The notes under the pieces are model-generated. The model was not told the origin of the DNA and ran no database searches. It worked only from the letters and a program-made list of their open reading frames with translations. Below, piece after piece: positions 1 to 64,000 of a DNA stretch of 64,000 bases. The first letter of the stretch is position 1. Each line of letters begins with the position of its first letter. Source of the DNA: Nitrosococcus halophilus Nc 4 (lineage in GTDB: Bacteria; Pseudomonadota; Gammaproteobacteria; Nitrosococcales; Nitrosococcaceae); contig NC_013960.1 of NCBI RefSeq assembly GCF_000024725.1, forward strand, positions 1,386,261 to 1,450,260, read 5' to 3'. The translations under genes and the position numbers were made by a program.

Positions 1-70
1 CGTGGCCTAAAGAGAAATATATACTTATTTATTCAATAACTTGTTGTTTTTTACGAGAACTCCATCACAA

Positions 71-87
71 TTGGCATAGGGTGTGCA
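71..87 (+). promoter_or_regulatory. Candidate sigma-54 (-24/-12) promoter
   Basis: TTGGCA followed by TGTGCA places GG at 73-74 and GC at 85-86 with exactly ten bases between them, the invariant spacing of RpoN promoters. The -12 element reads GTGC rather than TTGC. It lies about 90 bases upstream of the small double-glycine-leader peptide gene and points towards it. No enhancer-binding site is recognised because only 70 bases lie upstream in the window. This is pattern matching only. Confidence 0.4.
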
Positions 88-173
88 GCGAGAGGGTTGA
101 GCATAAAAGGCTCAGCAAATTTTAAATTTTAGCCTAACGAATATTTTTAGCTTGAAGAGGAGGATCCTAGAAG

Positions 174-416
174 ATGGCTATTCTCGTACTTAAAGATCTG
201 CCTGAGGCGCGGGAGCTCAGCCCCGAGGCCCGCGCTGCTGTGGTGGGTGGTTTCCAATTACCCAGCTTAAGCTTAAGTGAGCGAATGCAAGCTCACCCGC
301 TCTGGCCATTAACCCCTTCCCCGGAAGTGGTCCCCATGTCCACGAATAGGGAAACCCAGAGTCGGACCCAGCATCATTCGTTATCGAACACGGTATCCCA
401 AACTCTCAGTTATTAA
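174..416 (+). CDS. Small peptide with double-glycine leader (RiPP/bacteriocin precursor-like)
   Basis: This 80-residue product begins with a charged leader (MAILVLKDLPEAREL) followed by SPEARAAVVGG, ending in Gly-Gly at residues 25-26. That is the layout of double-glycine secretion leaders cut by peptidase-containing ABC exporters. The remaining 54 residues are rich in Ser, Thr, Pro and Gln and have no Cys, so a lanthipeptide or disulfide core is not suggested. An AGGAGG ribosome site lies ten bases before the ATG, and a sigma-54-like promoter sits further upstream. No modification enzyme or exporter is visible in the window; the gene may belong to a cluster off the left edge or be an orphan. 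A short leader of this type also occurs in proteins of unknown function, so the secreted-peptide role is an inference. Confidence 0.6.
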   Translation: MAILVLKDLPEARELSPEARAAVVGGFQLPSLSLSERMQAHPLWPLTPSPEVVPMSTNRETQSRTQHHSLSNTVSQTLSY

Positions 417-526
417 TCTCTACTGGTCAGGCGATGGGGTTTAGTTTCATCGCCTACCTTTTCAAAGTTAATTTTTAAGGCTATCTTGAGCCCCAGAACG
501 CTCTTGAAGAGTTCGCTTTATGGTAA

Positions 527-603
527 TAGGCTTCTCTTCGTGCGCACAGCGCACGCTACTTGTCGGCTCGTAGGGGCGGTTAAGCTGCGTGAAACCGATC
601 CCA
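527..603. repeat. Dispersed palindromic repeat, GTGCGC-ACA-GCGCAC family
   Basis: The core CTTCGTGCGCACAGCGCAC contains a six-base inverted repeat around ACA and is followed by CTCGTAGGGGCGGTT. Related copies lie near 13281, 48573 and 50064. It sits in the untranslated stretch before the DUF885 gene, which is the main reason for rejecting an upstream TTG start at 486: that extension would translate the repeat. Confidence 0.7.
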
Positions 604-629
604 TTGTAATAGGCGCTAAGGGGACAAAA

Positions 630-2357
630 ATGAGAAAAACTTTTTCTTTCTTTTCAGGGGGTATAGTCGTTTTCTTTTTGACCTTACTCCTGTTTTTCGT
701 AGGTGTCCAAGAGACGCGAGCAGCAGAAAATAATACCGACTGGGATGCATTCGTTCACAATTTCATCGAAGAATATTTTGTTGTCAATCCTGACTTTGCC
801 GTTCGTGCGGGTCGGCATGAGTTTGATGGCAAGCTGCCTGATTGGAGTCCAGAAGCGCTTGCCAAAGAGGTCAAGCGCCTGCGGTCGGAACGCCAACGGG
901 CCCTTGCTTTTGATTCAGATTCCTTAACGGCAAGTCAGCGTTTTGAGCGTGATTATTTAATTGCCTGGATTGATAAGGATCTCTTCTGGTTGGAGACTTC
1001 GGAATGGCCTTATAAAAATCCAGCATTCTATACTCAAGAGCTTGATCCCAATGTTTACCTTAGCCGCCCCTATGCTCCGCTAGAAGAACGTATGCGAGCT
1101 TATATTGCTTACACCAGAGCCATTCCCACCGCAGCCAAACAAATTCGCCATAACCTGAGGACGCCGCTGCCACGAACCTATGTGGACATTGGCGAGAAGG
1201 TATTCGGAGGTCTCGCCGCTTACTATGAAAAAGATGCGCTGGCCATTTTCAGCGCCGTGGATAACGCGCAGTTGCAGAGAAAATTTCGGGCGGCCAATAA
1301 GCGAGCTATTGAAGCGATGAGGGAACTGCAACAGTGGATGCAGGCACAACGAGACAATGCCACCGATGACTTTGCTTTAGGTGCGCCTCTTTTTCGGGCC
1401 CTGTTGCGGGAGACCGAGCGGGTAAAAGTGCCTATTGAGCGGTTAGAGAAAATAGGGCGTCAAGATCTTGAGCGCAATCTTGCGGCATTGCAGAAGGCGT
1501 GCGGAGATTATGCCCCTGGCAAGACAATACCGGAGTGCATTGAAAAAGCCCAGGCGGTAAAACCTGAAAAGGGTCCTGTTGAGGAAGCACGCCGCCAGCT
1601 CCAGGAACTTAAGGCCTTTGTCATTGCTAAAGATCTAGTCACGATTCCAGGCACTGAGCAAGCTCAGGTGGAGCCTTCCCCCCCTTATATGCAATGGAAT
1701 TTTGCCTATATCGACATTCCTGGTCCTTTTGATAAAGCGTTACCTTCTGTTTACTATGTGGCGCCGCCTGATCCGTCCTGGTCTAAGGAAGAACAAGAAG
1801 CCTACATTCCGGATAAGGCAGACCTATTGTTTGTCTCGGTCCATGAAGTTTGGCCGGGCCATTTTTTACAGTTCTTACACTCCAACCGGGTGGCTTCCCC
1901 AGTGGGAAAACTTTTTGTGGGTTACGGCTTTGCTGAAGGTTGGGCCCACTATGCGGAGGAACTGATGTGGGAAGCCGGGTTAGGTAATGGCGATCCAGAA
2001 ATTCATATCGGTCAATTGCTCAATGCCCTATTGCGAAATGTGCGTTACCTTTCCGCCATTGGCTTGCACGCCCAAAGGATGACTTTAGCAGAATCAGAAC
2101 AGATGTTTCGGGAATTTGCCTATCAGGATGCGGGTACGGCAAGGCAACAGGCGGCGCGGGGAACCTTTGATCCGGCCTATATCACCTATACCTTGGGGAA
2201 GTTGATGATTAAGAAGTTACGGGAAGAGTGGACTGCTTCTCGGGGAGGACGCGAGGGGTGGCGGGCGTTCCACGATAAATTTCTTTCCTATGGTGGGCCC
2301 CCTATTCCATTAATTCGGAAAGAGATGCTAGGGAGTAGTGCAGGTTCCCCTCTCTAA
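630..2357 (+). CDS. Secreted DUF885 family protein, probable metallopeptidase
   Basis: The 575-residue product belongs to the DUF885 family of secreted putative zinc hydrolases. A signal peptide is clear: MRKTFSFF, then a long hydrophobic core ending near ETRAAE at about residue 33. The family hallmark HEVWPGHFLQ (His405, Glu406, His411) gives an HExxPGH zinc-type motif, and the conserved EGWAHYAEELM segment follows as expected. The length is normal. I chose the ATG at 630 because AAGGGGA precedes it and the signal peptide begins there; the longer frame from 486 runs through a dispersed repeat. It is probably periplasmic and acts on peptides or esters; the substrate cannot be inferred. A degraded MITE-like repeat and a hairpin follow the stop. 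Confidence 0.88.
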   Translation: MRKTFSFFSGGIVVFFLTLLLFFVGVQETRAAENNTDWDAFVHNFIEEYFVVNPDFAVRAGRHEFDGKLPDWSPEALAKEVKRLRSERQRALAFDSDSLTASQRFERDYLIAWIDKDLFWLETSEWPYKNPAFYTQELDPNVYLSRPYAPLEERMRAYIAYTRAIPTAAKQIRHNLRTPLPRTYVDIGEKVFGGLAAYYEKDALAIFSAVDNAQLQRKFRAANKRAIEAMRELQQWMQAQRDNATDDFALGAPLFRALLRETERVKVPIERLEKIGRQDLERNLAALQKACGDYAPGKTIPECIEKAQAVKPEKGPVEEARRQLQELKAFVIAKDLVTIPGTEQAQVEPSPPYMQWNFAYIDIPGPFDKALPSVYYVAPPDPSWSKEEQEAYIPDKADLLFVSVHEVWPGHFLQFLHSNRVASPVGKLFVGYGFAEGWAHYAEELMWEAGLGNGDPEIHIGQLLNALLRNVRYLSAIGLHAQRMTLAESEQMFREFAYQDAGTARQQAARGTFDPAYITYTLGKLMIKKLREEWTASRGGREGWRAFHDKFLSYGGPPIPLIRKEMLGSSAGSPL

Positions 2358-2371
2358 CTTTGGTTTCTCCC

Positions 2372-2504
2372 GGATAATTCATAAGATCACCACAAAGGCA
2401 CGAAGAACACAAAGAATAAGTAGATTAGAGAGGAACATTTTCATCAATTTCTTCCAACTGACTGAGATTTCTTTACCTTCGTGTACTTTGTGTCTTGGTG
2501 GTAA
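2372..2504. repeat. MITE-like repeat (TAGCCTG family), degraded copy
   Basis: Starts GGATAATTCATAAGATCACC, continues with CACAAAGGCAC and ends CTTTGTGTCTTGGTGGT, so the inner ends are inverted repeats of each other. It matches the full copies at 48322 and 63431 over most of its length but lacks the central TTTGCTTCGTTAGC segment and has decayed outer termini. Confidence 0.75.
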
Positions 2505-2528
2505 GCCCCTATCATCTGGGAATGATTT

Positions 2529-2584
2529 GTGGTGTTCCGCAAACCCGCTTTTGTTTGTTAGTAAAAAGGTTTGCGGGACACCAC
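2529..2584. terminator. Long hairpin between convergent genes
   Basis: A 17-base stem (GTGGTGTTCCGCAAACC at 2529-2545, GGTTTGCGGGACACCAC at 2568-2584) has a single G:T-type mismatch and a 22-base T/A-rich loop. It lies between the convergent DUF885 gene and the minus-strand YdjM-like gene. No strong T-run follows on either strand, so termination is plausible but a relic palindromic element is also possible. Confidence 0.5.
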
Positions 2585-2597
2585 TTATTTAGATTAC

Positions 2598-3164
2598 TCA
2601 ATGCCCCTGGTTGCTAACCTGCTGTTCTTTTTCTGTTTCTGTGGCCTCCAAAACTTCTCTTGTTTCCCAGAATAACCATAAAACGATAATACCGAGTCCT
2701 CCGCACATAATGCAGAACATATGCAGATGAAAATCGCTAATAGCCCCCCAGAAGCCATTGACTAACGAAAAGGGGGCAAAGGGTTGCATGTCGGCGTGCA
2801 TGATACTATCCATCAGGATATGGCTATAGGCGCCAAATGCTGCGGCTATAGCCGCTGCTCTCCATGAAATTTTAGGCGTAACATAGAGCCAGCGATAGTA
2901 TTTTTCTTTAAGCAAGGTATTCCATAATTTAATTCCCCACTGACATAGTGGTCTACCCACTAGAACGGCAAGTAAAATAATCAAGGTAGCGCCAAGATAG
3001 GTATGGAGAAATCGATGAACCGGTGATTCATTCTTGATGAGAAAATATAGTGCCTCCGTATCAATAGCTAATTGGGTAAACACAAACACAGGAAAACTAA
3101 AATATCGTGGCGTTACAGATTTCATCTGTAGGCCTAAGCCAAGATGTATGATGGTGGCTGGCAT
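2598..3164 (-). CDS. Multi-spanning membrane protein, YdjM/DUF4184-like putative metal-dependent hydrolase
   Basis: The 188-residue product has about four to five hydrophobic segments and clustered histidines in the pattern SPVHRFLHTYLGA and YSHILMDSIMHADMQPF. That pattern is typical of YdjM/PF04307-type and DUF4184-type inner-membrane proteins annotated as membrane-bound metal-dependent hydrolases. The C-terminus is a soluble charged tail. AGGGAG precedes the ATG by seven bases. It is monocistronic, convergent with the DUF885 gene and separated from it by the 2529-2584 hairpin. The family biochemistry is poorly known; I assign only membrane location and family resemblance. Confidence 0.6.
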   Translation of the reverse strand: MPATIIHLGLGLQMKSVTPRYFSFPVFVFTQLAIDTEALYFLIKNESPVHRFLHTYLGATLIILLAVLVGRPLCQWGIKLWNTLLKEKYYRWLYVTPKISWRAAAIAAAFGAYSHILMDSIMHADMQPFAPFSLVNGFWGAISDFHLHMFCIMCGGLGIIVLWLFWETREVLEATETEKEQQVSNQGH

Positions 3165-3369
3165 GGTCCAACTCCCTACACATGATATAAGGTAGTTAAA
3201 TTTTTACACCGAAATTAAAAGATTGACAACCCACCAATCAAAGGCGCGTGGCAAAGATTAGGCCGACTCTAAAGGGAAATTCCTCCCTGTTTTGGAGAAC
3301 ATAGGGAGATAGTGATGGTCTATCCTAAAAAGTAATCCTAGCCTTAAATCGTTTGCAGGAGGCGTAGCG

Positions 3370-3624
3370 ATGAAATGGTATAGCCTAGTTTTTGTAGGTC
3401 TATTTGGGACCAACATTCATGCTGACACCAGCATACGATGTGGAAAATGGGTTATTGAAGGCGGTGTGGAAACGTCTAATTATACGGTACTGAAAAAGTG
3501 CGGTGAGCCCACATTTCAGGACAGAAACCGCTGGATCTATGATAAAAATTCGAGAAAGATAATTAAAATCCTTTATTTTCATGAAGGTAAGTTAGAGTTT
3601 ATTAGAGATGAAATCCAGAACTAG
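3370..3624 (+). CDS. DUF2845 family small secreted protein
   Basis: The 84-residue product has a short signal peptide (MKWYSLVFVGLFGTNIHA) and the two conserved Cys blocks of DUF2845: IRCGKWVIEGG and VLKKCGEPTFQDR, followed by a Trp/Tyr-containing strand and a basic segment near ILYFHEGKL. The fold is related to small outer-membrane-assembly-type domains, but the function of DUF2845 is unknown. AGGAGG lies just upstream of the ATG. The last 23 bases overlap the 3' end of the convergent xdhC-like gene, so the two transcripts are antisense at their tails. It may form a disulfide in the periplasm. Confidence 0.75.
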   Translation: MKWYSLVFVGLFGTNIHADTSIRCGKWVIEGGVETSNYTVLKKCGEPTFQDRNRWIYDKNSRKIIKILYFHEGKLEFIRDEIQN

Positions 3625-4603
3625 CCTTTGCCAAAGCTTGCTTAGTGGAGGTGGTCGTGGAGTGCTCCCGGGCGTGGCGCAAGGCAGTGATCTCGGCAAG
3701 GATGGAAAGCGCAATTTCAGCCGGCGTGTGGGCATTGATAGGCAGACCGGCTGGACTATGAAGGCGGGAAAGTTGTGTCGGGGTCCACTCAAGGCGCTGG
3801 GCGAGCGGTTTCTGGGAGTGCTCATTGCCTATTTGAGCGCTGAGAGCGCCCACGTAGAAAAACTTTGATTCTAAAGCCTCTCGTAGCGCCATTTCATCCA
3901 GTTGGGGGTCGTGAGTCATGGCCACTACGGCGCCACAGGGGTCTAGGGCGAATTCTCTTACCATCTCGTCTGGCATGTCGGTGCGTAATTCCGTGCTAGG
4001 GAGATCCCAGGAATCGGCGTATTCGGGGCGGGGCTCGCAGACGATCACCTCATAGTCTAGGGCCAAGGCCATCTGGGCTAAGTAATGGGCAGAGGCTGTG
4101 GCGCCGATGAGTAATAGGCGCCAACGGGGGCTATAGACCGTGATGAGGGTCTTGCCGTTAAAATGCAACTGGCTGTCTGGTTGGCCTGGAAATGTTTCCG
4201 CATACCCACTGCCCATGTCCAGATGTCGGCAGACCACCTCTCGACGTGCGATCGCGGCAAGTATTTGTTTTAAGTTGTCCGGGGAGCGCACCGGTTCAAT
4301 CACTAATTGGAGGGTTCCCTCGCGAGGCAAGGGGCGATTGCGGGGAGGTTCGGCATTGGCCCCATAAGTGATGACTTCGGGCCGACAGGGTGATTCAATA
4401 GGCAGGCGCTGACGCAGGTCCTCTTCGACCCAGCCTGCGCAGAGAGAACCGGCTGAGCGTCCCTCGCTGCTGACGGCTAATTGAGCCCCTATCAAGTGGA
4501 AGGAGGAGCCCCAAGCTTTCACTACGGTGATCAGAAATCCATGTTGACCCGCCTCCAACCAGTGGACAAGGCGTTGTAGCGTTTCCTCATCGACTTTGTT
4601 CAT
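3602..4603 (-). CDS. XdhC/CoxI family protein
   Basis: The 333-residue product resembles XdhC/CoxI proteins, which help insert or sulfurate the molybdenum cofactor in xanthine dehydrogenase-type enzymes. The N-terminal XdhC_CoxI block (GFLITVVKAWGSSFHLIGAQ ... GSLCAGWVEEDL) is followed by a Rossmann segment (LLLIGATASAHYLAQMA) and a C-terminal XdhC Rossmann region ending with NAHTPAEIALSILAEI, the usual family signature. No molybdenum hydroxylase subunit lies nearby, so its client is elsewhere or it has another role. Its ATG overlaps the stop of the upstream SDR gene by four bases (ATGA), so the pair is probably translated together. The tail overlaps the DUF2845 gene. Confidence 0.82.
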   Translation of the reverse strand: MNKVDEETLQRLVHWLEAGQHGFLITVVKAWGSSFHLIGAQLAVSSEGRSAGSLCAGWVEEDLRQRLPIESPCRPEVITYGANAEPPRNRPLPREGTLQLVIEPVRSPDNLKQILAAIARREVVCRHLDMGSGYAETFPGQPDSQLHFNGKTLITVYSPRWRLLLIGATASAHYLAQMALALDYEVIVCEPRPEYADSWDLPSTELRTDMPDEMVREFALDPCGAVVAMTHDPQLDEMALREALESKFFYVGALSAQIGNEHSQKPLAQRLEWTPTQLSRLHSPAGLPINAHTPAEIALSILAEITALRHAREHSTTTSTKQALAKASSGFHL

Positions 4604-5367
4604 GACACCATGCCGCCGTTGATATTAAGATGCTGGCCGGTAATAAAGGACGCCTCGTCGGAAACGAGATATAAGGCGGCATAGGCCACGTCTTCGGGAG
4701 TGCCGAAACGCTGCAAGGGGGTGGCTTCGACCACTGCTTGGTAAGCCTCCGGCGTCATGGCTTCTTTGGCAAAAGAAGTTTCTATCCAGCCGGGGGCCAG
4801 TTCATTGACCCGGACTTCTGGAGCATAGGAGCGGGCCAGGCTTTTACTAAAGCTCAACACCCCCCCTTTGACCGCAGCAAACATCTCCGGGTTAGGATCG
4901 GGCATACCGTGCAGTACGTGGTCCCAGGACATATTGAGAATTACTCCGCCGCCAGCTTTTTTCATTAAAGGCGCTATTCGCCAACAACACAGAATAGTGC
5001 CCCGCAAGTCAACGGCAATGAGTTGGTCTAGTTTCTCAATGTGGCTAAGCTGGGGTCCTGGCCCCGTGAGAATATCGGCCCCCGCATTGTTGACCCAGAT
5101 ATGGATTCGACCTTGTGTTTCCAGGGTAGACTGGACCAAGCGATCGACCTCTTCGATTTTGGAGATATCCGCCTGAATCGCTCTAGCTTGGCCTCCGTTG
5201 CGGGTAATTTCCTCCACCACCTCTTCAGCCTGGGCCTTGGAGCGGCGGTAGTTGACAATCACCTGTGCCCCGTGGCGGGCAAACAGGAGGGCTATCGCCC
5301 GTCCGATGCCGCTACTGGCGCCGGTCACTACCGCAGTCTTGTTGGCGAGGCGTTGTTCCTGGGTCAT
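4600..5367 (-). CDS. SDR family oxidoreductase with catalytic Tyr replaced by Phe
   Basis: The 255-residue product is a classical-length short-chain dehydrogenase/reductase. The NAD(P) site TGASSGIG (residues 15-22), NNAG (93-96), the catalytic-region Ser147 and the C-terminal FITGQHLNINGG segment are all present. The active-site YxxxK motif reads FAAVK: Phe163 (TTT codon) with Lys167. Since the Tyr hydroxyl is the general acid/base in SDRs, normal redox catalysis should be impaired; the protein may be a binding or regulatory homologue or use another residue. It lies 31 bases downstream of lon and overlaps the xdhC-like gene by ATGA, suggesting one transcript with the Lon-Hsp20 genes. Confidence 0.85.
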   Translation of the reverse strand: MTQEQRLANKTAVVTGASSGIGRAIALLFARHGAQVIVNYRRSKAQAEEVVEEITRNGGQARAIQADISKIEEVDRLVQSTLETQGRIHIWVNNAGADILTGPGPQLSHIEKLDQLIAVDLRGTILCCWRIAPLMKKAGGGVILNMSWDHVLHGMPDPNPEMFAAVKGGVLSFSKSLARSYAPEVRVNELAPGWIETSFAKEAMTPEAYQAVVEATPLQRFGTPEDVAYAALYLVSDEASFITGQHLNINGGMVS

Positions 5368-5398
5368 GGGATCATTCGATCTAGGGGCAAACCCTCCA

Positions 5399-7738
5399 CT
5401 AGGCAGCCCCCCGGCTGTGCAGCCTGTTCAACTCCGGGATAGCGGCAGTGAGCACCTCTTCGATCCGCTCGGCAAGAATGAATTGGAGGCTTTGCCGGAC
5501 ATGCTCCGGGATTTCCCGGAGATCTTTTTCATTTTCTTTGGGGAGGATGATCCGTCGGATGCCAGCCCGGTGGGCGGCAAGCACCTTTTCCTTAATCCCT
5601 CCCACGGGAAGGACTAAGCCGCTCAGGGTGATTTCCCCCGTCATCGCCGTATCGTTTCGGACAGGCCAATGGGCATAGGCGGAGGTAAGCGCCGTGGCCA
5701 TGGTGACTCCCGCCGAGGGGCCATCCTTAGGAATGGCGCCCGCCGGAACATGAATGTGGACCCCTGATTCTCGGATGCTTTTTTGATCGATCCTTAGTTC
5801 CTCGGCATGGGACCAGAGGTAGCTTTGGGCGGCTTTGGCCGATTCTTGCATGATATTGCCCAGTTGCCCGGTCAGGGTCAGGCCCTTGCCTTCCGGCAGA
5901 AGCGCGGCTTCCACGTAGAGGACATCGCCGCCTGCTTCGGTCCAGGCGAGACCTGCCGCCACTCCGGGAGGGAGTTGTTGGCGCACCTCTTCGGCGAAGA
6001 AGCGCTCTGGTCCTAGTAATTCAACCAATTTTTTTGGTTTGACTGTCATCGGTTGAGTCTGACCTTCGGCGACCTGGGTCGCTACTTTGCGGGCAATCCG
6101 CCCTAGCACGCGCTCTAGCTCCCGCACCCCCGCTTCCCGGGTATAGCGACGGATAACGTAACGCAATGTTTCATCGGGGATGGAAAGCTGAATCTCCGAG
6201 AGGCCGGCTTCTCCAATTTGCCGCCCAATCAGATAACGGCGGGCAATCTGTTGTTTTTCCTCGTCACTGTAGCCGGGTAGCCGGAGGACCTCCATTCGGT
6301 CCAGCAGGGGACGGGGGATGGTATCCAAGGTGTTGGCGGTGGTGACGAAGAAGACCTTGGAGAGGTCAAAGGGCAGATCCAAATAATTGTCATGGAATTC
6401 CACGTTTTGGGCGGGATCAAGCACCTCCAGTAATGCCGCCGCCGGATCACCGCGAAAATCCCGGCCCAATTTGTCAATCTCATCCAGCATCAAGAGAGGA
6501 TTCTTGTAGCCGGCGCGGCGGATGGCGCGAATGATCCGACCGGGCATGGCGCCAATGTAAGTGCGGCGGTGGCCCCGTAACTCGGCTTCATCATGCAAGC
6601 CGCCGAGGCTCATGCGCTCGAATTTCCGGCCCAGGGCCCGGGCAATGGACTGTCCCACCGAGGTCTTACCGACCCCCGGAGGGCCCACGAAGCAAAGAAT
6701 GGGTGATTTCGCCTCAGGGTTGAGTTTCATTACCGCCAGGTGTTCGATGATCCGTTCTTTAACGTCCTCCAAGTCGAAGTGGTCCTCATCGAGGATCTCG
6801 CGAGCCCTCTTGAGATCTAAACGGTCTTCGGTGGTTTTATTCCAGGGCAGTTCGAGGGCCAGCTCCACGTAACCGCGGGTCAACTGATAATCAGGGGCAG
6901 CTGAGGGCATCCGTTCCAAGCGGGTAAGTTCTTTTTCCACTTCTTTACGCACCAGTTCCGGGAGCTCAGTTTCTTCCATTCGCCGGCGCAATTCGCTGAT
7001 TTCGGCCTGTTCAGGGCTTTTTTCTCCCAATTCTTCTTGGATGGCCTCTAACTGTTGGCGCAGCACATATTCCCGCTGTTTTTTATCTATCTCGGTTTGG
7101 GCCGTGCTGGTAATTTTTTGACGCACCTCCAGTACCTGCACTTCATGGTTGAGGTAGCGGTACATCAAATGCAAGGCTTCCGCTTGGGTGGCAGCGGCTA
7201 GCAGTTCTTTCTCCTTGTCAAAATCCAGCGACAGGACAGAGGTGAGGAGATAAATCTGGTGAAGGGGTTTTTCTACGTCGGAAATGATGTGGTGGATGCT
7301 GACCTGGACTTGGGGCTGTACCAGTTCGATCATTCTGCCCGCCAATTCGATGACGGTTCGGTGCAAGGCTTCGATTTCAGTGCCCGTATCGGACGGTTCA
7401 GGGAGGGTCGTTACTTTGAGGGACAGATAAGGTTCCGCTTGGACCGTTTCTAACTGTTCCACCCGCTCTATTCCCTGAACTAGAATTTGGACCGTGTCCC
7501 CGCTGCGGGCCATCTTTTTGATCACGCCCACCGTACCAAAGCGAAACAAATCGTCTGCTGTCGGTTCCTCGGTCCGGGGATTGTGTTGGGGAAAAACGGC
7601 AATCAGTTTATCTTCGCTGGCCAGTGCGGTCTCTACTGCAGCTATGGACTTTGAGCGTCCCACTGATAGGGGAAGAACCAAGTGGGGAAAGAGGACAGTA
7701 TTTTTAAGCGGCAGTGTCGGATAGGTGCTGTGTTCCAT
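5399..7738 (-). CDS. lon: ATP-dependent Lon protease
   Basis: The 779-residue product has full Lon architecture: an N-terminal substrate-binding LAN domain starting PTLPLKNTVLFPHLVLPL, a coiled middle, an AAA+ module with Walker A GPPGVGKTS and Walker B LLMLDEIDKLG, and a C-terminal serine-lysine protease domain. The catalytic dyad is Ser675 (GPSAGV) and Lys718 (GGIKEK), the 43-residue spacing of E. coli Lon. It degrades misfolded and regulatory proteins in the cytoplasm. The ribosome site AGGGGGG overlaps the hsp20 tail and the ATG follows the hsp20 stop by one base, so small heat-shock protein and protease are co-expressed. The usual clpX/hupB neighbours are absent, so this may be a second, stress-linked Lon; whether another copy exists cannot be seen here. 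Confidence 0.96.
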   Translation of the reverse strand: MEHSTYPTLPLKNTVLFPHLVLPLSVGRSKSIAAVETALASEDKLIAVFPQHNPRTEEPTADDLFRFGTVGVIKKMARSGDTVQILVQGIERVEQLETVQAEPYLSLKVTTLPEPSDTGTEIEALHRTVIELAGRMIELVQPQVQVSIHHIISDVEKPLHQIYLLTSVLSLDFDKEKELLAAATQAEALHLMYRYLNHEVQVLEVRQKITSTAQTEIDKKQREYVLRQQLEAIQEELGEKSPEQAEISELRRRMEETELPELVRKEVEKELTRLERMPSAAPDYQLTRGYVELALELPWNKTTEDRLDLKRAREILDEDHFDLEDVKERIIEHLAVMKLNPEAKSPILCFVGPPGVGKTSVGQSIARALGRKFERMSLGGLHDEAELRGHRRTYIGAMPGRIIRAIRRAGYKNPLLMLDEIDKLGRDFRGDPAAALLEVLDPAQNVEFHDNYLDLPFDLSKVFFVTTANTLDTIPRPLLDRMEVLRLPGYSDEEKQQIARRYLIGRQIGEAGLSEIQLSIPDETLRYVIRRYTREAGVRELERVLGRIARKVATQVAEGQTQPMTVKPKKLVELLGPERFFAEEVRQQLPPGVAAGLAWTEAGGDVLYVEAALLPEGKGLTLTGQLGNIMQESAKAAQSYLWSHAEELRIDQKSIRESGVHIHVPAGAIPKDGPSAGVTMATALTSAYAHWPVRNDTAMTGEITLSGLVLPVGGIKEKVLAAHRAGIRRIILPKENEKDLREIPEHVRQSLQFILAERIEEVLTAAIPELNRLHSRGAA

Positions 7739-7739
7739 A

Positions 7740-8114
7740 TCACAACCCCCCTTTAGGCGCTGTTTTTAGCCAAATGAGTAGCATGCCATCACGATACTCG
7801 GTGGTGATACGGGCGTGTTCCAAGTGGGTGGGAAGCTCAATCACGCGCTTAAAGCGATTATAAGCAATCTCCATAGAGTAATATTGCTGCCCGGTTTCCA
7901 CGATCCAGTCTCGGCGCAAACCCTGGATGATCAGGTGTTGTCCCCGGACACTCAGGTGGATGTCCTCGCTGCGAACTCCGGCAAGATCGAGTTTAACCAA
8001 CCATCCTTGTTCAATGCGGTAGATATCGGCGGAGGGTTGCCAAATGTTTTTTTGGTAGATCCCATTTTCAGAATTAATCAATATTTGCATCACTCTAGAG
8101 AGATACATTGCCAT
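7740..8114 (-). CDS. Hsp20/alpha-crystallin family small heat-shock protein
   Basis: The 124-residue product is an alpha-crystallin-domain chaperone: WQPSADIYRIEQGWLVKLDLAGVRSEDI leads into the sandwich strands, the RRDWIVE loop replaces the common GER segment, and the domain closes with an ELPTHLE...RDGMLLIWLKTAPK pattern, which corresponds to the conserved LPxxVd...ngvL.i.lpk ending. There is no obvious C-terminal IxI tail. It would hold unfolding proteins for refolding or degradation. It is followed after one base by lon, a functional pairing. The exact start is uncertain: ATG codons occur at 8114, 8108 and 8090 and none has a strong ribosome site; the conserved domain is unaffected by the choice. 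Confidence 0.85.
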   Translation of the reverse strand: MAMYLSRVMQILINSENGIYQKNIWQPSADIYRIEQGWLVKLDLAGVRSEDIHLSVRGQHLIIQGLRRDWIVETGQQYYSMEIAYNRFKRVIELPTHLEHARITTEYRDGMLLIWLKTAPKGGL

Positions 8115-8207
8115 AGAAGTAGAAAATTGTCTGTCGCGATGGCCCTGAAGACTATTGAATAATTAAATCCTAGGAGATAAATGCCCTAGCGGCAAGGCGT
8201 AAGCGGA

Positions 8208-8990
8208 CTATTCGCCGGAGTCTAAAATCAGCGGAAGCCCATCCTGGAAGGCGGCCAGAGTTCCTGAGGGGATCGGGGTCCAGGTCTCATTATCGGTGAG
8301 GGGAGTGGTGGCGATAACGGCGACTTGATCCCTTTCGGTGGTGACTTCCCGGAAGTCAACGGTCATATCCTTATCCACCAAGTGGGCATGGCCAAAGGGA
8401 TGGCGCCGAACAATATAGCTCAGTTGGGTGGAGGCATGGGCGAATAAATGCTCTCCATTGGAGAGTAGAAAATTAAAGCTGCCGTAAGTGGCGATCTCTG
8501 CTGCCGTGGTGCGCAGGGTTTGGTACAACGCCGGCAGTGAGGGCATGGCAGTGGGATAGCGGTCTTTCAATTGTTGCAGAAGGAGGCAAAAGGCTTTTTC
8601 GCTATCGGTCCCCCCCACCGGACGAAAGTCGGCCAGAAGGGGAGGCGCAAAATTTTTCAAATCACCGTTATGGGCAAAGATCCAATAGCGCCCCCAGAGT
8701 TCGCGGACAAAAGGATGGGTGTTTTCTAAACAGACTTGACCGACAGTGGCTTTACGGATGTGGGCAATCACATTGAGGGACTTAATGGGATACTCCCTGA
8801 CCAAGTGGGCCACGGGGGAGTGGGCCGCAGGCAAAATGTCCACAAAACTCCGGCATCCCTTGCCCTCGAAGAAGGCGATTCCCCAACCATCTCGGTGCTC
8901 GTCGGTGCCGCCACCACGCTGGCTAAACCCCTCGAAGGAGAAACAGATATCGGTGGGCACGTTACAATTCATTCCAAGCAGTTGGCACAT
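8208..8990 (-). CDS. Class II glutamine amidotransferase (YafJ-like)
   Basis: The 260-residue product starts MCQLLGMNCNVPTDICFSF, the YafJ type of class II glutamine amidotransferase in which Cys2 becomes the N-terminal nucleophile after Met removal. That requirement decides the start: the ATG at 8990 exposes Cys2, while the in-frame ATG two codons upstream (8996) would not. AAGG lies nine bases before the chosen codon. Ntn-hydrolase motifs follow: RDGWGIAFFEGKG, HIRKATVGQV, NTHPFV, FAHNGDL and GGTDSEKAF. It hydrolyses glutamine to ammonia, or a gamma-glutamyl compound; the acceptor pathway is unknown. It is a single gene divergent from folE. Confidence 0.88.
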   Translation of the reverse strand: MCQLLGMNCNVPTDICFSFEGFSQRGGGTDEHRDGWGIAFFEGKGCRSFVDILPAAHSPVAHLVREYPIKSLNVIAHIRKATVGQVCLENTHPFVRELWGRYWIFAHNGDLKNFAPPLLADFRPVGGTDSEKAFCLLLQQLKDRYPTAMPSLPALYQTLRTTAAEIATYGSFNFLLSNGEHLFAHASTQLSYIVRRHPFGHAHLVDKDMTVDFREVTTERDQVAVIATTPLTDNETWTPIPSGTLAAFQDGLPLILDSGE

Positions 8991-9142
8991 GGACATAAAC
9001 CTTTAGGGATGCGGCTTTGGCTTTAGACATCAAATTGGTGTAATTCTGTATACTATTAAAAAGTGGTGACAAGTGTTGTTTTAATCTTAATCATAGCGAC
9101 AATGGGAGCGCCTAGGCGTTCCCCGTAGTAGAGCGAGAGCCA

Positions 9143-9784
9143 ATGGATAAAAAATTGACCAAGGCGGTGAAGGAAGGCCACTACATTGGTAGCCTGGATG
9201 TGGAGCCGGGGGAGCACTATGACCGGGAATTTGAAGCCAGCGTGAAAAAAATTTTAACCCGCCTCGGCGAAGATCCTGACCGTGAGGGACTCAAGCGCAC
9301 GCCACAGCGGGTCGCCAAGGCCCTGGATTTCCTCACCAGTGGTTACAATATGACCGTGGAGGAGGTGGTCAGGGATGCCCTTTTTGAGGACGAGTGCGAA
9401 GAAATGGTGATTGTCAAGGATGTGGAATTCTATTCCCTCTGCGAGCATCATGTATTGCCTTTTTTCGGGCGTGCCCATGTGGGTTATTTGCCGAGGGGGC
9501 GCATTGTGGGCCTGAGTAAAATCGCCCGAGTTATTGATGTCTTCGCCCGGCGGCTGCAAGTGCAAGAGCGCCTCACTACCCAAATCGCCACCGGGCTGAT
9601 GTCGGTCCTCAATGCCCGCGGCGTGGGAGTGGTTCTGGAGGCTTGTCATTTTTGCATGGTGATGCGGGGGGTACAGAAACAAAATAGCCAGACGGTCACC
9701 AGCGCCATGTTGGGGACGTTTCGGCAGGACCCTCGAACCCGTGCAGAATTTATGGAATTGATTCGCCGTTCCTCAGGGGGTTAG
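9143..9784 (+). CDS. folE: GTP cyclohydrolase I (FolE type IA)
   Basis: The 213-residue enzyme converts GTP to 7,8-dihydroneopterin triphosphate, the first step of tetrahydrofolate (and queuosine-type deazapurine) synthesis. Zinc ligands Cys100, His103 ([20 protein letters not shown] region) and Cys171 ([11 protein letters not shown]) are all present, as in the zinc-dependent FolE of E. coli. The homodecamer-forming helices around [20 protein letters not shown] are conserved. Length is normal. The gene stands alone between a divergent amidotransferase gene and a phoU remnant, with GAGAG before the ATG. Confidence 0.96.
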
Positions 9785-9821
9785 GTTGGTTTGTTTTTGC
9801 CGGTGTCCGCTTTCCAAGTGA

Positions 9822-9986
9822 TTATTTTTCCCTATTTTCAGGCTGTCCAGTTTCTCTTTCGCCCCCTTCCCACCGGTGGCGGACATTCTTTCCCTTCACG
9901 AAGTAAATCACATATTCCGCAATGCTCTTGGAATGATCGCCAATGCGTTCCAGTGCCTTATCTTTGGGTAAGTTATTGTTTTTCAT
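9822..9986 (-). pseudogene. phoU: phoU remnant, C-terminal fragment
   Basis: A 54-codon minus-strand frame reads [18 protein letters not shown], then [19 protein letters not shown] and a short hydrophilic tail to a TAA at 9822. The piece ERIGDHxxxIAEYVIYxVKGxxVRH is the signature C-terminus of PhoU, the regulator of phosphate transport and the PhoR/PhoB system. About 180 residues that should precede it are missing: the sequence above 9986 is not PhoU-like. No pst genes lie nearby. It is most likely the end of a deleted phoU gene. Expression as a small protein cannot be excluded but is unlikely. Confidence 0.7.
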
Positions 9987-10149
9987 AGAATTGAGTGCTC
10001 ATTTCACCTGCTTTATGGCCAGCCCCCCCATTTTAAGGAATAACAAATGGAGAGGATTTAGCTCACTATCAAAGTGCCTTACCGTGTGGCTTAGGGAAGT
10101 GCATCGTAGACCATTAAGAGTAAGTCCCGATGAAAATGGCTTTATTAGC

Positions 10150-10326
10150 TTATTGTTCTCCAGTGGCAGGAGGAGGTTCATGATTCTCGGTGGAAATCGC
10201 TTCTTGTTCTTTTTCTTCCCGCCGTTGACGCAACCAATCACGGGTGGGCGCATCACGCTCAACCTGTTTCCCTACGTAGTAGCCTAGCAGGAAAAGGCCT
10301 ATTCCAATTAAGACTCGAGTCCACAT
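10150..10326 (-). CDS. Small single-span membrane protein (58 residues)
   Basis: The product starts MWTRVLIGIGLFLLGYYVGK, one transmembrane segment with a glycine-rich face, followed by a charged cytoplasmic-type helix (QVERDAPTRDWLRQRREEKE) and an acidic/proline tail ending PPPATGEQ. GGGAG lies five to six bases before the ATG, which supports real translation. I recognise no family. The layout (N-terminal anchor and short charged tail) is common among small envelope or complex-stabilising proteins. It is convergent in orientation with folE and divergent from the HMA2-like cluster, with a MITE-like repeat upstream. Confidence 0.6.
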   Translation of the reverse strand: MWTRVLIGIGLFLLGYYVGKQVERDAPTRDWLRQRREEKEQEAISTENHEPPPATGEQ

Positions 10327-10350
10327 AAAATTTCTCCCATAATGCTACTG

Positions 10351-10464
10351 TTATACCAATCCCAATAAAAAACATTCTTTATTAACCATTAACCCCCCTC
10401 ATCCTAAACTTCTCCCGCCAGGGGAGAAGGGGTAAAAGAGCGTTAATTTCTGGGATTAGTATTA
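10351..10464. repeat. MITE-like element with ATACCAATCCCA ends
   Basis: Terminal inverted repeats TATACCAATCCCA (from 10352) and TGGGATTAGTATTA (to 10464) bound 114 bases that contain an inner palindrome, CTTCTCCC-GCCA-GGGGAGAAG, at about 10413-10433. It separates the divergent 58-residue gene from the HMA2-like cluster. A related element with ATACCAATTT ends lies at 27871. Confidence 0.55.
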
Positions 10465-10527
10465 TTTGTGTCAATTTATTAATTAGTTATTAATAGCATA
10501 ACTTTGCTAAGAAAGTAGAGGATAGAG

Positions 10528-10821
10528 ATGAAGATTGCAGAAGGGGTGCGGGTCACTTCTTTTGTGCCGGGAAGGGTGCGGCTAAGGTTCCAGCTATTAA
10601 AAGGAAATACAGAGCTGGCACAAACAGTTAAAGATGAAGTGGCTTTGGTGCCAGGAATTAAACAGGTGGAGGCAAGTGAGATATCCAGCAGTATCCTGGT
10701 GGTTTATGACAAGCAGCAGATTACTTCACCGGATTCAGTACAAGCGCTAATTACCACCCTAAAAAGATTGTTTCCTGGGGTGGAATTAGGCCAATTGGAG
10801 ACATTTTTAGAATCACAATAG
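10528..10821 (+). CDS. HMA2-like domain protein (copy 1)
   Basis: The 97-residue product consists of one ferredoxin-like heavy-metal-associated type domain of the HMA2 kind: SFVPGRVRLRFQLLKGN, a helix, VPGIKQVEASEISSSILVVYD, and a second helix ending at the C-terminus. The PGRxRxR start and the SSSILVVYD strand recur in the products at 11282 and 12877 and, less exactly, in the N-terminus of the ATPase at 20905. Unlike metallochaperones it has no CxxC pair, so metal binding through the usual site is not expected. It is the first gene of a five-gene plus-strand cluster; a 146-base gap separates it from the DUF5132 gene. Role unknown; protein interaction or membrane-surface binding is a guess. 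Confidence 0.75.
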   Translation: MKIAEGVRVTSFVPGRVRLRFQLLKGNTELAQTVKDEVALVPGIKQVEASEISSSILVVYDKQQITSPDSVQALITTLKRLFPGVELGQLETFLESQ

Positions 10822-10967
10822 GGTAATTGTTTTTTCCCCTAAGGTACTCTATATACATATCTATTGAGTTGTTATGTTTGAGCCGCTAGAGGCGATAAGG
10901 TCCCTGCAGGTGAAAGCTTATTTTATTTCAAAATATTGCCCAGGAATTTTGGTGGAGAGTGAGCTAT

Positions 10968-11285
10968 ATGGCATCCATAGATGACCTCTTCAAGAGTAAT
11001 ACTGCTAAAGGTCTAGCAATTGGTATTGGGGCCTCGGTACTGGCCCCTATTGTGATCCCTGCCGTGGCAGCCGTGGTTCGACCCTTGGCAAAAGCTGCTA
11101 TTAAAACCAGCATTGTGGTTTATGAAAAGGGACGAGAAACCGTCGTTGAAATGGGGGAGGTTGTCGAAGATCTAGTTGCCGAAGCGAGGGCGGAACTTGA
11201 GGAGGGAAGCACGGTGACAGGGGAAGCAGTAGAGACCGCAGAAGAGGCCAGCTCAGGTAAAAGAACGCCTCCGGCTTCAAAATGA
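10968..11285 (+). CDS. DUF5132 family protein
   Basis: The 105-residue product matches the DUF5132 pattern: LFKSNTAKGLAIGIGASVLAP, a hydrophobic Ala/Val-rich hairpin-like stretch (IVIPAVAAVVRPLAKAAIK), YEKGRE, then an acidic amphipathic helix VVEDLVAEARAELEE and a hydrophilic tail. DUF5132 proteins are of unknown function and often neighbour HMA2-like proteins and cation P-type ATPases, as here. I favour the ATG at 10968 because family members begin just before LF(K/R); a GTG three codons upstream is possible. Its stop overlaps the next ATG as ATGA, so the two genes are translationally coupled. It probably associates with the membrane. Confidence 0.75.
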   Translation: MASIDDLFKSNTAKGLAIGIGASVLAPIVIPAVAAVVRPLAKAAIKTSIVVYEKGRETVVEMGEVVEDLVAEARAELEEGSTVTGEAVETAEEASSGKRTPPASK

Positions 11286-11758
11286 CGCCTGCTGCCGAGT
11301 TGAGTCATGGGCTTCCAGGAAGAACTAGAATTCGCATTCGCTGTAAACGGGGTGAACCGGATTATTTTTTACGGGTAGGGCAAGCCCTGGAAAAACTCTC
11401 AGTGGTCCATCAGATTAAAATCAATGATCAGAGCGGCAGTATTCTTATCCACCATACAGAGGGGGCACGGGAGCAAATCGCTCAATATGCCCAATCCACT
11501 GGCCTGTTTATTCTGGAAAATGTCCAATACCAGCAGGACCCCGTACTCCAAAAATCTGCCGCAGGATTTTCCAGTTTAGATTCAGGTTTCAACTGGGCTA
11601 CGAGTGGTCACTTTGATTTTCGCTCGGTCCTCTATGTGGTGCTCATCGTGACGGCCATCGTTCAAATTTTTCGAGGGCAAATTTTGGTACCGGCAACTAC
11701 ACTGCTTTGGTATGCCGTCGATCTCCTGAGGTCCGCCACTAGCAAACAGGGTCCCTAA
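11282..11758 (+). CDS. HMA2-like domain protein with C-terminal membrane segment (copy 2)
   Basis: The 158-residue product has an N-terminal HMA2-like domain (LPGRTRIRIRCKRGEP ... QSGSILIHHTEGA; residues about 7-80) and a C-terminal hydrophobic region, SVLYVVLIVTAIVQIFRG followed by LVPATTLLWYAVDLL, that likely forms one or two membrane helices. The link between them is polar. There is no CxxC. Overlap of four bases with the DUF5132 gene indicates coupled synthesis and suggests that the two products work together at the membrane. Confidence 0.72.
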   Translation: MTPAAELSHGLPGRTRIRIRCKRGEPDYFLRVGQALEKLSVVHQIKINDQSGSILIHHTEGAREQIAQYAQSTGLFILENVQYQQDPVLQKSAAGFSSLDSGFNWATSGHFDFRSVLYVVLIVTAIVQIFRGQILVPATTLLWYAVDLLRSATSKQGP

Positions 11759-11935
11759 GAACTAGATCTTTGGCTGGGAACAAGGTGAGGGTAACCTCAG
11801 GCTTTCAAACGATGTTGAAGCCGCCACCTTCCTAGGGTGATTACCGTCTAAGGGAGGGGATGCGCAAACGCAGGATGACGTAATTGACTACGCCAAATGA
11901 GTAACCAATCCACTATTAAATAAGGAGGATTGATC

Positions 11936-12637
11936 ATGGCTGAGGAAACGAAAAAAACCGCTTCCACCGAGGCGGAAGGGACAGCACAAGCCGGTAGAGG
12001 ATACAGCGTGGGAGCCGCCGGAACCACCGTTAAAGAGGGAGTGGTCAACAGCCTCAGGGGAATTGATGAAATTGAGACCGAGATCGTTTCCTTGGTTCGT
12101 CACACCGTGTCCAATGCGGTGACTGCCACGGGTAATGTGACTGAGGAAACGCTTACTGTCGTCAGGGATGTGGTCAAAGGGGCCGTTTCCGCTACCGAAG
12201 AAGTGGGCACGGGACTTACCATGACCACCAAGAGCGTGGCCAAAGGGGTCGTCATGGGGGTCAGCGATGTGGGGGGTGATGTACTCAAGGTAACCGATAC
12301 CACCGTCAGAGCCCTTGTTCAGGGTGCTTCCAAAGTGGGCGCCGATGTGGGGGTCGTGGCCCGGCGGGCTGTCGATGGGGTGACTGAGGCGGCCAACGAA
12401 GTCGGGGTCAATGTGATTGATGTGGTTCGGGGAGCGGCAATGGCTGCCATCGAAGCGGCCGGAGCCATTGGGAATGCTGCCGTTGCTACTGTCAAGGATA
12501 TGCTGGTTGGCGTGGTGGGAGGAGTCAAGGAGATTGCCAGTGCCGCCTTACCCAAAGGGGAGCAAGCCCAGCTTGAGGAAAGCTCGGAACAGTTGGAACC
12601 CTCCTCCCGGAAGAAGTCATCAGCGAAAGCGGGATAA
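11936..12637 (+). CDS. Protein of seven tandem 22-residue amphipathic repeats (apolipoprotein-like)
   Basis: The 233-residue product contains seven contiguous 22-residue units at residues 50-203, beginning IVSLVRHTVSNAVTAT, TLTVVRDVVKGAVSAT, LTMTTKSVAKGVVMGV, VLKVTDTTVRALVQGA, VGVVARRAVDGVTEAA, VIDVVRGAAMAAIEAA and AVATVKDMLVGVVGGV. Each has hydrophobic residues in i/i+3/i+4/i+7 spacing and often ends in Val-Gly. A weaker eighth unit precedes them. The 22-residue period with amphipathic helices recalls exchangeable apolipoproteins and some phasin or LEA-like proteins that coat lipid surfaces; the link is by pattern only. Both termini are hydrophilic; the tail is Glu/Ser/Lys rich. The start was set at ATG 11936, seven bases after AAGGAGG. 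No Cys. It lies inside the HMA2/DUF5132 cluster. Confidence 0.75.
   Translation: MAEETKKTASTEAEGTAQAGRGYSVGAAGTTVKEGVVNSLRGIDEIETEIVSLVRHTVSNAVTATGNVTEETLTVVRDVVKGAVSATEEVGTGLTMTTKSVAKGVVMGVSDVGGDVLKVTDTTVRALVQGASKVGADVGVVARRAVDGVTEAANEVGVNVIDVVRGAAMAAIEAAGAIGNAAVATVKDMLVGVVGGVKEIASAALPKGEQAQLEESSEQLEPSSRKKSSAKAG
12083..12544 (+). repeat. Seven in-frame 66-base coding repeats
   Basis: The stretch encodes seven consecutive 22-residue amphipathic units without insertions or deletions. The units are diverged at the amino-acid level, so the array is old rather than a recent slippage product. Confidence 0.75.
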
Positions 12638-12777
12638 GGTTTGCAATAGTAAATTTATGCAGTTTGTTACTCCCCCGTAGGCGGGAATCTATTGAATGCC
12701 TGAGAAAATTGGATACCCGCCTTTGCAGGGATAACGACTCCGGGTCTTTGGCGTAAGCTTTGAGAAAATAAAAACCT

Positions 12778-12801
12778 GCCCTCTCCCACCTGGGGGAGGG
12801 C
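12778..12801. repeat. GC-rich palindrome (REP-like)
   Basis: GCCCTCTCCC and GGGGGAGGGC form a ten-base stem with one mismatch around a four-base loop. No T-run follows on the plus strand, so it is a dispersed palindrome more than a clear terminator. Similar C/G-rich palindromes lie near 10413 and 40758. Confidence 0.5.
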
Positions 12802-12876
12802 AAGATTGTCATAAAAACGTAATAAGGGCCTGCTTTAATGAGCCTCGGCAGAAGGTTACTTCTTGTTGAGGTGCGT

Positions 12877-13275
12877 ATGGTTCAATACATTCATCATGTA
12901 CCTGGTCGGTTGCGGGTCAAGCTTGCTTCCCTCAAGCGGAATCCTGTTCAGGCAGCAGCCCTGAAGGCACTATTGGAAGGGTTTGAAGGGATAGGCAAAG
13001 CCGAGGTCAACCCGGTGACGGGAAGTATCCTCGTGGCCTACCATCGGGAAAGAACCCAACCCCAAGCTATTTTGCAAGCGCTTCATGATCATGGCTATTG
13101 CCGTCAATTAGTGACCATGCCCCCTGTAAGCGCTGCCTCCTCCAAACAGAAGGTGCAAACGACGGGCAAAGCGGTCGGTCAGGTAGGGGAGAAGTTTGGA
13201 AAAGCCGTTCTGGATGTGGTGGTGGAGAAAATGGTGGAGCGCTCTGCTGTGGCCTTGATCGGCGCTATCTTATAA
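12877..13275 (+). CDS. HMA2-like domain protein with amphipathic tail (copy 3)
   Basis: The 132-residue product has an N-terminal HMA2-like domain (HHVPGRLRVKLASLKRN ... NPVTGSILVAYH) and a C-terminal region rich in Lys, Val and Gly (GKAVGQVGEKFGKAVLDVVV) ending in a hydrophobic helix AVALIGAIL. The NPVxGSxLVxF/Y strand is almost identical to that in the N-terminus of the P-type ATPase at 20905-24153. I prefer the ATG at 12877, which follows GAGG by five bases and starts MVQYIHHVPGR; an in-frame ATG at 12838 would add 13 residues. No CxxC. Function unknown; membrane association is likely from the tail. Confidence 0.7.
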   Translation: MVQYIHHVPGRLRVKLASLKRNPVQAAALKALLEGFEGIGKAEVNPVTGSILVAYHRERTQPQAILQALHDHGYCRQLVTMPPVSAASSKQKVQTTGKAVGQVGEKFGKAVLDVVVEKMVERSAVALIGAIL

Positions 13276-13280
13276 GGCAG

Positions 13281-13365
13281 GTTAAGCTCCTCTTCGTGCG
13301 CATGCCTACTGATCGGGGTGGTTGGGCCGCGCTAAACCGGCCGCATTTTTTTCAAAAATTTTGCC
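13281..13365. repeat. Dispersed palindromic repeat, GTGCGC family (degenerate copy)
   Basis: CTCCTCTTCGTGCGCATG at the left and CGCATTTTTTTCAAAAATTTTGCC at the right match the two ends of the copy at 48573-48660; the middle is diverged. It separates the HMA2-like cluster from the convergent lodB-like gene. Confidence 0.6.
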
Positions 13366-13412
13366 CACTATTTCTCTCCTCTGAGGGGGCATCGATTGCA
13401 AGCTCGGTCCTT

Positions 13413-14585
13413 CTAAGGGAGAGCCTGCGAGAATGAATTCTGTTCATGCCGCGCTCGCCAAAAGGGAGAGTGGAGATATCGGGTTTCATAACGGTAATAG
13501 TGCTGCCAGGTAGGCAGATATTCCGTGAATTGCCGTTTAACGGAATCCCTATAATGGTGCAGGCTGTTCATTTCCCCGCTTTCCAGATAGCCGACAATAG
13601 CCCGCGCCGCGTGGCATCCTGAATGCATGGAAAACCCAATCCCCAATGAGGAAAGCGGATCAAAACTCGCTGCCGCATCGCCTACGGACAGCCAATTTTT
13701 TCCTACTGTTTGGTCGAGGATATGGGTGTGGGCGGGGCGCACGGTCAGCGTGGTATCTGCCGCGACGGCGGTCTGTCGCAACCGGGCATCGCTGTTTGGC
13801 GCTTGTTTCAGCAGGGATTCCCAGCAATTAAGCTTATCCTGCCCTTGTTCCCGCCATAGCCCGGCATCCGTCATCCAGGTGACGACCAGGCGGTTTTCCG
13901 GCAGGGGAGCGGAATACCACCAGCCTTCCGGTGCGCTTTCAATGACGATGTCTTTCGACCAGGGGGCCGCGGGGTTTATTTCGAAGAACCGACTTACGCC
14001 AATCAAGGCATCGTAGTGTAGGGAGGTTGCCCCTAATCTGCGGGCGATATTGGCTTTTCGCCCCGTGGCATCCACCAGGAAGCGCGCCTTCAAGGCAAAC
14101 CGCTTGCCCGATTGGTGCCGCAGGTGCAACAGATAACCCCCTTCTTCATCTTCCGCCGGAAGTATCGTTTCTACCCGGCATGAGAGATACAACTTCCCCC
14201 CCCGTAGATGGAAAGTTTCGGCCAGCATGGCATCAAAACAGCGACGATCCAACAAATAACCCTCACCCGACCAATGGCGGAGAGAATGTTGCAGCAGCGG
14301 GATATGACTCCCCCAGCAGGCTTGTACTGCAAAGCTTTCCACATATGCCGCCTGGGCAAGAAAGTGCTCTTTTATTTCCAGATAATCAAGCAGGGGCAAT
14401 AGCGCCGATGAGACATTTTCTCCCAACCGGGTGGCATGGTAGAAGGAGGATTCCACCAACGCCACCCGGTAAGCAAGCCTATGGGTGCGCAGGGCAAGGG
14501 CGCAGGCAGATCCCGCCGGCCCGCCGCCCACGATGGCCACATCCACTTCCCCGAGCAGGGGGAGACAATTCTTGTTATCTGTCAC
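13413..14585 (-). CDS. LodB-like FAD-dependent maturase of a CTQ oxidase
   Basis: The 390-residue flavoprotein has an N-terminal Rossmann FAD site (VDVAIVGGGPAGSACALALR), the ATG-type motif DATGRKANIARRLG and a C-terminal GDAAASFDPLSSLGIGFSM segment. This is the group of tryptophan-halogenase-like FAD proteins to which LodB and GoxB belong. Known members are needed to build the cysteine tryptophylquinone cofactor of their LodA/GoxA partner. The GTG start overlaps the lodA-like stop (TAGTG), so translation is coupled and one LodB per LodA synthesis is ensured. There is no separate ribosome site. Convergent with the HMA2-like cluster. Confidence 0.85.
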   Translation of the reverse strand: MTDNKNCLPLLGEVDVAIVGGGPAGSACALALRTHRLAYRVALVESSFYHATRLGENVSSALLPLLDYLEIKEHFLAQAAYVESFAVQACWGSHIPLLQHSLRHWSGEGYLLDRRCFDAMLAETFHLRGGKLYLSCRVETILPAEDEEGGYLLHLRHQSGKRFALKARFLVDATGRKANIARRLGATSLHYDALIGVSRFFEINPAAPWSKDIVIESAPEGWWYSAPLPENRLVVTWMTDAGLWREQGQDKLNCWESLLKQAPNSDARLRQTAVAADTTLTVRPAHTHILDQTVGKNWLSVGDAAASFDPLSSLGIGFSMHSGCHAARAIVGYLESGEMNSLHHYRDSVKRQFTEYLPTWQHYYRYETRYLHSPFWRARHEQNSFSQALP

Positions 14586-16636
14586 TAGAAACGGGTCCGC
14601 GTGCCCCGTCGCGGCGTGCGCTGGCGTTGCGACTCAGCTACGGCGATTTCCCTGAACATTTCTTCTTCAACGCGAAGGCGCAACAACTCGGCATGTTCTG
14701 GAGCTAGTTTTTGCTGGGGTTTTGAATACCAGATAGGAACGGTCGTTTCACTGTCATCGGGATTATGGCTGATCTGGCTGACCGGCACGTCCTGGTATTC
14801 AAACATGCCATGCAGGCGCTCCGTTTCCACAAGGTAGGGAAAGCGATTGGAGTTCGCTCCTGAATTTTGGTTGCGGATAAAGCCGAGATAAGACCATTCG
14901 GTAATCATCTGTACATAGCTGTTGATGCCACGGGCATAATTCACCTGCAACCCGGCTGGGGTATGGGCGAGCGCCTGCTCCGCGGCCGTGAGATCCCCCG
15001 TCAGCACATCCCACGGTGCTTGCGGCGGCCACCAATAAGCATAATAGCTCGGTGGTAGCGGCATACCGTTCAGCTTATTGATGTCGGGATCGGTGAAATT
15101 AACGTACTGAATTGTGCAATTGAAGAAATCCGCCTGCCATGGAATCGCCATGCGCTTGGTCAGATCGCCCGGCTCGCACCCTCCGCCTTCTGTTTCATCC
15201 CGTGAAGGGGAAAGGCCGTGCATCTGGTAATTGCTCTCATCGCCAGATTGCGCGATACGGTAAGGTGATGCATAAATGGCAGGGTTCTGCATGCTCCAGG
15301 TCACCTCGATACCGGGACACATGGGCAAGCCCACGCAATTGCCCATCGCCGCACTGGTGGCAGAACAGAGGGGATAGGGCTGGTAGTTTGGATCATTGAC
15401 AAATTTCCCTTCCGCCCATTGAGAGAGCAGGAAATACTGGGTCTGGTTCAATGTCAGAAATTTTTCAATATCCACGTTACTCACCGAGTTACTGCCGGAG
15501 TTGAGGGGCATCATCGGAATATTATCCTCGCTGAACAGGGTAATGCTTTCGCCCTCAATCCCGTTCGGCGTATAAATAGTCGGTTTGCGGAAGTAAGAAA
15601 AATATTGTTGGCGGTTTGCAGCATTGGCGGGGGAAGGATCGCTGAAATCGAAAATATACGAGCAGAAGGCGCTCATTGATTGCACGTTCGAGACCCACTG
15701 ATAACGTGAAATACGTTGGATGATCGGCAGAATGTCTCGCTGGTAGTTAGCGACGAAGTCCGTATTCCATGCCCCATTGGCATGCATATCCGGCACCAGG
15801 TTGAAATGACGCACACCCACATCAAACATCGTATCGTCCAGGGTGGAGATATTGACGATTTCCGGTGCGAAATCAGGGGAACAGCATGCGACCCAGCTAT
15901 TCAGGCTGATGCGGGTCCCGTCTGTGAATTCTACCGTGCACTCAACTGGCCCATCCGCGATATCGTCATACCAGGTATCGGCACCGCCATAACTGGTAAT
16001 TGGCTCATCCCCGCCGGCACGGCCATAAGCGCCCAATACGAGCAAACGGCCTTCCCTGTCGGTCTTAATCGTGCCCAGGGAATTGATTGGCCAGCCATAT
16101 TTGGGGCTGGAATTAGGAAAACTGCCATGGGGGTAATCCGAAGGGATATTGGTGCGAGCGACTTCAATACTCTGGTTTGCACCGCTGAGGGTGCGTGGAC
16201 CCGGATCGATAATTAATTTCTGGCGAGCAGAAGAATCGGTAACCGTATTATTCCTCAGGGGGATTTTTTGATTTTTATAGCTATTGCCTTCACCCAATAG
16301 TAGGTTTCCCTGCAATTCCGAAAACTGATACCAAGCGGCTTTCTTGTTGGCGAGATGCACCGTCCAGTGGATAGAGGCTACGCCCTCGGTAGATAGCGTT
16401 ATCTCCTCATAATTTTTATTATCTTTGGTGCGCATAACGCGGAATGGCTGCGCCTGGCGCTTCACTCTTCCAGCCGAATCTTTAAAAGAAGAAAACGCCG
16501 CACCCGTTGCATTGCCGTTAGCATCGCATTCCAACGGTAACCCGCCGATTTCAGTTGGGGCAAGATAGAAATCGGTAGGGCTGTTGCCCAATCGGGCTAT
16601 GCCAATGGAAGGAGATAAAAGATAGGTATAACTCAT
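14585..16636 (-). CDS. LodA/GoxA-like CTQ quinoprotein amino-acid oxidase
   Basis: The 683-residue product has the LodA hallmark start SPSIGIARLGNSP and the PGIE motif (NCVGLPMCPGIEVTW). LodA family enzymes oxidise amino groups (lysine epsilon-amine or glycine) to give aldehyde or glyoxylate, ammonia and hydrogen peroxide, using a cysteine tryptophylquinone made from a Cys and a Trp. Cys434 and Trp500 (AIPWQADF) are the likely pair: they are 66 residues apart, against 65 for Cys516/Trp581 of LodA as I recall it. AAAGG precedes the ATG at 16636, and the conserved N-terminus starts there; an extension to 16717 has no support. Substrate unknown. The lodB-like gene follows by overlap, and iscB has inserted upstream. 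Confidence 0.85.
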   Translation of the reverse strand: MSYTYLLSPSIGIARLGNSPTDFYLAPTEIGGLPLECDANGNATGAAFSSFKDSAGRVKRQAQPFRVMRTKDNKNYEEITLSTEGVASIHWTVHLANKKAAWYQFSELQGNLLLGEGNSYKNQKIPLRNNTVTDSSARQKLIIDPGPRTLSGANQSIEVARTNIPSDYPHGSFPNSSPKYGWPINSLGTIKTDREGRLLVLGAYGRAGGDEPITSYGGADTWYDDIADGPVECTVEFTDGTRISLNSWVACCSPDFAPEIVNISTLDDTMFDVGVRHFNLVPDMHANGAWNTDFVANYQRDILPIIQRISRYQWVSNVQSMSAFCSYIFDFSDPSPANAANRQQYFSYFRKPTIYTPNGIEGESITLFSEDNIPMMPLNSGSNSVSNVDIEKFLTLNQTQYFLLSQWAEGKFVNDPNYQPYPLCSATSAAMGNCVGLPMCPGIEVTWSMQNPAIYASPYRIAQSGDESNYQMHGLSPSRDETEGGGCEPGDLTKRMAIPWQADFFNCTIQYVNFTDPDINKLNGMPLPPSYYAYWWPPQAPWDVLTGDLTAAEQALAHTPAGLQVNYARGINSYVQMITEWSYLGFIRNQNSGANSNRFPYLVETERLHGMFEYQDVPVSQISHNPDDSETTVPIWYSKPQQKLAPEHAELLRLRVEEEMFREIAVAESQRQRTPRRGTRTRF

Positions 16637-16800
16637 GTGTCGGCCTTTTCTGATAATTAAGTTAGTGTAACGAGGTATGATATGGCTCTTCTTCCAGGAA
16701 GGAGTGCATGGACGCACGACGCCCCCCCAGCGAGAGTGCGCAGCTTGCTACGCGGTGAGCGCGAGGGTCAGCATGACTTGCTGTCGTCGCCGTGTTTGGC

Positions 16801-18084
16801 TCAGACAGCCGATAGCCCGTAGTCATAACCATCACCTCTTTGGATGAGTTTGAAATGCTTCCAGTTGGCCGAAATCTTCCGGGCCTTGGCCTTGATGTCA
16901 AAGGCGCCGTTAGCCCGGATGCCTGCCAGTATTCCGGTGTGTGTGCCCCCATACTTACCTTTGGGCTGAATGAGCCTCACCAGATCACCCGTTTGAAATC
17001 CTCTTACTCGCTTGCACCTTCCGGCCTTCCCGCGTGGAAATCCGTACTTATCAGTGCGCGCAACTTGCCGTGTGCCGCGTCCAGTGGCCTTTATTTGAAG
17101 TGCTCGGTAGCCTTCGGTGAGGGTCACCTGCTCACCGATTTCACCCACGCACGCGGCATCAATCCAATGGTCTTTGCCGTAGCTTTGACTGATCCTGTTT
17201 TTCTTAGTCCTTCCGCCACTCCAAAAAGAAGTCGGCAACCCCACTGATTGAATAGCGCGACCAACAGCGTAGCGGGTAGCATTGACCGCGGCGGCATCTT
17301 TTAGGGGCTGATTGGCTTTGGATTGGATCTGAGAATATCCAAACTCTGTCGCCGTTTTACTATTCTTCTTTTGGTTGCAGGGCGTGCACGCCAAGGTTAA
17401 ATTAGATACCCGGTGACTGCCACCCCTAGATCTAGGGACGATGTGTTCAACTTCCAGAGGGACATCCTTGTTGCTACAGTAGGCGCACTTCCTGCCCCAC
17501 TTCTCTAGTAGGTATTCGCGTACCTCATACCCCATCAATTCGCCTTGCTGATATTCAACGCCGCTGATTTCCGGGTTTTGAATTTTCTGCATATCAAAGC
17601 GTACGGTTTCAATGTGGCATTCAGATAGGGGCGCTCTATCGAGTAGACGGTTAAACCATGTCGAAACATTCTCAACCCGTGATCGCAGTGAAGGCGGTAA
17701 CCAACCGGCGGGTCTTGTTCTATTCAAAAACCGTGGCGCACGATAGCGGGTCTTTCTGCCTCTACGACCTCGGCGCAAACTGCGCCGCTTCTCTAACCTA
17801 TCGCGTACAGATTGCCCTCTGTGCTCCAGGTTCGCGGCCCACAGCACGACGCGCCCCTGTTGAGGAAAATTCCCAACTAAAGCCAATCCGGTGGTTTTGC
17901 TGCCCGGATCAACCCTGAACTCAACCGGCTGCGGGTTAGAATCAACTCTATATTTCAGGATGATCGTAAATGGCTGCATCCGATAAACGCCAGCCTTCCC
18001 ATCCCGCAACAACCGCCTAGCCCTTGAGGGCCTGCACGGCATCAGCGCTGTTTTATCAGTGTCTAATACAAAAACTCTATTCAT
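16801..18084 (-). CDS. iscB: IscB RNA-guided HNH/RuvC endonuclease
   Basis: The 427-residue product has the complete IscB layout. The N-terminal PLMP domain reads VLDTDKTALMPCRPSRARRLL. RuvC-I is VDPGSKTTG (Asp59), the arginine-rich bridge helix is at 99-119, and RuvC-II is HIETVRFD (Glu159). The HNH domain has zinc cysteines 200, 203, 233 and 236 with catalytic His214 in VEHIVPRSRGG and Asn228; RuvC-III is HWIDAACV (Asp309). A basic C-terminal domain follows. All nuclease residues are intact. IscB proteins, ancestors of Cas9, are encoded by IS200/IS605-type elements and cut DNA guided by an omegaRNA transcribed from just upstream; that RNA is visible at 18085-18296. No tnpA transposase is present, so the element cannot move alone. 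Confidence 0.95.
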   Translation of the reverse strand: MNRVFVLDTDKTALMPCRPSRARRLLRDGKAGVYRMQPFTIILKYRVDSNPQPVEFRVDPGSKTTGLALVGNFPQQGRVVLWAANLEHRGQSVRDRLEKRRSLRRGRRGRKTRYRAPRFLNRTRPAGWLPPSLRSRVENVSTWFNRLLDRAPLSECHIETVRFDMQKIQNPEISGVEYQQGELMGYEVREYLLEKWGRKCAYCSNKDVPLEVEHIVPRSRGGSHRVSNLTLACTPCNQKKNSKTATEFGYSQIQSKANQPLKDAAAVNATRYAVGRAIQSVGLPTSFWSGGRTKKNRISQSYGKDHWIDAACVGEIGEQVTLTEGYRALQIKATGRGTRQVARTDKYGFPRGKAGRCKRVRGFQTGDLVRLIQPKGKYGGTHTGILAGIRANGAFDIKAKARKISANWKHFKLIQRGDGYDYGLSAV

Positions 18085-18296
18085 TAGCTTTCGCTACTCT
18101 AAAAGTTAGGGTTCTCTCGCCAATGTTTGAAGGGTCGTTCAGTCTCGGCATTCGCTCCTGTGTCGCTCCGTAGTTCATTGCCTTTGACCTCAGCGCCTGG
18201 GGCTGAGAAATGCACTCCAGGGTGAGTCGCTTTCGCTTCAACTTCAAACGTAGCCCCGAAGGGCTGAGGCTGGTTGAGCCAACCAACTCATTCGAA
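18085..18296 (-). ncRNA. IscB omegaRNA
   Basis: Directly upstream of iscB on the same strand lies a structured non-coding stretch with omegaRNA hallmarks. Reading 5' to 3' from 18296: a hairpin GGTTGGCTCAACC, then a tight hairpin AGCCCTTCGGGGCT, then GAAGCGAAAGCGA, and a long-range stem between CCTGG and CCAGG around GAGTGCATTTCTCAGCC. In known IscB systems the guide is the roughly 16 bases 5' of the scaffold and derives from DNA flanking the element, here near 18297-18315. The 3' end runs up to or slightly into the iscB start codon. Exact boundaries are estimated. Confidence 0.8.
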
Positions 18297-18400
18297 AAGT
18301 TCAGGACGAACTTGGAGAATTAGTTGGGCGACGACTCAACGATGCGTTCCTACAGCACTTTATGGAAAACGCGGCCATGCACTTGCCGTTAATGGGTTAA
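18278..18400 (+). pseudogene. Coding-like fragment at the IscB element border
   Basis: A 40-codon frame ending at a TAA at 18398 reads IRKVQDELGELVGRRLND and then AFLQHFMENAAMHLPLMG, with strongly protein-like composition, but it is cut off at its left end by a TGA inside the omegaRNA hairpin. It may be the tail of a gene interrupted by insertion of the IscB element. I recognise no family, and no matching 5' part is visible on the far side of iscB. Confidence 0.3.
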
Positions 18401-18785
18401 ATTAAACGCCAGCAGTCGAGCGCATTCGGCCCATTCCTCTGGGTTACCTCATTGGTATTTTATCGGCCCGTTGATAGCAATCTTTAAAACAAATCGAGGT
18501 CCGGGGGCATGGAGCTCTCTAGAGGTTTTTTCCTCTCGGCTGGTGGGATTAGAGTTACTGCCTTGCTAGGGATAGATGCCCATCCTTTCAGCTCTTCTTC
18601 TTTCTCTAGGTCTCCAGCGGGACCTTCTCCAGGACTCCTTCTAGTCTCCAGGCACTACTTTCGCGCTGATGAAATCTCTTCTTTGGGCAACTAGACTCAT
18701 AAAGATGTGGAGTTAACCACCCCATATAGATAAGGCTTTCTTTTCCAGAAGCGAGCGTTAAATTTTCCATCAAGGAGGTGCAACC
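18401..18785. other. Intergenic stretch with no recognised gene
   Basis: 385 bases between the IscB element border and the next gene hold no convincing frame. A 61-codon plus-strand frame at 18509 has low-complexity Ser/Pro/Phe content and no ribosome site. On the minus strand NPEEWAECARLLAFNLTH ends at a stop near 18402 but is only 18 codons long. The last 15 bases carry the strong AAGGAGGT site of the downstream gene. Confidence 0.5.
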
Positions 18786-19193
18786 ATGGCCAAGGGCAGC
18801 ATAATGATTCAGATGGAGGTGGCCGAATTCTTCGATCCTACGGTGACATCGGTGCCATGGCTCTTCGCCCACGCCTTTGACACCCTTGATGGGGATACTA
18901 CCATCGTTCGCGAGATCGCCGCCGAGAAGATAGGCGGGGTTGCCTTTAATAGGCATACCGGATCGATGGATCTTACTGACGGGGCCTATGTCAAGCTTTT
19001 TCTCATCTTTGCGGGACAGGACCGGCCCCTTCAATCCTTCCATGCCCCTTCCCATGTTCCCTCACCGGGTATTGAAGGGGCTGGAATGGCCATCCTGGAA
19101 ATTGAAGACCCGGGTTACCGCATTGATTCGCCGGGAACAATCGCCGTTGGCCGCCTTATCGGCGCCCATACTTATATCGACGAAGTGGAGTAG
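18786..19193 (+). CDS. Unrecognised conserved-type protein, first of a two-gene operon
   Basis: I do not recognise this 135-residue product. It is a soluble, mostly beta-strand-like protein without signal peptide or Cys: GSIMIQMEVAEFFDPTV opens, and the end is rich in Gly/Ile turns (SPGTIAVGRLIGAHTYIDEVE). AAGGAGGT six bases before the ATG is one of the strongest ribosome sites in the window, predicting high expression. The next gene starts five bases after its stop. Both lie between the IscB element and the MetK/ATPase genes. Some beta-rich features could fit an enzyme subunit or structural protein; no function is claimed. Confidence 0.6.
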   Translation: MAKGSIMIQMEVAEFFDPTVTSVPWLFAHAFDTLDGDTTIVREIAAEKIGGVAFNRHTGSMDLTDGAYVKLFLIFAGQDRPLQSFHAPSHVPSPGIEGAGMAILEIEDPGYRIDSPGTIAVGRLIGAHTYIDEVE

Positions 19194-19198
19194 CGGGC

Positions 19199-19552
19199 AT
19201 GGAAGTGCGGATTCAAGGAGAAGGGGAAGTGGTCATTCGGTTGATCGACCGGTGGGGACATGCCCTCGGTGAGCGGAAAATACGGCTCTCTGGCTCGAAA
19301 ACGATTCAGGGTAAAACGGAACTTCCGCTGTGGCTGGAGACAAGGGAGGGGCAAATTCCAATCGTGCCCGTTATGGTACGCGCCGAGAAAAATCAGAAAA
19401 TCCAATTCGATGGTGAGGACACGAAAACCTTTACTAAAAAGCGCTGTCAGGATATCGGTTGTTCATCCACCTTTATTGACGATGCGCTACGCGGTTGTGT
19501 GGCCCCCGTGCAAGGTGAAAGATTGATCACGGCTAAGAGCGGGCCTATCTAG
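19199..19552 (+). CDS. Unrecognised protein, second of a two-gene operon
   Basis: The 117-residue product starts MEVRIQGEGEVVIRLIDRWG, probably a beta-rich domain, and has three Cys residues in a C-terminal segment (RCQDIGCSSTFIDDALRGC) that could form a disulfide or bind metal. No signal peptide or membrane segment. It lies five bases after the preceding gene, so the two are surely co-transcribed. A half copy of the TAGCCTG repeat follows. I recognise no family. Confidence 0.6.
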   Translation: MEVRIQGEGEVVIRLIDRWGHALGERKIRLSGSKTIQGKTELPLWLETREGQIPIVPVMVRAEKNQKIQFDGEDTKTFTKKRCQDIGCSSTFIDDALRGCVAPVQGERLITAKSGPI

Positions 19553-19670
19553 CCTGAGCGCAGGTGGAAAAGGCGGCCTAGTTCTGAAAAGAAGCCATCC
19601 TAGTCCTTAGACTATTTGCGCTTGCGATACTGGGTTCCATTTTTCTCACCAGAGTAGCGTTTTAGGCTAT

Positions 19671-19715
19671 GTGGTCTTGGTGCCTTAGTGGTGATCTTGT
19701 GAATTACCCGGGCTA
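19671..19715 (-). repeat. Half copy of the MITE-like TAGCCTG repeat
   Basis: Read on the minus strand this is TAGCCCGGGTAATTCACA, AGATCACCACTAAGGC and ACCAAGACCAC, matching the left end of the copies at 48322 and 63431. Its first three bases (TAG) are the stop codon of the MetK-like gene, so the element lies exactly at, and probably replaced, the original gene end. Confidence 0.65.
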
Positions 19716-20900
19716 ATCAAGCAACACCTGGGGATCCACCTGTTCCCAGGGCAGGATCATGTCCATCCGCCCAAAATGCCCATAGGTAGCCAGTTTTCGG
19801 TAAAACCCGTCTTTATGTATGCTCGGGAGTTCCCGTAGTCGAAATTTCCGAATAATCCCACCAAGGCGAAAGTCAAAACTTTCTTCAAGCCGCCGCTGGA
19901 TCTCACTATCCTCGATTTTCCCGGTACCGAAAGTTTCCACTTGGATGCTCACCGGTCGGGTTTGACCAAGAGTATAGCTCAGTTGCACTTCACATTCTTC
20001 CGCCAATTTAGCCGCTACCACGGTACGGGCCGCATGGCGGGCGGCATAGGCCCCCACCCGGTCAATGCGGGTGGGATCTTTGCCACTCAAGGCAGCGCCG
20101 CTGTGGCGTGAGTAACCTCCATAATTATCGACTGCATTTTTGCGGCCAGTGAGTCCGGCGTGTAAGGCCGGGCCGCCGCCGATAACCGGTCCATCCGGGT
20201 TGATCCAGATTTTGGTTTTATTATCCAGGGAAAGGGACTCATGCTGGAAAACAGGCTCAACCACATGTTGGATTAGATCGTTTCGTAAGGTATTTAGAGC
20301 AGGGCTTCCGGATTCTTTTTGGGTGGCGACGACGGTGATGCTGTGAATTCGGTCAGGTCGGCGGTTTCGATATTCCACGCCGACCTGAGTCTGCCCGTCG
20401 GCAGAAAGGTAAGGCAGTTGGTTCTTAAGCCTGACGACGGATAAGCGCCGGGCCAGTTGATGGGCCAACCAGATGGGAAGGGGCATAAAGGCCGCCGTTT
20501 GATTACAGGCAAAGCCAAACATGGTGGCTTGATTGGGCACCGTGAGTTGATCGATTTCTTCCTCACTCATATGGTCTTCATGGGCCGATACCTGATGATC
20601 CAGAGGGAGTTCTTGAAAACTGGTCATGATCGTCGACTCCCGGGCATTGAAGACCTGCTCCGGGTAAGCAATCTCCTGAACCACGCGGCGGGCGATACCG
20701 GGAATATCCAGAGTGGCCTTGGAGGCAAAGCGGACGGCCAGGAACAGGACTCCGGAGGAGACCACACATTCGGCAATGACCCGGGACAAGGGGTCTTGGA
20801 CCAAAAAGGAGTCCACAATGGCATCGCTAATCTGGTCGCAAAGTTTATCCGGGTGGCCCTCGGTGACCGATTCAGAGGTGAACATGAAGTCTGTTTTCAT
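19713..20900 (-). CDS. metK: Divergent S-adenosylmethionine synthetase (MetK paralogue)
   Basis: The 395-residue product is a methionine adenosyltransferase homologue: FTSESVTEGHPDKLCDQISD at the start, NPDGPVIGGGPALHAGLTGR in the middle and SGKDPTRIDRVGAYAAR near the end are the MetK substrate and metal-binding blocks. It is clearly divergent: the GAGDQG nucleotide-binding loop of standard MetK is replaced by TVPNQATMFG. It may still make SAM, or an altered product. AGGAG precedes the ATG at 20900. The ATPase stop lies four bases upstream, so the two genes form an operon. A half repeat provides the stop codon. A second, canonical metK elsewhere in the genome would be expected. Confidence 0.85.
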   Translation of the reverse strand: MKTDFMFTSESVTEGHPDKLCDQISDAIVDSFLVQDPLSRVIAECVVSSGVLFLAVRFASKATLDIPGIARRVVQEIAYPEQVFNARESTIMTSFQELPLDHQVSAHEDHMSEEEIDQLTVPNQATMFGFACNQTAAFMPLPIWLAHQLARRLSVVRLKNQLPYLSADGQTQVGVEYRNRRPDRIHSITVVATQKESGSPALNTLRNDLIQHVVEPVFQHESLSLDNKTKIWINPDGPVIGGGPALHAGLTGRKNAVDNYGGYSRHSGAALSGKDPTRIDRVGAYAARHAARTVVAAKLAEECEVQLSYTLGQTRPVSIQVETFGTGKIEDSEIQRRLEESFDFRLGGIIRKFRLRELPSIHKDGFYRKLATYGHFGRMDMILPWEQVDPQVLLD

Positions 20901-20904
20901 GGTG

Positions 20905-23900
20905 TTAGGATTCTCCTTGAGGGTTGGCTTCGGCTGCGGGAGGGTCGGTTTCCGGGCTGAGAGGGGCTGGAAGTTTGCCTGTAGGCTTGGTGGCCTCGTT
21001 GATGAGGAAGGGGAGGGTGGCCCCGGCCCCAATGACCAAACCATCTATGAGGCTGATAGGCGTGATACCCAGAATATTGCGCAGTCCCGGAATCAAGCTG
21101 GCCAAGGCTTGGGCTCCAATGGAGCCCCCCACCGCCCAGTTAAGGTAAGGGTTAGGCGGAGGCCGGCCGCCGCTCAAGAGGCTCTGCTGGGGGAAGCGGC
21201 AGCTATAGGAGTGGAGCAATTGGGCTAAGGTCAAGCTGGTAAAGGCATGGGTGCCTGCCTTAGGGCCAGGGCCATAACGCCACAGGGCATAGCCATAACT
21301 GGATAAGCTGCCGGCAGCGATCGCCACCGATTCCAGCCCCATTCGCTTGAGTTCTTGGCGTTGAATAATGGATTCTCGGGGATCCCGGGGAGATTTATTC
21401 AGGATCTCCTTATCGGGGGGATCGAGGGCCAGAGCGAGACCGGGAAAGATATCTGTGATGAGGTTGATCCATAGTAACTGCATGGGATTGAGGGGTTGTC
21501 CGAGGCCGAGGGCGATAGCGGCCAACATCACCTCAATTTCGCTAAAGTTGGTGGCCAGCAAGAAATGGATCGATTTGCGGATATTACCGTAGATAGTGCG
21601 GCCCTGTTCCACAGCGCCGACCATGGTGTGCAAATTATCATCTTCCAGCACCACATCGGCGACCCCCCGGGCCACTTCCGTTCCCGTACTGCCCATGGCA
21701 ATCCCGATATCGGCGGCCTTCAGCGCCGGGCTATCGTTGATCCCGTCGCCGGTCATGGCTACCACTTTTCCTGCCCGTTGCAAGGCTTGCACGATTTGCA
21801 GTTTGTGGGCCGGGCTGACCCGGGAGAAAACATGGACCTGCTGCACCAGCCCCGATAGCAGTTCTGGGTCTAGTTTTTCCAAATGGGTGGAATCGAGGAT
21901 TTGGAGTTGTTCCCCTTTGGCCAGGCTAAGTTGTTTTCCAATGGCATAGGCGGTAGCGCTTTGATCGCCGGTAATCATAACGGTATCGATACCGGCGGCG
22001 TGGAAGCGATTCATCAGCTCGGCCATGCCGGTGCGTACCGGATCGCTCATTCCCACCAGGCCAAGCCAAGTCAGTTTGGCGTTTTTGGAGGGTTGATCCG
22101 GCTCTAGCCAAGTGTAGGCAACGCCCAGCACCCGCAGGGAGTCTGCCGCCATGGCCTCATTCTGGGCTAGAAAAGCGGCTCGGTCCTCCTCCTGGATTTC
22201 AACTTGCCTGCCATTGTGGGTATGCCAGCGGCACATGGCCAACACCTGGGAGGGACTGCCCTTGACGGCTAAAAACCGCTTGCCCTCGGGAGAGGGAGAA
22301 GCGTGGGTAGTTTTCATATAGTTGCGGCCTTCGGCACGGTATTGAGTTTCGAGCCTGGGAAACTCTTGCCGCAGCTGGTGGATATCAATACCCGCCAGGC
22401 CGGTGGCTTCTAGCAAGGCATTTTCCGTGGAGGAACCGTTGGTGGTGTTGTCTGTCTCCAATTCGGATTCGTTACAGAGGGCGATGACTTGGAAAAGACG
22501 CAAGAGATCTTGGAGTTGCGCCGGCTCGATCCGATCCCCAGAGAGGTAGAAATGGCCATCGTTGACGATAATTTCTCCCCTTCCCGTGTTGATATTTACT
22601 ACGGTCATACGGTTTTTGGTAAGGGTGCCGGTCTTGTCCAGGCAAATCACCTGTATCGAGCCCAGGGTTTCCACTGCATCCAGCCGCCGGATCAGTACCT
22701 TGCGCCGGTTCATGGTTCGCATGCCCAGGGCCAGGGTGGTGGTGGCCACCGGGGGCAGGCCTTCCGGTACGGCGGCAACCGCCAGGGAGATAGAGGATTT
22801 AAGCATTTCCAACCAGCTATAGCCCCGCAACAAGCCCACCACATAGACTCCTCCGCAAACGGCAGCGCTGAGGATGGCCAGTTGGGTCCCTATTTGGTCC
22901 AGTTGCCGTTCCATAGGGGTCTCCGGGAGCTTAGTGCTGCCCACCATAGCCTGAATTTTGCCGATTTCGGTGGCTGTTCCAGTGGCGACGACAATGCCCC
23001 GGCCGTTGCCCCCGGTGACCATCGTTCCCATGTAGCTCATGTTCAAGCGGTCGCCGAGGGGCGTCTCCTCTTTGCCGAGAAACTCAGGGTCTTTGGCAAC
23101 GGGCAAGCTTTCTCCGGTTAAGGCGGACTCATCCAGACTGAGGCGTTTCGCGGCTAATAATCGGATGTCGGCAGGGACATAATTGCCAGGGGCCAGCAAG
23201 ATCACATCCCCCGGGACCACTTCTTCTGCAGACATTTGCAGGGGTTGACCTTCCCGGAGCACCACGGTGGTATGGGAGTCCATCTGGGCAAGGGCAGTAG
23301 TGAGGGTCCGTTCCGCGTATCGTTCGGTTACAAAGCCGATGGTGGCGTTGATGAGCACCACTCCGAGGATAACGGCGGCATCCACCATCCCCCCGGTGAA
23401 AATAGCAATACCCGCAGAAGCGCCTAGCAACCAAACCGGGAGGCTATTGAACTGGGACAAAAAGATCTGCAGGGGGGAGCGGGCTTGGGCTTGCAGCAAT
23501 TGATTAGGCCCATAATGGGCCAGGCGTTGGCTGGCCTCGGCGGTCGTCAGGCCGGAATGGAAATCACTGTCTAAGTGCTGCAGCACCTGGGCTGATTCAA
23601 GGCTGTGCCAGGTGGCGCCGTCCCCAGTGGGCGCGGGCGTCGACAGGGGGAGTGAGTTGTTTTGATGGGCGCTTTCCTTGGCGTGCCCCCTGGAGGCGTC
23701 CTTCGGTTGTTCCGATTTGCTTCCGGCGAATTGGTCTGGTTTAGGCTCGTTGCGTCGGGTCCAGTACTCGAAAATCGAAGTAATGGTGGCAAAGCCACTT
23801 GACGAGCCGTGAGCTTTGGAGGCTTGGGGACTTTTCTTTTCAGGGGGAGGGATATCCCGCACCACAGTGGCGACCTGCTGCTGGATTAAAGCAATAATCT

Positions 23901-24153
23901 CGCTGAGGGGAACAGCAGGGTCGAATTGAACTAATACGCTTCCCAGCACAGGATTTATGCTGGCGCTATGGATTGATTTTAGTGCTTGTAGCTTTTTCTC
24001 TAGGGGTGCTTTCAGGTGTCGGGCACGGTAAAGAAGCGGTATTTTAAACCGCGCCCGACCCCTCACGGTGGTGTGCACGGGCTGTACTAGGGGAAAGCGA
24101 ATGAGATCGGAAGACTGGGGAGGATTTTTTCTTTGTTGGTGGCTGATGGGCAT
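20905..24153 (-). CDS. Cation-transporting P-type ATPase (P2-like) with N-terminal HMA2-like domain
   Basis: The 1082-residue product is a P-type ATPase. Residues about 25-110 form an HMA2-like domain (VHTTVRGRARFKIPLLYRAR ... NPVLGSVLVQFD) like those in the 10.5-13.3 kb cluster, then comes a Pro/Ser linker and a P2 (Ca/Mg/Na-type) core: cation ATPase N (LTTAEASQRLAHYGPNQL), TGES loop, PEGLPPVATTTLALG in M4, the phosphorylation site DKTGTLTK at Asp506, and GDGINDSPALKAADIGIAMG. It probably moves a divalent cation outward using ATP; the ion cannot be set by eye. The HMA-like domain has no CxxC. I chose ATG 24153 (GGGGA eight bases before) over a GTG at 24168. metK-like follows after four bases. 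Confidence 0.9.
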   Translation of the reverse strand: MPISHQQRKNPPQSSDLIRFPLVQPVHTTVRGRARFKIPLLYRARHLKAPLEKKLQALKSIHSASINPVLGSVLVQFDPAVPLSEIIALIQQQVATVVRDIPPPEKKSPQASKAHGSSSGFATITSIFEYWTRRNEPKPDQFAGSKSEQPKDASRGHAKESAHQNNSLPLSTPAPTGDGATWHSLESAQVLQHLDSDFHSGLTTAEASQRLAHYGPNQLLQAQARSPLQIFLSQFNSLPVWLLGASAGIAIFTGGMVDAAVILGVVLINATIGFVTERYAERTLTTALAQMDSHTTVVLREGQPLQMSAEEVVPGDVILLAPGNYVPADIRLLAAKRLSLDESALTGESLPVAKDPEFLGKEETPLGDRLNMSYMGTMVTGGNGRGIVVATGTATEIGKIQAMVGSTKLPETPMERQLDQIGTQLAILSAAVCGGVYVVGLLRGYSWLEMLKSSISLAVAAVPEGLPPVATTTLALGMRTMNRRKVLIRRLDAVETLGSIQVICLDKTGTLTKNRMTVVNINTGRGEIIVNDGHFYLSGDRIEPAQLQDLLRLFQVIALCNESELETDNTTNGSSTENALLEATGLAGIDIHQLRQEFPRLETQYRAEGRNYMKTTHASPSPEGKRFLAVKGSPSQVLAMCRWHTHNGRQVEIQEEDRAAFLAQNEAMAADSLRVLGVAYTWLEPDQPSKNAKLTWLGLVGMSDPVRTGMAELMNRFHAAGIDTVMITGDQSATAYAIGKQLSLAKGEQLQILDSTHLEKLDPELLSGLVQQVHVFSRVSPAHKLQIVQALQRAGKVVAMTGDGINDSPALKAADIGIAMGSTGTEVARGVADVVLEDDNLHTMVGAVEQGRTIYGNIRKSIHFLLATNFSEIEVMLAAIALGLGQPLNPMQLLWINLITDIFPGLALALDPPDKEILNKSPRDPRESIIQRQELKRMGLESVAIAAGSLSSYGYALWRYGPGPKAGTHAFTSLTLAQLLHSYSCRFPQQSLLSGGRPPPNPYLNWAVGGSIGAQALASLIPGLRNILGITPISLIDGLVIGAGATLPFLINEATKPTGKLPAPLSPETDPPAAEANPQGES

Positions 24154-24391
24154 TTCAGTGTTCCCCACTGAATAGCAAAGTTTGTTTGTCTTTCAATGCC
24201 CTGGGGTAAGGTTTCCCCTTAGACAAGGTGGTTATTTAGGATAGGTGCGCTGGGTAGTATTCCAGATCTGGAGATTCCAAGCATTTGCTCAATTCTCTCC
24301 ATTTAAAACACCACCAATGTGCTTTTAGGCACAGCCCAATGAATGTAAGCATAGTCATTTTTTGGGGAAATCAAAGCGAAGGGCAAAGGTG

Positions 24392-24424
24392 GCAACCCAT
24401 TTCACTGGGCAGGAAATGGGTTGC
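24392..24424 (-). terminator. Hairpin downstream of the O-methyltransferase gene
   Basis: A perfect 12-base stem, GCAACCCATTTC and GAAATGGGTTGC, closes a nine-base loop, 28 bases beyond the methyltransferase stop. No long T-run follows on the minus strand. The rest of the roughly 300-base gap up to the ATPase start shows nothing recognisable. Confidence 0.5.
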
Positions 24425-24451
24425 TCAAGGGGTCTATTTTTATCGGGCAGG

Positions 24452-25114
24452 TTAGCGCTTTCGTGCTAAGGTAAGTCCATCGGCAATGGGCACCATACTC
24501 AGGGTGACCCGTTCGTCTTCCAGCCGGGCTAAATTGAAAGCGCGAATAGCGCCCGTATCTTCATCGGTGAAGCTAGGGTCGATGACCCGCCCCGCCCGGA
24601 GGACATTATCAACGGCGATCAGGCCGCCGGGGCGTACCAGCTCCAAGGCCCGTTGGTAATAATCCTCGTACTCTACTTTCTCGGCATCGATAAAGGCAAA
24701 GTCGAAAGTGCCCGCTTCCCCCGCTTCGATGAGTTGATCCAGGGTCTGAATAGCCGGTCCCAGGCGTAAATCGATTTTGTTGGTCACGCCGGCCCGTTGC
24801 CAATAGCGCTGGGCGATCCCAGTCCAGTCGGGATTGACATCACAAGCCACAATCCGTCCCTCGGAGGGTAGCGCGAGGGCCACCCAAAGCGCGCTATAGC
24901 CGGTAAAGACCCCTACCTCTAGGGTCTTTTGAGCGCCTAGTAGCTCTATGAGAAGGGCCATGAATTGACCTTGCTCCGGGGAAATCTGCATATTGGCCCT
25001 GGGCATGGTCGAGGTTTCTTCCCGAAGTTCCCGCAAGATATCGGACTCCCGGAGGGAAACCGAGAGCAGATAGTCATAGAGGTCATCGGTAATCTGGAGT
25101 GTTTTGTTGGACAT
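24452..25114 (-). CDS. SAM-dependent O-methyltransferase (COMT/CCoAOMT type)
   Basis: The 220-residue enzyme belongs to the small cation-dependent O-methyltransferase family (PF01596). Motif I is LEVGVFTGYSALWVALAL, the following acidic residue is in VACDVNP, the metal site segment is FAFIDAEKVEYEDYY, and VRPGGLIAVDNVL is the conserved DNVLxxG block. It transfers methyl from SAM to a catechol-like hydroxyl; bacterial members often act on unknown small aromatics. DAEK replaces the commoner DADK, a conservative change. It lies downstream of thiD with a 111-base gap; the SAM link to the nearby MetK-like gene may be coincidental. Confidence 0.88.
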   Translation of the reverse strand: MSNKTLQITDDLYDYLLSVSLRESDILRELREETSTMPRANMQISPEQGQFMALLIELLGAQKTLEVGVFTGYSALWVALALPSEGRIVACDVNPDWTGIAQRYWQRAGVTNKIDLRLGPAIQTLDQLIEAGEAGTFDFAFIDAEKVEYEDYYQRALELVRPGGLIAVDNVLRAGRVIDPSFTDEDTGAIRAFNLARLEDERVTLSMVPIADGLTLARKR

Positions 25115-25225
25115 GGACTGTTTTTCTCCTAATCTAAGAGTAAAGTAAGGGATGAATAATCTTGAATGATGACTGCTTAATTTTGTATAGGGATTTATGG
25201 AAGTTCTTGGAATATCCGCAAGAGG

Positions 25226-26029
25226 TTAGACCTCAAAGGGACTCACGGTATGGGTATGGTTGAGCGGTCCCTGGCCTTGCCCATGGCCGGGAGCGGTGCG
25301 GATTGCCTCTTGTACATAGGCATGGGCTCGCCGAACCGCCTCCGGAAGGAGTTGCTTTTGAGCAAGGCCGGTGGCAATGGCCGAAGCCAGCGTGCATCCT
25401 GTCCCATGGGTATGGGGGGTCGGGATGCGCCGGGTTTGGAAACTTTCTTTATAATCCCGTGTCATCAGCAGATCATGGAGGTGATGGCCAGGAAGATGCC
25501 CCCCTTTGAGCAGGACGGCGGTAGGGCCGAGCTCCAGCAATGCGTTTGCCGCCTCTGGCATGGCCTCAGGATGGCTGATGTTAAGGCCGGTAAGCGCTGC
25601 GGCCTCCGGGAGATTCGGCGTAATCAAGTGGGTCTGGGGGAGCAAACGCTGTTTTAAGGTCTTGAGGGCGGCTTGATCAAGGAGTGGAGTCCCGTCTTTG
25701 GCTATCATCACCGGATCAAGAAGGAGAGGAATGCCCCTCGCCAGCTCTTCCAAAACATCGGCCACCGTTTCAATAGCTGCCGCTGAATGGAGCATCCCGA
25801 TTTTGATACAGTCGGCGCCGATATCCGACAGCACCCGCCGTGCCTGTTCAGCGATGAAATGAGGCGCTACCGGCAGCACCGCAAAGATCCCTTGGGTATT
25901 TTGGGCGGTGAGGGCGGTAATTGCCGTGGCGGCATAGCCACCCAGGGCGGTGACGGTTTTAATGTCAGCCTGAATTCCAGCGCCGCCACCGGAATCCGAG
26001 CCGGCAATGATCAGGACGCGACCATCCAT
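25226..26029 (-). CDS. thiD: Hydroxymethylpyrimidine/phosphomethylpyrimidine kinase
   Basis: The 267-residue kinase makes HMP-diphosphate for thiamine synthesis. The ribokinase-fold signatures are GSDSGGGAGIQADIKT at the start, LDPVMIAKDG, LITPNLPEAAALTG and the anion-hole GTGCTLASAIATGL near the end. Length is normal and no ThiE fusion is present. No TPP riboswitch is seen in the 180 bases upstream. It is divergent from the ThiS-rhodanese-ThiF fusion gene; both could relate to sulfur insertion and thiamine or molybdopterin synthesis. Confidence 0.95.
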   Translation of the reverse strand: MDGRVLIIAGSDSGGGAGIQADIKTVTALGGYAATAITALTAQNTQGIFAVLPVAPHFIAEQARRVLSDIGADCIKIGMLHSAAAIETVADVLEELARGIPLLLDPVMIAKDGTPLLDQAALKTLKQRLLPQTHLITPNLPEAAALTGLNISHPEAMPEAANALLELGPTAVLLKGGHLPGHHLHDLLMTRDYKESFQTRRIPTPHTHGTGCTLASAIATGLAQKQLLPEAVRRAHAYVQEAIRTAPGHGQGQGPLNHTHTVSPFEV

Positions 26030-26209
26030 AACCGGCTAGGATTCCCATGGGAGGCGGCTAGCTGCCGTTCACTTACCCAAATTTTTCGATATATTCTTTT
26101 AACCATGGCTGGATTATATCTTCCTGGACACCCCTTAAACCAGTTTGTAGGGTCTTAATTATTAAGATTAACCCCCGAGCCAAAGCTTTCTCGAAGAGGC
26201 CATCCAAGT

Positions 26210-27661
26210 ATGAGCAAAATTACGGTTCACATTCCCTCCCCCTTACGGGGTGATGTGGGCGGAGCGGAGCAATTGCAACTTCAAGCCGATACGGTAGGCG
26301 GTGCCCTTAAGGCATTAGGGGTGGCTCATCCGGGTATTTTAAATCGCTTGCTGACTCCGGAAGGTGAAGTTCGTCCTTTCGTGAATCTCTTTTTGGGGGA
26401 GGATAATATTCTCGCTTTGCAAGGACTGGAAACCCCTCTTAAGGACGGGGATGTCCTCACCATTATTCCCGCGGTAGCCGGGGGCAGTGGCAAAGATTGC
26501 CGGCTACAGTCATTGAAACGGAGCATTCCGGAAATAACGCCGACAGAGGCATTGGCGCTGCAAGCAAAAGGTGCCGTGCTTATCGATGTTCGAGAAAGTG
26601 AAGAGATTGCCCAAGGTAGTCCTGCGGGTGCCTACCGCCTGGGAAGAGGATATTTAGAGCTGCGAGTTGAACAAAGTGTGCCGGACTTCAATTGCACCGT
26701 GCTCACCCTGTGCGGGAGTGGAACACGTTCCCTTTTTGCCGCCGAAAGCCTCAAGCAACTGGGTTATGGGGATGTTCGTTCCATTGCCGGAGGGTTTAAC
26801 CGCTGGAAAGATGAGGGTTTGCCTTTTGAGGTGCCGCAGATATTAGATGGGGCGGCGCGGAGCCGTTATTCCCGCCATCTTCTGATGCCGGAAATCGGAG
26901 AGAAAGGCCAGCAAAAACTGATGGCGAGCAAAGTGTTGTTGGTGGGGGCCGGAGGGCTCGGATCGCCTGCCAGCTTATATTTAGCAGCGGCAGGGGTGGG
27001 GACTCTAGGGTTGGTTGATCACGATGTGGTGGACCGCAGCAACCTCCAACGCCAGGTCCTGCATCGGGATGATCGGGTCGGGATGCCCAAGGTGGCCTCC
27101 GCCCGTCAAACTTTGGCAGCGTTGAATCCCACCATCCGTATCAACGAGTATGAATCCCGTCTAGAGAGCCGCAACGTGGAAGAGATTTGTAGGGACTATG
27201 AGGTGGTCATCGATGGTTCCGACAACTTTCCCACCCGTTACTTGGTCAATGATGCCTGCGTTAAATTGGGACTGCCCAATGTGTATGGGGCCGTGTACCG
27301 TTTCGAAGGCCAGATCTGTGTCTTTTGGCCGGCCCGCTCAGGCCCCTGTTACCGTTGTCTCTATCCGGAACCGCCCCCCCCGGAATTAGCCCCTTCCTGT
27401 GCCGAAGCGGGTGTCCTTGGCGTGTTGCCCGGTGTTATCGGCCTATTGCAGGCGGTGGAGGCCCTTAAAATCCTGTTGAAACTGGGCGAGCCCCTGCTCG
27501 GCCGGATGCTGTATTATGATGCCCTTAAAGCTAGTTTTTCCGAACTCAAGCTGGCGCGGCGATCCCATTGTGCCTATTGCAGCGAGGGCGCGGTGTTTCC
27601 AGGCTACGTAAATTACGATCAGACTTGCAGCACCGCAAATGTTTCGTTGAAGTCTTCTTGA
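26210..27661 (+). CDS. ThiS/MoaD - rhodanese - ThiF/MoeB (E1-like) fusion protein
   Basis: This 483-residue protein joins three sulfur-transfer modules. Residues 1-92 are a beta-grasp ThiS/MoaD-like domain ending VAGG, the usual C-terminal diglycine, here internal and followed by SGKDC. Residues 105-210 are a rhodanese with active-site loop CGSGTRS (Cys168). Residues 215-465 are a MoeB/ThiF adenylyltransferase with GAGGLGSP (247-254), catalytic-type Cys397 (APSCAEAGVLG) and zinc cysteines 380, 383, 454 and 457. In known MoeBR proteins the rhodanese is C-terminal and the carrier protein separate. Internal Gly-Gly would need processing before adenylation, as with eukaryotic-style precursors, or the carrier may be vestigial. 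It probably loads sulfur for molybdopterin, thiamine or cysteine-type synthesis. Confidence 0.9.
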   Translation: MSKITVHIPSPLRGDVGGAEQLQLQADTVGGALKALGVAHPGILNRLLTPEGEVRPFVNLFLGEDNILALQGLETPLKDGDVLTIIPAVAGGSGKDCRLQSLKRSIPEITPTEALALQAKGAVLIDVRESEEIAQGSPAGAYRLGRGYLELRVEQSVPDFNCTVLTLCGSGTRSLFAAESLKQLGYGDVRSIAGGFNRWKDEGLPFEVPQILDGAARSRYSRHLLMPEIGEKGQQKLMASKVLLVGAGGLGSPASLYLAAAGVGTLGLVDHDVVDRSNLQRQVLHRDDRVGMPKVASARQTLAALNPTIRINEYESRLESRNVEEICRDYEVVIDGSDNFPTRYLVNDACVKLGLPNVYGAVYRFEGQICVFWPARSGPCYRCLYPEPPPPELAPSCAEAGVLGVLPGVIGLLQAVEALKILLKLGEPLLGRMLYYDALKASFSELKLARRSHCAYCSEGAVFPGYVNYDQTCSTANVSLKSS

Positions 27662-27870
27662 CCTCCGAGAATCCTAATTCCTTCCTTTTGGCAAGGCCTA
27701 AACACTTCCCTCTAGGTATTAAGCGATACCGTTTTAAAACCTAAAGTTATATTTGGAAGGGCCGTTGCATAGGCCATAAAGCCAGAGTCAACGGCTCACA
27801 ATTGAAAACATAGGTTTCCCCTTTGCTAAATGCTGGGCGCGACAAAATCCAGGTCTCAAATCCTAAGCGC

Positions 27871-27968
27871 TTATACCAATTTTATGTGACTTTGCATTGT
27901 ATAGATGCAGTTTAAACAAGCACTTGAAGCCTTAATAAATTGCATTCTTTGATTAAATTGGTATTAAT
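27871..27968. repeat. MITE-like repeat with ATACCAATTT ends, copy A
   Basis: A 98-base unit bounded by ATACCAATTT and AAATTGGTAT terminal inverted repeats, with inner text AATTGCATTCTTTGATTAA. Copy B at 40519-40616 matches over its whole length with about 20 differences. It fills the middle of the 400-base gap between the fusion gene and the thiamine-diphosphate enzyme; the rest of that gap shows no gene. Confidence 0.75.
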
Positions 27969-28066
27969 ACTCGCTAGCGGCAAGGGAAAATTTCTAATCT
28001 TTTTTTATACCTGGGCCTGATTCTGAAAGTAGCAAGTACAGTTCTCACAAGGGGGAGATGTTCGTG

Positions 28067-29887
28067 ATGCCAAGTCGAACGGTTAGCGTGGCCCAAGGAA
28101 GCGTATCTCAGCCACAATTAGAGGCAGGAGATTTATTAGTTGCTTATTTGGCGCAATTATCTGTGGACTATGTGTTTGGGGTGCCGGGAGGCGCTATTGA
28201 GCCATTATATAATGCTTTAGCCCGCAGCGCCCGCCGTGGGGGGCCGGGATCAGTGGTCGCCCGCCACGAAACGGGGGCTGCCTTTATGGCTGATGGTTAT
28301 GGGCGTCAGACCGGCAAGCTAGCCGTTTGTTGCGCCACTACCGGTCCGGGTGCCACCAACCTGATCACAGGGGTGGCCTCAGCCTATGAGAACCATATTC
28401 CCATGTTGGTGATTACCGCCCAGACCGCTTTGAGTAATTTTGGGCGGGGGGCTTTCCAGGAATCCTCTTGTACCGGAATTAACACCGTCGGATTATTTCA
28501 GTATTGCTCCCGCTATAGTACTTTAGTCTCCCACGTGGACCAATTGGAACATAAGCTCAGTACGGCGATCATGATGGCCTATCAGTCCCCCCGCGGTCCC
28601 ACCCATCTGAGCATCCCTTTAGATATCTTGCGTAGTACCAGCCCCGTTGAAAAACCTTCCTATAATCTCGCCACCCTGTTACATCAACCTTCCTTGCTAG
28701 ATGATGATGCGGTAAAAGCACTCTGTTGCCAGATTGAACAGGCAAAGAAAGTCGTGTTTGTGGTAGGGGAAGAATGTAGTGAAGCGATTGGCACTATTCT
28801 GGAACTGGCCCTGTTAATTCAGGCCGAAGTGGTTACCACGCCCCATGGTAAAGGGCTGGTTAGTCCCTATCATCCCTTATTCCGCGGTGTCGTTGGTTTT
28901 GCCGGGCATCTCAGTGCCAGTGAGGCCTTGTCTGATCCAAAAGTGGATGCCGTGGTGGTATTTGGCGCTAACCTGGGGGAATGGGCGAGCAATGGCTGGG
29001 ATGCAAATACGCTTCTCAATAACCGGCTAATCCACATAGAGAACACAGAGGGTAATTTGACTCGCACCCCCATGGCCCGGTTGCACGTACGGGGAACAAT
29101 TGACACCATTTGCGAGCGCGTATTGGATTATCTTCACAGCCGCCTGCCGAAAGAAGCGGGACAGATCTCTCGGATAGAACGCAGGCGACATGATTCCCCC
29201 ATGCGGAGTACCACAGTACGAGAGTCAAAGTGGCATTTTCAGCTTGACGAGGAGGCGAAGTATTACGATGACTCTACGCCCATTAAGCCGCAACGGCTAA
29301 TGAGGGAGCTCACCCGCTTGTTTCCCCCCAATACTCGCTTCCTAGCAGATACGGGAAACAGCATGGCTTGGGCAATCCACTACTTACAACCCTCCGATCG
29401 GCGTTTAGCCGGTCGGCGTGATGCGAGAGGGGGGATATTCCGTAGTTGTCTGGAATTTGCCTCGATGGGGTGGGCTATTGGCGCCGCTGTGGGGACTGCG
29501 TTAGGCGCCCCCGGCAACCCGGTGGTATGTATTACGGGGGATGGTAGTCTGCTCATGAGTGGTCAAGAGATTACCGTGGCGATTCAAGAAAGATTGCCTG
29601 TGATTTTCATTATTCTAAATGATGCCGCCCTAGGGATGGTGAAGCATGGCCAGCGATTAGCAAAGGCTGAACCCATCGCCTTTGAACTCCCACAAATCAA
29701 TTATTGTGCCTATGCTGAGGCCATGGGAGTCCCCGGTCATGTTATCCACGCTCCGCAGGACCTGCTTGAACTTGATATTGAGGCCATTTGTCAACGGCCA
29801 GGTCCCACTCTTATTGATGTGCGAGTCGATCCGGAGGAGGTGCCCCCCATCAAGACCCGGATACGGATATTGGGGACGTCGCAATGA
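28067..29887 (+). CDS. Thiamine-diphosphate-dependent enzyme (acetolactate synthase-like)
   Basis: The 606-residue product has the three-domain fold of acetolactate synthase, oxalyl-CoA decarboxylase and benzoylformate decarboxylase. The N-terminal PYR domain has VFGVPGGAIEPLY and catalytic Glu in ARHETGAAFMADGYGR. The middle domain is normal, and the C-terminal PP domain has GDGSLLMSGQEITVAI ... LNDAALGM for Mg-ThDP. It lacks recognisable acetolactate synthase partners such as ilvN. The start ATG at 28067 is nine bases after AAGGGGGAG, while the upstream ATG at 28058 abuts it. The stop overlaps the next ATG (ATGA), coupling it to a citryl-CoA-lyase-like gene. It probably decarboxylates or condenses a 2-oxoacid; the specific reaction is unknown. 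Confidence 0.85.
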   Translation: MPSRTVSVAQGSVSQPQLEAGDLLVAYLAQLSVDYVFGVPGGAIEPLYNALARSARRGGPGSVVARHETGAAFMADGYGRQTGKLAVCCATTGPGATNLITGVASAYENHIPMLVITAQTALSNFGRGAFQESSCTGINTVGLFQYCSRYSTLVSHVDQLEHKLSTAIMMAYQSPRGPTHLSIPLDILRSTSPVEKPSYNLATLLHQPSLLDDDAVKALCCQIEQAKKVVFVVGEECSEAIGTILELALLIQAEVVTTPHGKGLVSPYHPLFRGVVGFAGHLSASEALSDPKVDAVVVFGANLGEWASNGWDANTLLNNRLIHIENTEGNLTRTPMARLHVRGTIDTICERVLDYLHSRLPKEAGQISRIERRRHDSPMRSTTVRESKWHFQLDEEAKYYDDSTPIKPQRLMRELTRLFPPNTRFLADTGNSMAWAIHYLQPSDRRLAGRRDARGGIFRSCLEFASMGWAIGAAVGTALGAPGNPVVCITGDGSLLMSGQEITVAIQERLPVIFIILNDAALGMVKHGQRLAKAEPIAFELPQINYCAYAEAMGVPGHVIHAPQDLLELDIEAICQRPGPTLIDVRVDPEEVPPIKTRIRILGTSQ

Positions 29888-30684
29888 GCAAGGAACGGGA
29901 GGTTATCCATAGCCGGGTCTGGGAAGAAGTTGCGGAACCAGATAACCCTTTTGCGGCGGCGGCTTGTTATTGTTCCGGGTATGACGTTTACGGGGACTTG
30001 TTGGGTAAAGCCAGTTGGATTGAATATTTATACCTGCTCTTAAAACAAGAGCGTCCCGCTCCAGAGAAGGCCAAACTTTTGGAAGGACTTGCCGTGGCTG
30101 TCGCTAACCCAGGGCCGCGGGAACACAGCGTTCGTGCCGCCATGTGCGCCGGGGTAGGCGGCTCCACTTCCGCTTCCTCTCTGATGGCTGCCCTTGCGGT
30201 TGGTGCCGGTCAGTTAAATGGTGCCCATGAAGTGGCTGTGGCTATGGCCTATTGGCAGGACTGCGGTAAAAATTTAATGGCATGGCAGGAGCGTCTTAAA
30301 CACCCCCTGCAAGAGGAACGGGCTGATATTTGGTTGCCCTTGGAGCACCCTCCTGGTTTTGATCCCCATGGCGCCAGTTGTGCCACGCCGGTGCGGCAAA
30401 CCCTCGCTTTTCTGGCAAAGTATCACTCCGAAGGTGTTTTAACTTGGTTGCAGCAACATCGATTGGAACTTGAGGCTGCGGCCAATTGCCCCTTGGCGAT
30501 GAGCGGGGTAGCCGCTGCAGCAATGATTGACCTGGACTTTAGTATTCAACAAGGTGAGATGCTGTATCTGTTACTCCGCTTACCTGGGGCAGCCGCCCAT
30601 GCTTTGGAGCAGCAAGAGTATGGCTGGCGCCGCTATCCATTTTTTGCCAATGGTTTGAAATTAAGCACTGAACCACAATTGTAG
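29884..30684 (+). CDS. Citryl-CoA lyase/citrate synthase-like protein (first of two)
   Basis: The 266-residue product has the short citrate-synthase fold seen in citryl-CoA lyases and the C-terminus of ATP-citrate lyase: YGDLLGKASWIEYLYLLLK at the start, REHSVRAAMCAGVGGSTSAS, NGAHEVAVAMAYW (first active-site His region), PPGFDPHGASCATP and a closing RLPGAAAHALEQQEYGW, where citrate synthase has GWxAHxxEQ. The match is moderate. It is coupled by ATGA to the ThDP enzyme, suggesting that the two act on the same metabolite: cleavage or condensation of an acyl-CoA with a 2-oxoacid followed by ThDP chemistry. This would be a small-molecule pathway rather than the TCA cycle. Confidence 0.7.
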   Translation: MSKEREVIHSRVWEEVAEPDNPFAAAACYCSGYDVYGDLLGKASWIEYLYLLLKQERPAPEKAKLLEGLAVAVANPGPREHSVRAAMCAGVGGSTSASSLMAALAVGAGQLNGAHEVAVAMAYWQDCGKNLMAWQERLKHPLQEERADIWLPLEHPPGFDPHGASCATPVRQTLAFLAKYHSEGVLTWLQQHRLELEAAANCPLAMSGVAAAAMIDLDFSIQQGEMLYLLLRLPGAAAHALEQQEYGWRRYPFFANGLKLSTEPQL

Positions 30685-30743
30685 AGCGTTGCTATTGCCA
30701 CGACTCCGATAACTTACCGGATAAAATATTAGGAATAGAGATT

Positions 30744-31577
30744 ATGCAAGGACCTGAATATCTTTTCGAAAATGAAGACCATTGGGTGACGAACATAGGG
30801 GCTTGGTTTCCGGGGGAGCGGGTCGTTTTCCGCGGCAAGGATTTATTTCATGAGCTTCAAGATCTTCCCTGGATGGGTTTGCTTCTTTATGGCATTACAG
30901 GGAAGATTCCTAATGAGAAACAGATCCGGCTGTTTGAAGGCATTTGGACATTGTGCACGAGCTATCCCGATCCAAGGTTGTGGAATAATCGTGTTGCCGC
31001 GCTAGCAGGTACGGCTAGAAGCACCGCTGCGTTAGCTATAGGAGCAGCGAATGCCGTCTCCGAAGCATCGATCTATGGGCGGCGGCCAGATATTCGGGCT
31101 ATTGATTTTTTACTGCGGACAAAATGCCAATTAGATAAAGGTGCCGATATAGAAGAGCTTGTCAGGAAGGAATTAAAAAAATATAAACTTATTCCAGGAT
31201 ATGGTCGTCCTATTACAAAAAAAGACGAACGTATTGAACCGCTTATGGCTTTAGCTGGAGAATTAGGCTTTGCTCAAGGTCCTTATCTGGAGCTTGCATT
31301 TGCTATCGAGGAAATTTTGTTAAAAGGCCGGTGGCGTTTGTATATGAATATTGCTGCCGTGGCAGCAGCATTAGCAGCAGATCAGGGGTTGTCTCGCCGT
31401 GAATATTATCACTACTTAGTTTTATGTTTTTCTGCGGGTATGTTTCCTTGTTATTTAGATGCACTAAAAAAGTCGGAGGGTACCTTTTTTCCTTTGCGTT
31501 GTGATCGGGTTAAATATGAAGGCAAACAACATCGCTATTGGGAAGTTCCAAATAAGGTATGTATAGAATCAAAGTAA
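30744..31577 (+). CDS. Citryl-CoA lyase/citrate synthase-like protein (second, active-site variant)
   Basis: The 277-residue product is a second citrate-synthase-fold homologue. LPWMGLLLYGITGKIPNEKQ, the Ala-rich TARSTAALAIGAANAVSEAS and KLIPGYGRPITKKDERIEPL follow the family order. In the last motif citrate synthases have PGFGHP; here His is replaced by Arg, so the second active-site His is missing. It may be an inactive partner of the first copy or act differently. It begins 59 bases after the first copy. From this gene onward the DNA is clearly more AT-rich (many AAA/TTT codons) than upstream genes, hinting at a different origin. Confidence 0.65.
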   Translation: MQGPEYLFENEDHWVTNIGAWFPGERVVFRGKDLFHELQDLPWMGLLLYGITGKIPNEKQIRLFEGIWTLCTSYPDPRLWNNRVAALAGTARSTAALAIGAANAVSEASIYGRRPDIRAIDFLLRTKCQLDKGADIEELVRKELKKYKLIPGYGRPITKKDERIEPLMALAGELGFAQGPYLELAFAIEEILLKGRWRLYMNIAAVAAALAADQGLSRREYYHYLVLCFSAGMFPCYLDALKKSEGTFFPLRCDRVKYEGKQHRYWEVPNKVCIESK

Positions 31578-31750
31578 TGCTATCTAAGACTGAGAGCAGT
31601 CAATTTGTGAGTAATGGGAAGTTCCCAACTATGGGTCGGGAATGGATCGGTTATCTGGTGAAAAATTTTCCTTCCTATTGGCTCTAGTTCCTAGGAGTAG
31701 AAATATATATTTTATTTCTTAAATATATCCTATACGATCACATCAATATT

Positions 31751-33877
31751 ATGGTGTTTGCAACCCGCCTCCTCTTTTTTTTATTCCTGCTATTTGCGGT
31801 TAAAGTGATGGCTCAGAACCTGGGGCAGGAAGATGAGGAGACCATGGATTTTGTTTATGGTAGTGAGGATATGATTTCCCTTGCTACCGGAAAGCAAAAA
31901 CCTGTTCCTAGGGCACCTGCGGTAGCAACGGTCATTACAGCCGAAGACATTAAAGAGATTGGTGCAACAGACTTAGATGAAGTGCTGGAAACTATACCAG
32001 GGTTGCATGTGGCAAGAGCCCCCCAGGGATACAATCCTATTTATAGTTTTCGCGGGATATTTTCACAATTCAATCCCCAGGTGCTGGTTTTAATTAATGG
32101 TATTCCTATTACCAATTTATTCCATGGAGATCGGAACCAAATCTGGGGCGGGATGCCGCTACAAGCCATTTCCCGCATTGAGGTGATCCGGGGGCCGGGA
32201 TCGGCAATTTACGGAGCTGACGCCTTTGCCGGTGTGATTAATGTCATCACCAAGACTAAGCAAGACATAAAAGGGACCGAGGTGGGCGTGCGCGCAGGGA
32301 GTTTTAGTACGTGGGATGCTTGGGCATTGCATGGAGGGAGTTGGGGTGGCTTTGATATAGCGGTAATGCTGGAGTATGGTGATACCAATGGTCAGCGAGA
32401 GATTATCGATGCGGACGCTCAAACTTTCTTTGATGATGTTTTCGGTACTAATGCTTCCCTTGCTCCTGGTCCCGTGAATTTGCAGCGGGAGAATTTCGAT
32501 GCTCGCTTGGATATCACGCGGGAGCATTGGCGCCTACGGGCAGGTTTACAACGGCGGCGGAATTTCGAAACCGGTGCCGGTGTGGCAGAAGCCCTGGATC
32601 CTAACGGACAATTTGCCAGCGACCGATGGAATGTGGATTTGACTTATCATAATCCGGAGTTTTTTACTAAGAATTGGGATGTCATGGCGCAACTCAGTTA
32701 TTTGGATACGACTCAGGAAGTTCAACAGGATGTCCGGTTATTTCCACCAGGAGCAGATTTTGGCGCAGTCCCTGGAGTAGATTTTCCAGAGGGTGTGATT
32801 GGCAATCCGGAAGTATTTGAGCGTCATGCTCGCTTTAATATTTCAGCTTTCTATAAGGGATTTGATAAACACCAGTTGCGTGTCGGTACTGGATTTTATT
32901 ATGGTGATCTTTATAAGGTTAAGGAAACTAAAAATTTTCTCCAGGATCCTATAACCGGGTTACCACAACCTCTTGGAAGCTTAAGAGATGTTACGGGAGA
33001 CTTGTCTCTTGTCTTCCTACGCGAGGAAAATCGCAAAAATTATTATTTCTTCATGCAGGAAGTTTGGAATTTTGCTAATGATTGGGAGCTTACAGCCGGC
33101 TTGCGTTATGATCATTTCTCGGATTTTGGTCATACCGTCAACCCCCGCCTCGCCCTGGTTTGGCTGACCCGCTATAACCTGACCACCAAATTTCTCTATG
33201 GGCGGGCTTTTCGTGCTCCTTCTTTCGCTGAATTATTCAATATTAATAACCCTGTAACCTTAGGTAATCCTGACTTGGACCCGGAAACTATTGAAACGAT
33301 AGAGTTGGCTTTTGATTATCGGCCAACGGATGAGCTGCACTTTGCCTTGAGCTTATTTCATTATCAATGGGACGATATCATCCAATTTGTGTCCGAGCCG
33401 GGGGTTGCTGGACATATCGCCCGAAATGCGGGTGAACAGACTGGTTTTGGTATGGAGCTGGAAGCTGATTGGGGGCTCACTGATGATTTTCATTTATTAG
33501 GCAACTATGCGTTTCAACAGTCGACGGATGAAAAGACAGACGAAAACGCAGGCAATGCACCTCATCATCAGATTTATTTGCGTGCAGACTGGGAATTTTT
33601 ACCTGACTGGCACTTAAATCCCCAGCTTAACTGGATTATAGATCGATCCCGTGTCGCCGGTGATAATCGACTTGAAATCGACGATTACAGTATTTTTGAT
33701 TTAACCCTCCGTCGGATGGTTCTGAAGGAGCATTGGGAAATCGCTTTTTCGGTGCGTAATCTATTTGATTCTGATGCCCGTGAGCCTAGCCCAGTAAGCA
33801 GTCCGAAAACGTTTATCCCCCATGACTTACCGTTAGCAGGGAGAAGCTTTTTTGGAGAGGTTCGGTTACGTTTTTAG
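31751..33877 (+). CDS. TonB-dependent outer-membrane receptor
   Basis: The 708-residue product has a signal peptide (MVFATRLLFFLFLLFAVKVMAQ), a plug domain (VATVITAEDIKEIGATDLDE ... EVIRGPGSAIYGADAFAGVINVI) and a 22-strand-type barrel ending in aromatic Phe (FFGEVRLRF), as required for outer-membrane insertion. The RGPGSxxYGxxAxxGVINV signature is the strong family mark. Substrate may be a siderophore, cobalamin, nickel or another scarce compound; not predictable by eye. Its position after the ThDP/citryl-lyase genes could mean uptake of the product those enzymes make or use. No Fur box was convincing in the AT-rich 173-base leader. Confidence 0.93.
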   Translation: MVFATRLLFFLFLLFAVKVMAQNLGQEDEETMDFVYGSEDMISLATGKQKPVPRAPAVATVITAEDIKEIGATDLDEVLETIPGLHVARAPQGYNPIYSFRGIFSQFNPQVLVLINGIPITNLFHGDRNQIWGGMPLQAISRIEVIRGPGSAIYGADAFAGVINVITKTKQDIKGTEVGVRAGSFSTWDAWALHGGSWGGFDIAVMLEYGDTNGQREIIDADAQTFFDDVFGTNASLAPGPVNLQRENFDARLDITREHWRLRAGLQRRRNFETGAGVAEALDPNGQFASDRWNVDLTYHNPEFFTKNWDVMAQLSYLDTTQEVQQDVRLFPPGADFGAVPGVDFPEGVIGNPEVFERHARFNISAFYKGFDKHQLRVGTGFYYGDLYKVKETKNFLQDPITGLPQPLGSLRDVTGDLSLVFLREENRKNYYFFMQEVWNFANDWELTAGLRYDHFSDFGHTVNPRLALVWLTRYNLTTKFLYGRAFRAPSFAELFNINNPVTLGNPDLDPETIETIELAFDYRPTDELHFALSLFHYQWDDIIQFVSEPGVAGHIARNAGEQTGFGMELEADWGLTDDFHLLGNYAFQQSTDEKTDENAGNAPHHQIYLRADWEFLPDWHLNPQLNWIIDRSRVAGDNRLEIDDYSIFDLTLRRMVLKEHWEIAFSVRNLFDSDAREPSPVSSPKTFIPHDLPLAGRSFFGEVRLRF

Positions 33878-33906
33878 TCATTTATCAGGGGAAGAAACTT
33901 TATCTA

Positions 33907-34626
33907 ATGAAAAAAACAGCACTTATTACCGGAGGTAACTCGGGAATTGGTTTCGCAACCGCCCGGAAATTACAAAAAAAAGGATATCAGGTCTATATTG
34001 TTGGTCGTAACTCTGAGAAAGTGCAACAAGCTGCTTCCGAGCTTGGAGTAGAGTCCCTGGTTGCGGATATGGGGCAACTAGCAGATATTGAATCCCTTGC
34101 AGCACCCTTTAGAAATAGCGGTCTTGATGTGCTAGTGAATAATGCCGGTATTGCCCAGCCGGTTCCCATTGAAGCCTATGATGGGGATGTTTTTGATCGA
34201 CTTTTTTATACTAATGTTCGGGGGCCGTTATTTTTAATAAAAAATTTGTTATCTGCAGTTGAAAAAAGAAGTGGTAGTATCACTACGGTTTCTTCGATTA
34301 TTACCCAGCGAGGGGCGTCAGGTTTTTCACTATATGCGGCGACGAAAGGGGCCGTTAATGCATTTACAAAAAATTTAGCGGTAGAACTAGCTCCGCGAGG
34401 TGTTCGGGTTAATGCGGTCTGCCCAGGGGCCATTGAGACGCCAATTTTTTCTAAGATGGGAATTCCCTCAGAGCAACTTGGAGCTGCGAAAGAGCAACTG
34501 CTGTCGACAATTCCACTAAGACGCTTTGGCAGTTCTGAGGAAGTAGCCAATGTGATTGTAGCACAACTTGAGGCAACCTATGTGACCGGCTCAGTTTGGG
34601 ATATCGATGGTGGGGTCAATACATAG
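33907..34626 (+). CDS. SDR family oxidoreductase (complete active site)
   Basis: The 239-residue classical short-chain dehydrogenase has TGGNSGIG (8-15), NNAG, Ser in VSSIITQ, the YAATK motif and the PGAIETPIF segment, with a C-terminal VTGSVWDIDGG. The catalytic tetrad is therefore complete, unlike the SDR at 4600. It starts 29 bases after the TonB receptor stop and is co-directional, so probably in the same transcript. Substrate unknown; it may modify the compound handled by the neighbouring genes. Codon use is AT-rich, as in the adjacent genes. Confidence 0.88.
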   Translation: MKKTALITGGNSGIGFATARKLQKKGYQVYIVGRNSEKVQQAASELGVESLVADMGQLADIESLAAPFRNSGLDVLVNNAGIAQPVPIEAYDGDVFDRLFYTNVRGPLFLIKNLLSAVEKRSGSITTVSSIITQRGASGFSLYAATKGAVNAFTKNLAVELAPRGVRVNAVCPGAIETPIFSKMGIPSEQLGAAKEQLLSTIPLRRFGSSEEVANVIVAQLEATYVTGSVWDIDGGVNT

Positions 34627-34749
34627 TGATTAATAAATTTTGGCTGTAAATGATAGTAGGCGGTTCACGCTGAAATATTGATAAAATATTTGAATTTTCT
34701 AGAAAACCAAGGATGTTCGCAGTTAGTAATTCTGGTAAGGGACATCTAG

Positions 34750-35709
34750 TTGCCAATTAAAAGAATAAAAATTTGCTCTCCATGCCTATTTTTATCGCTA
34801 TGGTGTATGTCGATTGGAGCGGGTATGGTGCCGGCGGCATTTGCCAGTCCATCACCGGTGGCCGTTATCTATCCAGAAATCCGTGAGCCTTACCGGAGCG
34901 TCTTTCTAAGCATTATCAACGGTATAAAAAAAAGATTAAAGACACCAATAGATGCTTATGCGCTAGAAAAAGACTATAACATTGTGATGTTAAGAGAAAG
35001 GCTTGAAAGAGCAGAAATACAAGTGATTATTGCTCTTGGAGGGCGCGGCTTGTTAGCAGCAAGAAAATTACAATCCATGTTTAAAGTAGTCGTAGGTGCA
35101 GTGTTGGTTGCTCCCGACGGTACAGAATTGACAGGGATTTCGTTGACTCCGGATCCGCAAACTTTCTTTCAGAAAATTAAAGAGCTTACACCTGATGTTA
35201 AGAGAGTTACGGTAATTTACGAGCAAGGTTACAGTGATTGGCTTATCGAGCGGGCTGAAGAGAGCATTAGAAACTATAATTTAAAACTCAATGCATTGCC
35301 AGCAAAAAATTTTCGTGAGGCGGCAACTTTGTACCGCGATGTCCTGAGTCAATTAGAAAGTGAAACAGATGCCATTTGGTTGTTACAAGATAGTATCCTT
35401 GATGAACAGGCGGTTTTGCCATTGATATTGCAAGAAGCCTGGGAGAGAAATTTAGTCGTATTCTCTAGCAATTTATCTCATTTAAAAAGGGGAGTTCTTT
35501 TTGCTTTATACCCGGACAATGAGAATATGGGACGCAGCCTCGCCGAGATTGCCTTAAAGCAGATCCAAAATGGTGACAATATTCCTTTAAGTGTCATGCC
35601 TTTGCGCGATCTTTTGATTGCTGTCAATATTCGTACCGCTGAGCACCTAGGGCTTAAACTGACAAGTCAGATGAAGCGGGAATTTGATTTGATTTTTCCG
35701 CTGCAATAG
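34750..35709 (+). CDS. Periplasmic binding protein of the ABC_sub_bind family (PF04392-like)
   Basis: The 319-residue product has a signal peptide to about residue 33 (AAFAS) and a type I periplasmic-binding fold: SPVAVIYPEIREPYRSVFLS, a central VIIALGGRGLLAARKL, VTVIYEQGYSDWLIER and VLFALYPDNENMGRSLAEIAL. The TTG start at 34750 has GGGA seven bases upstream and gives the complete signal peptide; the next ATG codon (residue 20) lies inside it. No permease or ATPase gene is nearby. Instead the next gene, nine bases on, is a large sensor kinase, so this protein is probably a ligand sensor subunit for that kinase. Confidence 0.8.
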   Translation: MPIKRIKICSPCLFLSLWCMSIGAGMVPAAFASPSPVAVIYPEIREPYRSVFLSIINGIKKRLKTPIDAYALEKDYNIVMLRERLERAEIQVIIALGGRGLLAARKLQSMFKVVVGAVLVAPDGTELTGISLTPDPQTFFQKIKELTPDVKRVTVIYEQGYSDWLIERAEESIRNYNLKLNALPAKNFREAATLYRDVLSQLESETDAIWLLQDSILDEQAVLPLILQEAWERNLVVFSSNLSHLKRGVLFALYPDNENMGRSLAEIALKQIQNGDNIPLSVMPLRDLLIAVNIRTAEHLGLKLTSQMKREFDLIFPLQ

Positions 35710-35718
35710 GAGGCCAGA

Positions 35719-38700
35719 GTGAGGCGATTGTTACGGATTTTTCGTGGACCAATAGGATTCCGTCAGCAATTGGTACTCACTTTTACTATCGGAATTCTTT
35801 GTTTGGCCTTGTTTTCATCTTTCGCCATTTCAACCCTATCGAGTCGCACTGTTCGTACTACTCTGATTGAGCAGGGGCGCCGTGCTACTGAGACTTTTGC
35901 TACCCAAAGCACGCTCGCCTTACTCTACCAAAGCGCCGATAATGCCAAGGAGGCCGCCAACGCAACGTTAGCTTTCCCGGATATTCAAGGCGTGGCCATT
36001 TACGATTTGGAATATCAAGTATTGCTTTCTAAGGGGCAAAAAGCTTTGCCGCCAGGAGATAATGTACAGTGGCCGAAACAGTTGTGGCTAGAGCGAGAAA
36101 CAGAAAAAGCATGGTACTTCGTGGCGCCAGTTTATACCCGCCAGGGGAATACTGAACAGGAAGAATCGCCCTTTATAGCCAATCCCCCTGATCCGGAACT
36201 AATAGGTTTTGTCCGGGTAGTCATGGGCAAAGATACCTTAAAGACTTTAGCAACGGATATCTTACATGGCAATTTGTTGGTGTCCATCGCCCTAGCGGCA
36301 GTATTATTGCTTGTCTTGCTTGGGATTACGGCGCGGATAACCACGCCCTTGAGGAACTTAGCGGAGACCATGAGGCAGGCTCAATTAGGTGAGAAGCAAG
36401 TGCGCGCTGAGATGGATGGTCCTAAGGATATTATGGATATGGAGAGTGCCTTTAATACGATGATGACTGTTCTAGAGGCACGGGAACAGGAATTGAAAAG
36501 GGCTCGCGATGCTGCTTTGGAGTCTGCCCGCATTAAAGGAGAGTTTGCGGCCAATGTCAGCCATGAACTTCGTACTCCTCTCAATGGAGTGCTAGGCATG
36601 CTTGAGTTGTTGCGCAATATGGGATTGACTCCTAAGCAGCGAGAGTATGTTCAGGTGGCATGCAACTCGGGAGAGACCCTATTAGAACTCATCGGCAATA
36701 TATTGGATTTTTCCCGTATCGAATCAGGAAGATTTAAGCTCGATCCGGCTGATTTTTACTTACAAGAAATTTTGGATGATGCTATCGGTTTGCTTGCTGG
36801 TCAAGCCCAGCGAAAAGATTTGGATCTAGGTTATGTGGTGGCTAAAAATGTCCCTCCATCGCTACGGGGCGATGCGACCCGAATTCGGCAAATCCTTATT
36901 AATTTAATGGGCAATGCAGTCAAATTCACCGAACAAGGGGAGGTGTCGGTCGAGGTCCAGCTTCTTGAGAAAACAGCAAAAAAATTAGTGCTGCTGTTTG
37001 AAGTAAAGGACACTGGAATCGGCATTCCGATAGAATTTCAGAAACACATTTTCGAGGCCTTTTCCCAAGCGGATAGTTCCACTACACGTAAGTACGGAGG
37101 TACGGGCTTAGGTTTAGCTATCTGCCGCCAGTTAGTGGACTTAATGGGGGGAGATATTGGGGTAGAGAGCAAGTTCGGCGGAGGGAGCAGGTTTTGGTTT
37201 ACTGTACCGTTGGAAGAAGCGGTGGCACTTCAAGAACGGCGGGACCTCAATAGGGCCAATGTGGCTGGATTGCGGTTATTGATTGTGGATGACAGCACCG
37301 TAAGTCGCCGTTTTTTAGAACAGACCTTTAGCTTTTGGGGAATGTACCATGGTAGCGCTGAGAATGGGCAACAGGCCCTAAAGATGTTACGCAGTGCCGC
37401 GATTCAGGGTCGGGCCTATGATCTTGCCCTTATTGATGAAAATATGCCAGGTATGGAGGGAGTGGATCTGGTGCATCGGATTGCCGAATCTCCCCAGATT
37501 TCATCCGTTAAAATCATACTAATGGGGCGTCAGCACCAGCCTACAGTTGATGTTTCCCACTTACCTGGGGTAGTGAACTATATCGCTAAGCCGGTGCAGC
37601 AGTCTCCCTTATATAATGCTATTGTGACCACGGTTAAACAAAGCGGGAAGGGACAGCCAGAACTTCCGCTCGCGGCAATGGAAGAACCGAGTTTCGCCAA
37701 TCGTTATATCTTGGTGGTGGAAGATAATCGGGTGAATCAGCAGGTGGCTGTCGGGATGTTAAAGCGGTTTGGTTGCCATGTGGAAGTGGCGGCTAATGGG
37801 CAAGAAGCATTGGATCTAGTGGCCCGTAAATCCTACGATTTAGTGCTGATGGATTGCCATATGCCGCGGATGGACGGCTATGAGGCGACTCGTCGGATTC
37901 GGAGCTTGGAAGCTGGCAAAGTGCAGGTACCCATTATTGCCATGACCGCCAATGTTCGAGAAGGTGACAGTGATAAGTGTCTCTCGGTAGGTATGAACGA
38001 CTACTTGCCAAAACCCCTCCGGCTAAATTTATTGCGAGACAAACTACAGTATTGGTTGTGCTTAAGTTCTTCAAGCACAACTAGCGTAGATTCCTCAGGT
38101 ACTCAACTAGAAAGTCTGGATGATGAGACTCCATTAGATCCAGAGGTATTCAATCAGCTTCGTGCCAGTGTAGGTGACACCTTTTCTAGAATGATTGAGG
38201 TCTTTCTTGAGGATACCCCCATCTATCTGGACTTGCTGCGAAAAGCGATCATTGAAAACGGAACTAAGGAACTCAGGGATATGGCCCATAGCATTAAGGG
38301 CAGTGCTAAGAATTTTGGGGCCGCCCGGCTTGCTTCTGTGGCTAAGCAATTAGAAGAGTTGGGGCGCTCCGGTTCCACCAAAGGGGCTAGAGAATTATTA
38401 GCGGTGTTAGTTTCGGAATATTCCCTGGTTAAAGAAGCACTACAACAGGAAATTCAGCCGGAATCTTATGGCGCTATGGACAAGAGACCATCGCGGGTGC
38501 TCATCGTCGACGACGATCGGGCCATGCGCATGGCTTTGCGTAATGTATTGGAAGAGGGCGGTTACCGGATTGAGGAGGCGGTAAACGGCGAGCAGGCGCT
38601 TGCATTTTGTAGACGGCAGATGCCGGACCTTGTTCTGATGGATGCGGTCATGCCGCTATTAGATGGCTTCAAGGCCTGCACTCAAATACGGGATATGCCG

Positions 38701-40218
38701 GGCAGTAGGCACACGCCGGTATTAATCATTACTGCTTTGGATGATGAGCATTCCATTGAGCAAGCTTTTTCCGCGGGTGCGACCGATTATATCCCCAAGC
38801 CATTGCACTTTGGTGTATTACGGCAGCGGGTGGCCCGCCTGCTCGATGCCAGCCGCGCTGAGAAACATGTTCATCAACTTGCTTATCATGATTCATTAAC
38901 TGGTTTGCCAAACCGCGCCCTGTTTCGTAAGCATCTTGAGAAGTTGTTGAACCGGGTTCATTCTGAGAAAAGAATGTTTGCAATTCTATTTCTTGATCTA
39001 GACCGCTTCAAACTTGTTAATGATACCCTCGGCCATGACGTGGGTGATTTACTGCTGAAGGCGGCCGCTGATCGCATTGTGCATTGTCTCCGCTCTGGGG
39101 ACATGGTGGCTCGGCTAGGGGGTGATGAATTCACGGTAATCTTGGAAGAGATTAGTTCGTCCGAGGTTGCGGAAGGAGTGGCCACTAAAATTTGCGGTGT
39201 GCTTTCTAAGCCCTTTGCTTTTTTGGGGCAGGAAATGTATATCAGCACCAGCATTGGCATTTCCCTCTATCCTAATGATGGCGAAGATACTAGCACGCTC
39301 ATTAAGCATGCTGATACTGCAATGTTCCGTGCTAAGGAGCAAGGCAATAGCTACCAATTTTATGAAGAAGGTATGGAAACGGCGGCCGCTAGGCGGTTAG
39401 TCTTGGAGGCGGATCTGCGCCGGGCGCTGGATAAAAAGGAGTTTACTGTCTGTTATCAGCCGCAAGTGGAGCTGAGCACTGGAAAGCTCATCGGCATGGA
39501 AGCGCTCATACGTTGGCATCATCCAGAACGTGGCCTGGTTTCGCCATCCGAGTTTATCCCCCTAGCGGAAGAGACCGGGCTTATCGTGTCCATTGGCAAA
39601 TGGGTGTTGCGAGAGGCCTGTGTCCAAATGCAGTCCTGGTTACGGCAAGGATTTGGACCTTTCCGTATTGCGGTGAATGTCTCGGGACGAGAGTTGGAAA
39701 AGGGGGATCTGGTAGATAAGATTATAGCGGTCCTGGAAGAAACGGGTTTGTCCCCAGAACTGCTAGAGCTTGAGATTACTGAAAGCGTGGTCATGAAATG
39801 CGCCGATGCAGCCATACCTAAGTTCCGTAAGTTGAGGGAAATGGGGATCAAGTTGGCGATTGATGATTTCGGTACGGGTTATTCCTCGTTAAATTATTTG
39901 AAACGTTTTCCCGTCGATACATTAAAAGTTGACCGCTGTTTTGTCCGCGACATCATGGATAATTCCGATGATGCTGCAATTATTGTCGGGATTATTGCGT
40001 TAGCCCATAGTCTGCGTTTGAAAGTGGTTGCCGAAGGGGTGGAAACCCATGGGCAGGAAGCCTTCCTTAAAGAGCACCATTGTGATTCGATTCAAGGTTT
40101 TTACCTGAGCCAGCCCTTATCAGCAAACGGGATTGAACAAACAATTCTGCACCGGCATAGGAAAGGATATCCTCTTTCGTCAAAGGTGTACCCCCTCCGG
40201 ACAAAGGGCACGGTTTAG
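35719..40218 (+). CDS. Giant hybrid sensor kinase: HAMP-HisKA-HATPase-REC-REC-HPT-REC-GGDEF-EAL
   Basis: The 1499-residue protein spans two signalling systems. A GTG start follows AGGAGG. Membrane helices lie near 19-41 and 185-206 with a periplasmic domain between them. HAMP is followed by HisKA (His282 in SHELRTPL), HATPase with GTGLGLAIC, a REC with Asp573, a REC with Asp712, and HPT His857 ([13 protein letters not shown]): a BarA-type phosphorelay. From Met920 a third REC (Asp975), GGDEF (1134-1138, RLGGDEF) and EAL (1261-1263) follow, with [14 protein letters not shown] and AEGVET intact, so both synthesis and breakdown of cyclic di-GMP are possible. Met920 starts what looks like an independent response regulator, implying gene fusion. 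The preceding binding protein may supply the signal; outputs could include the pilus locus. Confidence 0.93.
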
Positions 40219-40518
40219 AAGTGGTTGGTAAGTCTTTCAGCTTAACCGTATCTCTTCTATAAAGGAAATGCTATAGCACTCCCTCCCCCTTGAGGGCTGA
40301 GAAGCCGTTGGAAAATTCTTTACTAGGATGAATTGTGTACGGCAAAACTCACCTCTGATTGTAGCTTCCCTTTTCCATTTCAAGGGTACCCATCGCTGCT
40401 TGTTAATTCTCCTAAAATAAAATATTTAGCCGCGAATTAACGCCTATGAACGCAAATATTTCAATAGTTTAAAGACAGGCAAGCGTTGACCCGTCAGAAA
40501 ATTATTCAAGGCCATTTT

Positions 40519-40616
40519 TTATAAGTGTTTTCATGTCATTTTGCGTTGTATAGCTTCAGTCTAAACAACCACTTGAGATCTTAATAAATTGCATTCTTTG
40601 ATTAAATTGGTATTAT
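40519..40616. repeat. MITE-like repeat, copy B of the ATACCAATTT family
   Basis: Matches the copy at 27871-27968, nearly identical over the right third (TTAATAAATTGCATTC and TTTGATTAAATTGG) and degraded at its left end. It lies in a 583-base gap after the giant sensor gene. The rest of the gap holds only simple palindromes and no recognisable gene. Confidence 0.75.
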
Positions 40617-40757
40617 TCGCGTGCATTGGCGGCTAAAAACCGAATCTAGGTTGTTCCTCGTCTCTATTTCTTTGTCCCTGTCGGTAGGTTCTCGCGTAGA
40701 GCTGTAGGAGGAACGAAGAGAAACCCGCCACCGCTACCTAGAATCTAGGTTCTTGAT

Positions 40758-40784
40758 TTCCCCCTCCCTCCAAGGGAGGGGGGA
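40758..40784. repeat. GC-rich palindrome downstream of the ABC permease gene
   Basis: CCCCCTCCCT and AGGGAGGGGG form a ten-base stem with a three-base loop, 18 bases past the permease stop on the minus strand. It may act as a terminator, though no T-run follows. Confidence 0.45.
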
Positions 40785-40801
40785 TAAGAAGGAATTTGCT
40801 A

Positions 40802-43354
40802 TTACTCCTCCCTCAGTCCCGCAGCCGGGGTAGTGTTGGCCATTTGCCATGCTGGATAAATACCCGCTAATAAGGCTGCGGTTAAGGCCAGCAGAATTCC
40901 CTGAAAAAGAATCTCTGGAGAAATGGCAAACTCCATACTCCAGCCAAAAGAGCGGCGATTAATCACATAAATGAGTCCCATGGCTGACAGCAACCCAAGA
41001 GGAAGGGCCAACAGGCCGCAAACCAGCCCCATCAGTCCGGTTTGTCCCGTCACCAGCCACCATAATTGCCGGGGGATAAGTCCTGTGGCCCGGAGTATTC
41101 CAAATTCCCGGGTGCGCTCCAATTGAAGTGCCATCAAAGCACTAAAAATACCGGCAAAAGCGACCAAGCCAGCGAGTAGGCGTACGACTTCAGTGATGGC
41201 AAAGGTGCGGTCAAAGATCTGCAACGACAATTCACGAATGGACCGGTTCGTTCTGATTTGCACCTCATGTTCTGGACTGATTTTTTCCAGCAGGGTTTGA
41301 CGAAGTGATTCAAGGTCTATATTGGGTTGGACATAAATCCCGATGCCGGAGACTCCGCTATCGGACCAATAGCGTTGATACGTGTGGCGGTGGATAGTCA
41401 CGACCCCCCGATCCGAGCCGTAACTGCGGTAAACCCCTGCTACGGTAAAGGTCTGTGGGCCTTGGTCGGTGCGCAGGCGGAGACTTGAACCGGGTGATAG
41501 GTTATGGTGATAAGCATAGGACTCAGAAATCAGCACGGCCCCTTCATGGACAAACGCCTCCCATGCCTTTTCTGGATCTCCCGCCGTAAATTGAAAACTG
41601 GCAAAGCTCTGGGGGGCGGGCTCAAGGGCCACCATGTCGGTCAACCCTTTCCTGTCCTCCAGCCGTATCCAACGGGTAGTGCTAATGGTGGCGACTCCTG
41701 GAGTCTTGGAAATTTGTTCAATCAAGATCGAATCTAGGGCGCTGGTGGCGGGAGTGGAGTGGGAACCGGGAATAGAGACATAAAGGTCGGCTTGTAGAGT
41801 AGTGGAGAGCCATTGACTGACTGAAAGCCGAAAGCTATCAATCATGACGCCGATTCCTACCGTGGCGGAAATTGCCAGGGTGAGGGCAGCCATTGCCACG
41901 CCGGTTCGGCTGAGACTCGCCACGATGCCCCGGGCGGCCAATTGTCCTAGAGTCCCAAAGCCACGCCCCAGTAATGGCCGGGCCAGGGCGAGCAAGAGCG
42001 TGCCCAGGGCCGGCACCAGTAGGGCACATCCTACTTGCAGTCCGGTCAGGCCCACAAAGCCTAAGAGGATGCTTTTACTCGGCATCAGTAGCAGTAGGGT
42101 TCCCACGGTGAGGACGCCGCCGCCTATCAAGGCGCTTCCCTTCAACCAACGCCGGGCTTGGGCTTCCAAGGGGGAGCGGCGGAGGGCAGTCCCTGGGGGT
42201 ACCTGGGTCGCTTCCCGGGCGGGAACCAAAGTGGCCGCAAGGGTCGCCCCTAGACCCAGGGCGATGCCTTTGGCCAAGCTCTCTGAGGAGATAGACAGGT
42301 CGCGGACCTGAAGGGCGAAATAAAGATCGTTGAAGGTTTGGCTTACCAACCCCAGGAGGAATTCGCCTAGACCGATGCCCAGGAGTACTCCCCCTACCGA
42401 ACCTAGGACGCCAAGAACGAGCGCTTCGCTGAGAAGCAATAGGAATATTTGTTTTCGAACGACGCCAATGGCCCGTAATAAGCCAATGAGACGCCGTCGT
42501 TGCAACCAGAGAAAGGTGACTGTGTTGTAAACGATAAAGCTTCCAACCAGTAGCGCCAGTAAGCTAAGGGCCGTGAGGTTAATTTGAAAGGCCCGGGTCA
42601 TTTCCGTTACGGCCTGACTGCGGGCACTGGTTTTGATAAGCTCTGCTCCCGGCGGCAAGAGGGTTTTTAGCCGTGTTTGTTGGGCGACCCCGGCTTTGCC
42701 AGAAGGCAAGATCAGATCAATGCGGCTTAGCTTTCCCAGCAGGCCTAAAACCTCCTGGGCGGTGGCGATATCGGCCATGAGTAAGTCCGCAAGACCTTCT
42801 TGGGCCAGGGTGTCTCCCTGAAAAATGCCCGCCACCGTCAAGCGGATGTTCCGAGTTCCCACCCGGATGGTGAATTGATCCCCCTGTTGAAACCCCAATC
42901 GTTGGGCTGTTGCTTGCTCCAGTACGACCGTGCCGGGTTCCGTGAGCAGGGCGGGAATGTCGATTTCTGAGCCCGTGCCTGTTCTGCTCAAATAATTGCG
43001 GAAGGGTTGCTCTGCAAAGGGATCGATACCCAGCAGCCGCAGTTGCCGATCATTTTCACCCGTCAGGTAAACGCTACCTTCCACGATAGGGGCGGCAGGC
43101 TCTACTTTGTGATGCAAACGCAGCCGGAGATAGAACTGTTCTGAAAGTCCATCGGGTCCGCCAATGATCTGATGGGTTGCCCGCCCTGCCACGCTTTCAG
43201 TGGCTAAGACGAACGTCCGCTGGGCGCTGGTATTGGCAAGGTCAATGGCAATGACAACGGCCACTCCAAGGGCAATACCTAGCAGCGCTAGGGCGATCTG
43301 CCAAGGGTGTTGCCTTAAACTGCGCCAGTTGGCTCGCCATAGTACTGGCATCAT
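40802..43354 (-). CDS. FtsX-type ABC transporter permease
   Basis: The 850-residue protein has two FtsX domains with a long periplasmic region between them, as in the YbbP and predicted lipoprotein or toxin exporters. The N-terminus [28 protein letters not shown] is the first helix; groups of three to four helices follow near 270-400, 410-510 and 710-850, the last ending [13 protein letters not shown]. It pairs with the ATPase gene upstream by a four-base overlap. These exporters move lipids or peptides, or act mechanically, rather than pumping small ions; the substrate is unknown. Confidence 0.85.
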
Positions 43355-44040
43355 TGGGGGAACTCCTCGGCCACCAATCCCCCGCTGCGCAACCGCAGAA
43401 TGCGATCCGCTTGCCCGATCACTTCTGGGCTATGGGTGACCATGATGAGGGTTTTGCCGGCTTGTTTGGTGAGACGGTCTAAGAGGGATAAAACCCGTTG
43501 TCCGGTTTCCAGATCCAGATTTCCCGTGGGTTCATCAGCCAGTATGAGCAAGGGATCGTGGACCAGGGCTCGGGCGATGGCCACCCGCTGTTGCTCGCCA
43601 CCGGAGAGTTCATCCGGAGAGCTCTGGGCCCGCTCTAGGAGACCCACTTCCTGGAGCAAATTTCGGGCGTGAGCGCGCTCAGCGGGACTATTGCGGCCGT
43701 TAAGCTCGAGTGGCAGCAGCAGATTTTCTTCTACGGTGAGGGTGGGAATGAGATTGAAGAATTGAAAGACAAACCCAATATGGCGCCGGCGCAGCAAGGT
43801 CCGATCTTCCTCGGAGAGTTGAGTCAGGGATATCCCATTAATTTTCACTTCACCGGTGCTGGGAAAATCGATACCCGCAATGAGGTTGAGGAGGGTGGAT
43901 TTACCCGAGCCGCTGCGCCCAAGCAGAACCACGCATTCACCCTTTTGCACAGTGGCGGTGAGCCCATGGAGTACCCGATGCTCAGTCTCGCCTTCCCAGT
44001 AAGATTTGCTAAGGTTAAGGAGTTCTAATACTGCCGTCAT
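43351..44040 (-). CDS. ABC transporter ATP-binding protein (LolD/YbbA-like)
   Basis: The 229-residue ATPase has Walker [17 protein letters not shown], the Q-loop in [20 protein letters not shown], signature [15 protein letters not shown] and Walker [24 protein letters not shown] is typical of the MacB/LolD/YbbA group that energises FtsX-type permeases. The stop overlaps the permease start codon. The gene is divergent from the guanine deaminase-like gene across a 137-base region. Confidence 0.95.
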
Positions 44041-44069
44041 TTGACAATCGCTCTAGGGTCCTCTACTAA
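44041..44069 (+). promoter_or_regulatory. Candidate sigma-70 promoter of the deaminase gene
   Basis: TTGACA at 44041 is a perfect -35 box; 17 bases later TACTAA is a weak -10. Transcription would begin near 44077, giving a leader of about 100 bases that contains the hairpin at 44141-44166. Only the -35 is strong. Confidence 0.4.
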
Positions 44070-44140
44070 CGGAAGTGCTATTTTACTCTAACAGTACATT
44101 TAGACTTGTGGTTGAGTCGCCGGCTTAATTAACCTTTCCT

Positions 44141-44166
44141 CCCGCGGCTGAAGTCGCGGGTTTTTT
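44141..44166 (+). terminator. Rho-independent terminator-like hairpin in the leader of the deaminase gene
   Basis: CCCGCG-GCTGAAGT-CGCGGG is followed directly by six T residues, the textbook form of an intrinsic terminator on the plus strand, and ends only 11 bases before the ATG at 44178. As no plus-strand gene lies just upstream, it could be an attenuator that regulates the deaminase gene, or a terminator for an unseen small RNA. Confidence 0.6.
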
Positions 44167-44177
44167 GCGGAGGATTT

Positions 44178-44645
44178 ATGAATCCAGAGTTTATGGCAGA
44201 GGCGATTAGGCTAGCAAGTCAAGGCATGGATGATGATCTTGGAGGGCCTTTCGGTGCCCTGATTGTGCGTGATGGGGAGATCTTGGCGCATGCTTGTAAT
44301 GGAGTCGTTGAAGCGTGCGATCCCACCGCCCATGCGGAAATTCAAGCCATTCGCATGGCTTGCAAGCATATCAATCATTTTCATCTCGAGGGTTGTGTTT
44401 TATATTGCAGTTGTGAACCTTGCCCCATGTGCTTGGGGGCTGCTTACTGGGCCCATCTCGATGGTATCTACTACGCCGCTAGCCGAGAAGATGCGGCCAA
44501 TATTGGTTTTGCCGATGCCGCGATTTATGATGAACTTTGCCTTGAGCCGAGTAGGCGCCGTATTCCCATGATCCAGCTCATGCGAGAAGAGATTCTCCAT
44601 GTCTTTCAGCGCTGGATGGAAAAATCGGATCGAATCCTTTACTGA
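44178..44645 (+). CDS. guaD: Guanine deaminase-like nucleobase deaminase (CDA fold)
   Basis: The 155-residue product has the zinc cytidine-deaminase fold with THAE-type motif TAHAEIQAIR (His52, Glu54) and PCPMCLGA (Cys82, Cys85). GGPFGALIVRDG, TAHAE and YYAASREDAANIGFAD follow the order of bacterial GuaD, which converts guanine to xanthine. The C-terminus lacks the KKEY-type tail but ends LY. The family also contains TadA (tRNA adenosine deaminase); the residues around FAD favour GuaD. GGAGG lies seven bases before the ATG. An XdhC-like gene at 3602 also hints at purine catabolism, but no direct link is seen. Confidence 0.8.
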   Translation: MNPEFMAEAIRLASQGMDDDLGGPFGALIVRDGEILAHACNGVVEACDPTAHAEIQAIRMACKHINHFHLEGCVLYCSCEPCPMCLGAAYWAHLDGIYYAASREDAANIGFADAAIYDELCLEPSRRRIPMIQLMREEILHVFQRWMEKSDRILY

Positions 44646-44663
44646 TAGAGAGCAATAGGGAGC

Positions 44664-47576
44664 ATGATGCCTCGATTAAGCAGCGATCACCTCTTCCAAG
44701 AACTTTCAAAAGCGATCCAGGGGGAGGTGCTGACCGATCGTTTGAGCCGGATGCTTTATGCTACCGATGCTTCTCCCTATCAGCAACTTCCCTTAGGCGT
44801 GGTTCGACCTCACAGTGTCGAGGATTGTGTGACGCTGATAGGCTTTGCTAACCGCCACCGGATTCCATTGATTCCCCGTGCCGCGGGCACCAGCCTGGCA
44901 GGCCAATGCGTGGGTGAAGGGTTGGTGGTCGACGTTTCCCGGCATTTGACTAAGGTGCTGGAAATTGATGCCCAGGGTTGCCAGGCGCGGGTGCAGCCAG
45001 GAGTCATCTTAGATGGTTTGAACGAGCAGCTTCGGCCCTTGGGGTTGATGTTTGCGCCGGACCCCTCTACCGGCAGTCGCTGCCAGATAGGCGGTATGAT
45101 GGGTAACAATGCTTGGGGGTTGCACAGCCTCCGCTATGGGACCACTCGGGACCATGTGTTTGCGATCAAGGCGGTCCTCAGTGATGGTAGTGTGGTTTTT
45201 TTTGACCCCCTGAGCCCCGGCGAATTGGAAGCTAAACTGGCGCTGAACTCCCTGGAAGGGAAGATTTACCGTGCCGTAGTGGAGGCCGTGGAGGAACAGC
45301 GGGAAGTTATTTTAGAGCACTATCCTAGTACCCGCGGGATCCCTTGCAATGAGGGTTATCCTTTGGACCTATTAGCCCAGGGGCAACCTTGGGTGAGCGA
45401 TGGCCCCCCTTTCAACCTGGCGCCTTTCCTCTGTGGTAGCGAGGGAACCTTGGCACTGGTTATCGAGGCCACCTTAAAGCTGGTTCCCCTGCCAGGGGAG
45501 CGGACCCTGATTGGGGCGCACTTTAGCAGCCTTGAGGAGGCCTTGCAGGCGGTGGCCATGGTGTTAGAGCACCAGCCGGTGGCGGTGGAGTTATTGGATA
45601 AAACGATATTGGATTTGGCCCGAAACAACCCGGAGCAGGTAAAAAATTGTGCCTGGATAGAAGGGGAGCCGGCGGCGGTGCTGCTTGTTGAGCTAGAAGG
45701 TGATGGGGACCCATTGCAGCAGCGGGGGGAGGTTTTAGCGGGGGCCTTGGGCGCGGGGAATGGCAGTTATGCGGCGCCTGTGCTGCCATTCCCGGAACAA
45801 GCATGGGCGGTGCGCCGTGCGGGCCTAGGGTTGCTCATGGGGGTAGCGGGTAAACTTAAGGCCGTGACCGGGATTGAAGATACTGCGGTTGCGGTGGCGG
45901 ATTTACCCCAATATGTTACCCAGGTGCAAGCTTTGATGGCCCGTTACGGTGTTGATTGTGTGATTTATGGTTCGGCAGGACGGGGATTGTTGCACTTGCG
46001 GCCCAAGTTGGATTTGGAGCTGGCGGAAGATCAAGCCCGCTTTCAATCCATCATGACTGAAATGGTGGAGTTAGTGAAGGGGTTTAGGGGTGTTTTCTCC
46101 GCCAAACATGGTGACGGACGGTTACGGGCCCCGTTTTTGGAAACCCTATTGGGCAAGGAGGTTGTTGCTCTGCTGCACCGCATTAAGCAGGCGGCCGATC
46201 CCCACTGGCATTTTAATCCTGGCAAAATCCTCGAGCCTCCCCCTCTGCTGGAAGCCCTTCGCACCCAGCAGAAAACCCCTGTAGAGCCTACTTTGTCGTT
46301 TCTAGATTGGGGCAAAGACCAAGGCTTACGAGGCGCTGCGGCCCGCTGCAATGGGGCGGGAGTCTGTCTCAAGCGGGCCGGTCAGGGAACCATGTGTCCC
46401 TCCTATATGGCCACCCAGGAAGAGCAGCATGGCACCCGGGGCCGTGCCAATGTTTTCCGTCAAGTGTTGGCTTCGCCTGGAGGGTTGACAGGTAGAGATA
46501 GCCCTTTGCTTAAAGAGGCGCTGGATCTATGTCTGGCCTGCAAGGGTTGTAAGACGGAATGCCCGGCCGGGGTGGACATAGCGCTCATGAAGGCAGAGTT
46601 CTTGCAACAATACCAGAACCGCTATGGACTTCCCTGGCGCGCCCGGGTGTTGAGTCAGTTCCAACGTTTGGCCTGGCTAGGCTCCTTGTTGCCCGCCGTG
46701 GTCAATGGGCTATTGGCTTTGAAGTGGTCTCGGCGAGTATTAAAATTGCATCATCAACGGCCACTTCCCACCCTGGCGCGCCGAACCTTTAGTTCCCAGC
46801 TTCGAGACCGCTCCCCCCCTGCTCATAAGGGTCGTCTTGGCGAAGTGGTGCTCATCAATGATCTCTGGACCGAGTTCTTTGATCCCCAGATCGGGATGGC
46901 GGCCGTCAATTGCCTAGAGCAATTGGGATATGGAGTCACCGTGACCCCCTGGTTGTCCTCGGGAAGGATTCAGATCAGTCAGGGTCTGTTGACTCAGGCC
47001 CAGGATCAATTTCAGGAAGCGATCGCGGTCCTTTATCCCTATGCCGCCGAGGGCAAACCGCTGATTGGGTTGGAGCCGTCGGAGTTATTGACATTCCGGG
47101 ATGAGGCTTTGGTTCTATTACCCGTTGGCGAGAGCCGCCATAGGGCTGAAGCCATTGCGAGCAAAGCCCAGTTATTCGAAGAGTTTATGGCCCGGGAGGC
47201 GGTCGCTGGACACATTAATCCGTCATTTTTCGATGACCAAAGCCGCCGTATTTTGGTTCATGGCCATTGTCACGGGAAGGCCCTTGCTGGAATGCAACCG
47301 CTTCTGGATACGCTAGCCTTGATGGGAGGGGCGGTGGTAGAAGCTATTCCTTCAGGTTGCTGCGGGATGGCGGGTGCTTTTGGCTATGAACAGGAGCATT
47401 ATGACCTTTCGTTACGTATCGGTGAGTTGGTGTTATTGCCGGCGGTTCGCCGGGCCCCGGCGGGCACTCTGATATGTGCACCGGGCACCAGTTGCCGGGC
47501 CCAGATCAAAGATGGTGCCCAAGTCCTGGCCTATCATCCTGCGGAGTTGTTGCAGAAAGCGCTTCTATCTCTCTAG
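44664..47576 (+). CDS. YdiJ-like FAD/Fe-S dehydrogenase (D-2-hydroxyacid type)
   Basis: The 970-residue protein joins a vanillyl-alcohol-oxidase-type FAD domain (VVRPHSVEDCV, LIPRAAGTSLAGQCVGEGLV, NNAWGLHSLRYG), an FAD-oxidase C-terminal cap (about 250-540), two Fe-S cluster motifs (CNGAGVC ... MCP near 561-580 and CLACKGCKTECP near 623) and a C-terminal CCG domain (SGCCGMAGAFGYE near 897). This matches YdiJ and related D-lactate or D-2-hydroxyglutarate dehydrogenases that feed electrons to quinone. It starts 18 bases after the deaminase gene, so they share a transcript. The substrate is not certain. Confidence 0.88.
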   Translation: MMPRLSSDHLFQELSKAIQGEVLTDRLSRMLYATDASPYQQLPLGVVRPHSVEDCVTLIGFANRHRIPLIPRAAGTSLAGQCVGEGLVVDVSRHLTKVLEIDAQGCQARVQPGVILDGLNEQLRPLGLMFAPDPSTGSRCQIGGMMGNNAWGLHSLRYGTTRDHVFAIKAVLSDGSVVFFDPLSPGELEAKLALNSLEGKIYRAVVEAVEEQREVILEHYPSTRGIPCNEGYPLDLLAQGQPWVSDGPPFNLAPFLCGSEGTLALVIEATLKLVPLPGERTLIGAHFSSLEEALQAVAMVLEHQPVAVELLDKTILDLARNNPEQVKNCAWIEGEPAAVLLVELEGDGDPLQQRGEVLAGALGAGNGSYAAPVLPFPEQAWAVRRAGLGLLMGVAGKLKAVTGIEDTAVAVADLPQYVTQVQALMARYGVDCVIYGSAGRGLLHLRPKLDLELAEDQARFQSIMTEMVELVKGFRGVFSAKHGDGRLRAPFLETLLGKEVVALLHRIKQAADPHWHFNPGKILEPPPLLEALRTQQKTPVEPTLSFLDWGKDQGLRGAAARCNGAGVCLKRAGQGTMCPSYMATQEEQHGTRGRANVFRQVLASPGGLTGRDSPLLKEALDLCLACKGCKTECPAGVDIALMKAEFLQQYQNRYGLPWRARVLSQFQRLAWLGSLLPAVVNGLLALKWSRRVLKLHHQRPLPTLARRTFSSQLRDRSPPAHKGRLGEVVLINDLWTEFFDPQIGMAAVNCLEQLGYGVTVTPWLSSGRIQISQGLLTQAQDQFQEAIAVLYPYAAEGKPLIGLEPSELLTFRDEALVLLPVGESRHRAEAIASKAQLFEEFMAREAVAGHINPSFFDDQSRRILVHGHCHGKALAGMQPLLDTLALMGGAVVEAIPSGCCGMAGAFGYEQEHYDLSLRIGELVLLPAVRRAPAGTLICAPGTSCRAQIKDGAQVLAYHPAELLQKALLSL

Positions 47577-47619
47577 CGGTTGTTTTACAGTTTAAAAAAA
47601 ACTTAGGTAGAGTATTGAC

Positions 47620-48300
47620 ATGAACCGGCGGCAAGCATGGGTTGATATTATTCTCGCCCTTGCCTTAGTGGGGGTGAGTGGCGTAGCGGTTGGGCTTATG
47701 AGCGCATTGATGGCCCAACATCAATTTTCGTTGCTGTTGATATTGCAGGGGGTGTTCATTCTCCTCGGTTTACGCCTCCTGCTGGCCATGCGGGGGCAGA
47801 GTTGGCGGCACCTTGGGTTACAGGCGCTCACCTTCAAGGATCTGGGCCGGACTCTGATAGGACTGTTAAGCTGTATTGGCGCCAACATGGTGCTGACAAC
47901 GGCGGCATTCATTATCGACCCGCAATTGCTCAAGCAGCATGCAAATCAGCTCAAAGTGATCGCCACCCAACTGGGCAGTGAAGTCCCGTTTGCCGGAATC
48001 GCGGCCATGATGTTCTTTGTGGGCGTGTATGAGGAAATCATGGCTCGAGGTTTCCTCTTGACTCGATGCCGGACCGCACTGGGAGGCCTATGGGCGCCCA
48101 TTTTGTTATCCTCCTTTCTATTTGGATTAGGTCATTTATACCAAGGATGGATCGGGGTAGCGCAAACGACCCTGTTCGGTATTGTGCTTGCCGCTTTAAC
48201 GGTACGTTGGGGGACCCTATGGCCGGCAATTTTTGCACATGCCATACTCAATACCTTTTCCCTTGTTATTCTAGAACGGCTTGCTGAGCAAGTACCGTAA
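47620..48300 (+). CDS. CPBP family intramembrane metalloprotease (CAAX-protease-like)
   Basis: The 226-residue membrane protein has about eight hydrophobic segments and the three motifs of the CPBP/Abi family: EE at 138-139 (YEEIMARGFLLTRC), the His in FGLGHLYQG (172) and the HAILN block (His207, Asn211). These proteases cut membrane substrates and may modify exported peptides; some act in bacteriocin self-immunity. It starts 43 bases after the dehydrogenase gene. A complete MITE-like repeat follows its stop. Confidence 0.87.
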   Translation: MNRRQAWVDIILALALVGVSGVAVGLMSALMAQHQFSLLLILQGVFILLGLRLLLAMRGQSWRHLGLQALTFKDLGRTLIGLLSCIGANMVLTTAAFIIDPQLLKQHANQLKVIATQLGSEVPFAGIAAMMFFVGVYEEIMARGFLLTRCRTALGGLWAPILLSSFLFGLGHLYQGWIGVAQTTLFGIVLAALTVRWGTLWPAIFAHAILNTFSLVILERLAEQVP

Positions 48301-48321
48301 GCTTAATGCTGCAACTGCTCT

Positions 48322-48500
48322 AACCTGGATAATTCATGAGATCACCACAAAGGCACTAAGATCACAAAGAAATTAAAAAGTTAAATAGGTTAAAATAATT
48401 TGCTTCGTTAGCAATGAGCCTATCCATCAATTTCTCCCAACTGACTGAGATTCCCTCACTTTCGTGTCCTTTGTGTCTTGGTGGTGAAAAATTCAGGCTA
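48322..48500. repeat. MITE-like repeat (TAGCCTG family), full copy
   Basis: About 180 bases from AACCTGGATAATTCATGAG to AAAATTCAGGCTA, with terminal inverted repeats TAGCCTG and inner CACCACAAAGGCAC / GTGTCTTGGTGGTG arms. Nearly identical to the copy at 63431-63610, including the central TTTGCTTCGTTAGC. Together with the repeat at 48573 it fills the 380-base gap before the next gene. Confidence 0.85.
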
Positions 48501-48572
48501 ATTTTCTTCTAATTAAATACCCCAGCGAAAGTTTTGAGGGATTGTTTGTTTCTTTTAGCATTCATCCCCCGC

Positions 48573-48660
48573 CGACGCCTCTTCGTGCGCACAGCGCACG
48601 GGAGCTCGTAGGGGCGGTTGAGCAACGTGAAATCGACCGCATTCTTCTCAAAATTTTTGC
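48573..48660. repeat. Dispersed palindromic repeat, GTGCGC family
   Basis: CCTCTTCGTGCGCACAGCGC is followed by ACGGGAGCTCGTAGGGGCGG and ends CAAAATTTTTGCC. It matches 527-603 at the left and 13281-13365 at both ends. Confidence 0.7.
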
Positions 48661-48682
48661 CGAGATACTTTAATGCGCCGGG

Positions 48683-49042
48683 TTATTGCTTTGGGGGCGC
48701 ATAATAATCCTTCTCATAGTGTCCTAGCGGCCTTTTAAAAGTGAACTCGGCAGGGGCGACCACTAGCGTTTGAGCCGTCACTTTAAAAGCTTCTCTATCC
48801 GCGATACTAGCGAGGGCAGTAAGAGGACTTATCCCAATAAAAACCGCCGTTCCCACAATAGTCCCCACAAGCCCTACAGGACGAAGAATTAAAACCTCTG
48901 TCAGGGCTTCTGGTGCTGTCCATCTAGGTTCTTCGGTGTTTTGCGGCTCTTTTTCTTGAGAGAAGGCGGGGGAACCGATGATAGTCAGCACCAAGATAAT
49001 AATTAAAACCAAAGTAGGCATTTTTCTTTTTTGTCCAGACAT
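48683..49042 (-). CDS. Small secreted or membrane protein of unknown function
   Basis: The 119-residue product has a signal peptide (MSGQKRKMPTLVLIIILVLT ... AFSQ) and a second hydrophobic, Gly/Val-rich segment (RPVGLVGTIVGTAVFIGISP) near the middle, with a charged C-terminus. AGGAG lies eight bases before the ATG. It starts 12 bases after the stop of the TPR lipoprotein gene and is probably co-transcribed with it. I recognise no family. It may be an accessory of the pilus locus. Confidence 0.6.
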   Translation of the reverse strand: MSGQKRKMPTLVLIIILVLTIIGSPAFSQEKEPQNTEEPRWTAPEALTEVLILRPVGLVGTIVGTAVFIGISPLTALASIADREAFKVTAQTLVVAPAEFTFKRPLGHYEKDYYAPPKQ

Positions 49043-49054
49043 GATTGTTCTCCT

Positions 49055-49969
49055 CTATCGGTTTGCTTTAAAGAGGGCCTGTATTTTCTCTAAATTATCA
49101 TTGGCTTCTGGATAGTAGGTGGGTGAAGCACTGATGGCTTTACGGAAATAATTTGCAGCGGTTCGATGGTCGCCTTCCATCATCAGAATATAGCCGATAT
49201 GGTAGAGGGATTCGGGTTCGTCCATAATATTTTGGAAGGCGCTTGTCGCTTCATCATGATGACCCTGACGTACATAGATAAGACCCAGATTGGCCCAGGC
49301 CTTTTCATGACGGGAATCTTTGGCCAATATTTTTTCAAAGAAAGAACGGGCCAATTTCCAATTCCCGGCAAGATAGTGGGAATACCCGAGGTTATTGAGC
49401 AGCAAGGGAAGTCCCGGTTTAATTTCCAGGGCGGCTTGGTAGTGTTGCTGTGCGGTGACGTAATCCTTGCGAAGATCGGCAATGACCCCCAGGCCGTTAT
49501 GGGCCCGCCAGCGCTTTGGATCTATTTTAACCGCGGCGGCTAATTTATCCTTCGCCAAGTCAAACTCCTTTTTATGGAGTTGCAATAATCCGAAACCTTC
49601 CAATGCCCCGGCATGATTCGCTTTTTGTTTTAGGGTGTCCCGATAGGCTTTCTCGGCTAGCTCCGTATTTCCTTTCTCCCGATGTATCGTGGCTATTTTA
49701 TAGAGCGCCTCAACATTTTCCGGGTCTAAGGTTAAGACCTTCACGTAATGAAATAGAGCCAGATCCCTATTGCCTACCTTAAGGGCTTGGTCGCCGGTCT
49801 CCATCGCCTTTTGAATAGCTTGGGGATCGGGGGCAACGGCATCCCTATTCTCGGGAGGAGGCTTAGTGGCGGTGGCGCAACCCAAAAGTGATGTAGACAA
49901 TGCTAGCAGCATTATCTGCACGAGTAATCTCATTCTTTGTGGGTATTGTTGAGAATAGAGGATATCCAT
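49055..49969 (-). CDS. TPR lipoprotein, TadD-like
   Basis: The 304-residue product is a probable outer-membrane lipoprotein: MRLLVQIMLLALSTSLLGC ends in a lipobox Cys31. At least five tetratricopeptide repeats follow, e.g. ALFHYVKVLTLDPENVEALY, AEKAYRDTLKQKANHAGALE and AQQHYQAALEIKPGLPLLLN. TadD of Tad loci is a TPR lipoprotein that guides secretin assembly, and this gene lies 1.2 kb before flp but on the other strand. AAGGA precedes the ATG at 49969; an ATG at 49933 would give a shorter signal peptide. TadD identity is inferred from architecture and location. Confidence 0.75.
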   Translation of the reverse strand: MDILYSQQYPQRMRLLVQIMLLALSTSLLGCATATKPPPENRDAVAPDPQAIQKAMETGDQALKVGNRDLALFHYVKVLTLDPENVEALYKIATIHREKGNTELAEKAYRDTLKQKANHAGALEGFGLLQLHKKEFDLAKDKLAAAVKIDPKRWRAHNGLGVIADLRKDYVTAQQHYQAALEIKPGLPLLLNNLGYSHYLAGNWKLARSFFEKILAKDSRHEKAWANLGLIYVRQGHHDEATSAFQNIMDEPESLYHIGYILMMEGDHRTAANYFRKAISASPTYYPEANDNLEKIQALFKANR

Positions 49970-50063
49970 TTTTTATCCTTAGCCGATTTTATGGGGAAAA
50001 TAAAATGTAACTATTTTTACAAAGAGCGGTGTCTTACTTATCGGCAGCAAGAAGCTATTTATT

Positions 50064-50104
50064 AGCCCTTTCGTGCGCACGGCGTACGCTACTTGTTGCC
50101 TCTC
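50064..50104. repeat. Short copy of the GTGCGC palindromic family
   Basis: CCTTTCGTGCGCACGGCG followed by TACGCTACTTGTTGCC matches the core of the copy at 527-603 with three or four changes. It lies between the divergent TPR lipoprotein and AraC-type regulator genes. Confidence 0.55.
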
Positions 50105-50223
50105 TATGCCGAGTTCAGCTCCAAGCTACCCTGATTTTCAAGCGTGTTAAACCTAGAGGCCAAGGTGCCGAAACAGATAGATAGAGGAAATTAATCACAG
50201 TATGAGAAGATTTCGGGACCATT

Positions 50224-51078
50224 ATGAGGAAGGGAGCATCGACTTCGGAAGGGTTAACCCTACTTTTAATCGATCTGAGGCAGCAGGGGAGGGAGTTAAC
50301 GCCACCTGATGCTAGATCTGATCTCCGGCATATTCTGGAACAGCGGGCTGTCGTTCACCACATTCCTTGGACGGGTGATATCCCCAAGAAGATAGCGGAG
50401 ACGGCAGCCCAGGTCCTTTTTTTCGAATACGATTATCCCGACATCGCCAGGCTTTCATTCCTCCAGCAAACTAAACTCCACTATCCCTCCATTCCCATTA
50501 TCTTGGTCACGGAACAGCATTCCGAGGCATTTGCTGTCTGGGCGTTTCGTTCACGGGTTTGGGATTATTTTGTAAAGCCCCTTGTCGTCGACGATATTCT
50601 GCACTGCATGGAAAGTCTTGAGCTTGTGATTGCAGAGCGGCACCAAGGGGTGCCCAGGAAAGCGATTTTACCCCCCCATTCCATCCCCACGGATGCCCGC
50701 TTTCGGCCTTTGTCGCAAAAAAAAAACGCCATTAATGCGGGAATCTCCTATATAGAAAAGAATCTCCATGAGAATATTTCCCAATCCGAGGTAGCCGAGC
50801 TTTGTGGCATGACGCCTTTCCAGTTTAGCCGCTGTTTCAAGCAAGCCTATGGCATGACCTTCCAAGAATTTGTCATCCGGCGGCGGATGACCGAGGCCGT
50901 ACGCTTGCTTAAGAATCCGAGCGCCTCGGTTACGGATGTTTGCTATACCGTGGGTTTCCGGGATCTGTCCTATTTTACCCGCACCTTTCGGCGCTATGTG
51001 GGGATGACCCCTTCTCGCTATAAGGCCGATCTGGAGAACCTGCATACTTCCTTTTCTTCTTCCTCCCAAGTTTCCTAG
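50224..51078 (+). CDS. AraC-type regulator with degenerate receiver domain
   Basis: The 284-residue product has an N-terminal receiver-like domain (about 12-135; LTLLLIDLRQQGREL, IILVTEQHS, DYFVKPL keeps the conserved Lys) and a C-terminal AraC DNA-binding domain with two helix-turn-helix units (ISQSEVAELCGMTPFQFSRC and ASVTDVCYTVGFRDLSYFTR) and the FRRYVGMTPSRY family signature. Where a receiver has its phospho-Asp strand, this protein reads VLFFEYDYPD, so phosphorylation is doubtful. It is co-directional with, and 180 bases upstream of, flp. A 14-base inverted repeat at 51162-51213 is a candidate binding site, so it is likely the local regulator of pilus genes. Confidence 0.82.
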   Translation: MRKGASTSEGLTLLLIDLRQQGRELTPPDARSDLRHILEQRAVVHHIPWTGDIPKKIAETAAQVLFFEYDYPDIARLSFLQQTKLHYPSIPIILVTEQHSEAFAVWAFRSRVWDYFVKPLVVDDILHCMESLELVIAERHQGVPRKAILPPHSIPTDARFRPLSQKKNAINAGISYIEKNLHENISQSEVAELCGMTPFQFSRCFKQAYGMTFQEFVIRRRMTEAVRLLKNPSASVTDVCYTVGFRDLSYFTRTFRRYVGMTPSRYKADLENLHTSFSSSSQVS

Positions 51079-51161
51079 GCCGGCAGGGGAAAAGCAAAAC
51101 AGTCTTAATCGAACGCAATATTTTTATAACACTTAAATCCTCTCTGTCCCATAATGACCAC

Positions 51162-51213
51162 CAGACAACGGTAAACAACTTAATCAATCTTGCATCAACT
51201 TTACCGCTGTCTG
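51162..51213. promoter_or_regulatory. 14-base inverted repeat upstream of flp (candidate operator)
   Basis: CAGACAACGGTAAA (51162-51175) and TTTACCGCTGTCTG (51200-51213) are inverted with one mismatch, centres 38 bases apart. It lies 46 bases before the flp ATG and 84 after the AraC-type gene. Spacing of nearly four helix turns would suit two protein dimers; a leader hairpin is the alternative. Confidence 0.5.
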
Positions 51214-51258
51214 TGATGAACTTGAGTTAACAAATTTATAACGATGGAGGAAGATATC

Positions 51259-51447
51259 ATGAGCAATCTTACCCAAAAAATCCGTTCTTTCTTGCGCGAT
51301 GAAGAAGGCTTGACCATGACCGAATATGCAGTGGCGGGTGGTTTAATCGTTGTTGGTGGTGCTGCGGTATTTATGGCTCTGGGAGGTGAAATTGAGAGAG
51401 TAATTGGGTTAGTTAATGCTGAGCTTGCAAAAGTAGGAGGAGCCTAA
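51259..51447 (+). CDS. flp: Flp-type pilin precursor
   Basis: The 62-residue product is the major Flp/Tad pilin. The leader ends DEEG, and prepilin peptidase should cut before LTMTEYAVAGG, giving the Flp motif with Glu5 and Tyr6 in the mature protein, followed by the hydrophobic helix GLIVVGGAAVFMAL and a short hydrophilic tail. The start at 51259 follows GGAGGAAG; a further in-frame ATG 15 bases upstream includes that site and is rejected. A strong hairpin just after the stop probably reduces readthrough into cpaA, giving more pilin than machinery. Confidence 0.93.
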   Translation: MSNLTQKIRSFLRDEEGLTMTEYAVAGGLIVVGGAAVFMALGGEIERVIGLVNAELAKVGGA

Positions 51448-51455
51448 AGCGCTGC

Positions 51456-51486
51456 AGGGAGGGGCTCGGCTCCCCTCCCTAATTTT
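51456..51486 (+). terminator. Strong hairpin and T-run after flp
   Basis: AGGGAGGGG and CCCCTCCCT form a perfect nine-base stem around CTCGGCT, followed by AATTTTT. It lies nine bases past the flp stop and before cpaA, fitting a partial terminator that favours pilin over assembly genes. Confidence 0.75.
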
Positions 51487-51539
51487 TCCTGGGACATCTC
51501 ATTTTAAAAATTTACTCATTCTCTTTCCAGGTAAAACCC

Positions 51540-52067
51540 ATGCTTACCTCTATCAGTTTCACGGCTTTTAGTCTTTTAGGATTTCTGCTGGCTGCCGCCA
51601 GCTATCGGGATCTGAAATCTCATCGCATTCCCAATGTGCTCACCTTCGGCGGCGCTCTGCTAGGACTGATATTACAGGTCTGGTTTTTAGGTCTGGAGGG
51701 ATTACTTTCTGGCCTGGGAGGATTGACCCTCGGCTTATTGTTGTATCTGCCTTTTTATCTTCTCGGCGGTATGGGGGCAGGGGATGTGAAACTCCTGGCG
51801 GCTGTGGGCGCCTTTTTAGGGGCCAAAGCTATATTGTGGGTTGCCATTTTAAGCCTCTTGGCTGGTTCAGTGATTGGCATGGGGGTACTCCTTGTCCGGG
51901 GTATTTTTCTGGAAGTCTGGCGTCCCTATGCCACCACGGCCAAATTCCTGTTATTGGCGGGAACCTACATTCCCCCGGAGATCAATAGGACTTTGAATAC
52001 CCGCTTTCCCTATGCCGTGGCCATTGCGGCGGGAACTTTGGGTGCGGTCTTTTTGTTGTCGCCCTAG
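51540..52067 (+). CDS. cpaA: Prepilin peptidase CpaA/TadV (A24 family)
   Basis: The 175-residue membrane protein is an A24 aspartic peptidase that cleaves Flp prepilin. The two catalytic aspartates are in ASYRDLKSHRIPN and GGMGAGDVKLL (the GxGD motif). There are about six hydrophobic helices. The long N-terminal methylase domain of PilD is absent, as usual for Tad peptidases. It stands first after the flp terminator in a run of co-directional genes. Confidence 0.9.
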   Translation: MLTSISFTAFSLLGFLLAAASYRDLKSHRIPNVLTFGGALLGLILQVWFLGLEGLLSGLGGLTLGLLLYLPFYLLGGMGAGDVKLLAAVGAFLGAKAILWVAILSLLAGSVIGMGVLLVRGIFLEVWRPYATTAKFLLLAGTYIPPEINRTLNTRFPYAVAIAAGTLGAVFLLSP

Positions 52068-52093
52068 GGTAAATACTCAATGAGGTGATTTTT

Positions 52094-53434
52094 GTGGACG
52101 CATTGGCACGACAAATTTCAGAGCAGCCTTCCATGGACCCCATGGAAATGAAATTGGCCGCCCTAGCTCCCCGTCCCCGAACGGTGGAGGAGACGGGCCT
52201 TAGCCAGAATTTTTTGCAAGCATTGATCGCCAAGCACCTCTACGATGGAGGCGTCAGCACCCTCCGGGAGTTGGTGGCGAGAACCCTGTTAGCCGGATCG
52301 ATTTTGGAAACGGTGTTGGCCCTGATGCGCAGCGAAGCCTATGTGGAAATCCGGGGCAGTGTGGACGGAACCACCGCCTTGCGCTATGGACTCACGGATC
52401 GGGGCCGGGCTTTTGCCCTTGAGTCTTTAATGAAAAGCGGTTATCTGGGACCGGCTCCGGTGTCGTTAACGCAATATATTCAGGTCGTGCAGGCCCAAAG
52501 CGTCCATCATCACCAGGTCACCCAGGCCCAGATGCAGTCCGCCTTTTCTGAGATCGTTATCCGCGATAATCTCTTAAATCAGTTAGGTCCGGCCCTGAAC
52601 TCCGGTAGGGCCATTTTCGTGTACGGTCCTGCCGGTACCGGCAAGACCTATATTGCCCAACGCTTGGCTTGGATGCTGGGCGATCCGGTGCTGATTCCCC
52701 ACGCCATTGCGGTCGGCGATACCCCCATTCAACTCTTTGATCCCATCTTCCATCAGCCTATTAAAGATCCTGAGGGAACCCCCCATGCGCTGTTCGAGCA
52801 AGGGTACGACCCCCGCTTTGTCTTCTGCCAGCGTCCCGCCGTACTCACGGGGGGGGAATTAACCTTGGATATGCTGGAAATCAGCTATGAGGCGTCCACT
52901 AAAGTCTATCAAGCGCCGTTACAACTCAAAGCCAATAACGGGATCTACCTCCTTGACGACTTGGGCCGCCAGCGGGTGGCGCCGGTAGATTTATTTAATC
53001 GCTGGATTGTTCCCATGGAAAGTCAGCAGGACTATTTGAATTTGGCCTCGGGCAAGCGCTTTCCCGTCCCCTTCGATGTGATCCTGATTTTTTCCACCAA
53101 TTTGAACCCCAGCGCCCTTGCCGACGAGGCCTTTCTCCGCCGCCTGGGCTACAAAATCCGCTTTGGAGAGCTGAATGCGAAAGAATATGCGGCAATCTGG
53201 CGTCAAGTCTGTGAAGCGCGGGGCATCGAGTTCGATGGGGAACTGTTGAGGTATGTGCTGGAGGAGCTTTATGGCTCCAGTCCTCGGCCGCTGCTGCCTT
53301 GCCATCCGCGGGATTTGCTGTCCATGGCCTTGGACCAAGCCTGCTACTTGGAGATTTCCAATCAAGTGACCAAAGAAATGCTGGATCTGGCCTGGCAGAG
53401 TTATTTTGTCGGACTGGAGAGTGACAAAAGCTGA
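52094..53434 (+). CDS. AAA+ ATPase with N-terminal winged-helix-like region, tad-associated
   Basis: The 446-residue product has a Walker A GPAGTGKTYIAQRL near residue 180, Walker B IYLLDDLGRQ, an arginine-containing sensor region (EAFLRRLGYKIRFG) and a C-terminal helical lid (LPCHPRDLLSMALDQACYLE). The N-terminal 150 residues look like a winged-helix module (LSQNFLQALIAKHLYDGG). It is a MoxR-like or ClpA-type AAA+ protein and not one of the standard Tad ATPases (CpaF, CpaE). The GTG at 52094 follows GAGGTGA by five bases; an earlier GTG at 52085 lies in that site. It may remodel pilus or regulatory components. Confidence 0.8.
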   Translation: MDALARQISEQPSMDPMEMKLAALAPRPRTVEETGLSQNFLQALIAKHLYDGGVSTLRELVARTLLAGSILETVLALMRSEAYVEIRGSVDGTTALRYGLTDRGRAFALESLMKSGYLGPAPVSLTQYIQVVQAQSVHHHQVTQAQMQSAFSEIVIRDNLLNQLGPALNSGRAIFVYGPAGTGKTYIAQRLAWMLGDPVLIPHAIAVGDTPIQLFDPIFHQPIKDPEGTPHALFEQGYDPRFVFCQRPAVLTGGELTLDMLEISYEASTKVYQAPLQLKANNGIYLLDDLGRQRVAPVDLFNRWIVPMESQQDYLNLASGKRFPVPFDVILIFSTNLNPSALADEAFLRRLGYKIRFGELNAKEYAAIWRQVCEARGIEFDGELLRYVLEELYGSSPRPLLPCHPRDLLSMALDQACYLEISNQVTKEMLDLAWQSYFVGLESDKS

Positions 53435-53484
53435 TTTACGGAGACTGCACTGTAGTTATCGTCATAATCAAATAGGAGGTCAAC

Positions 53485-54282
53485 ATGATCAAGCGTAAGA
53501 GTTTGATGCTGTTTTTCATCGCCATCGTCCTGGGTACCGGCGCCACTTGGATGGCCAATCAATGGCTCCAGGATCGGATGCAGCCTGGGCCGGTAGAAGT
53601 GGTCGCTCCGGAGACTGCTCCCGTAGTGGTTGCTGCCCTGGAGATACCCTTTGGACAAAAAATAGAGACGATGCACCTGAAAGTAATTTCCTGGCCTGCC
53701 GATAACATGCCAGAGGGAATATTTCATGAGACATCCGCCGTGGAAGGCCGGGTTGCCAGTCAAAAAATTTATCCAGGCGAGCCGATCATGAAGGATCGGG
53801 CGGTGGAGCAGCTTGGCGGTAGCACCTTGTCGGCCATTGTTCCTCGCGATAAACGGGCGGTGACCGTGCGTGTCAATGACGTCATCGGTGTGGCGGGTTT
53901 TCTTTTGCCCGGCAACCAGGTGGATGTCCTGTCCTCACGCAAAATTGATAGGAGTCAAAACAAAGTTCAAATCGAGACCATTTTGCAAAACTTAAAAGTC
54001 CTGGCGGTGGATCAAACGGCCTCCCAGGATAAAAACCAGCCCCTGGTGGTGCGCGCGGTGACCCTGGAAGCTGATCCGAAGCAAGCAGAGAAGCTATTCA
54101 AAGCGACCGAGGAGGGGACCATTCAACTGGTTCTGCGCAATCCACAAGATGTGGCCGTTATCAAAGATCCCGAACCGGTAAAGGTGGCCAAGAAAACCTA
54201 TTCTAAAGCGCCGCAGCCGATTTCCGATTCGGTCACCGTGATCCGGGGAACCCAGGTGGATATCTCCAAAGTCAGGCTTTAG
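53485..54282 (+). CDS. cpaB: CpaB/RcpC pilus assembly protein
   Basis: The 265-residue product has an N-terminal membrane anchor (RKSLMLFFIAIVLGTGATWM), a SAF-like domain (VVVAALEIPFGQKIE ... GRVASQKIYPGEPIMKDR) and a RcpC/CpaB domain (PRDKRAVTVRVNDVIGVAGF, GNQVDVLSSR). It sits in the periplasm and links the secretin to the inner-membrane platform. AGGAGG precedes the start. The position directly before cpaC is the usual Tad order. Confidence 0.92.
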   Translation: MIKRKSLMLFFIAIVLGTGATWMANQWLQDRMQPGPVEVVAPETAPVVVAALEIPFGQKIETMHLKVISWPADNMPEGIFHETSAVEGRVASQKIYPGEPIMKDRAVEQLGGSTLSAIVPRDKRAVTVRVNDVIGVAGFLLPGNQVDVLSSRKIDRSQNKVQIETILQNLKVLAVDQTASQDKNQPLVVRAVTLEADPKQAEKLFKATEEGTIQLVLRNPQDVAVIKDPEPVKVAKKTYSKAPQPISDSVTVIRGTQVDISKVRL

Positions 54283-54407
54283 TTTAAGTCTTGGAAGGAG
54301 TCAGAACGCTTGAGGTTTTTTAAATAAGTAGGGAGATCTAAAGAGATTAATTTTGCCGCCGAACGATTAGCCAGCGACTTATATTTATAGAAAGGAGAGT
54401 CCTCAGC

Positions 54408-56105
54408 ATGTCCCCGCAAAAAAATTATCTTGTCGTTGGCAATCGCCGAACCTGGCTATCCGGTATCTTATTTTTTCTCGTCATTAATATTATTGTTTTT
54501 TTCAGCCTGACCTCTCTTGCTTTGGCGCAAACCTCTCCCTTGACCCCAAGGCAGTCAGAGAATTTGATTATTCAATCCGATATCGAGGGTGACTTTCAGG
54601 TTCCTTTATATAAGTCTGGGGTGATTGAGCTTGAAGAAAGAGCAAAGAGGATCTCCGTGGGTAATCCCGGTATTGCCGATATTCTCATGCTCCACAGCCG
54701 TCAATTGTATGTGGTGGGTAAGGCCCTCGGCACCACCAATGTGGTGGTTTGGGATAAAAATGAACGGGTTTTTGCTTCCTTCAACATAGAAGTCGTCCAT
54801 GACCTGGACACGTTAAAACGTAAACTTCATCGGCTATTGCCCGGTGAAGTCATCGAAGTCCATTCCGCCCAGGAACGGATTATTCTCAGTGGTCAGGTCT
54901 CGAGCGTGGTGAAGATGAAGGCGGCGGAGGATTTGGCCCAAGGATTTTTACCCGAATGCATCAGTGCCGAATCGAATGTCTTGGTGCGGGATACCACCCA
55001 AGGAACGCCCATTATTATTCAACAGGGTGATGGTGGGCGTGGCGCCAGTGGAGCGAACCAGGAGGGCTGTAAGAAAGGCAGTGTGGTTAATCTGATGCAG
55101 GTAGGCGGCGCTCATCAGGTGATGCTGGAGATCAAGGTCGCCGAGATTGCCCGTACGGTACTGAAACGGTTCGACTCCAATTTTAATGTCTTTAGCTTCG
55201 ACAGCCCCTGGAAGTTTGGTGCTAACAGTGGGGGGGCTTCCTTCCCCAATGCCTTGACCCCCAGTGGCAATGAGGTTCCGATCTTAGGCTCTCTCAATGG
55301 AGAGGACAGCCCCATTGGCCCCGTGGTTGATCTCTTTCAGCCCAATACTCCCGGGATACAAGATAAGGGGGTCTTTCTGAGCTACCTGAGTAGCAAGTTC
55401 TTCCTGGAAGCGGTGCTGGAAGCCTCGCGTCAGAAAGGGCTGGCCAAAGTCTTGGCGGAACCCACCCTCACGACGTTGACGGGCCAAGAAGCCCAGTTTG
55501 TCTCGGGAGGTGAGTTTCCCATTCCGGTCCCTCAGAGCGGCATTACCGGCAATGTGACCATTGAATTCAAGGAGTTTGGCGTGATCGTCAATTTCTTACC
55601 GCTGGTTTTGGATTCGGGCCGCATCAATCTTAAACTCAATGTGGCGGTGAGCGAATTGTCTCAGGATGTCCCGGTAACCTTGGGAGTCCAAGGCACCGAA
55701 AACACCTTCGTGATTCCTTCGCTGACTAAGCGCAGCGCCAAAGCGACAGTGGAATTGGCCGATGGTCAGACCATCGGCATTGCCGGATTGATTAACGATA
55801 ACCTTCGGGAACTCGTGACTAAGCTTCCAGGCCTGGGTGATGTGCCGATCCTGGGGGCTCTATTCCGGAGCCAAGAATTTATGTCCGGCCAGACGGAACT
55901 GGTGATGTTCGTTACTCCCCATTTAGCCCGTCCCATTTCACCCCAGCAGGTCAAACTGCCCACGGACAGTTTTGTCCCCCCTACCGATCTTGAGTTTTAT
56001 TTAATGGGCAGAATGGAGGCGCGGGAAATGTCGAACTCCTCCCCATCTTCTCAGGGCATTATTGATATTGGCCCCGAGAGTCACCGTTTTGGCCACCAGT
56101 TGTAA
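54408..56105 (+). CDS. cpaC: CpaC/RcpA outer-membrane secretin
   Basis: The 565-residue product has a long signal peptide (SGILFFLVINIIVFFSLTSL ... ALAQ), an N-terminal T2SS/T3SS-type pilus N domain (RAKRISVGNPGIADILMLHS ... GTTNVVVWDK), a BON-like domain (EVIEVHSAQERIILSGQVSS) and the C-terminal secretin domain (LTTLTGQEAQFVSGGEFPIP ... VPILGALFRSQEF). It forms the outer-membrane ring for Flp pili. AGGAG nine bases before the ATG supports the start. It is the normal length for the family. Confidence 0.94.
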   Translation: MSPQKNYLVVGNRRTWLSGILFFLVINIIVFFSLTSLALAQTSPLTPRQSENLIIQSDIEGDFQVPLYKSGVIELEERAKRISVGNPGIADILMLHSRQLYVVGKALGTTNVVVWDKNERVFASFNIEVVHDLDTLKRKLHRLLPGEVIEVHSAQERIILSGQVSSVVKMKAAEDLAQGFLPECISAESNVLVRDTTQGTPIIIQQGDGGRGASGANQEGCKKGSVVNLMQVGGAHQVMLEIKVAEIARTVLKRFDSNFNVFSFDSPWKFGANSGGASFPNALTPSGNEVPILGSLNGEDSPIGPVVDLFQPNTPGIQDKGVFLSYLSSKFFLEAVLEASRQKGLAKVLAEPTLTTLTGQEAQFVSGGEFPIPVPQSGITGNVTIEFKEFGVIVNFLPLVLDSGRINLKLNVAVSELSQDVPVTLGVQGTENTFVIPSLTKRSAKATVELADGQTIGIAGLINDNLRELVTKLPGLGDVPILGALFRSQEFMSGQTELVMFVTPHLARPISPQQVKLPTDSFVPPTDLEFYLMGRMEAREMSNSSPSSQGIIDIGPESHRFGHQL

Positions 56106-56118
56106 GGAGCATGCCCCG

Positions 56119-56415
56119 ATGCGAGCAAACCTGATAAAAGTCTTTTGTTTTTCCAGTGGAATTCCCCTGGTGCTACTGCTCGGTTGTACCAGCACTGATC
56201 CGGTGCGTGTCGAGCAGGACTTTGGCAATTCAGTACGCAATATGATTCAGGCGCAAATCTATGATCCAGAGGCCGCCCGTAATCCTCCTGTAGAACCACC
56301 GGCGGCACTTGACGGCGCTAAAGCGGGGGAGGCCCTGAAAGAATATCGCCAGGATGTGGGCAAGCCTAGCAAAGTGGAAAAAGAATTACCCTTAAATATC
56401 CTCATCGGCCAGTGA
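56119..56415 (+). CDS. Small tad-locus lipoprotein
   Basis: The 98-residue product has a lipoprotein signal peptide ending LLLGC at Cys23 and a short mature region (DPVRVEQDFGNSVRNMIQAQ ... LDGAKAGEALKEYRQ). It occupies the place of CpaD/RcpB/TadD-type lipoproteins between the secretin and TadG genes, and FGNSVRNMIQAQIYDP resembles the conserved segment found in such small lipoproteins. AAGGAG lies nine bases upstream; the start at 56119 was chosen because it gives the lipobox-bearing peptide. A role as secretin pilotin or stabiliser is likely but inferred. Confidence 0.75.
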   Translation: MRANLIKVFCFSSGIPLVLLLGCTSTDPVRVEQDFGNSVRNMIQAQIYDPEAARNPPVEPPAALDGAKAGEALKEYRQDVGKPSKVEKELPLNILIGQ

Positions 56416-56449
56416 TCGGTACTGTTATTTGTGAATATGAGGGACTGAA

Positions 56450-57646
56450 ATGAACGTACTGCCTTCTACGCCCCATTCCCAGCGGGGGGTGACTATGGTT
56501 CTGTTCACTATCGGCATGGTGGCTATTATCGGCATGGCCGGGCTGGCGTTGGACATGGGCCATGCTTACCTGAACAAAACCCGTTTGCAGAATGCCTTGG
56601 ATGCCGCCGCCCTGAGCGGTGCCAAGGTCCTGAACGACATGCATGATGTGGGTCAGGCCACTGCGGCTGCTTTAACCACCTTCAATATGCATCTTGAGGG
56701 TGAACTAGCGGATGCCGGTTTGGTTCCCACGGTGGAGGTTTCTGAGACCTTGTCCCCCTTTGCTCCCGGGGGGATCAATCCCCGTTACCTCCGGGCCAGG
56801 GTGAATGACTTTCCCATGCAGGTCTGGCTGGCCCAGGTGCTCCCGGGTATCGGCAACACCCAATCGGTAGGGGGGAGTGCGGTTGCGGGCCCCATCCCCC
56901 TAGGGCCTAAAAAATGTGATATCGCACCTATGATCATTTGCGCCGATCCAGGGGATACGGATTGTTCCGATGGGAATTGCTTTGGTTATTCCATGGGTGG
57001 AGAGGAAGAACAGACGCTCAAAACCCATTCGGGGAACAGTAGTGATTGGGAAGTGGGGCCCGGTAACTTTCAGCTGATTGAGCTTGATTGCGGTCCAGGC
57101 GGAGATTGTGTCCGGGATGCCCTCTCCGGTGAATACGAAGGTTGTATTGAAGGGGATAGTGTCACCACCAAGCCAGGGAATACCGTAGGCCCTGTGGCCC
57201 AAGGATTTAATACCCGTTTTGGTATTTATCAGGGGGGCATGTCTTCAAGCGAGGCTCCTCCTGATGTGGTGACTTATCGGGATTTTGATTCTTCAGGTAA
57301 CTACTTTTGGCATGAGGGCTACTTGAGCCGCCTGCAGAACGGGCCTTGGGACTACAGTCCCCAGCCGGAGGGGATGGGTGTCCCCCAACGCCGAATATTG
57401 GCTGTGCCCTTTGGCAACTGCACCGGCACCACGGATGGGAGAGGAGAGGTGGAAGTGTTGGGTTATGGTTGCTTTTTCATGACTCGACCCACCTCCCATT
57501 CAGGTAACACCCAGGAAATCTATGGACAGTTCATCGCCGAGTGTAAGGCCGATGGTAGCGTCATCGAAGCGCCGCCCATCGATGACGATGACTTCGATCT
57601 GTACAAAATCGTCCTTTATAAGGACCCGGATAGCCAAGATTCGTAA
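56450..57646 (+). CDS. tadG: TadG-like pseudopilin or pilus-assembly protein
   Basis: The 398-residue product begins with a TadG/TadE-like hydrophobic N-terminus (RGVTMVLFTIGMVAIIGMAG) followed by LALDMGHAYLNKTRLQNALD, the diagnostic TadG (DUF2134) motif, then a large exported domain with several Cys residues (KKCDIAPMIICADPGDTDCS, GNCFGYSMGG). The exported part is likely disulfide-bonded and could act at the pilus tip or in adhesion. It is followed four bases later by the tadE-like gene. Confidence 0.88.
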   Translation: MNVLPSTPHSQRGVTMVLFTIGMVAIIGMAGLALDMGHAYLNKTRLQNALDAAALSGAKVLNDMHDVGQATAAALTTFNMHLEGELADAGLVPTVEVSETLSPFAPGGINPRYLRARVNDFPMQVWLAQVLPGIGNTQSVGGSAVAGPIPLGPKKCDIAPMIICADPGDTDCSDGNCFGYSMGGEEEQTLKTHSGNSSDWEVGPGNFQLIELDCGPGGDCVRDALSGEYEGCIEGDSVTTKPGNTVGPVAQGFNTRFGIYQGGMSSSEAPPDVVTYRDFDSSGNYFWHEGYLSRLQNGPWDYSPQPEGMGVPQRRILAVPFGNCTGTTDGRGEVEVLGYGCFFMTRPTSHSGNTQEIYGQFIAECKADGSVIEAPPIDDDDFDLYKIVLYKDPDSQDS

Positions 57647-57649
57647 GCC

Positions 57650-58117
57650 ATGATGATACCACCGTGTGATTCAACGAAAGCCAGGCAACGGGGCATTGCG
57701 GCGACTGAGTTTGTCATCGTGCTTCCGGTGATTTTGCTGCTGATGCTGGGGACAGCCGAGCTAGGCCGTGCCTTTTACCAGTACAACACCATGACGAAAG
57801 CAGTGCGGGATGGGGCGCGATACCTGGCTGACAATGCCATTAAGGGGGCGACGGGGGTGATTGACATTGATGCGGCGACTGAGGCGGAAACCAAGAATTT
57901 GGTGGTGTATGGAAATACGACGGGAAGCGGTAGTCCGCTCTTAGAAGGGTGGTCGCCGGCAGAAGTTACCGCTGCTGGATTTGATGCCGCCCATATCCGG
58001 GTCAGCGCTACCTTTGCTTTTAAACCAATGTTTTCAAAGATACCTGCGTTTGGGTTGGGTGAGGACATTGTGCTTGAGCTCAACTTCCAGGCGGCGACGA
58101 CCATGAGAGCCTTATGA
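57650..58117 (+). CDS. tadE: TadE-like minor pseudopilin (first)
   Basis: The 155-residue product has the TadE motif RQRGIAATEFVIVLPVILLL followed by GTAELGRAFYQYNTMTKAVR, with Glu in the hydrophobic segment of the type IVc pseudopilins. The C-terminal domain is small and without Cys. It begins four bases after tadG, and its start has a second ATG directly after the first. Confidence 0.9.
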   Translation: MMIPPCDSTKARQRGIAATEFVIVLPVILLLMLGTAELGRAFYQYNTMTKAVRDGARYLADNAIKGATGVIDIDAATEAETKNLVVYGNTTGSGSPLLEGWSPAEVTAAGFDAAHIRVSATFAFKPMFSKIPAFGLGEDIVLELNFQAATTMRAL

Positions 58118-58235
58118 ACTGCTGCTGCCAGGCATGGGGTTGGCTAGGTTTAGATCACACAGAACGAAGCAATGCGTGTCTATTAAAAAAGAAAATGGAA
58201 ATATCGGCTAACAGGAGTGCTAGTAAGAGGGTTGT

Positions 58236-58706
58236 ATGAAGACATCACAGCAAGGACTGACCACGGTGGAGTTTTCGCTCATTGCTGGCCTAGTCATGAT
58301 CGTGCTATTTGGGGTTATTGAAGTCGCGCGGGCATTTTTCGTCTGGAACACCATTGCCGAAGCAACGCGGCGCGGGGCGCGGGTTGCCACTGTCTGTCCC
58401 GTAAATCATCCTGCTATCGCTCGCATTACCATCTTCGGCGAGCCAGATGGGGGGGATTCCAGCCCCATTCTCAGCGGCTTGTCGGCGGGCAACGTGACCC
58501 TCAATTATCTTGATAATGGGGGTGCGGCCACGGCAACTTTTGCCGACATCGCCTATGTACGGGTTGGCATCACTAATTATCAGCATACTTTACTGATTCC
58601 CTTTGTGGGGCAAACCCTGGAGGTGCCTGCCTTTAGCACCACACTCCCCGTTGAAAGCCTGGGCTATATCCCCGATCTAGGGACCCGAGAATGTTTTGGG
58701 GTTTAA
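58236..58706 (+). CDS. TadE/TadF-like minor pseudopilin (second)
   Basis: The 156-residue product has a TadE-like N-terminus: SQQGLTTVEFSLIAGLVMIV-type helix (positions 4-25) with VEF in place of TEF and EVARAFFVWNTIAEATRRGAR afterwards. A C-terminal Cys pair (VCP near 50, ECFGV at the end) may form a disulfide. It resembles TadE more than TadF, so both minor pilin genes may be TadE paralogues. Confidence 0.85.
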   Translation: MKTSQQGLTTVEFSLIAGLVMIVLFGVIEVARAFFVWNTIAEATRRGARVATVCPVNHPAIARITIFGEPDGGDSSPILSGLSAGNVTLNYLDNGGAATATFADIAYVRVGITNYQHTLLIPFVGQTLEVPAFSTTLPVESLGYIPDLGTRECFGV

Positions 58707-58839
58707 CCGTTGAAGAAGCACAAGGAAGTGGGATGCCCCTCCAGCGAGGAGGAAACAAGGCGAGTGCGGCTGTCGGGAACAGTACAGCAAGGCTTAGCCA
58801 AACTCCAAGCGAGGAATTAAAGGTCAGGAGCAGATATTG

Positions 58840-60027
58840 ATGAAAAACAAACCCATGATTCTTGTTGCGGGGCGGGATAAACAGCATCTACAGGCGATGG
58901 GACGTTTATTTTGTGACCCGTCAGAGTTACAGGTGCGCATTCACCACATGGAAAATGGCCATACCGATCCCTTATATGGGATAACCGTCCAACCCGATAT
59001 TCTTGTGCTGGTCCTAAGTGCTGCTTGGGAAGAGGAACTGCGCGCCCTTAGAACCCGTGCTGCTTCCCAAGGCTTGCCGATGATTGCCATCGGACCCGCG
59101 GGAAATACCCAAGTCATGCGAAGAGCAATGCAGGCGGGTGCCCGTGACTTTTTTACCCATCCAGCACCGCCAGAAGAACTATTGGCTTCCACATTGCAAA
59201 TTGTGAAAGACCTTCATTCGCCGGCGGTAACGGGGCAAGGCGTGTTGACGGCGGTTATCAATGGGACCAACGGATCAGGGGCGACGTTCCTTGCCTGTAA
59301 TATCGCCCATATGATGACTGTCCACTCCGGGATCAAGGTCGCTTTAATGGATATGGACCTCCAGTTTGGCAATCTTCCTCTCTATCTGGATATGAATATT
59401 CGCAACAGCCTCTCAGAGGTGTTTGCTGCGGTGGACCAACTCGATGGGGTTGCTCTTGAAGGCTATATGGGAAAACACCCTAGCGGGTTACACCTTTTGG
59501 CATCCGCCTCTGAGCAAGTATTGCTCCCTTGGGAAATCTCTGAAAAAGATCTCAATCGTCTCCTGGATATCTCCCTCCAAACTTATGAGCATGTCGTAGT
59601 CGATTTACCTCGGCAAATCGACTCCTTGACAAGCACGGTATTGGAGCGGGCTCATCATGTCATCATCGTGATGCAGGAGAGTTTAACCAGCATCCGCGAT
59701 GCCAAACGGCTGCTACAAATTGTCCAACGGGATTTGGCGGTATTGGATGAAAATATCTATGTGGTGGTGAATCGCCATCAAGATAAGAATGCGATTAGCC
59801 TGGCCGATCTGAGGGATGCCTTGAAGATTTCGAGTTTTTTGCTCATCCCCAATGATTTTAAACGAGTCATGCAGTCCATTAACACGGGTGTTCCCCTTTT
59901 TGAGAGCGAAAAGAATGCGGCGATTACTAAAGCCGTCCTTGAGGTGGCGGTGAAACTCAGTGGTAAACCCCAAACGCAATCACAAAATATATTGCGAAGG
60001 GCGCTATCGTACTTTCTGCCGCATTAG
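58840..60027 (+). CDS. cpaE: CpaE/TadZ pilus localisation ATPase
   Basis: The 395-residue product has an N-terminal receiver-like domain (MILVAGRDKQHLQAMGRLF ... ARDFFTHPAPPEELLAS) and a MinD/ParA-type ATPase whose deviant Walker A is GTNGSGATFLACNIAH, followed by ALMDMDLQFGNLPLYLDMNI and VVVDLPRQIDS. CpaE proteins place the pilus machinery at the pole. The signature Lys of GKGGVGKT is replaced, as is common in CpaE/TadZ. The ATG at 58840 follows AGGAG by ten bases; a TTG three bases upstream is possible. Confidence 0.9.
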   Translation: MKNKPMILVAGRDKQHLQAMGRLFCDPSELQVRIHHMENGHTDPLYGITVQPDILVLVLSAAWEEELRALRTRAASQGLPMIAIGPAGNTQVMRRAMQAGARDFFTHPAPPEELLASTLQIVKDLHSPAVTGQGVLTAVINGTNGSGATFLACNIAHMMTVHSGIKVALMDMDLQFGNLPLYLDMNIRNSLSEVFAAVDQLDGVALEGYMGKHPSGLHLLASASEQVLLPWEISEKDLNRLLDISLQTYEHVVVDLPRQIDSLTSTVLERAHHVIIVMQESLTSIRDAKRLLQIVQRDLAVLDENIYVVVNRHQDKNAISLADLRDALKISSFLLIPNDFKRVMQSINTGVPLFESEKNAAITKAVLEVAVKLSGKPQTQSQNILRRALSYFLPH

Positions 60028-60046
60028 CTTTTAAGGGTATTCAATT

Positions 60047-61426
60047 ATGAATTTAAAGGAAAGAATGCGTAACGCGGGCTCCCAAGAGAGCTTGGTACCG
60101 GCGAATACTCCCCCGCCGGCATCTCACGATCAGTCCCCTGCAAAGGAAACGGCGTCCGCCCTGGAAAGAGAGTGGAAGCATCATATCCACCAGAAACTTC
60201 TTAAAGTCATTGATCTCTCTTTAGTCACGGGACTTGAGGAAAAACAGGCGCGCACCCAGATTCGTGAGGTGGTTAACCGCCTCATGATAGAGGAATCCGT
60301 TCCCCTGCCCGCTGCGACGCGGCAGCGTTTGGTGACGCAGATCGAAGATGAAATTCTGGGCTTGGGACCTTTGGAACCCCTGCTGGCTGACCCGAGTGTC
60401 TCTGATATCCTCGTCAATGGTCACGATTCGGTCTATGTGGAGCGGCATGGAAAAATTAAACGCACTGAGGTGCAGTTCAGGGATGACGCCCATCTGAGGA
60501 ATATCATTGACCGCATTGTTTCCAATGTGGGACGCCGCATTGATGAGTCTTCTCCCATGGTCGATGCCCGCCTGAAAGATGGTTCCCGGGTGAATGTGAT
60601 CATCCCGCCCTTGGCGATTGACGGTCCCATGTTGTCGATACGCCGCTTTTCCGTGTATCGCCCCAGTACTGAAGACCTGATTGAGTATGGGAGCATTACT
60701 GCAATGATTGCAGAGGTCATCAGCGCGATTGTGAAGGCGAGGTTAAATGTTTTGATCTCAGGCGGCACCGGATCGGGCAAGACCACCTTGCTCAATGTGC
60801 TTTCTGGATTTATTCCCCATAATGAGCGGATCGTAACTATCGAGGACTCGGCGGAACTGCAACTGCAACAACCCCATGTGGTGCGGCTGGAGACACGACC
60901 GCCCAACATTGAAAACAAAGGGGAGGTGACGCAGCGGGATCTGGTCCGCAATAGTCTGCGCATGCGCCCGGATCGAATCATTGTCGGTGAGGTGCGTGGG
61001 GCCGAGGCTTTGGATATGCTCCAGGCGATGAATACGGGCCATGATGGATCACTTACGACGATTCACGCCAATAGCCCTCGCGATGCGCTCTCCCGCCTTG
61101 AAACCATGGTCACGATGGCCGGATTTAATCTGCCTATTCGCGCCATGCGTGCGCAGATGGCTTCTGCTATCCATATCGTCATCCAGCTCGAGCGGATGGA
61201 GGATGGCAAGCGCAGAGTGGTCAGCCTGCAAGAGATCCAGGGGATGGAGGGGGATGTGATCACCATGTCGGAAATCTTCAAATTTCATCGCCAAGGTATC
61301 GACGGCGATGGCAATGTGCAAGGCCGCTTCCAGTCCACGGGACTGGTGCCTAAGTTTCATGAACGTTTGCGCCAGCGAGGAATTGAGCTCGATTTTGATC
61401 TTTTCGATCCTGATCGTCAAATGTAA
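60047..61426 (+). CDS. cpaF: CpaF/TadA secretion ATPase
   Basis: The 459-residue traffic ATPase drives Flp pilus extension and probably retraction. It has a disordered N-terminus, the CpaF N-domain ([20 protein letters not shown]), Walker A GGTGSGKT at 239-246, the aspartate box [19 protein letters not shown], Walker [21 protein letters not shown] and the His box [20 protein letters not shown]. The core is complete. It starts 20 bases after cpaE. Confidence 0.95.
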
Positions 61427-61446
61427 TAAAGGACAGGGTGTATTCT

Positions 61447-62418
61447 ATGGCCGGTGACCAGCTGATCTTTTTGATTATGGTGTTTCTGGCGGTATTCCTG
61501 CTTGCCACCGCTATTATCGTCCCCACCTTTGGAACCTCAGCCCAGGCGGCGAAAAATCTGCGGCGGCGTATTCAGGGAGCCATAGAGGAATTAGATCCTG
61601 CGGCGATCTCTCTGTTACGGGAGAAAAGCTTTCATAAACTCTCGCCCCTTGAACGCTGGATAGAAGGGCTGCCAGGAATGGTGCGGCTGAGCCTGCTTAT
61701 CAAGCAATCCGGTCGGGAGACCGCCGCTTATCGGGTCGTATTGTTCGCTTTTAGCCTGGGTATGGGCCTTGGGTTGTTGGTGTGGGTTTTGGCCCGGTCC
61801 CCATTATTGGGATTCCTGGTGGCCTTCGTGAGTTTTATTTTTCCTATCTTAAGGATACGCATAGAGCGGGACAAGCGGATAGGAAAATTTGAGGAACAGT
61901 TGCCTGAGGCCCTTGATATCATGAGCCGGGCGATGAAGGCGGGATACCCTTTTGTGGAAACGCTGCACGTCGCCTCAGAAGAAATGCGGGATCCTTTGGC
62001 CAAAGAATTTCGTACCACATTTGCGGACATTAATTATGGAATGAATATCAAAACTGCATTCCTCAGTCTATTACAGCGGGTTCCCAGCATGAGTCTGATG
62101 GCTGTGGTGACTGGAGTCTTAGTTCAGCGGGATACGGGCGGTAATCTAGCAGAGATCCTGGAGAAGATTGCCGCAGTAGTGCGAGGGCGATTTCGGTTTC
62201 AGCGCAAGGTACGGACTTTCACGGCGGAAGGACGGCTTTCCGCTTGGATCCTGACTTTAGTACCCTTTGTCCTGTCAGCGGCACTCCATGTGATTAATCC
62301 TGAATACCTGCCTATGTTGGTAAAGGAACCCTTGGGTCGAACCCTAATCCTGTTGGCTTTTATTAATATCATGGTGGGTGTTTTTTGGATGCGTCGTATT
62401 ATCCGTATTGATGTTTGA
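61447..62418 (+). CDS. tadB: TadB inner-membrane platform protein
   Basis: The 323-residue product has a T2SSF domain (LPEALDIMSRAMKAGYPFVE ... VVTGVLVQRDTGGNLAEILEKIA) with two N-terminal helices and two to three C-terminal helices (LSAWILTLVPFVLSAALHVI). It forms the membrane base with TadC. I use the ATG at 61447 (CAGGG eight bases upstream); a GTG at 61438 is an alternative start. Confidence 0.9.
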   Translation: MAGDQLIFLIMVFLAVFLLATAIIVPTFGTSAQAAKNLRRRIQGAIEELDPAAISLLREKSFHKLSPLERWIEGLPGMVRLSLLIKQSGRETAAYRVVLFAFSLGMGLGLLVWVLARSPLLGFLVAFVSFIFPILRIRIERDKRIGKFEEQLPEALDIMSRAMKAGYPFVETLHVASEEMRDPLAKEFRTTFADINYGMNIKTAFLSLLQRVPSMSLMAVVTGVLVQRDTGGNLAEILEKIAAVVRGRFRFQRKVRTFTAEGRLSAWILTLVPFVLSAALHVINPEYLPMLVKEPLGRTLILLAFINIMVGVFWMRRIIRIDV

Positions 62419-62428
62419 GGGGGCCCTC

Positions 62429-63391
62429 ATGGAATATCTTCTGCAAACTTTGTCCAAATTGCTGAGTGAACCTGGCCAAACCACGTGGTTTTTTGCCGTT
62501 ATCATGGGTGTGGCGACCACTCTTTTTGTGCTGGCCTTATTGTTGCTCGTCGCTGGATTGTCCGATCCAGTGCGCCGACGGCTGCGTTCCATAGCCAATT
62601 CCGGACATCATGATAGGAAAACCACGGATGCGGTAGCGGAAGCGATAGCGCCTTTATCACCCTATATCTTACCGAGGCAAGAATGGGAACGATCCAAAAC
62701 CACCACTAAGCTGGTTCACGCCGGTTACCGCTCAGGTAATGCACTTACCCTGTTTTATGCTATTAAGCTGCTTTCAGGAATTATTCTACCGGCGATTGCA
62801 ATATTTTTAACGACAATTTTTTATCCTAAATTTACAACCTTCCAGATTGTTTTCTTAGGTTTGTTTTTAAGTTTTATCGGGCTATTGTTCCCGAATATTG
62901 TTCTAGAACGACTGATTAAAAAACGTCAGCGCCAGATTTACAACGGTTTTCCCGATGTGCTCGATTTGCTTATCACTTGTACTGAGGCTGGTTTGGGGTT
63001 GAATGCGGCTTTAAAGCGAGTAGCGGAGGAATGTGCTGTCAGCCATCCCGTACTTTCCGGGGAGCTGACTTTAGTGAATATGGAGATCCGGGCGGGGGTA
63101 AATCGCGTCGAGGCATTGAAAAATTTTTCCGCGCGAGCTGGAATAGAGGAGATCCACAGCTTCGTTGCTTTCCTTTCCCAAAGCTTGCGTTTCGGCACCA
63201 GCATCGCGGATACCCTGCGAATTTACTCCGATGAATTCCGGGATAAACGGATGCAGCGGGCTGAGGAAATGGCGGCAAAGATGGGCACCAAAATGATTTT
63301 TCCCCTCATCTTTTGCATACTGCCATCCTTTTTCCTGGTGGCTATAGGCCCGGCTGTTCTCGGCGTTCTCAAAGCGCTTGGAGTGCGTTAG
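62429..63391 (+). CDS. tadC: TadC inner-membrane platform protein
   Basis: The 320-residue product is the second T2SSF-domain platform protein (GFPDVLDLLITCTEAGLGLN ... FLSQSLRFGTSIADTLRIYS) with hydrophobic helices near 20-45, 100-160 and at the C-terminus. GAGGGGG lies five bases before the ATG at 62429. An earlier ATG at 62411 overlaps the tadB stop and lacks a ribosome site. It closes the continuous tad gene run; a MITE-like repeat follows. Confidence 0.9.
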   Translation: MEYLLQTLSKLLSEPGQTTWFFAVIMGVATTLFVLALLLLVAGLSDPVRRRLRSIANSGHHDRKTTDAVAEAIAPLSPYILPRQEWERSKTTTKLVHAGYRSGNALTLFYAIKLLSGIILPAIAIFLTTIFYPKFTTFQIVFLGLFLSFIGLLFPNIVLERLIKKRQRQIYNGFPDVLDLLITCTEAGLGLNAALKRVAEECAVSHPVLSGELTLVNMEIRAGVNRVEALKNFSARAGIEEIHSFVAFLSQSLRFGTSIADTLRIYSDEFRDKRMQRAEEMAAKMGTKMIFPLIFCILPSFFLVAIGPAVLGVLKALGVR

Positions 63392-63430
63392 TCATGAGTA
63401 GGTGATAGATCCTTGGAGTTTCACCATGAC

Positions 63431-63610
63431 TAGCCTGGATAATTCATGAGATCACCACAAAGGCACTAAGGGCACAAAGAAATCAAAAAGGTAAATAGAT
63501 TAAAATAATTTGCTTCGTTAGCAATGAGCATATCCATCAATTTCTCCCAACTGACTGAGATTCCCTCATCCTCGTGTTCTTTGTGTCTTGGTGGTGAAAA
63601 ATTCAGGCTA
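63431..63610. repeat. MITE-like repeat (TAGCCTG family), full copy
   Basis: 180 bases bounded by TAGCCTGGATAATT and AAATTCAGGCTA, nearly identical to 48322-48500. It follows tadC by 39 bases and may serve as a bidirectional hairpin end for the tad transcript. The remaining 150 bases up to the last gene hold no recognisable frame. Confidence 0.85.
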
Positions 63611-63766
63611 GCCTCACCTTGTCAGCCTGGAGAAAAAGTTTTAAGGAAGGTTTAGGTGTTAAGGGAAAAAGGCAAGAGAGTTATTGAATGTGCGAGTCGA
63701 ATCCGATCTCAAGAAGCAACCCCAAGAGTTGGCAAAGCGGGAAAACCGAACGCTATTTAGACTGAG

Positions 63767-64000
63767 TTAACTGGCGACCGAGGTCCGGATCACATGGGCC
63801 GCTTGCGCGGGAAGAAAATAATGATAGTAGGGCGCTGAATGGAGAGGGTCGCTCTGTTCATAGGTGAGGCCATAAAGAGCGAAATATTCTTTCCCTAAGA
63901 GGGACGGCATCTCGCGCCGTGAAACCAACTCCAATAGCTTGCCGTTTTCAATGCTGCGTTCAAGACTGGGATCAATGGCGGCAAGTTCTTGTTTGATCTT
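63767..64000 (-). CDS. 3' part of an unrecognised gene (runs off the window)
   Basis: A 77-residue C-terminal piece, open to the window edge, reads KIKQELAAIDPSLERSIENG, later LVSRREMPSLLGKEYFALYG and ends AAHVIRTSVAS. Composition and codon use look like a genuine soluble protein, and it is convergent with the tad genes across the repeat. I recognise no family from this piece. Confidence 0.6.
   Translation of the reverse strand, partial: KIKQELAAIDPSLERSIENGKLLELVSRREMPSLLGKEYFALYGLTYEQSDPLHSAPYYHYFLPAQAAHVIRTSVAS

Follow-up and report, generated by a model that had tools for sequence, protein, structure and literature searches.

A family of 22-residue amphipathic repeat proteins with discrete unit numbers in an HMA_2/P2-type ATPase gene cluster of Nitrosococcus halophilus and other proteobacteria

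The repeat gene and its neighbours

The window, i.e. the whole stretch of 64,000 nucleotides of Nitrosococcus halophilus Nc 4 that was analysed (contig NC_013960.1, positions 1,386,261 to 1,450,260 of the forward strand; coordinates below count from its first letter), carries at 11936..12637 on the plus strand a coding sequence (P0001) for a repeat protein of 233 amino acids, here called REP, with homologs at 57 and 52% identity. An AGGAGG ribosome-binding site, read in the sequence at 11923..11928 (plus strand), lies 7 bases 5' of the ATG at 11936, and eight contiguous units of 22 residues, 66 bp each, occupy 12017..12544 (plus strand; aa 28-203) between tails (aa 1-24 and about 208-233) which are of low confidence and probably disordered. 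A promoter and terminator scan gave signals at or below chance, and inverted repeats were looked for and not found. TRF reported no tandem repeat in the DNA, which suggests that the duplication is old or that the repeat is kept at the protein level.

The gene order around REP is HMA2a, DUF5132, HMA2b, REP and HMA2c. HMA2a (10528..10821, plus strand) is a small HMA_2 protein of 97 aa (PF19991, E 9.7e-15), followed by a DUF5132 protein of 108 aa (10959..11285, plus strand; PF17195, E 6.2e-15) with one strongly hydrophobic stretch by hydropathy. The start of HMA2b (11282..11758, plus strand; 158 aa; PF19991, E 3.4e-15), which has a C-terminal hydrophobic segment, overlaps the stop of DUF5132 by 4 bp. 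HMA2c (12838..13275, plus strand; PF19991, E 1.5e-12) combines HMA_2 with a long C-terminal helix ending in ERSxxALIxAL, its true start being perhaps the inner ATG at 12877. The preliminary description had placed the repeat in a cluster with other probable membrane-associated small proteins, with which the hydrophobic segments of DUF5132 and HMA2b agree; the cation-pump cluster around REP was absent from it.

This pump is encoded on the opposite strand, together with an S-adenosylmethionine synthetase, six to eleven kb beyond the HMA2a-HMA2c group. The P2-type cation ATPase (20905..24168, minus strand) has an N-terminal HMA_2 domain and the motifs PEGLP, DKTGT and GDGIND, with neither CPC nor SPC, and the HMA_2 stretches of the window are, as read in the sequences, without CxxC. 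NLITD and ATNFSE were likewise read in the ATPase and are, with PEGLP, presumably equivalent to Ca2+-pump sites. The synthetase MAT (19713..21044, minus strand) is the second of the genome, a different one being located elsewhere at G000:C2:536653-537072; its true start is probably near 20903, as homologs mostly align from residue 48-49 and a few from 36-40. MAT accompanies the HMA_2 ATPase across loci.

Between the halves of the HMA_2 module, 13413-16717 on the minus strand encodes a LodA-type oxidase (710 aa) and a Trp_halogenase/FAD flavoprotein (390 aa). A 427-aa protein at 16801-18084 (minus strand) contains RRXRR (PF14239, E 3.5e-71) and HNH, by which domain content we take it to be IscB-like; a guide RNA might be encoded near its gene. 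Elsewhere in the same genome (L013, C2:1858431) a P-type ATPase-like frame of 718 aa, which matches HMA_2 weakly at its N-terminus, adjoins an ORF with a CxxCH motif.

Periodicity, amphipathic face and composition of REP

Seven repeats had been counted at 12083-12544 in the preliminary description, and these are indeed gapless and in frame, the frame from 12083 being in phase with the ATG at 11936 and residues 50-203 forming seven gapless 22-mers. The count was one short, as an eighth unit (repeat 1, 12017-12082, aa 28-49) precedes them, so that the former seven are repeats 2-8 of eight gapless units across 176 residues. The perfect 22-residue period described then is statistically firm and is not replaced by another value: comparison of REP with itself by offset peaks at 22 (z 9.0), followed by 44 (z 6.2), 26 (z 5.0) and 11 (z 3.5), and the peak is matched at any offset by none of 5000 composition shuffles. 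Offset 22 still has a z of 6.25 under a null that keeps the hydrophobic/polar pattern, and it is the peak in all 17 aligned members of the family. This alignment comprises 17 of 19 sequences, with L044, near-identical to L043, and L049 left out; in the latter no in-frame start codon was found before the repeats, its repeat region being open and its stop the gene's own end.

The amphipathic moment is equally present. The hydrophobicity spectrum of REP peaks at 98.0 degrees, i.e. 3.67 residues per turn or an 11/3 helix, a peak reached by 0/2000 shuffles, and charge is segregated between the faces: charged residues are found at 1/96 apolar-face and 35/80 polar-face positions of the window protein, and at 12/1152 versus 419/960 positions in 12 long members. 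None of 5000 shuffles of the window REP yielded an arc of six positions carrying fewer than eight charges. When 11 members are placed on the 11/3 helix, the apolar face consists of six contiguous positions from 295 to 98 degrees, mostly V/A/T/G/L/I, and the other five are polar, K/R gathering at 131 degrees, D/E at 229 degrees. The coherent moment across the 176 residues is 0.324, the maximum of 2000 shuffles being 0.192.

Most known examples of long 11/3 amphipathic helices without gaps come from animals, e.g. synuclein, perilipins and apolipoproteins; in apolipoproteins the units are punctuated by proline, and their apolar face bears Leu and aromatics. The window REP contains no proline, no aromatic residue and 4.0% Leu in its 176 residues, and in all 17 aligned members the repeats are free of proline and have 0-1 aromatics. 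On the Fauchere-Pliska scale at 98.2 degrees, which we take to be that of HELIQUEST, REP has a moment of 0.33 and fractions of 0.47 hydrophobic, 0 aromatic and 0.20 charged residues. In Table 1 of PMC5889406, the same four measures are 0.30/0.47/0.02/0.24 for alpha-synuclein, 0.35/0.37/0.01/0.23 for Plin3, 0.257/0.35/0.002/0.15 for Plin4 and 0.39/0.40/0.065/0.35 for ApoA-I, which is listed there with 7 prolines and 6.5% aromatic residues (PMC5889406). By moment and composition REP thus groups with alpha-synuclein and the perilipins rather than with ApoA-I. It shares with alpha-synuclein, Plin3 and Plin4 the 11/3 periodicity, gapless repeats, a small-residue apolar face and almost no aromatics, but differs in that its repeats are fixed at 22 and that it is bacterial and located within a transporter cluster; REP is net negative whereas Plin4 is net positive. 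Sequence homology between REP and alpha-synuclein stays below significance in the PDB profile search, where three of the seven sub-threshold matches are alpha-synuclein (E 0.23, 0.7 and 1.4), the first of these being the best.

The label "apolipoprotein-like" of the preliminary description was a fair lead to the kind of helix, and wrong as a family. REP has the 22-residue amphipathic period of the exchangeable apolipoproteins (PF01442), but no Pfam match, no proline, no aromatics and 4% Leu. Three Pfam families are matched by any of the 17 members at E<=1, and Apolipoprotein is absent from them, as are the phasin and LEA families which had also been suggested for comparison.

Distribution of the family and of the cluster

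REP has no match in Pfam at E<=0.1, none in NCBIfam at E<=1 and nothing significant in the PDB, and neither plasmid records nor 50,697 phage records contain a match at E<=0.01. The scan of genome contigs with REP yielded two relatives, in a Rhodospirillales MAG (L002) and in Nitrosospira sp. Nsp14 (L003). In the family of the latter a full-length match is found in 11/125 genomes, a twelfth, weak hit being left out and one of the eleven, G592, having no in-frame start codon that could be found. The window's class has REP in 2/369 genomes, namely the window genome and G895, and the order of the Rhodospirillales MAG has 3/317 with full-length REP besides five shorter forms, one weak hit being dropped. 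Among 95 relatives including the window genome, REP is intact in the window genome alone; G003 of the same genus has a decayed copy, at a locus (L004) where the cluster has decayed with REP and HMA2b fragmented and HMA2c and DUF5132 still open. Dropped as relatives were L005 (E 3.8e-4) and L006 (E 5.6e-4), which are Ala-rich lipoprotein-like ORFs, as well as G510 (E 5.3e-4, a 1308-aa frame) and G994 (E 4.7e-4).

The length of the family varies in whole units. Eleven long members align over 176 columns free of indels; six shorter paralogs of the Nitrosospira family are without exactly 88 columns, which equals 4 x 22. Of the short forms in the order of the Rhodospirillales MAG, L098, L099 and L101 show three windows placed exactly 22 residues apart, of which the second fits repeat 2 best and the third repeat 8, and L100 and L102 show two windows each at this spacing, L100 having in addition one weak off-grid window. 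For each of these five forms the two top windows have scores of 34-47 and the first unit 28-36, compared to a 99% shuffle level of about 30, by an ad hoc cut-off with a shuffle control added afterwards; as the first unit of L099 is not beyond chance, two or three units are present there. The unit numbers of REP seen in nature are consequently two to three, four and eight, and in this series the ends are kept and the middle is variable.

At all 16 eight-repeat loci read (the window, L002, L003, L043-L052, L061, L096 and L097; they come from the Nitrosospira family, the order of the Rhodospirillales MAG and, in the window's class, the window genome and a further one), DUF5132, HMA2b and HMA2c stand beside REP. 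The HMA_2-domain P2-type ATPase and the SAM synthetase lie within the stretch read at 13 of the 16; in L002 they are on another contig (L064), and they were not found within the stretches fetched for L096 and L097. Of 494 genome entries, 13 have REP and 28 have DUF5132, which is present in 13/13 REP genomes versus 15/481 others. The Fisher value of 2.6e-18 for this co-occurrence is overstated because related genomes, for which it is not corrected, are treated as independent, and duplicates between the two genome samples are possible among the REP-less genomes.

The 15 REP-less DUF5132 loci that were read (L072-L085 and, from the phylum sample, L062) cover 14 of the 15 REP-less DUF5132 genomes among the 494, G736 being left out. 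HMA2b is present at 14/15, the ATPase with the synthetase at 11/15 and a separate HMA2c at 3/15 (L072, L076 and L078), absences being uncertain in places because some of these stretches end with the contig. REP is thus not essential to the core module, which occurs without it at these 15 loci, but tracks HMA2c, found with all 16 eight-repeat copies and with 3/15 REP-less ones. Of the DUF5132 (PF17195)/HMA_2 (PF19991) clusters, a subset hosts REP. L063 was rejected as a cluster locus, as its DUF5132 is below the cut-off and no cluster gene was found.

At the three REP-less loci with a separate HMA2c, the slot between HMA2b and HMA2c holds an MgtE-like gene in L072, a CNNM gene in L078 and, in L076, an MgtE-like gene together with a gene for a 345-aa protein (8533-9570) with hydrophobic C-terminal segments. 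Apolipoprotein is the best Pfam match of this protein, with an E of 2.1e-5 that does not reach the curated cut-off. An amphipathic repeat-like region in it has offset peaks at 15, 26 and 11. MgtE-like genes are also located between REP and HMA2c in L003, L043, L044 and L045 of the Nitrosospira family, and in L061 the place is taken by Mntp, along with a partial match to MgtE. DUF445 genes occur near DUF5132 in L003 (4815-6047), L043, L045, L046, L047, L051 and L062 (9184-10455), whereas none was found when the stretches for L002, L048 and L049 were searched. At 6887-7244 of L049 (G592) HMA2c is matched in two overlapping pieces, which suggests a broken or misassembled frame.

The stronger result of this analysis is that the repeat family is conserved, comes in discrete unit numbers and is tied to an HMA_2/P2-ATPase cluster. 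HMA_2 proteins and DUF5132, together with an HMA_2-fused P2-type ATPase and a second SAM synthetase, make up this cluster, which recurs in ammonia oxidisers and other proteobacteria and is apparently undescribed: no description of a DUF5132/HMA_2 cluster was found in the open-licence literature, print beyond that scope possibly differing, and the papers there on an "HMA2 domain" concern, by title and abstract, plant NLR receptors and are irrelevant here.

Membrane helix, solenoid or coiled coil

What REP does can be proposed tentatively. We give slightly less than an even chance to its being a peripheral-membrane repeat helix that serves a divalent-cation transport module, and infer membrane contact, partner and role as follows. 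REP would be cytoplasmic and attached peripherally to the inner membrane, each 22-residue unit making six turns of an 11/3 helix (two 11-mers), and the units would jointly form an unbroken apolar face of small residues (V/A/G/T), about 196 degrees wide, with K/R along one edge of the polar face and D/E near its middle. The apolar face would adsorb weakly and cooperatively to the inner membrane, so that the strength of binding would depend on how many units a copy has (two to three, four or eight). Membrane-bound REP may then mark or order a patch that holds the small HMA_2/DUF5132 proteins and the HMA_2-fused P2-type ATPase; HMA2c would be the likeliest direct partner, as its gene is found with every eight-repeat copy read. 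The MgtE-like, Mntp and CNNM families and the ATPase motifs point to divalent cations, and from the ATPase and transporter families alone the ion transported may be Ca2+, Mn2+ or Mg2+.

The exact period of 22, the near charge-free apolar face and the synuclein- and perilipin-like values are in favour of the membrane helix, as is a unit number that changes in whole 22-mers, which one would expect of an avidity tuned by length; for Plin4, droplet binding improved with construct length (PMC5889406). Odd and even units do not alternate, the mean score in 11 members being 1.09 at distance one and 0.81 at distance two, and the genomic context, with the apolipoprotein-like protein in the L076 slot, MgtE-like, Mntp and CNNM genes in the slot elsewhere and the co-occurrence with DUF5132, agrees as well. 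On the other hand, the HELIQUEST-style score of REP is low (mean 0.09; above 0.68 in 10/159 windows), and the net charge is -6 per 176 residues. Plin4 reportedly no longer bound droplets once its net charge per 33-mer had been reversed from +1 to -1, unless it was made more hydrophobic. The module is present without REP, tape-measure PHROG models match as well, and the best AlphaFold models are helical stacks; the amphipathic pattern of REP would also suit a soluble solenoid or a coiled coil. That the protein lies on a lipid surface, as the preliminary description had suggested, is not borne out by the low score, the negative charge and the AlphaFold stack. A transmembrane REP is unlikely with a maximum 19-residue hydropathy of 1.49.

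AlphaFold weakly favours a soluble alpha-solenoid, possible but on the unlikely side, in which each 22-mer would be a helix plus turn and the whole a rod-like docking scaffold for HMA2c or the cytoplasmic HMA_2 domain of the ATPase. The best model has eight helices, one per unit, interrupted where units end, close to the Gly in units 3-7, and the two best models (mean pLDDT 69.9 and 69.2) reach a pTM of 0.66 and 0.67. Both have DHR4 as first Foldseek match (E 1.5e-4 and 2.3e-3), and the first model superposes on DHR4 (PDB 5cwb) with a VIA Z of 17.0 and an rmsd of 2.9 over 183 residues, above the helical-repeat warning level of 13. However, only 3/10 models have a mean pLDDT above 60 and seven are below 45, from three-row alignments, and the structures matched best are designed repeat proteins, to which regular repeats are known to be drawn. 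DHR4 itself is a designed protein with no homology to REP, which has equal 22-mers rather than paired helices and weak model support, and a BFVD fold search gave nothing at E<=0.001. A two-layer solenoid is mildly argued against by the missing A/B alternation of odd and even units and by the three short forms in which a repeat-8-like unit directly follows a repeat-2-like one, a junction that would flip the layer. With two to three, four and eight units, nature supplies a length series on which membrane avidity could be told from a folded solenoid.

Less probable still is a structural spacer in the form of a coiled coil with hendecad (11-residue) repeats or of an oligomeric helical bundle. The peak at 3.67 residues per turn is the hendecad value, and tape-measure PHROG families match up to 16/17 members (best E 2.6e-6), as helical repeats would. 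The apolar face of six positions in eleven, rich in Val/Ala/Gly/Thr and with 4% Leu in the window protein, would nevertheless make a poor narrow coiled-coil core; REP has, moreover, no match in the 50,697 phage records at E<=0.01, and its neighbours are not phage genes. A phage tape measure as such was rejected: phrog_58 in 16/17 and phrog_1272 in 15/17 members were judged compositional, phage and plasmid records gave no match, and the window REP is matched by these families weakly. Chlorosome CsmC, matched by 4/17 members with a best E of 0.0042, was too weak.

With several small membrane proteins and a P-type ATPase together, the cluster resembles a ferrosome (fez) locus, i.e. an iron organelle the membrane of which REP would coat. 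We consider this highly improbable, and in its strict form it was rejected. FezB is a P1B-6 ATPase, whereas the cluster pump has P2-type Pfam domains and PEGLP with no CPC or SPC, and CxxC is missing from the window HMA_2 stretches. No FezC-like gene is present in the window cluster: FezC is a DUF4405-like cytochrome (PMC11334425), and a scan of 20 window proteins showed no DUF4405. An acidocalcisome-like idea was dropped because a PPK2 gene, near the L003 cluster, was found in 1/23 stretches searched.

Returning to the peripheral-membrane helix, a bolder and rather doubtful extension would make REP a bacterial functional counterpart of synuclein and perilipin 4, a length-tunable coat, extended or cut back by whole 22-residue units, that organises a dedicated membrane domain or compartment round the ATPase and the small HMA_2 adaptors; in L076 the slot would be taken by an unrelated, membrane-anchored apolipoprotein-like protein.
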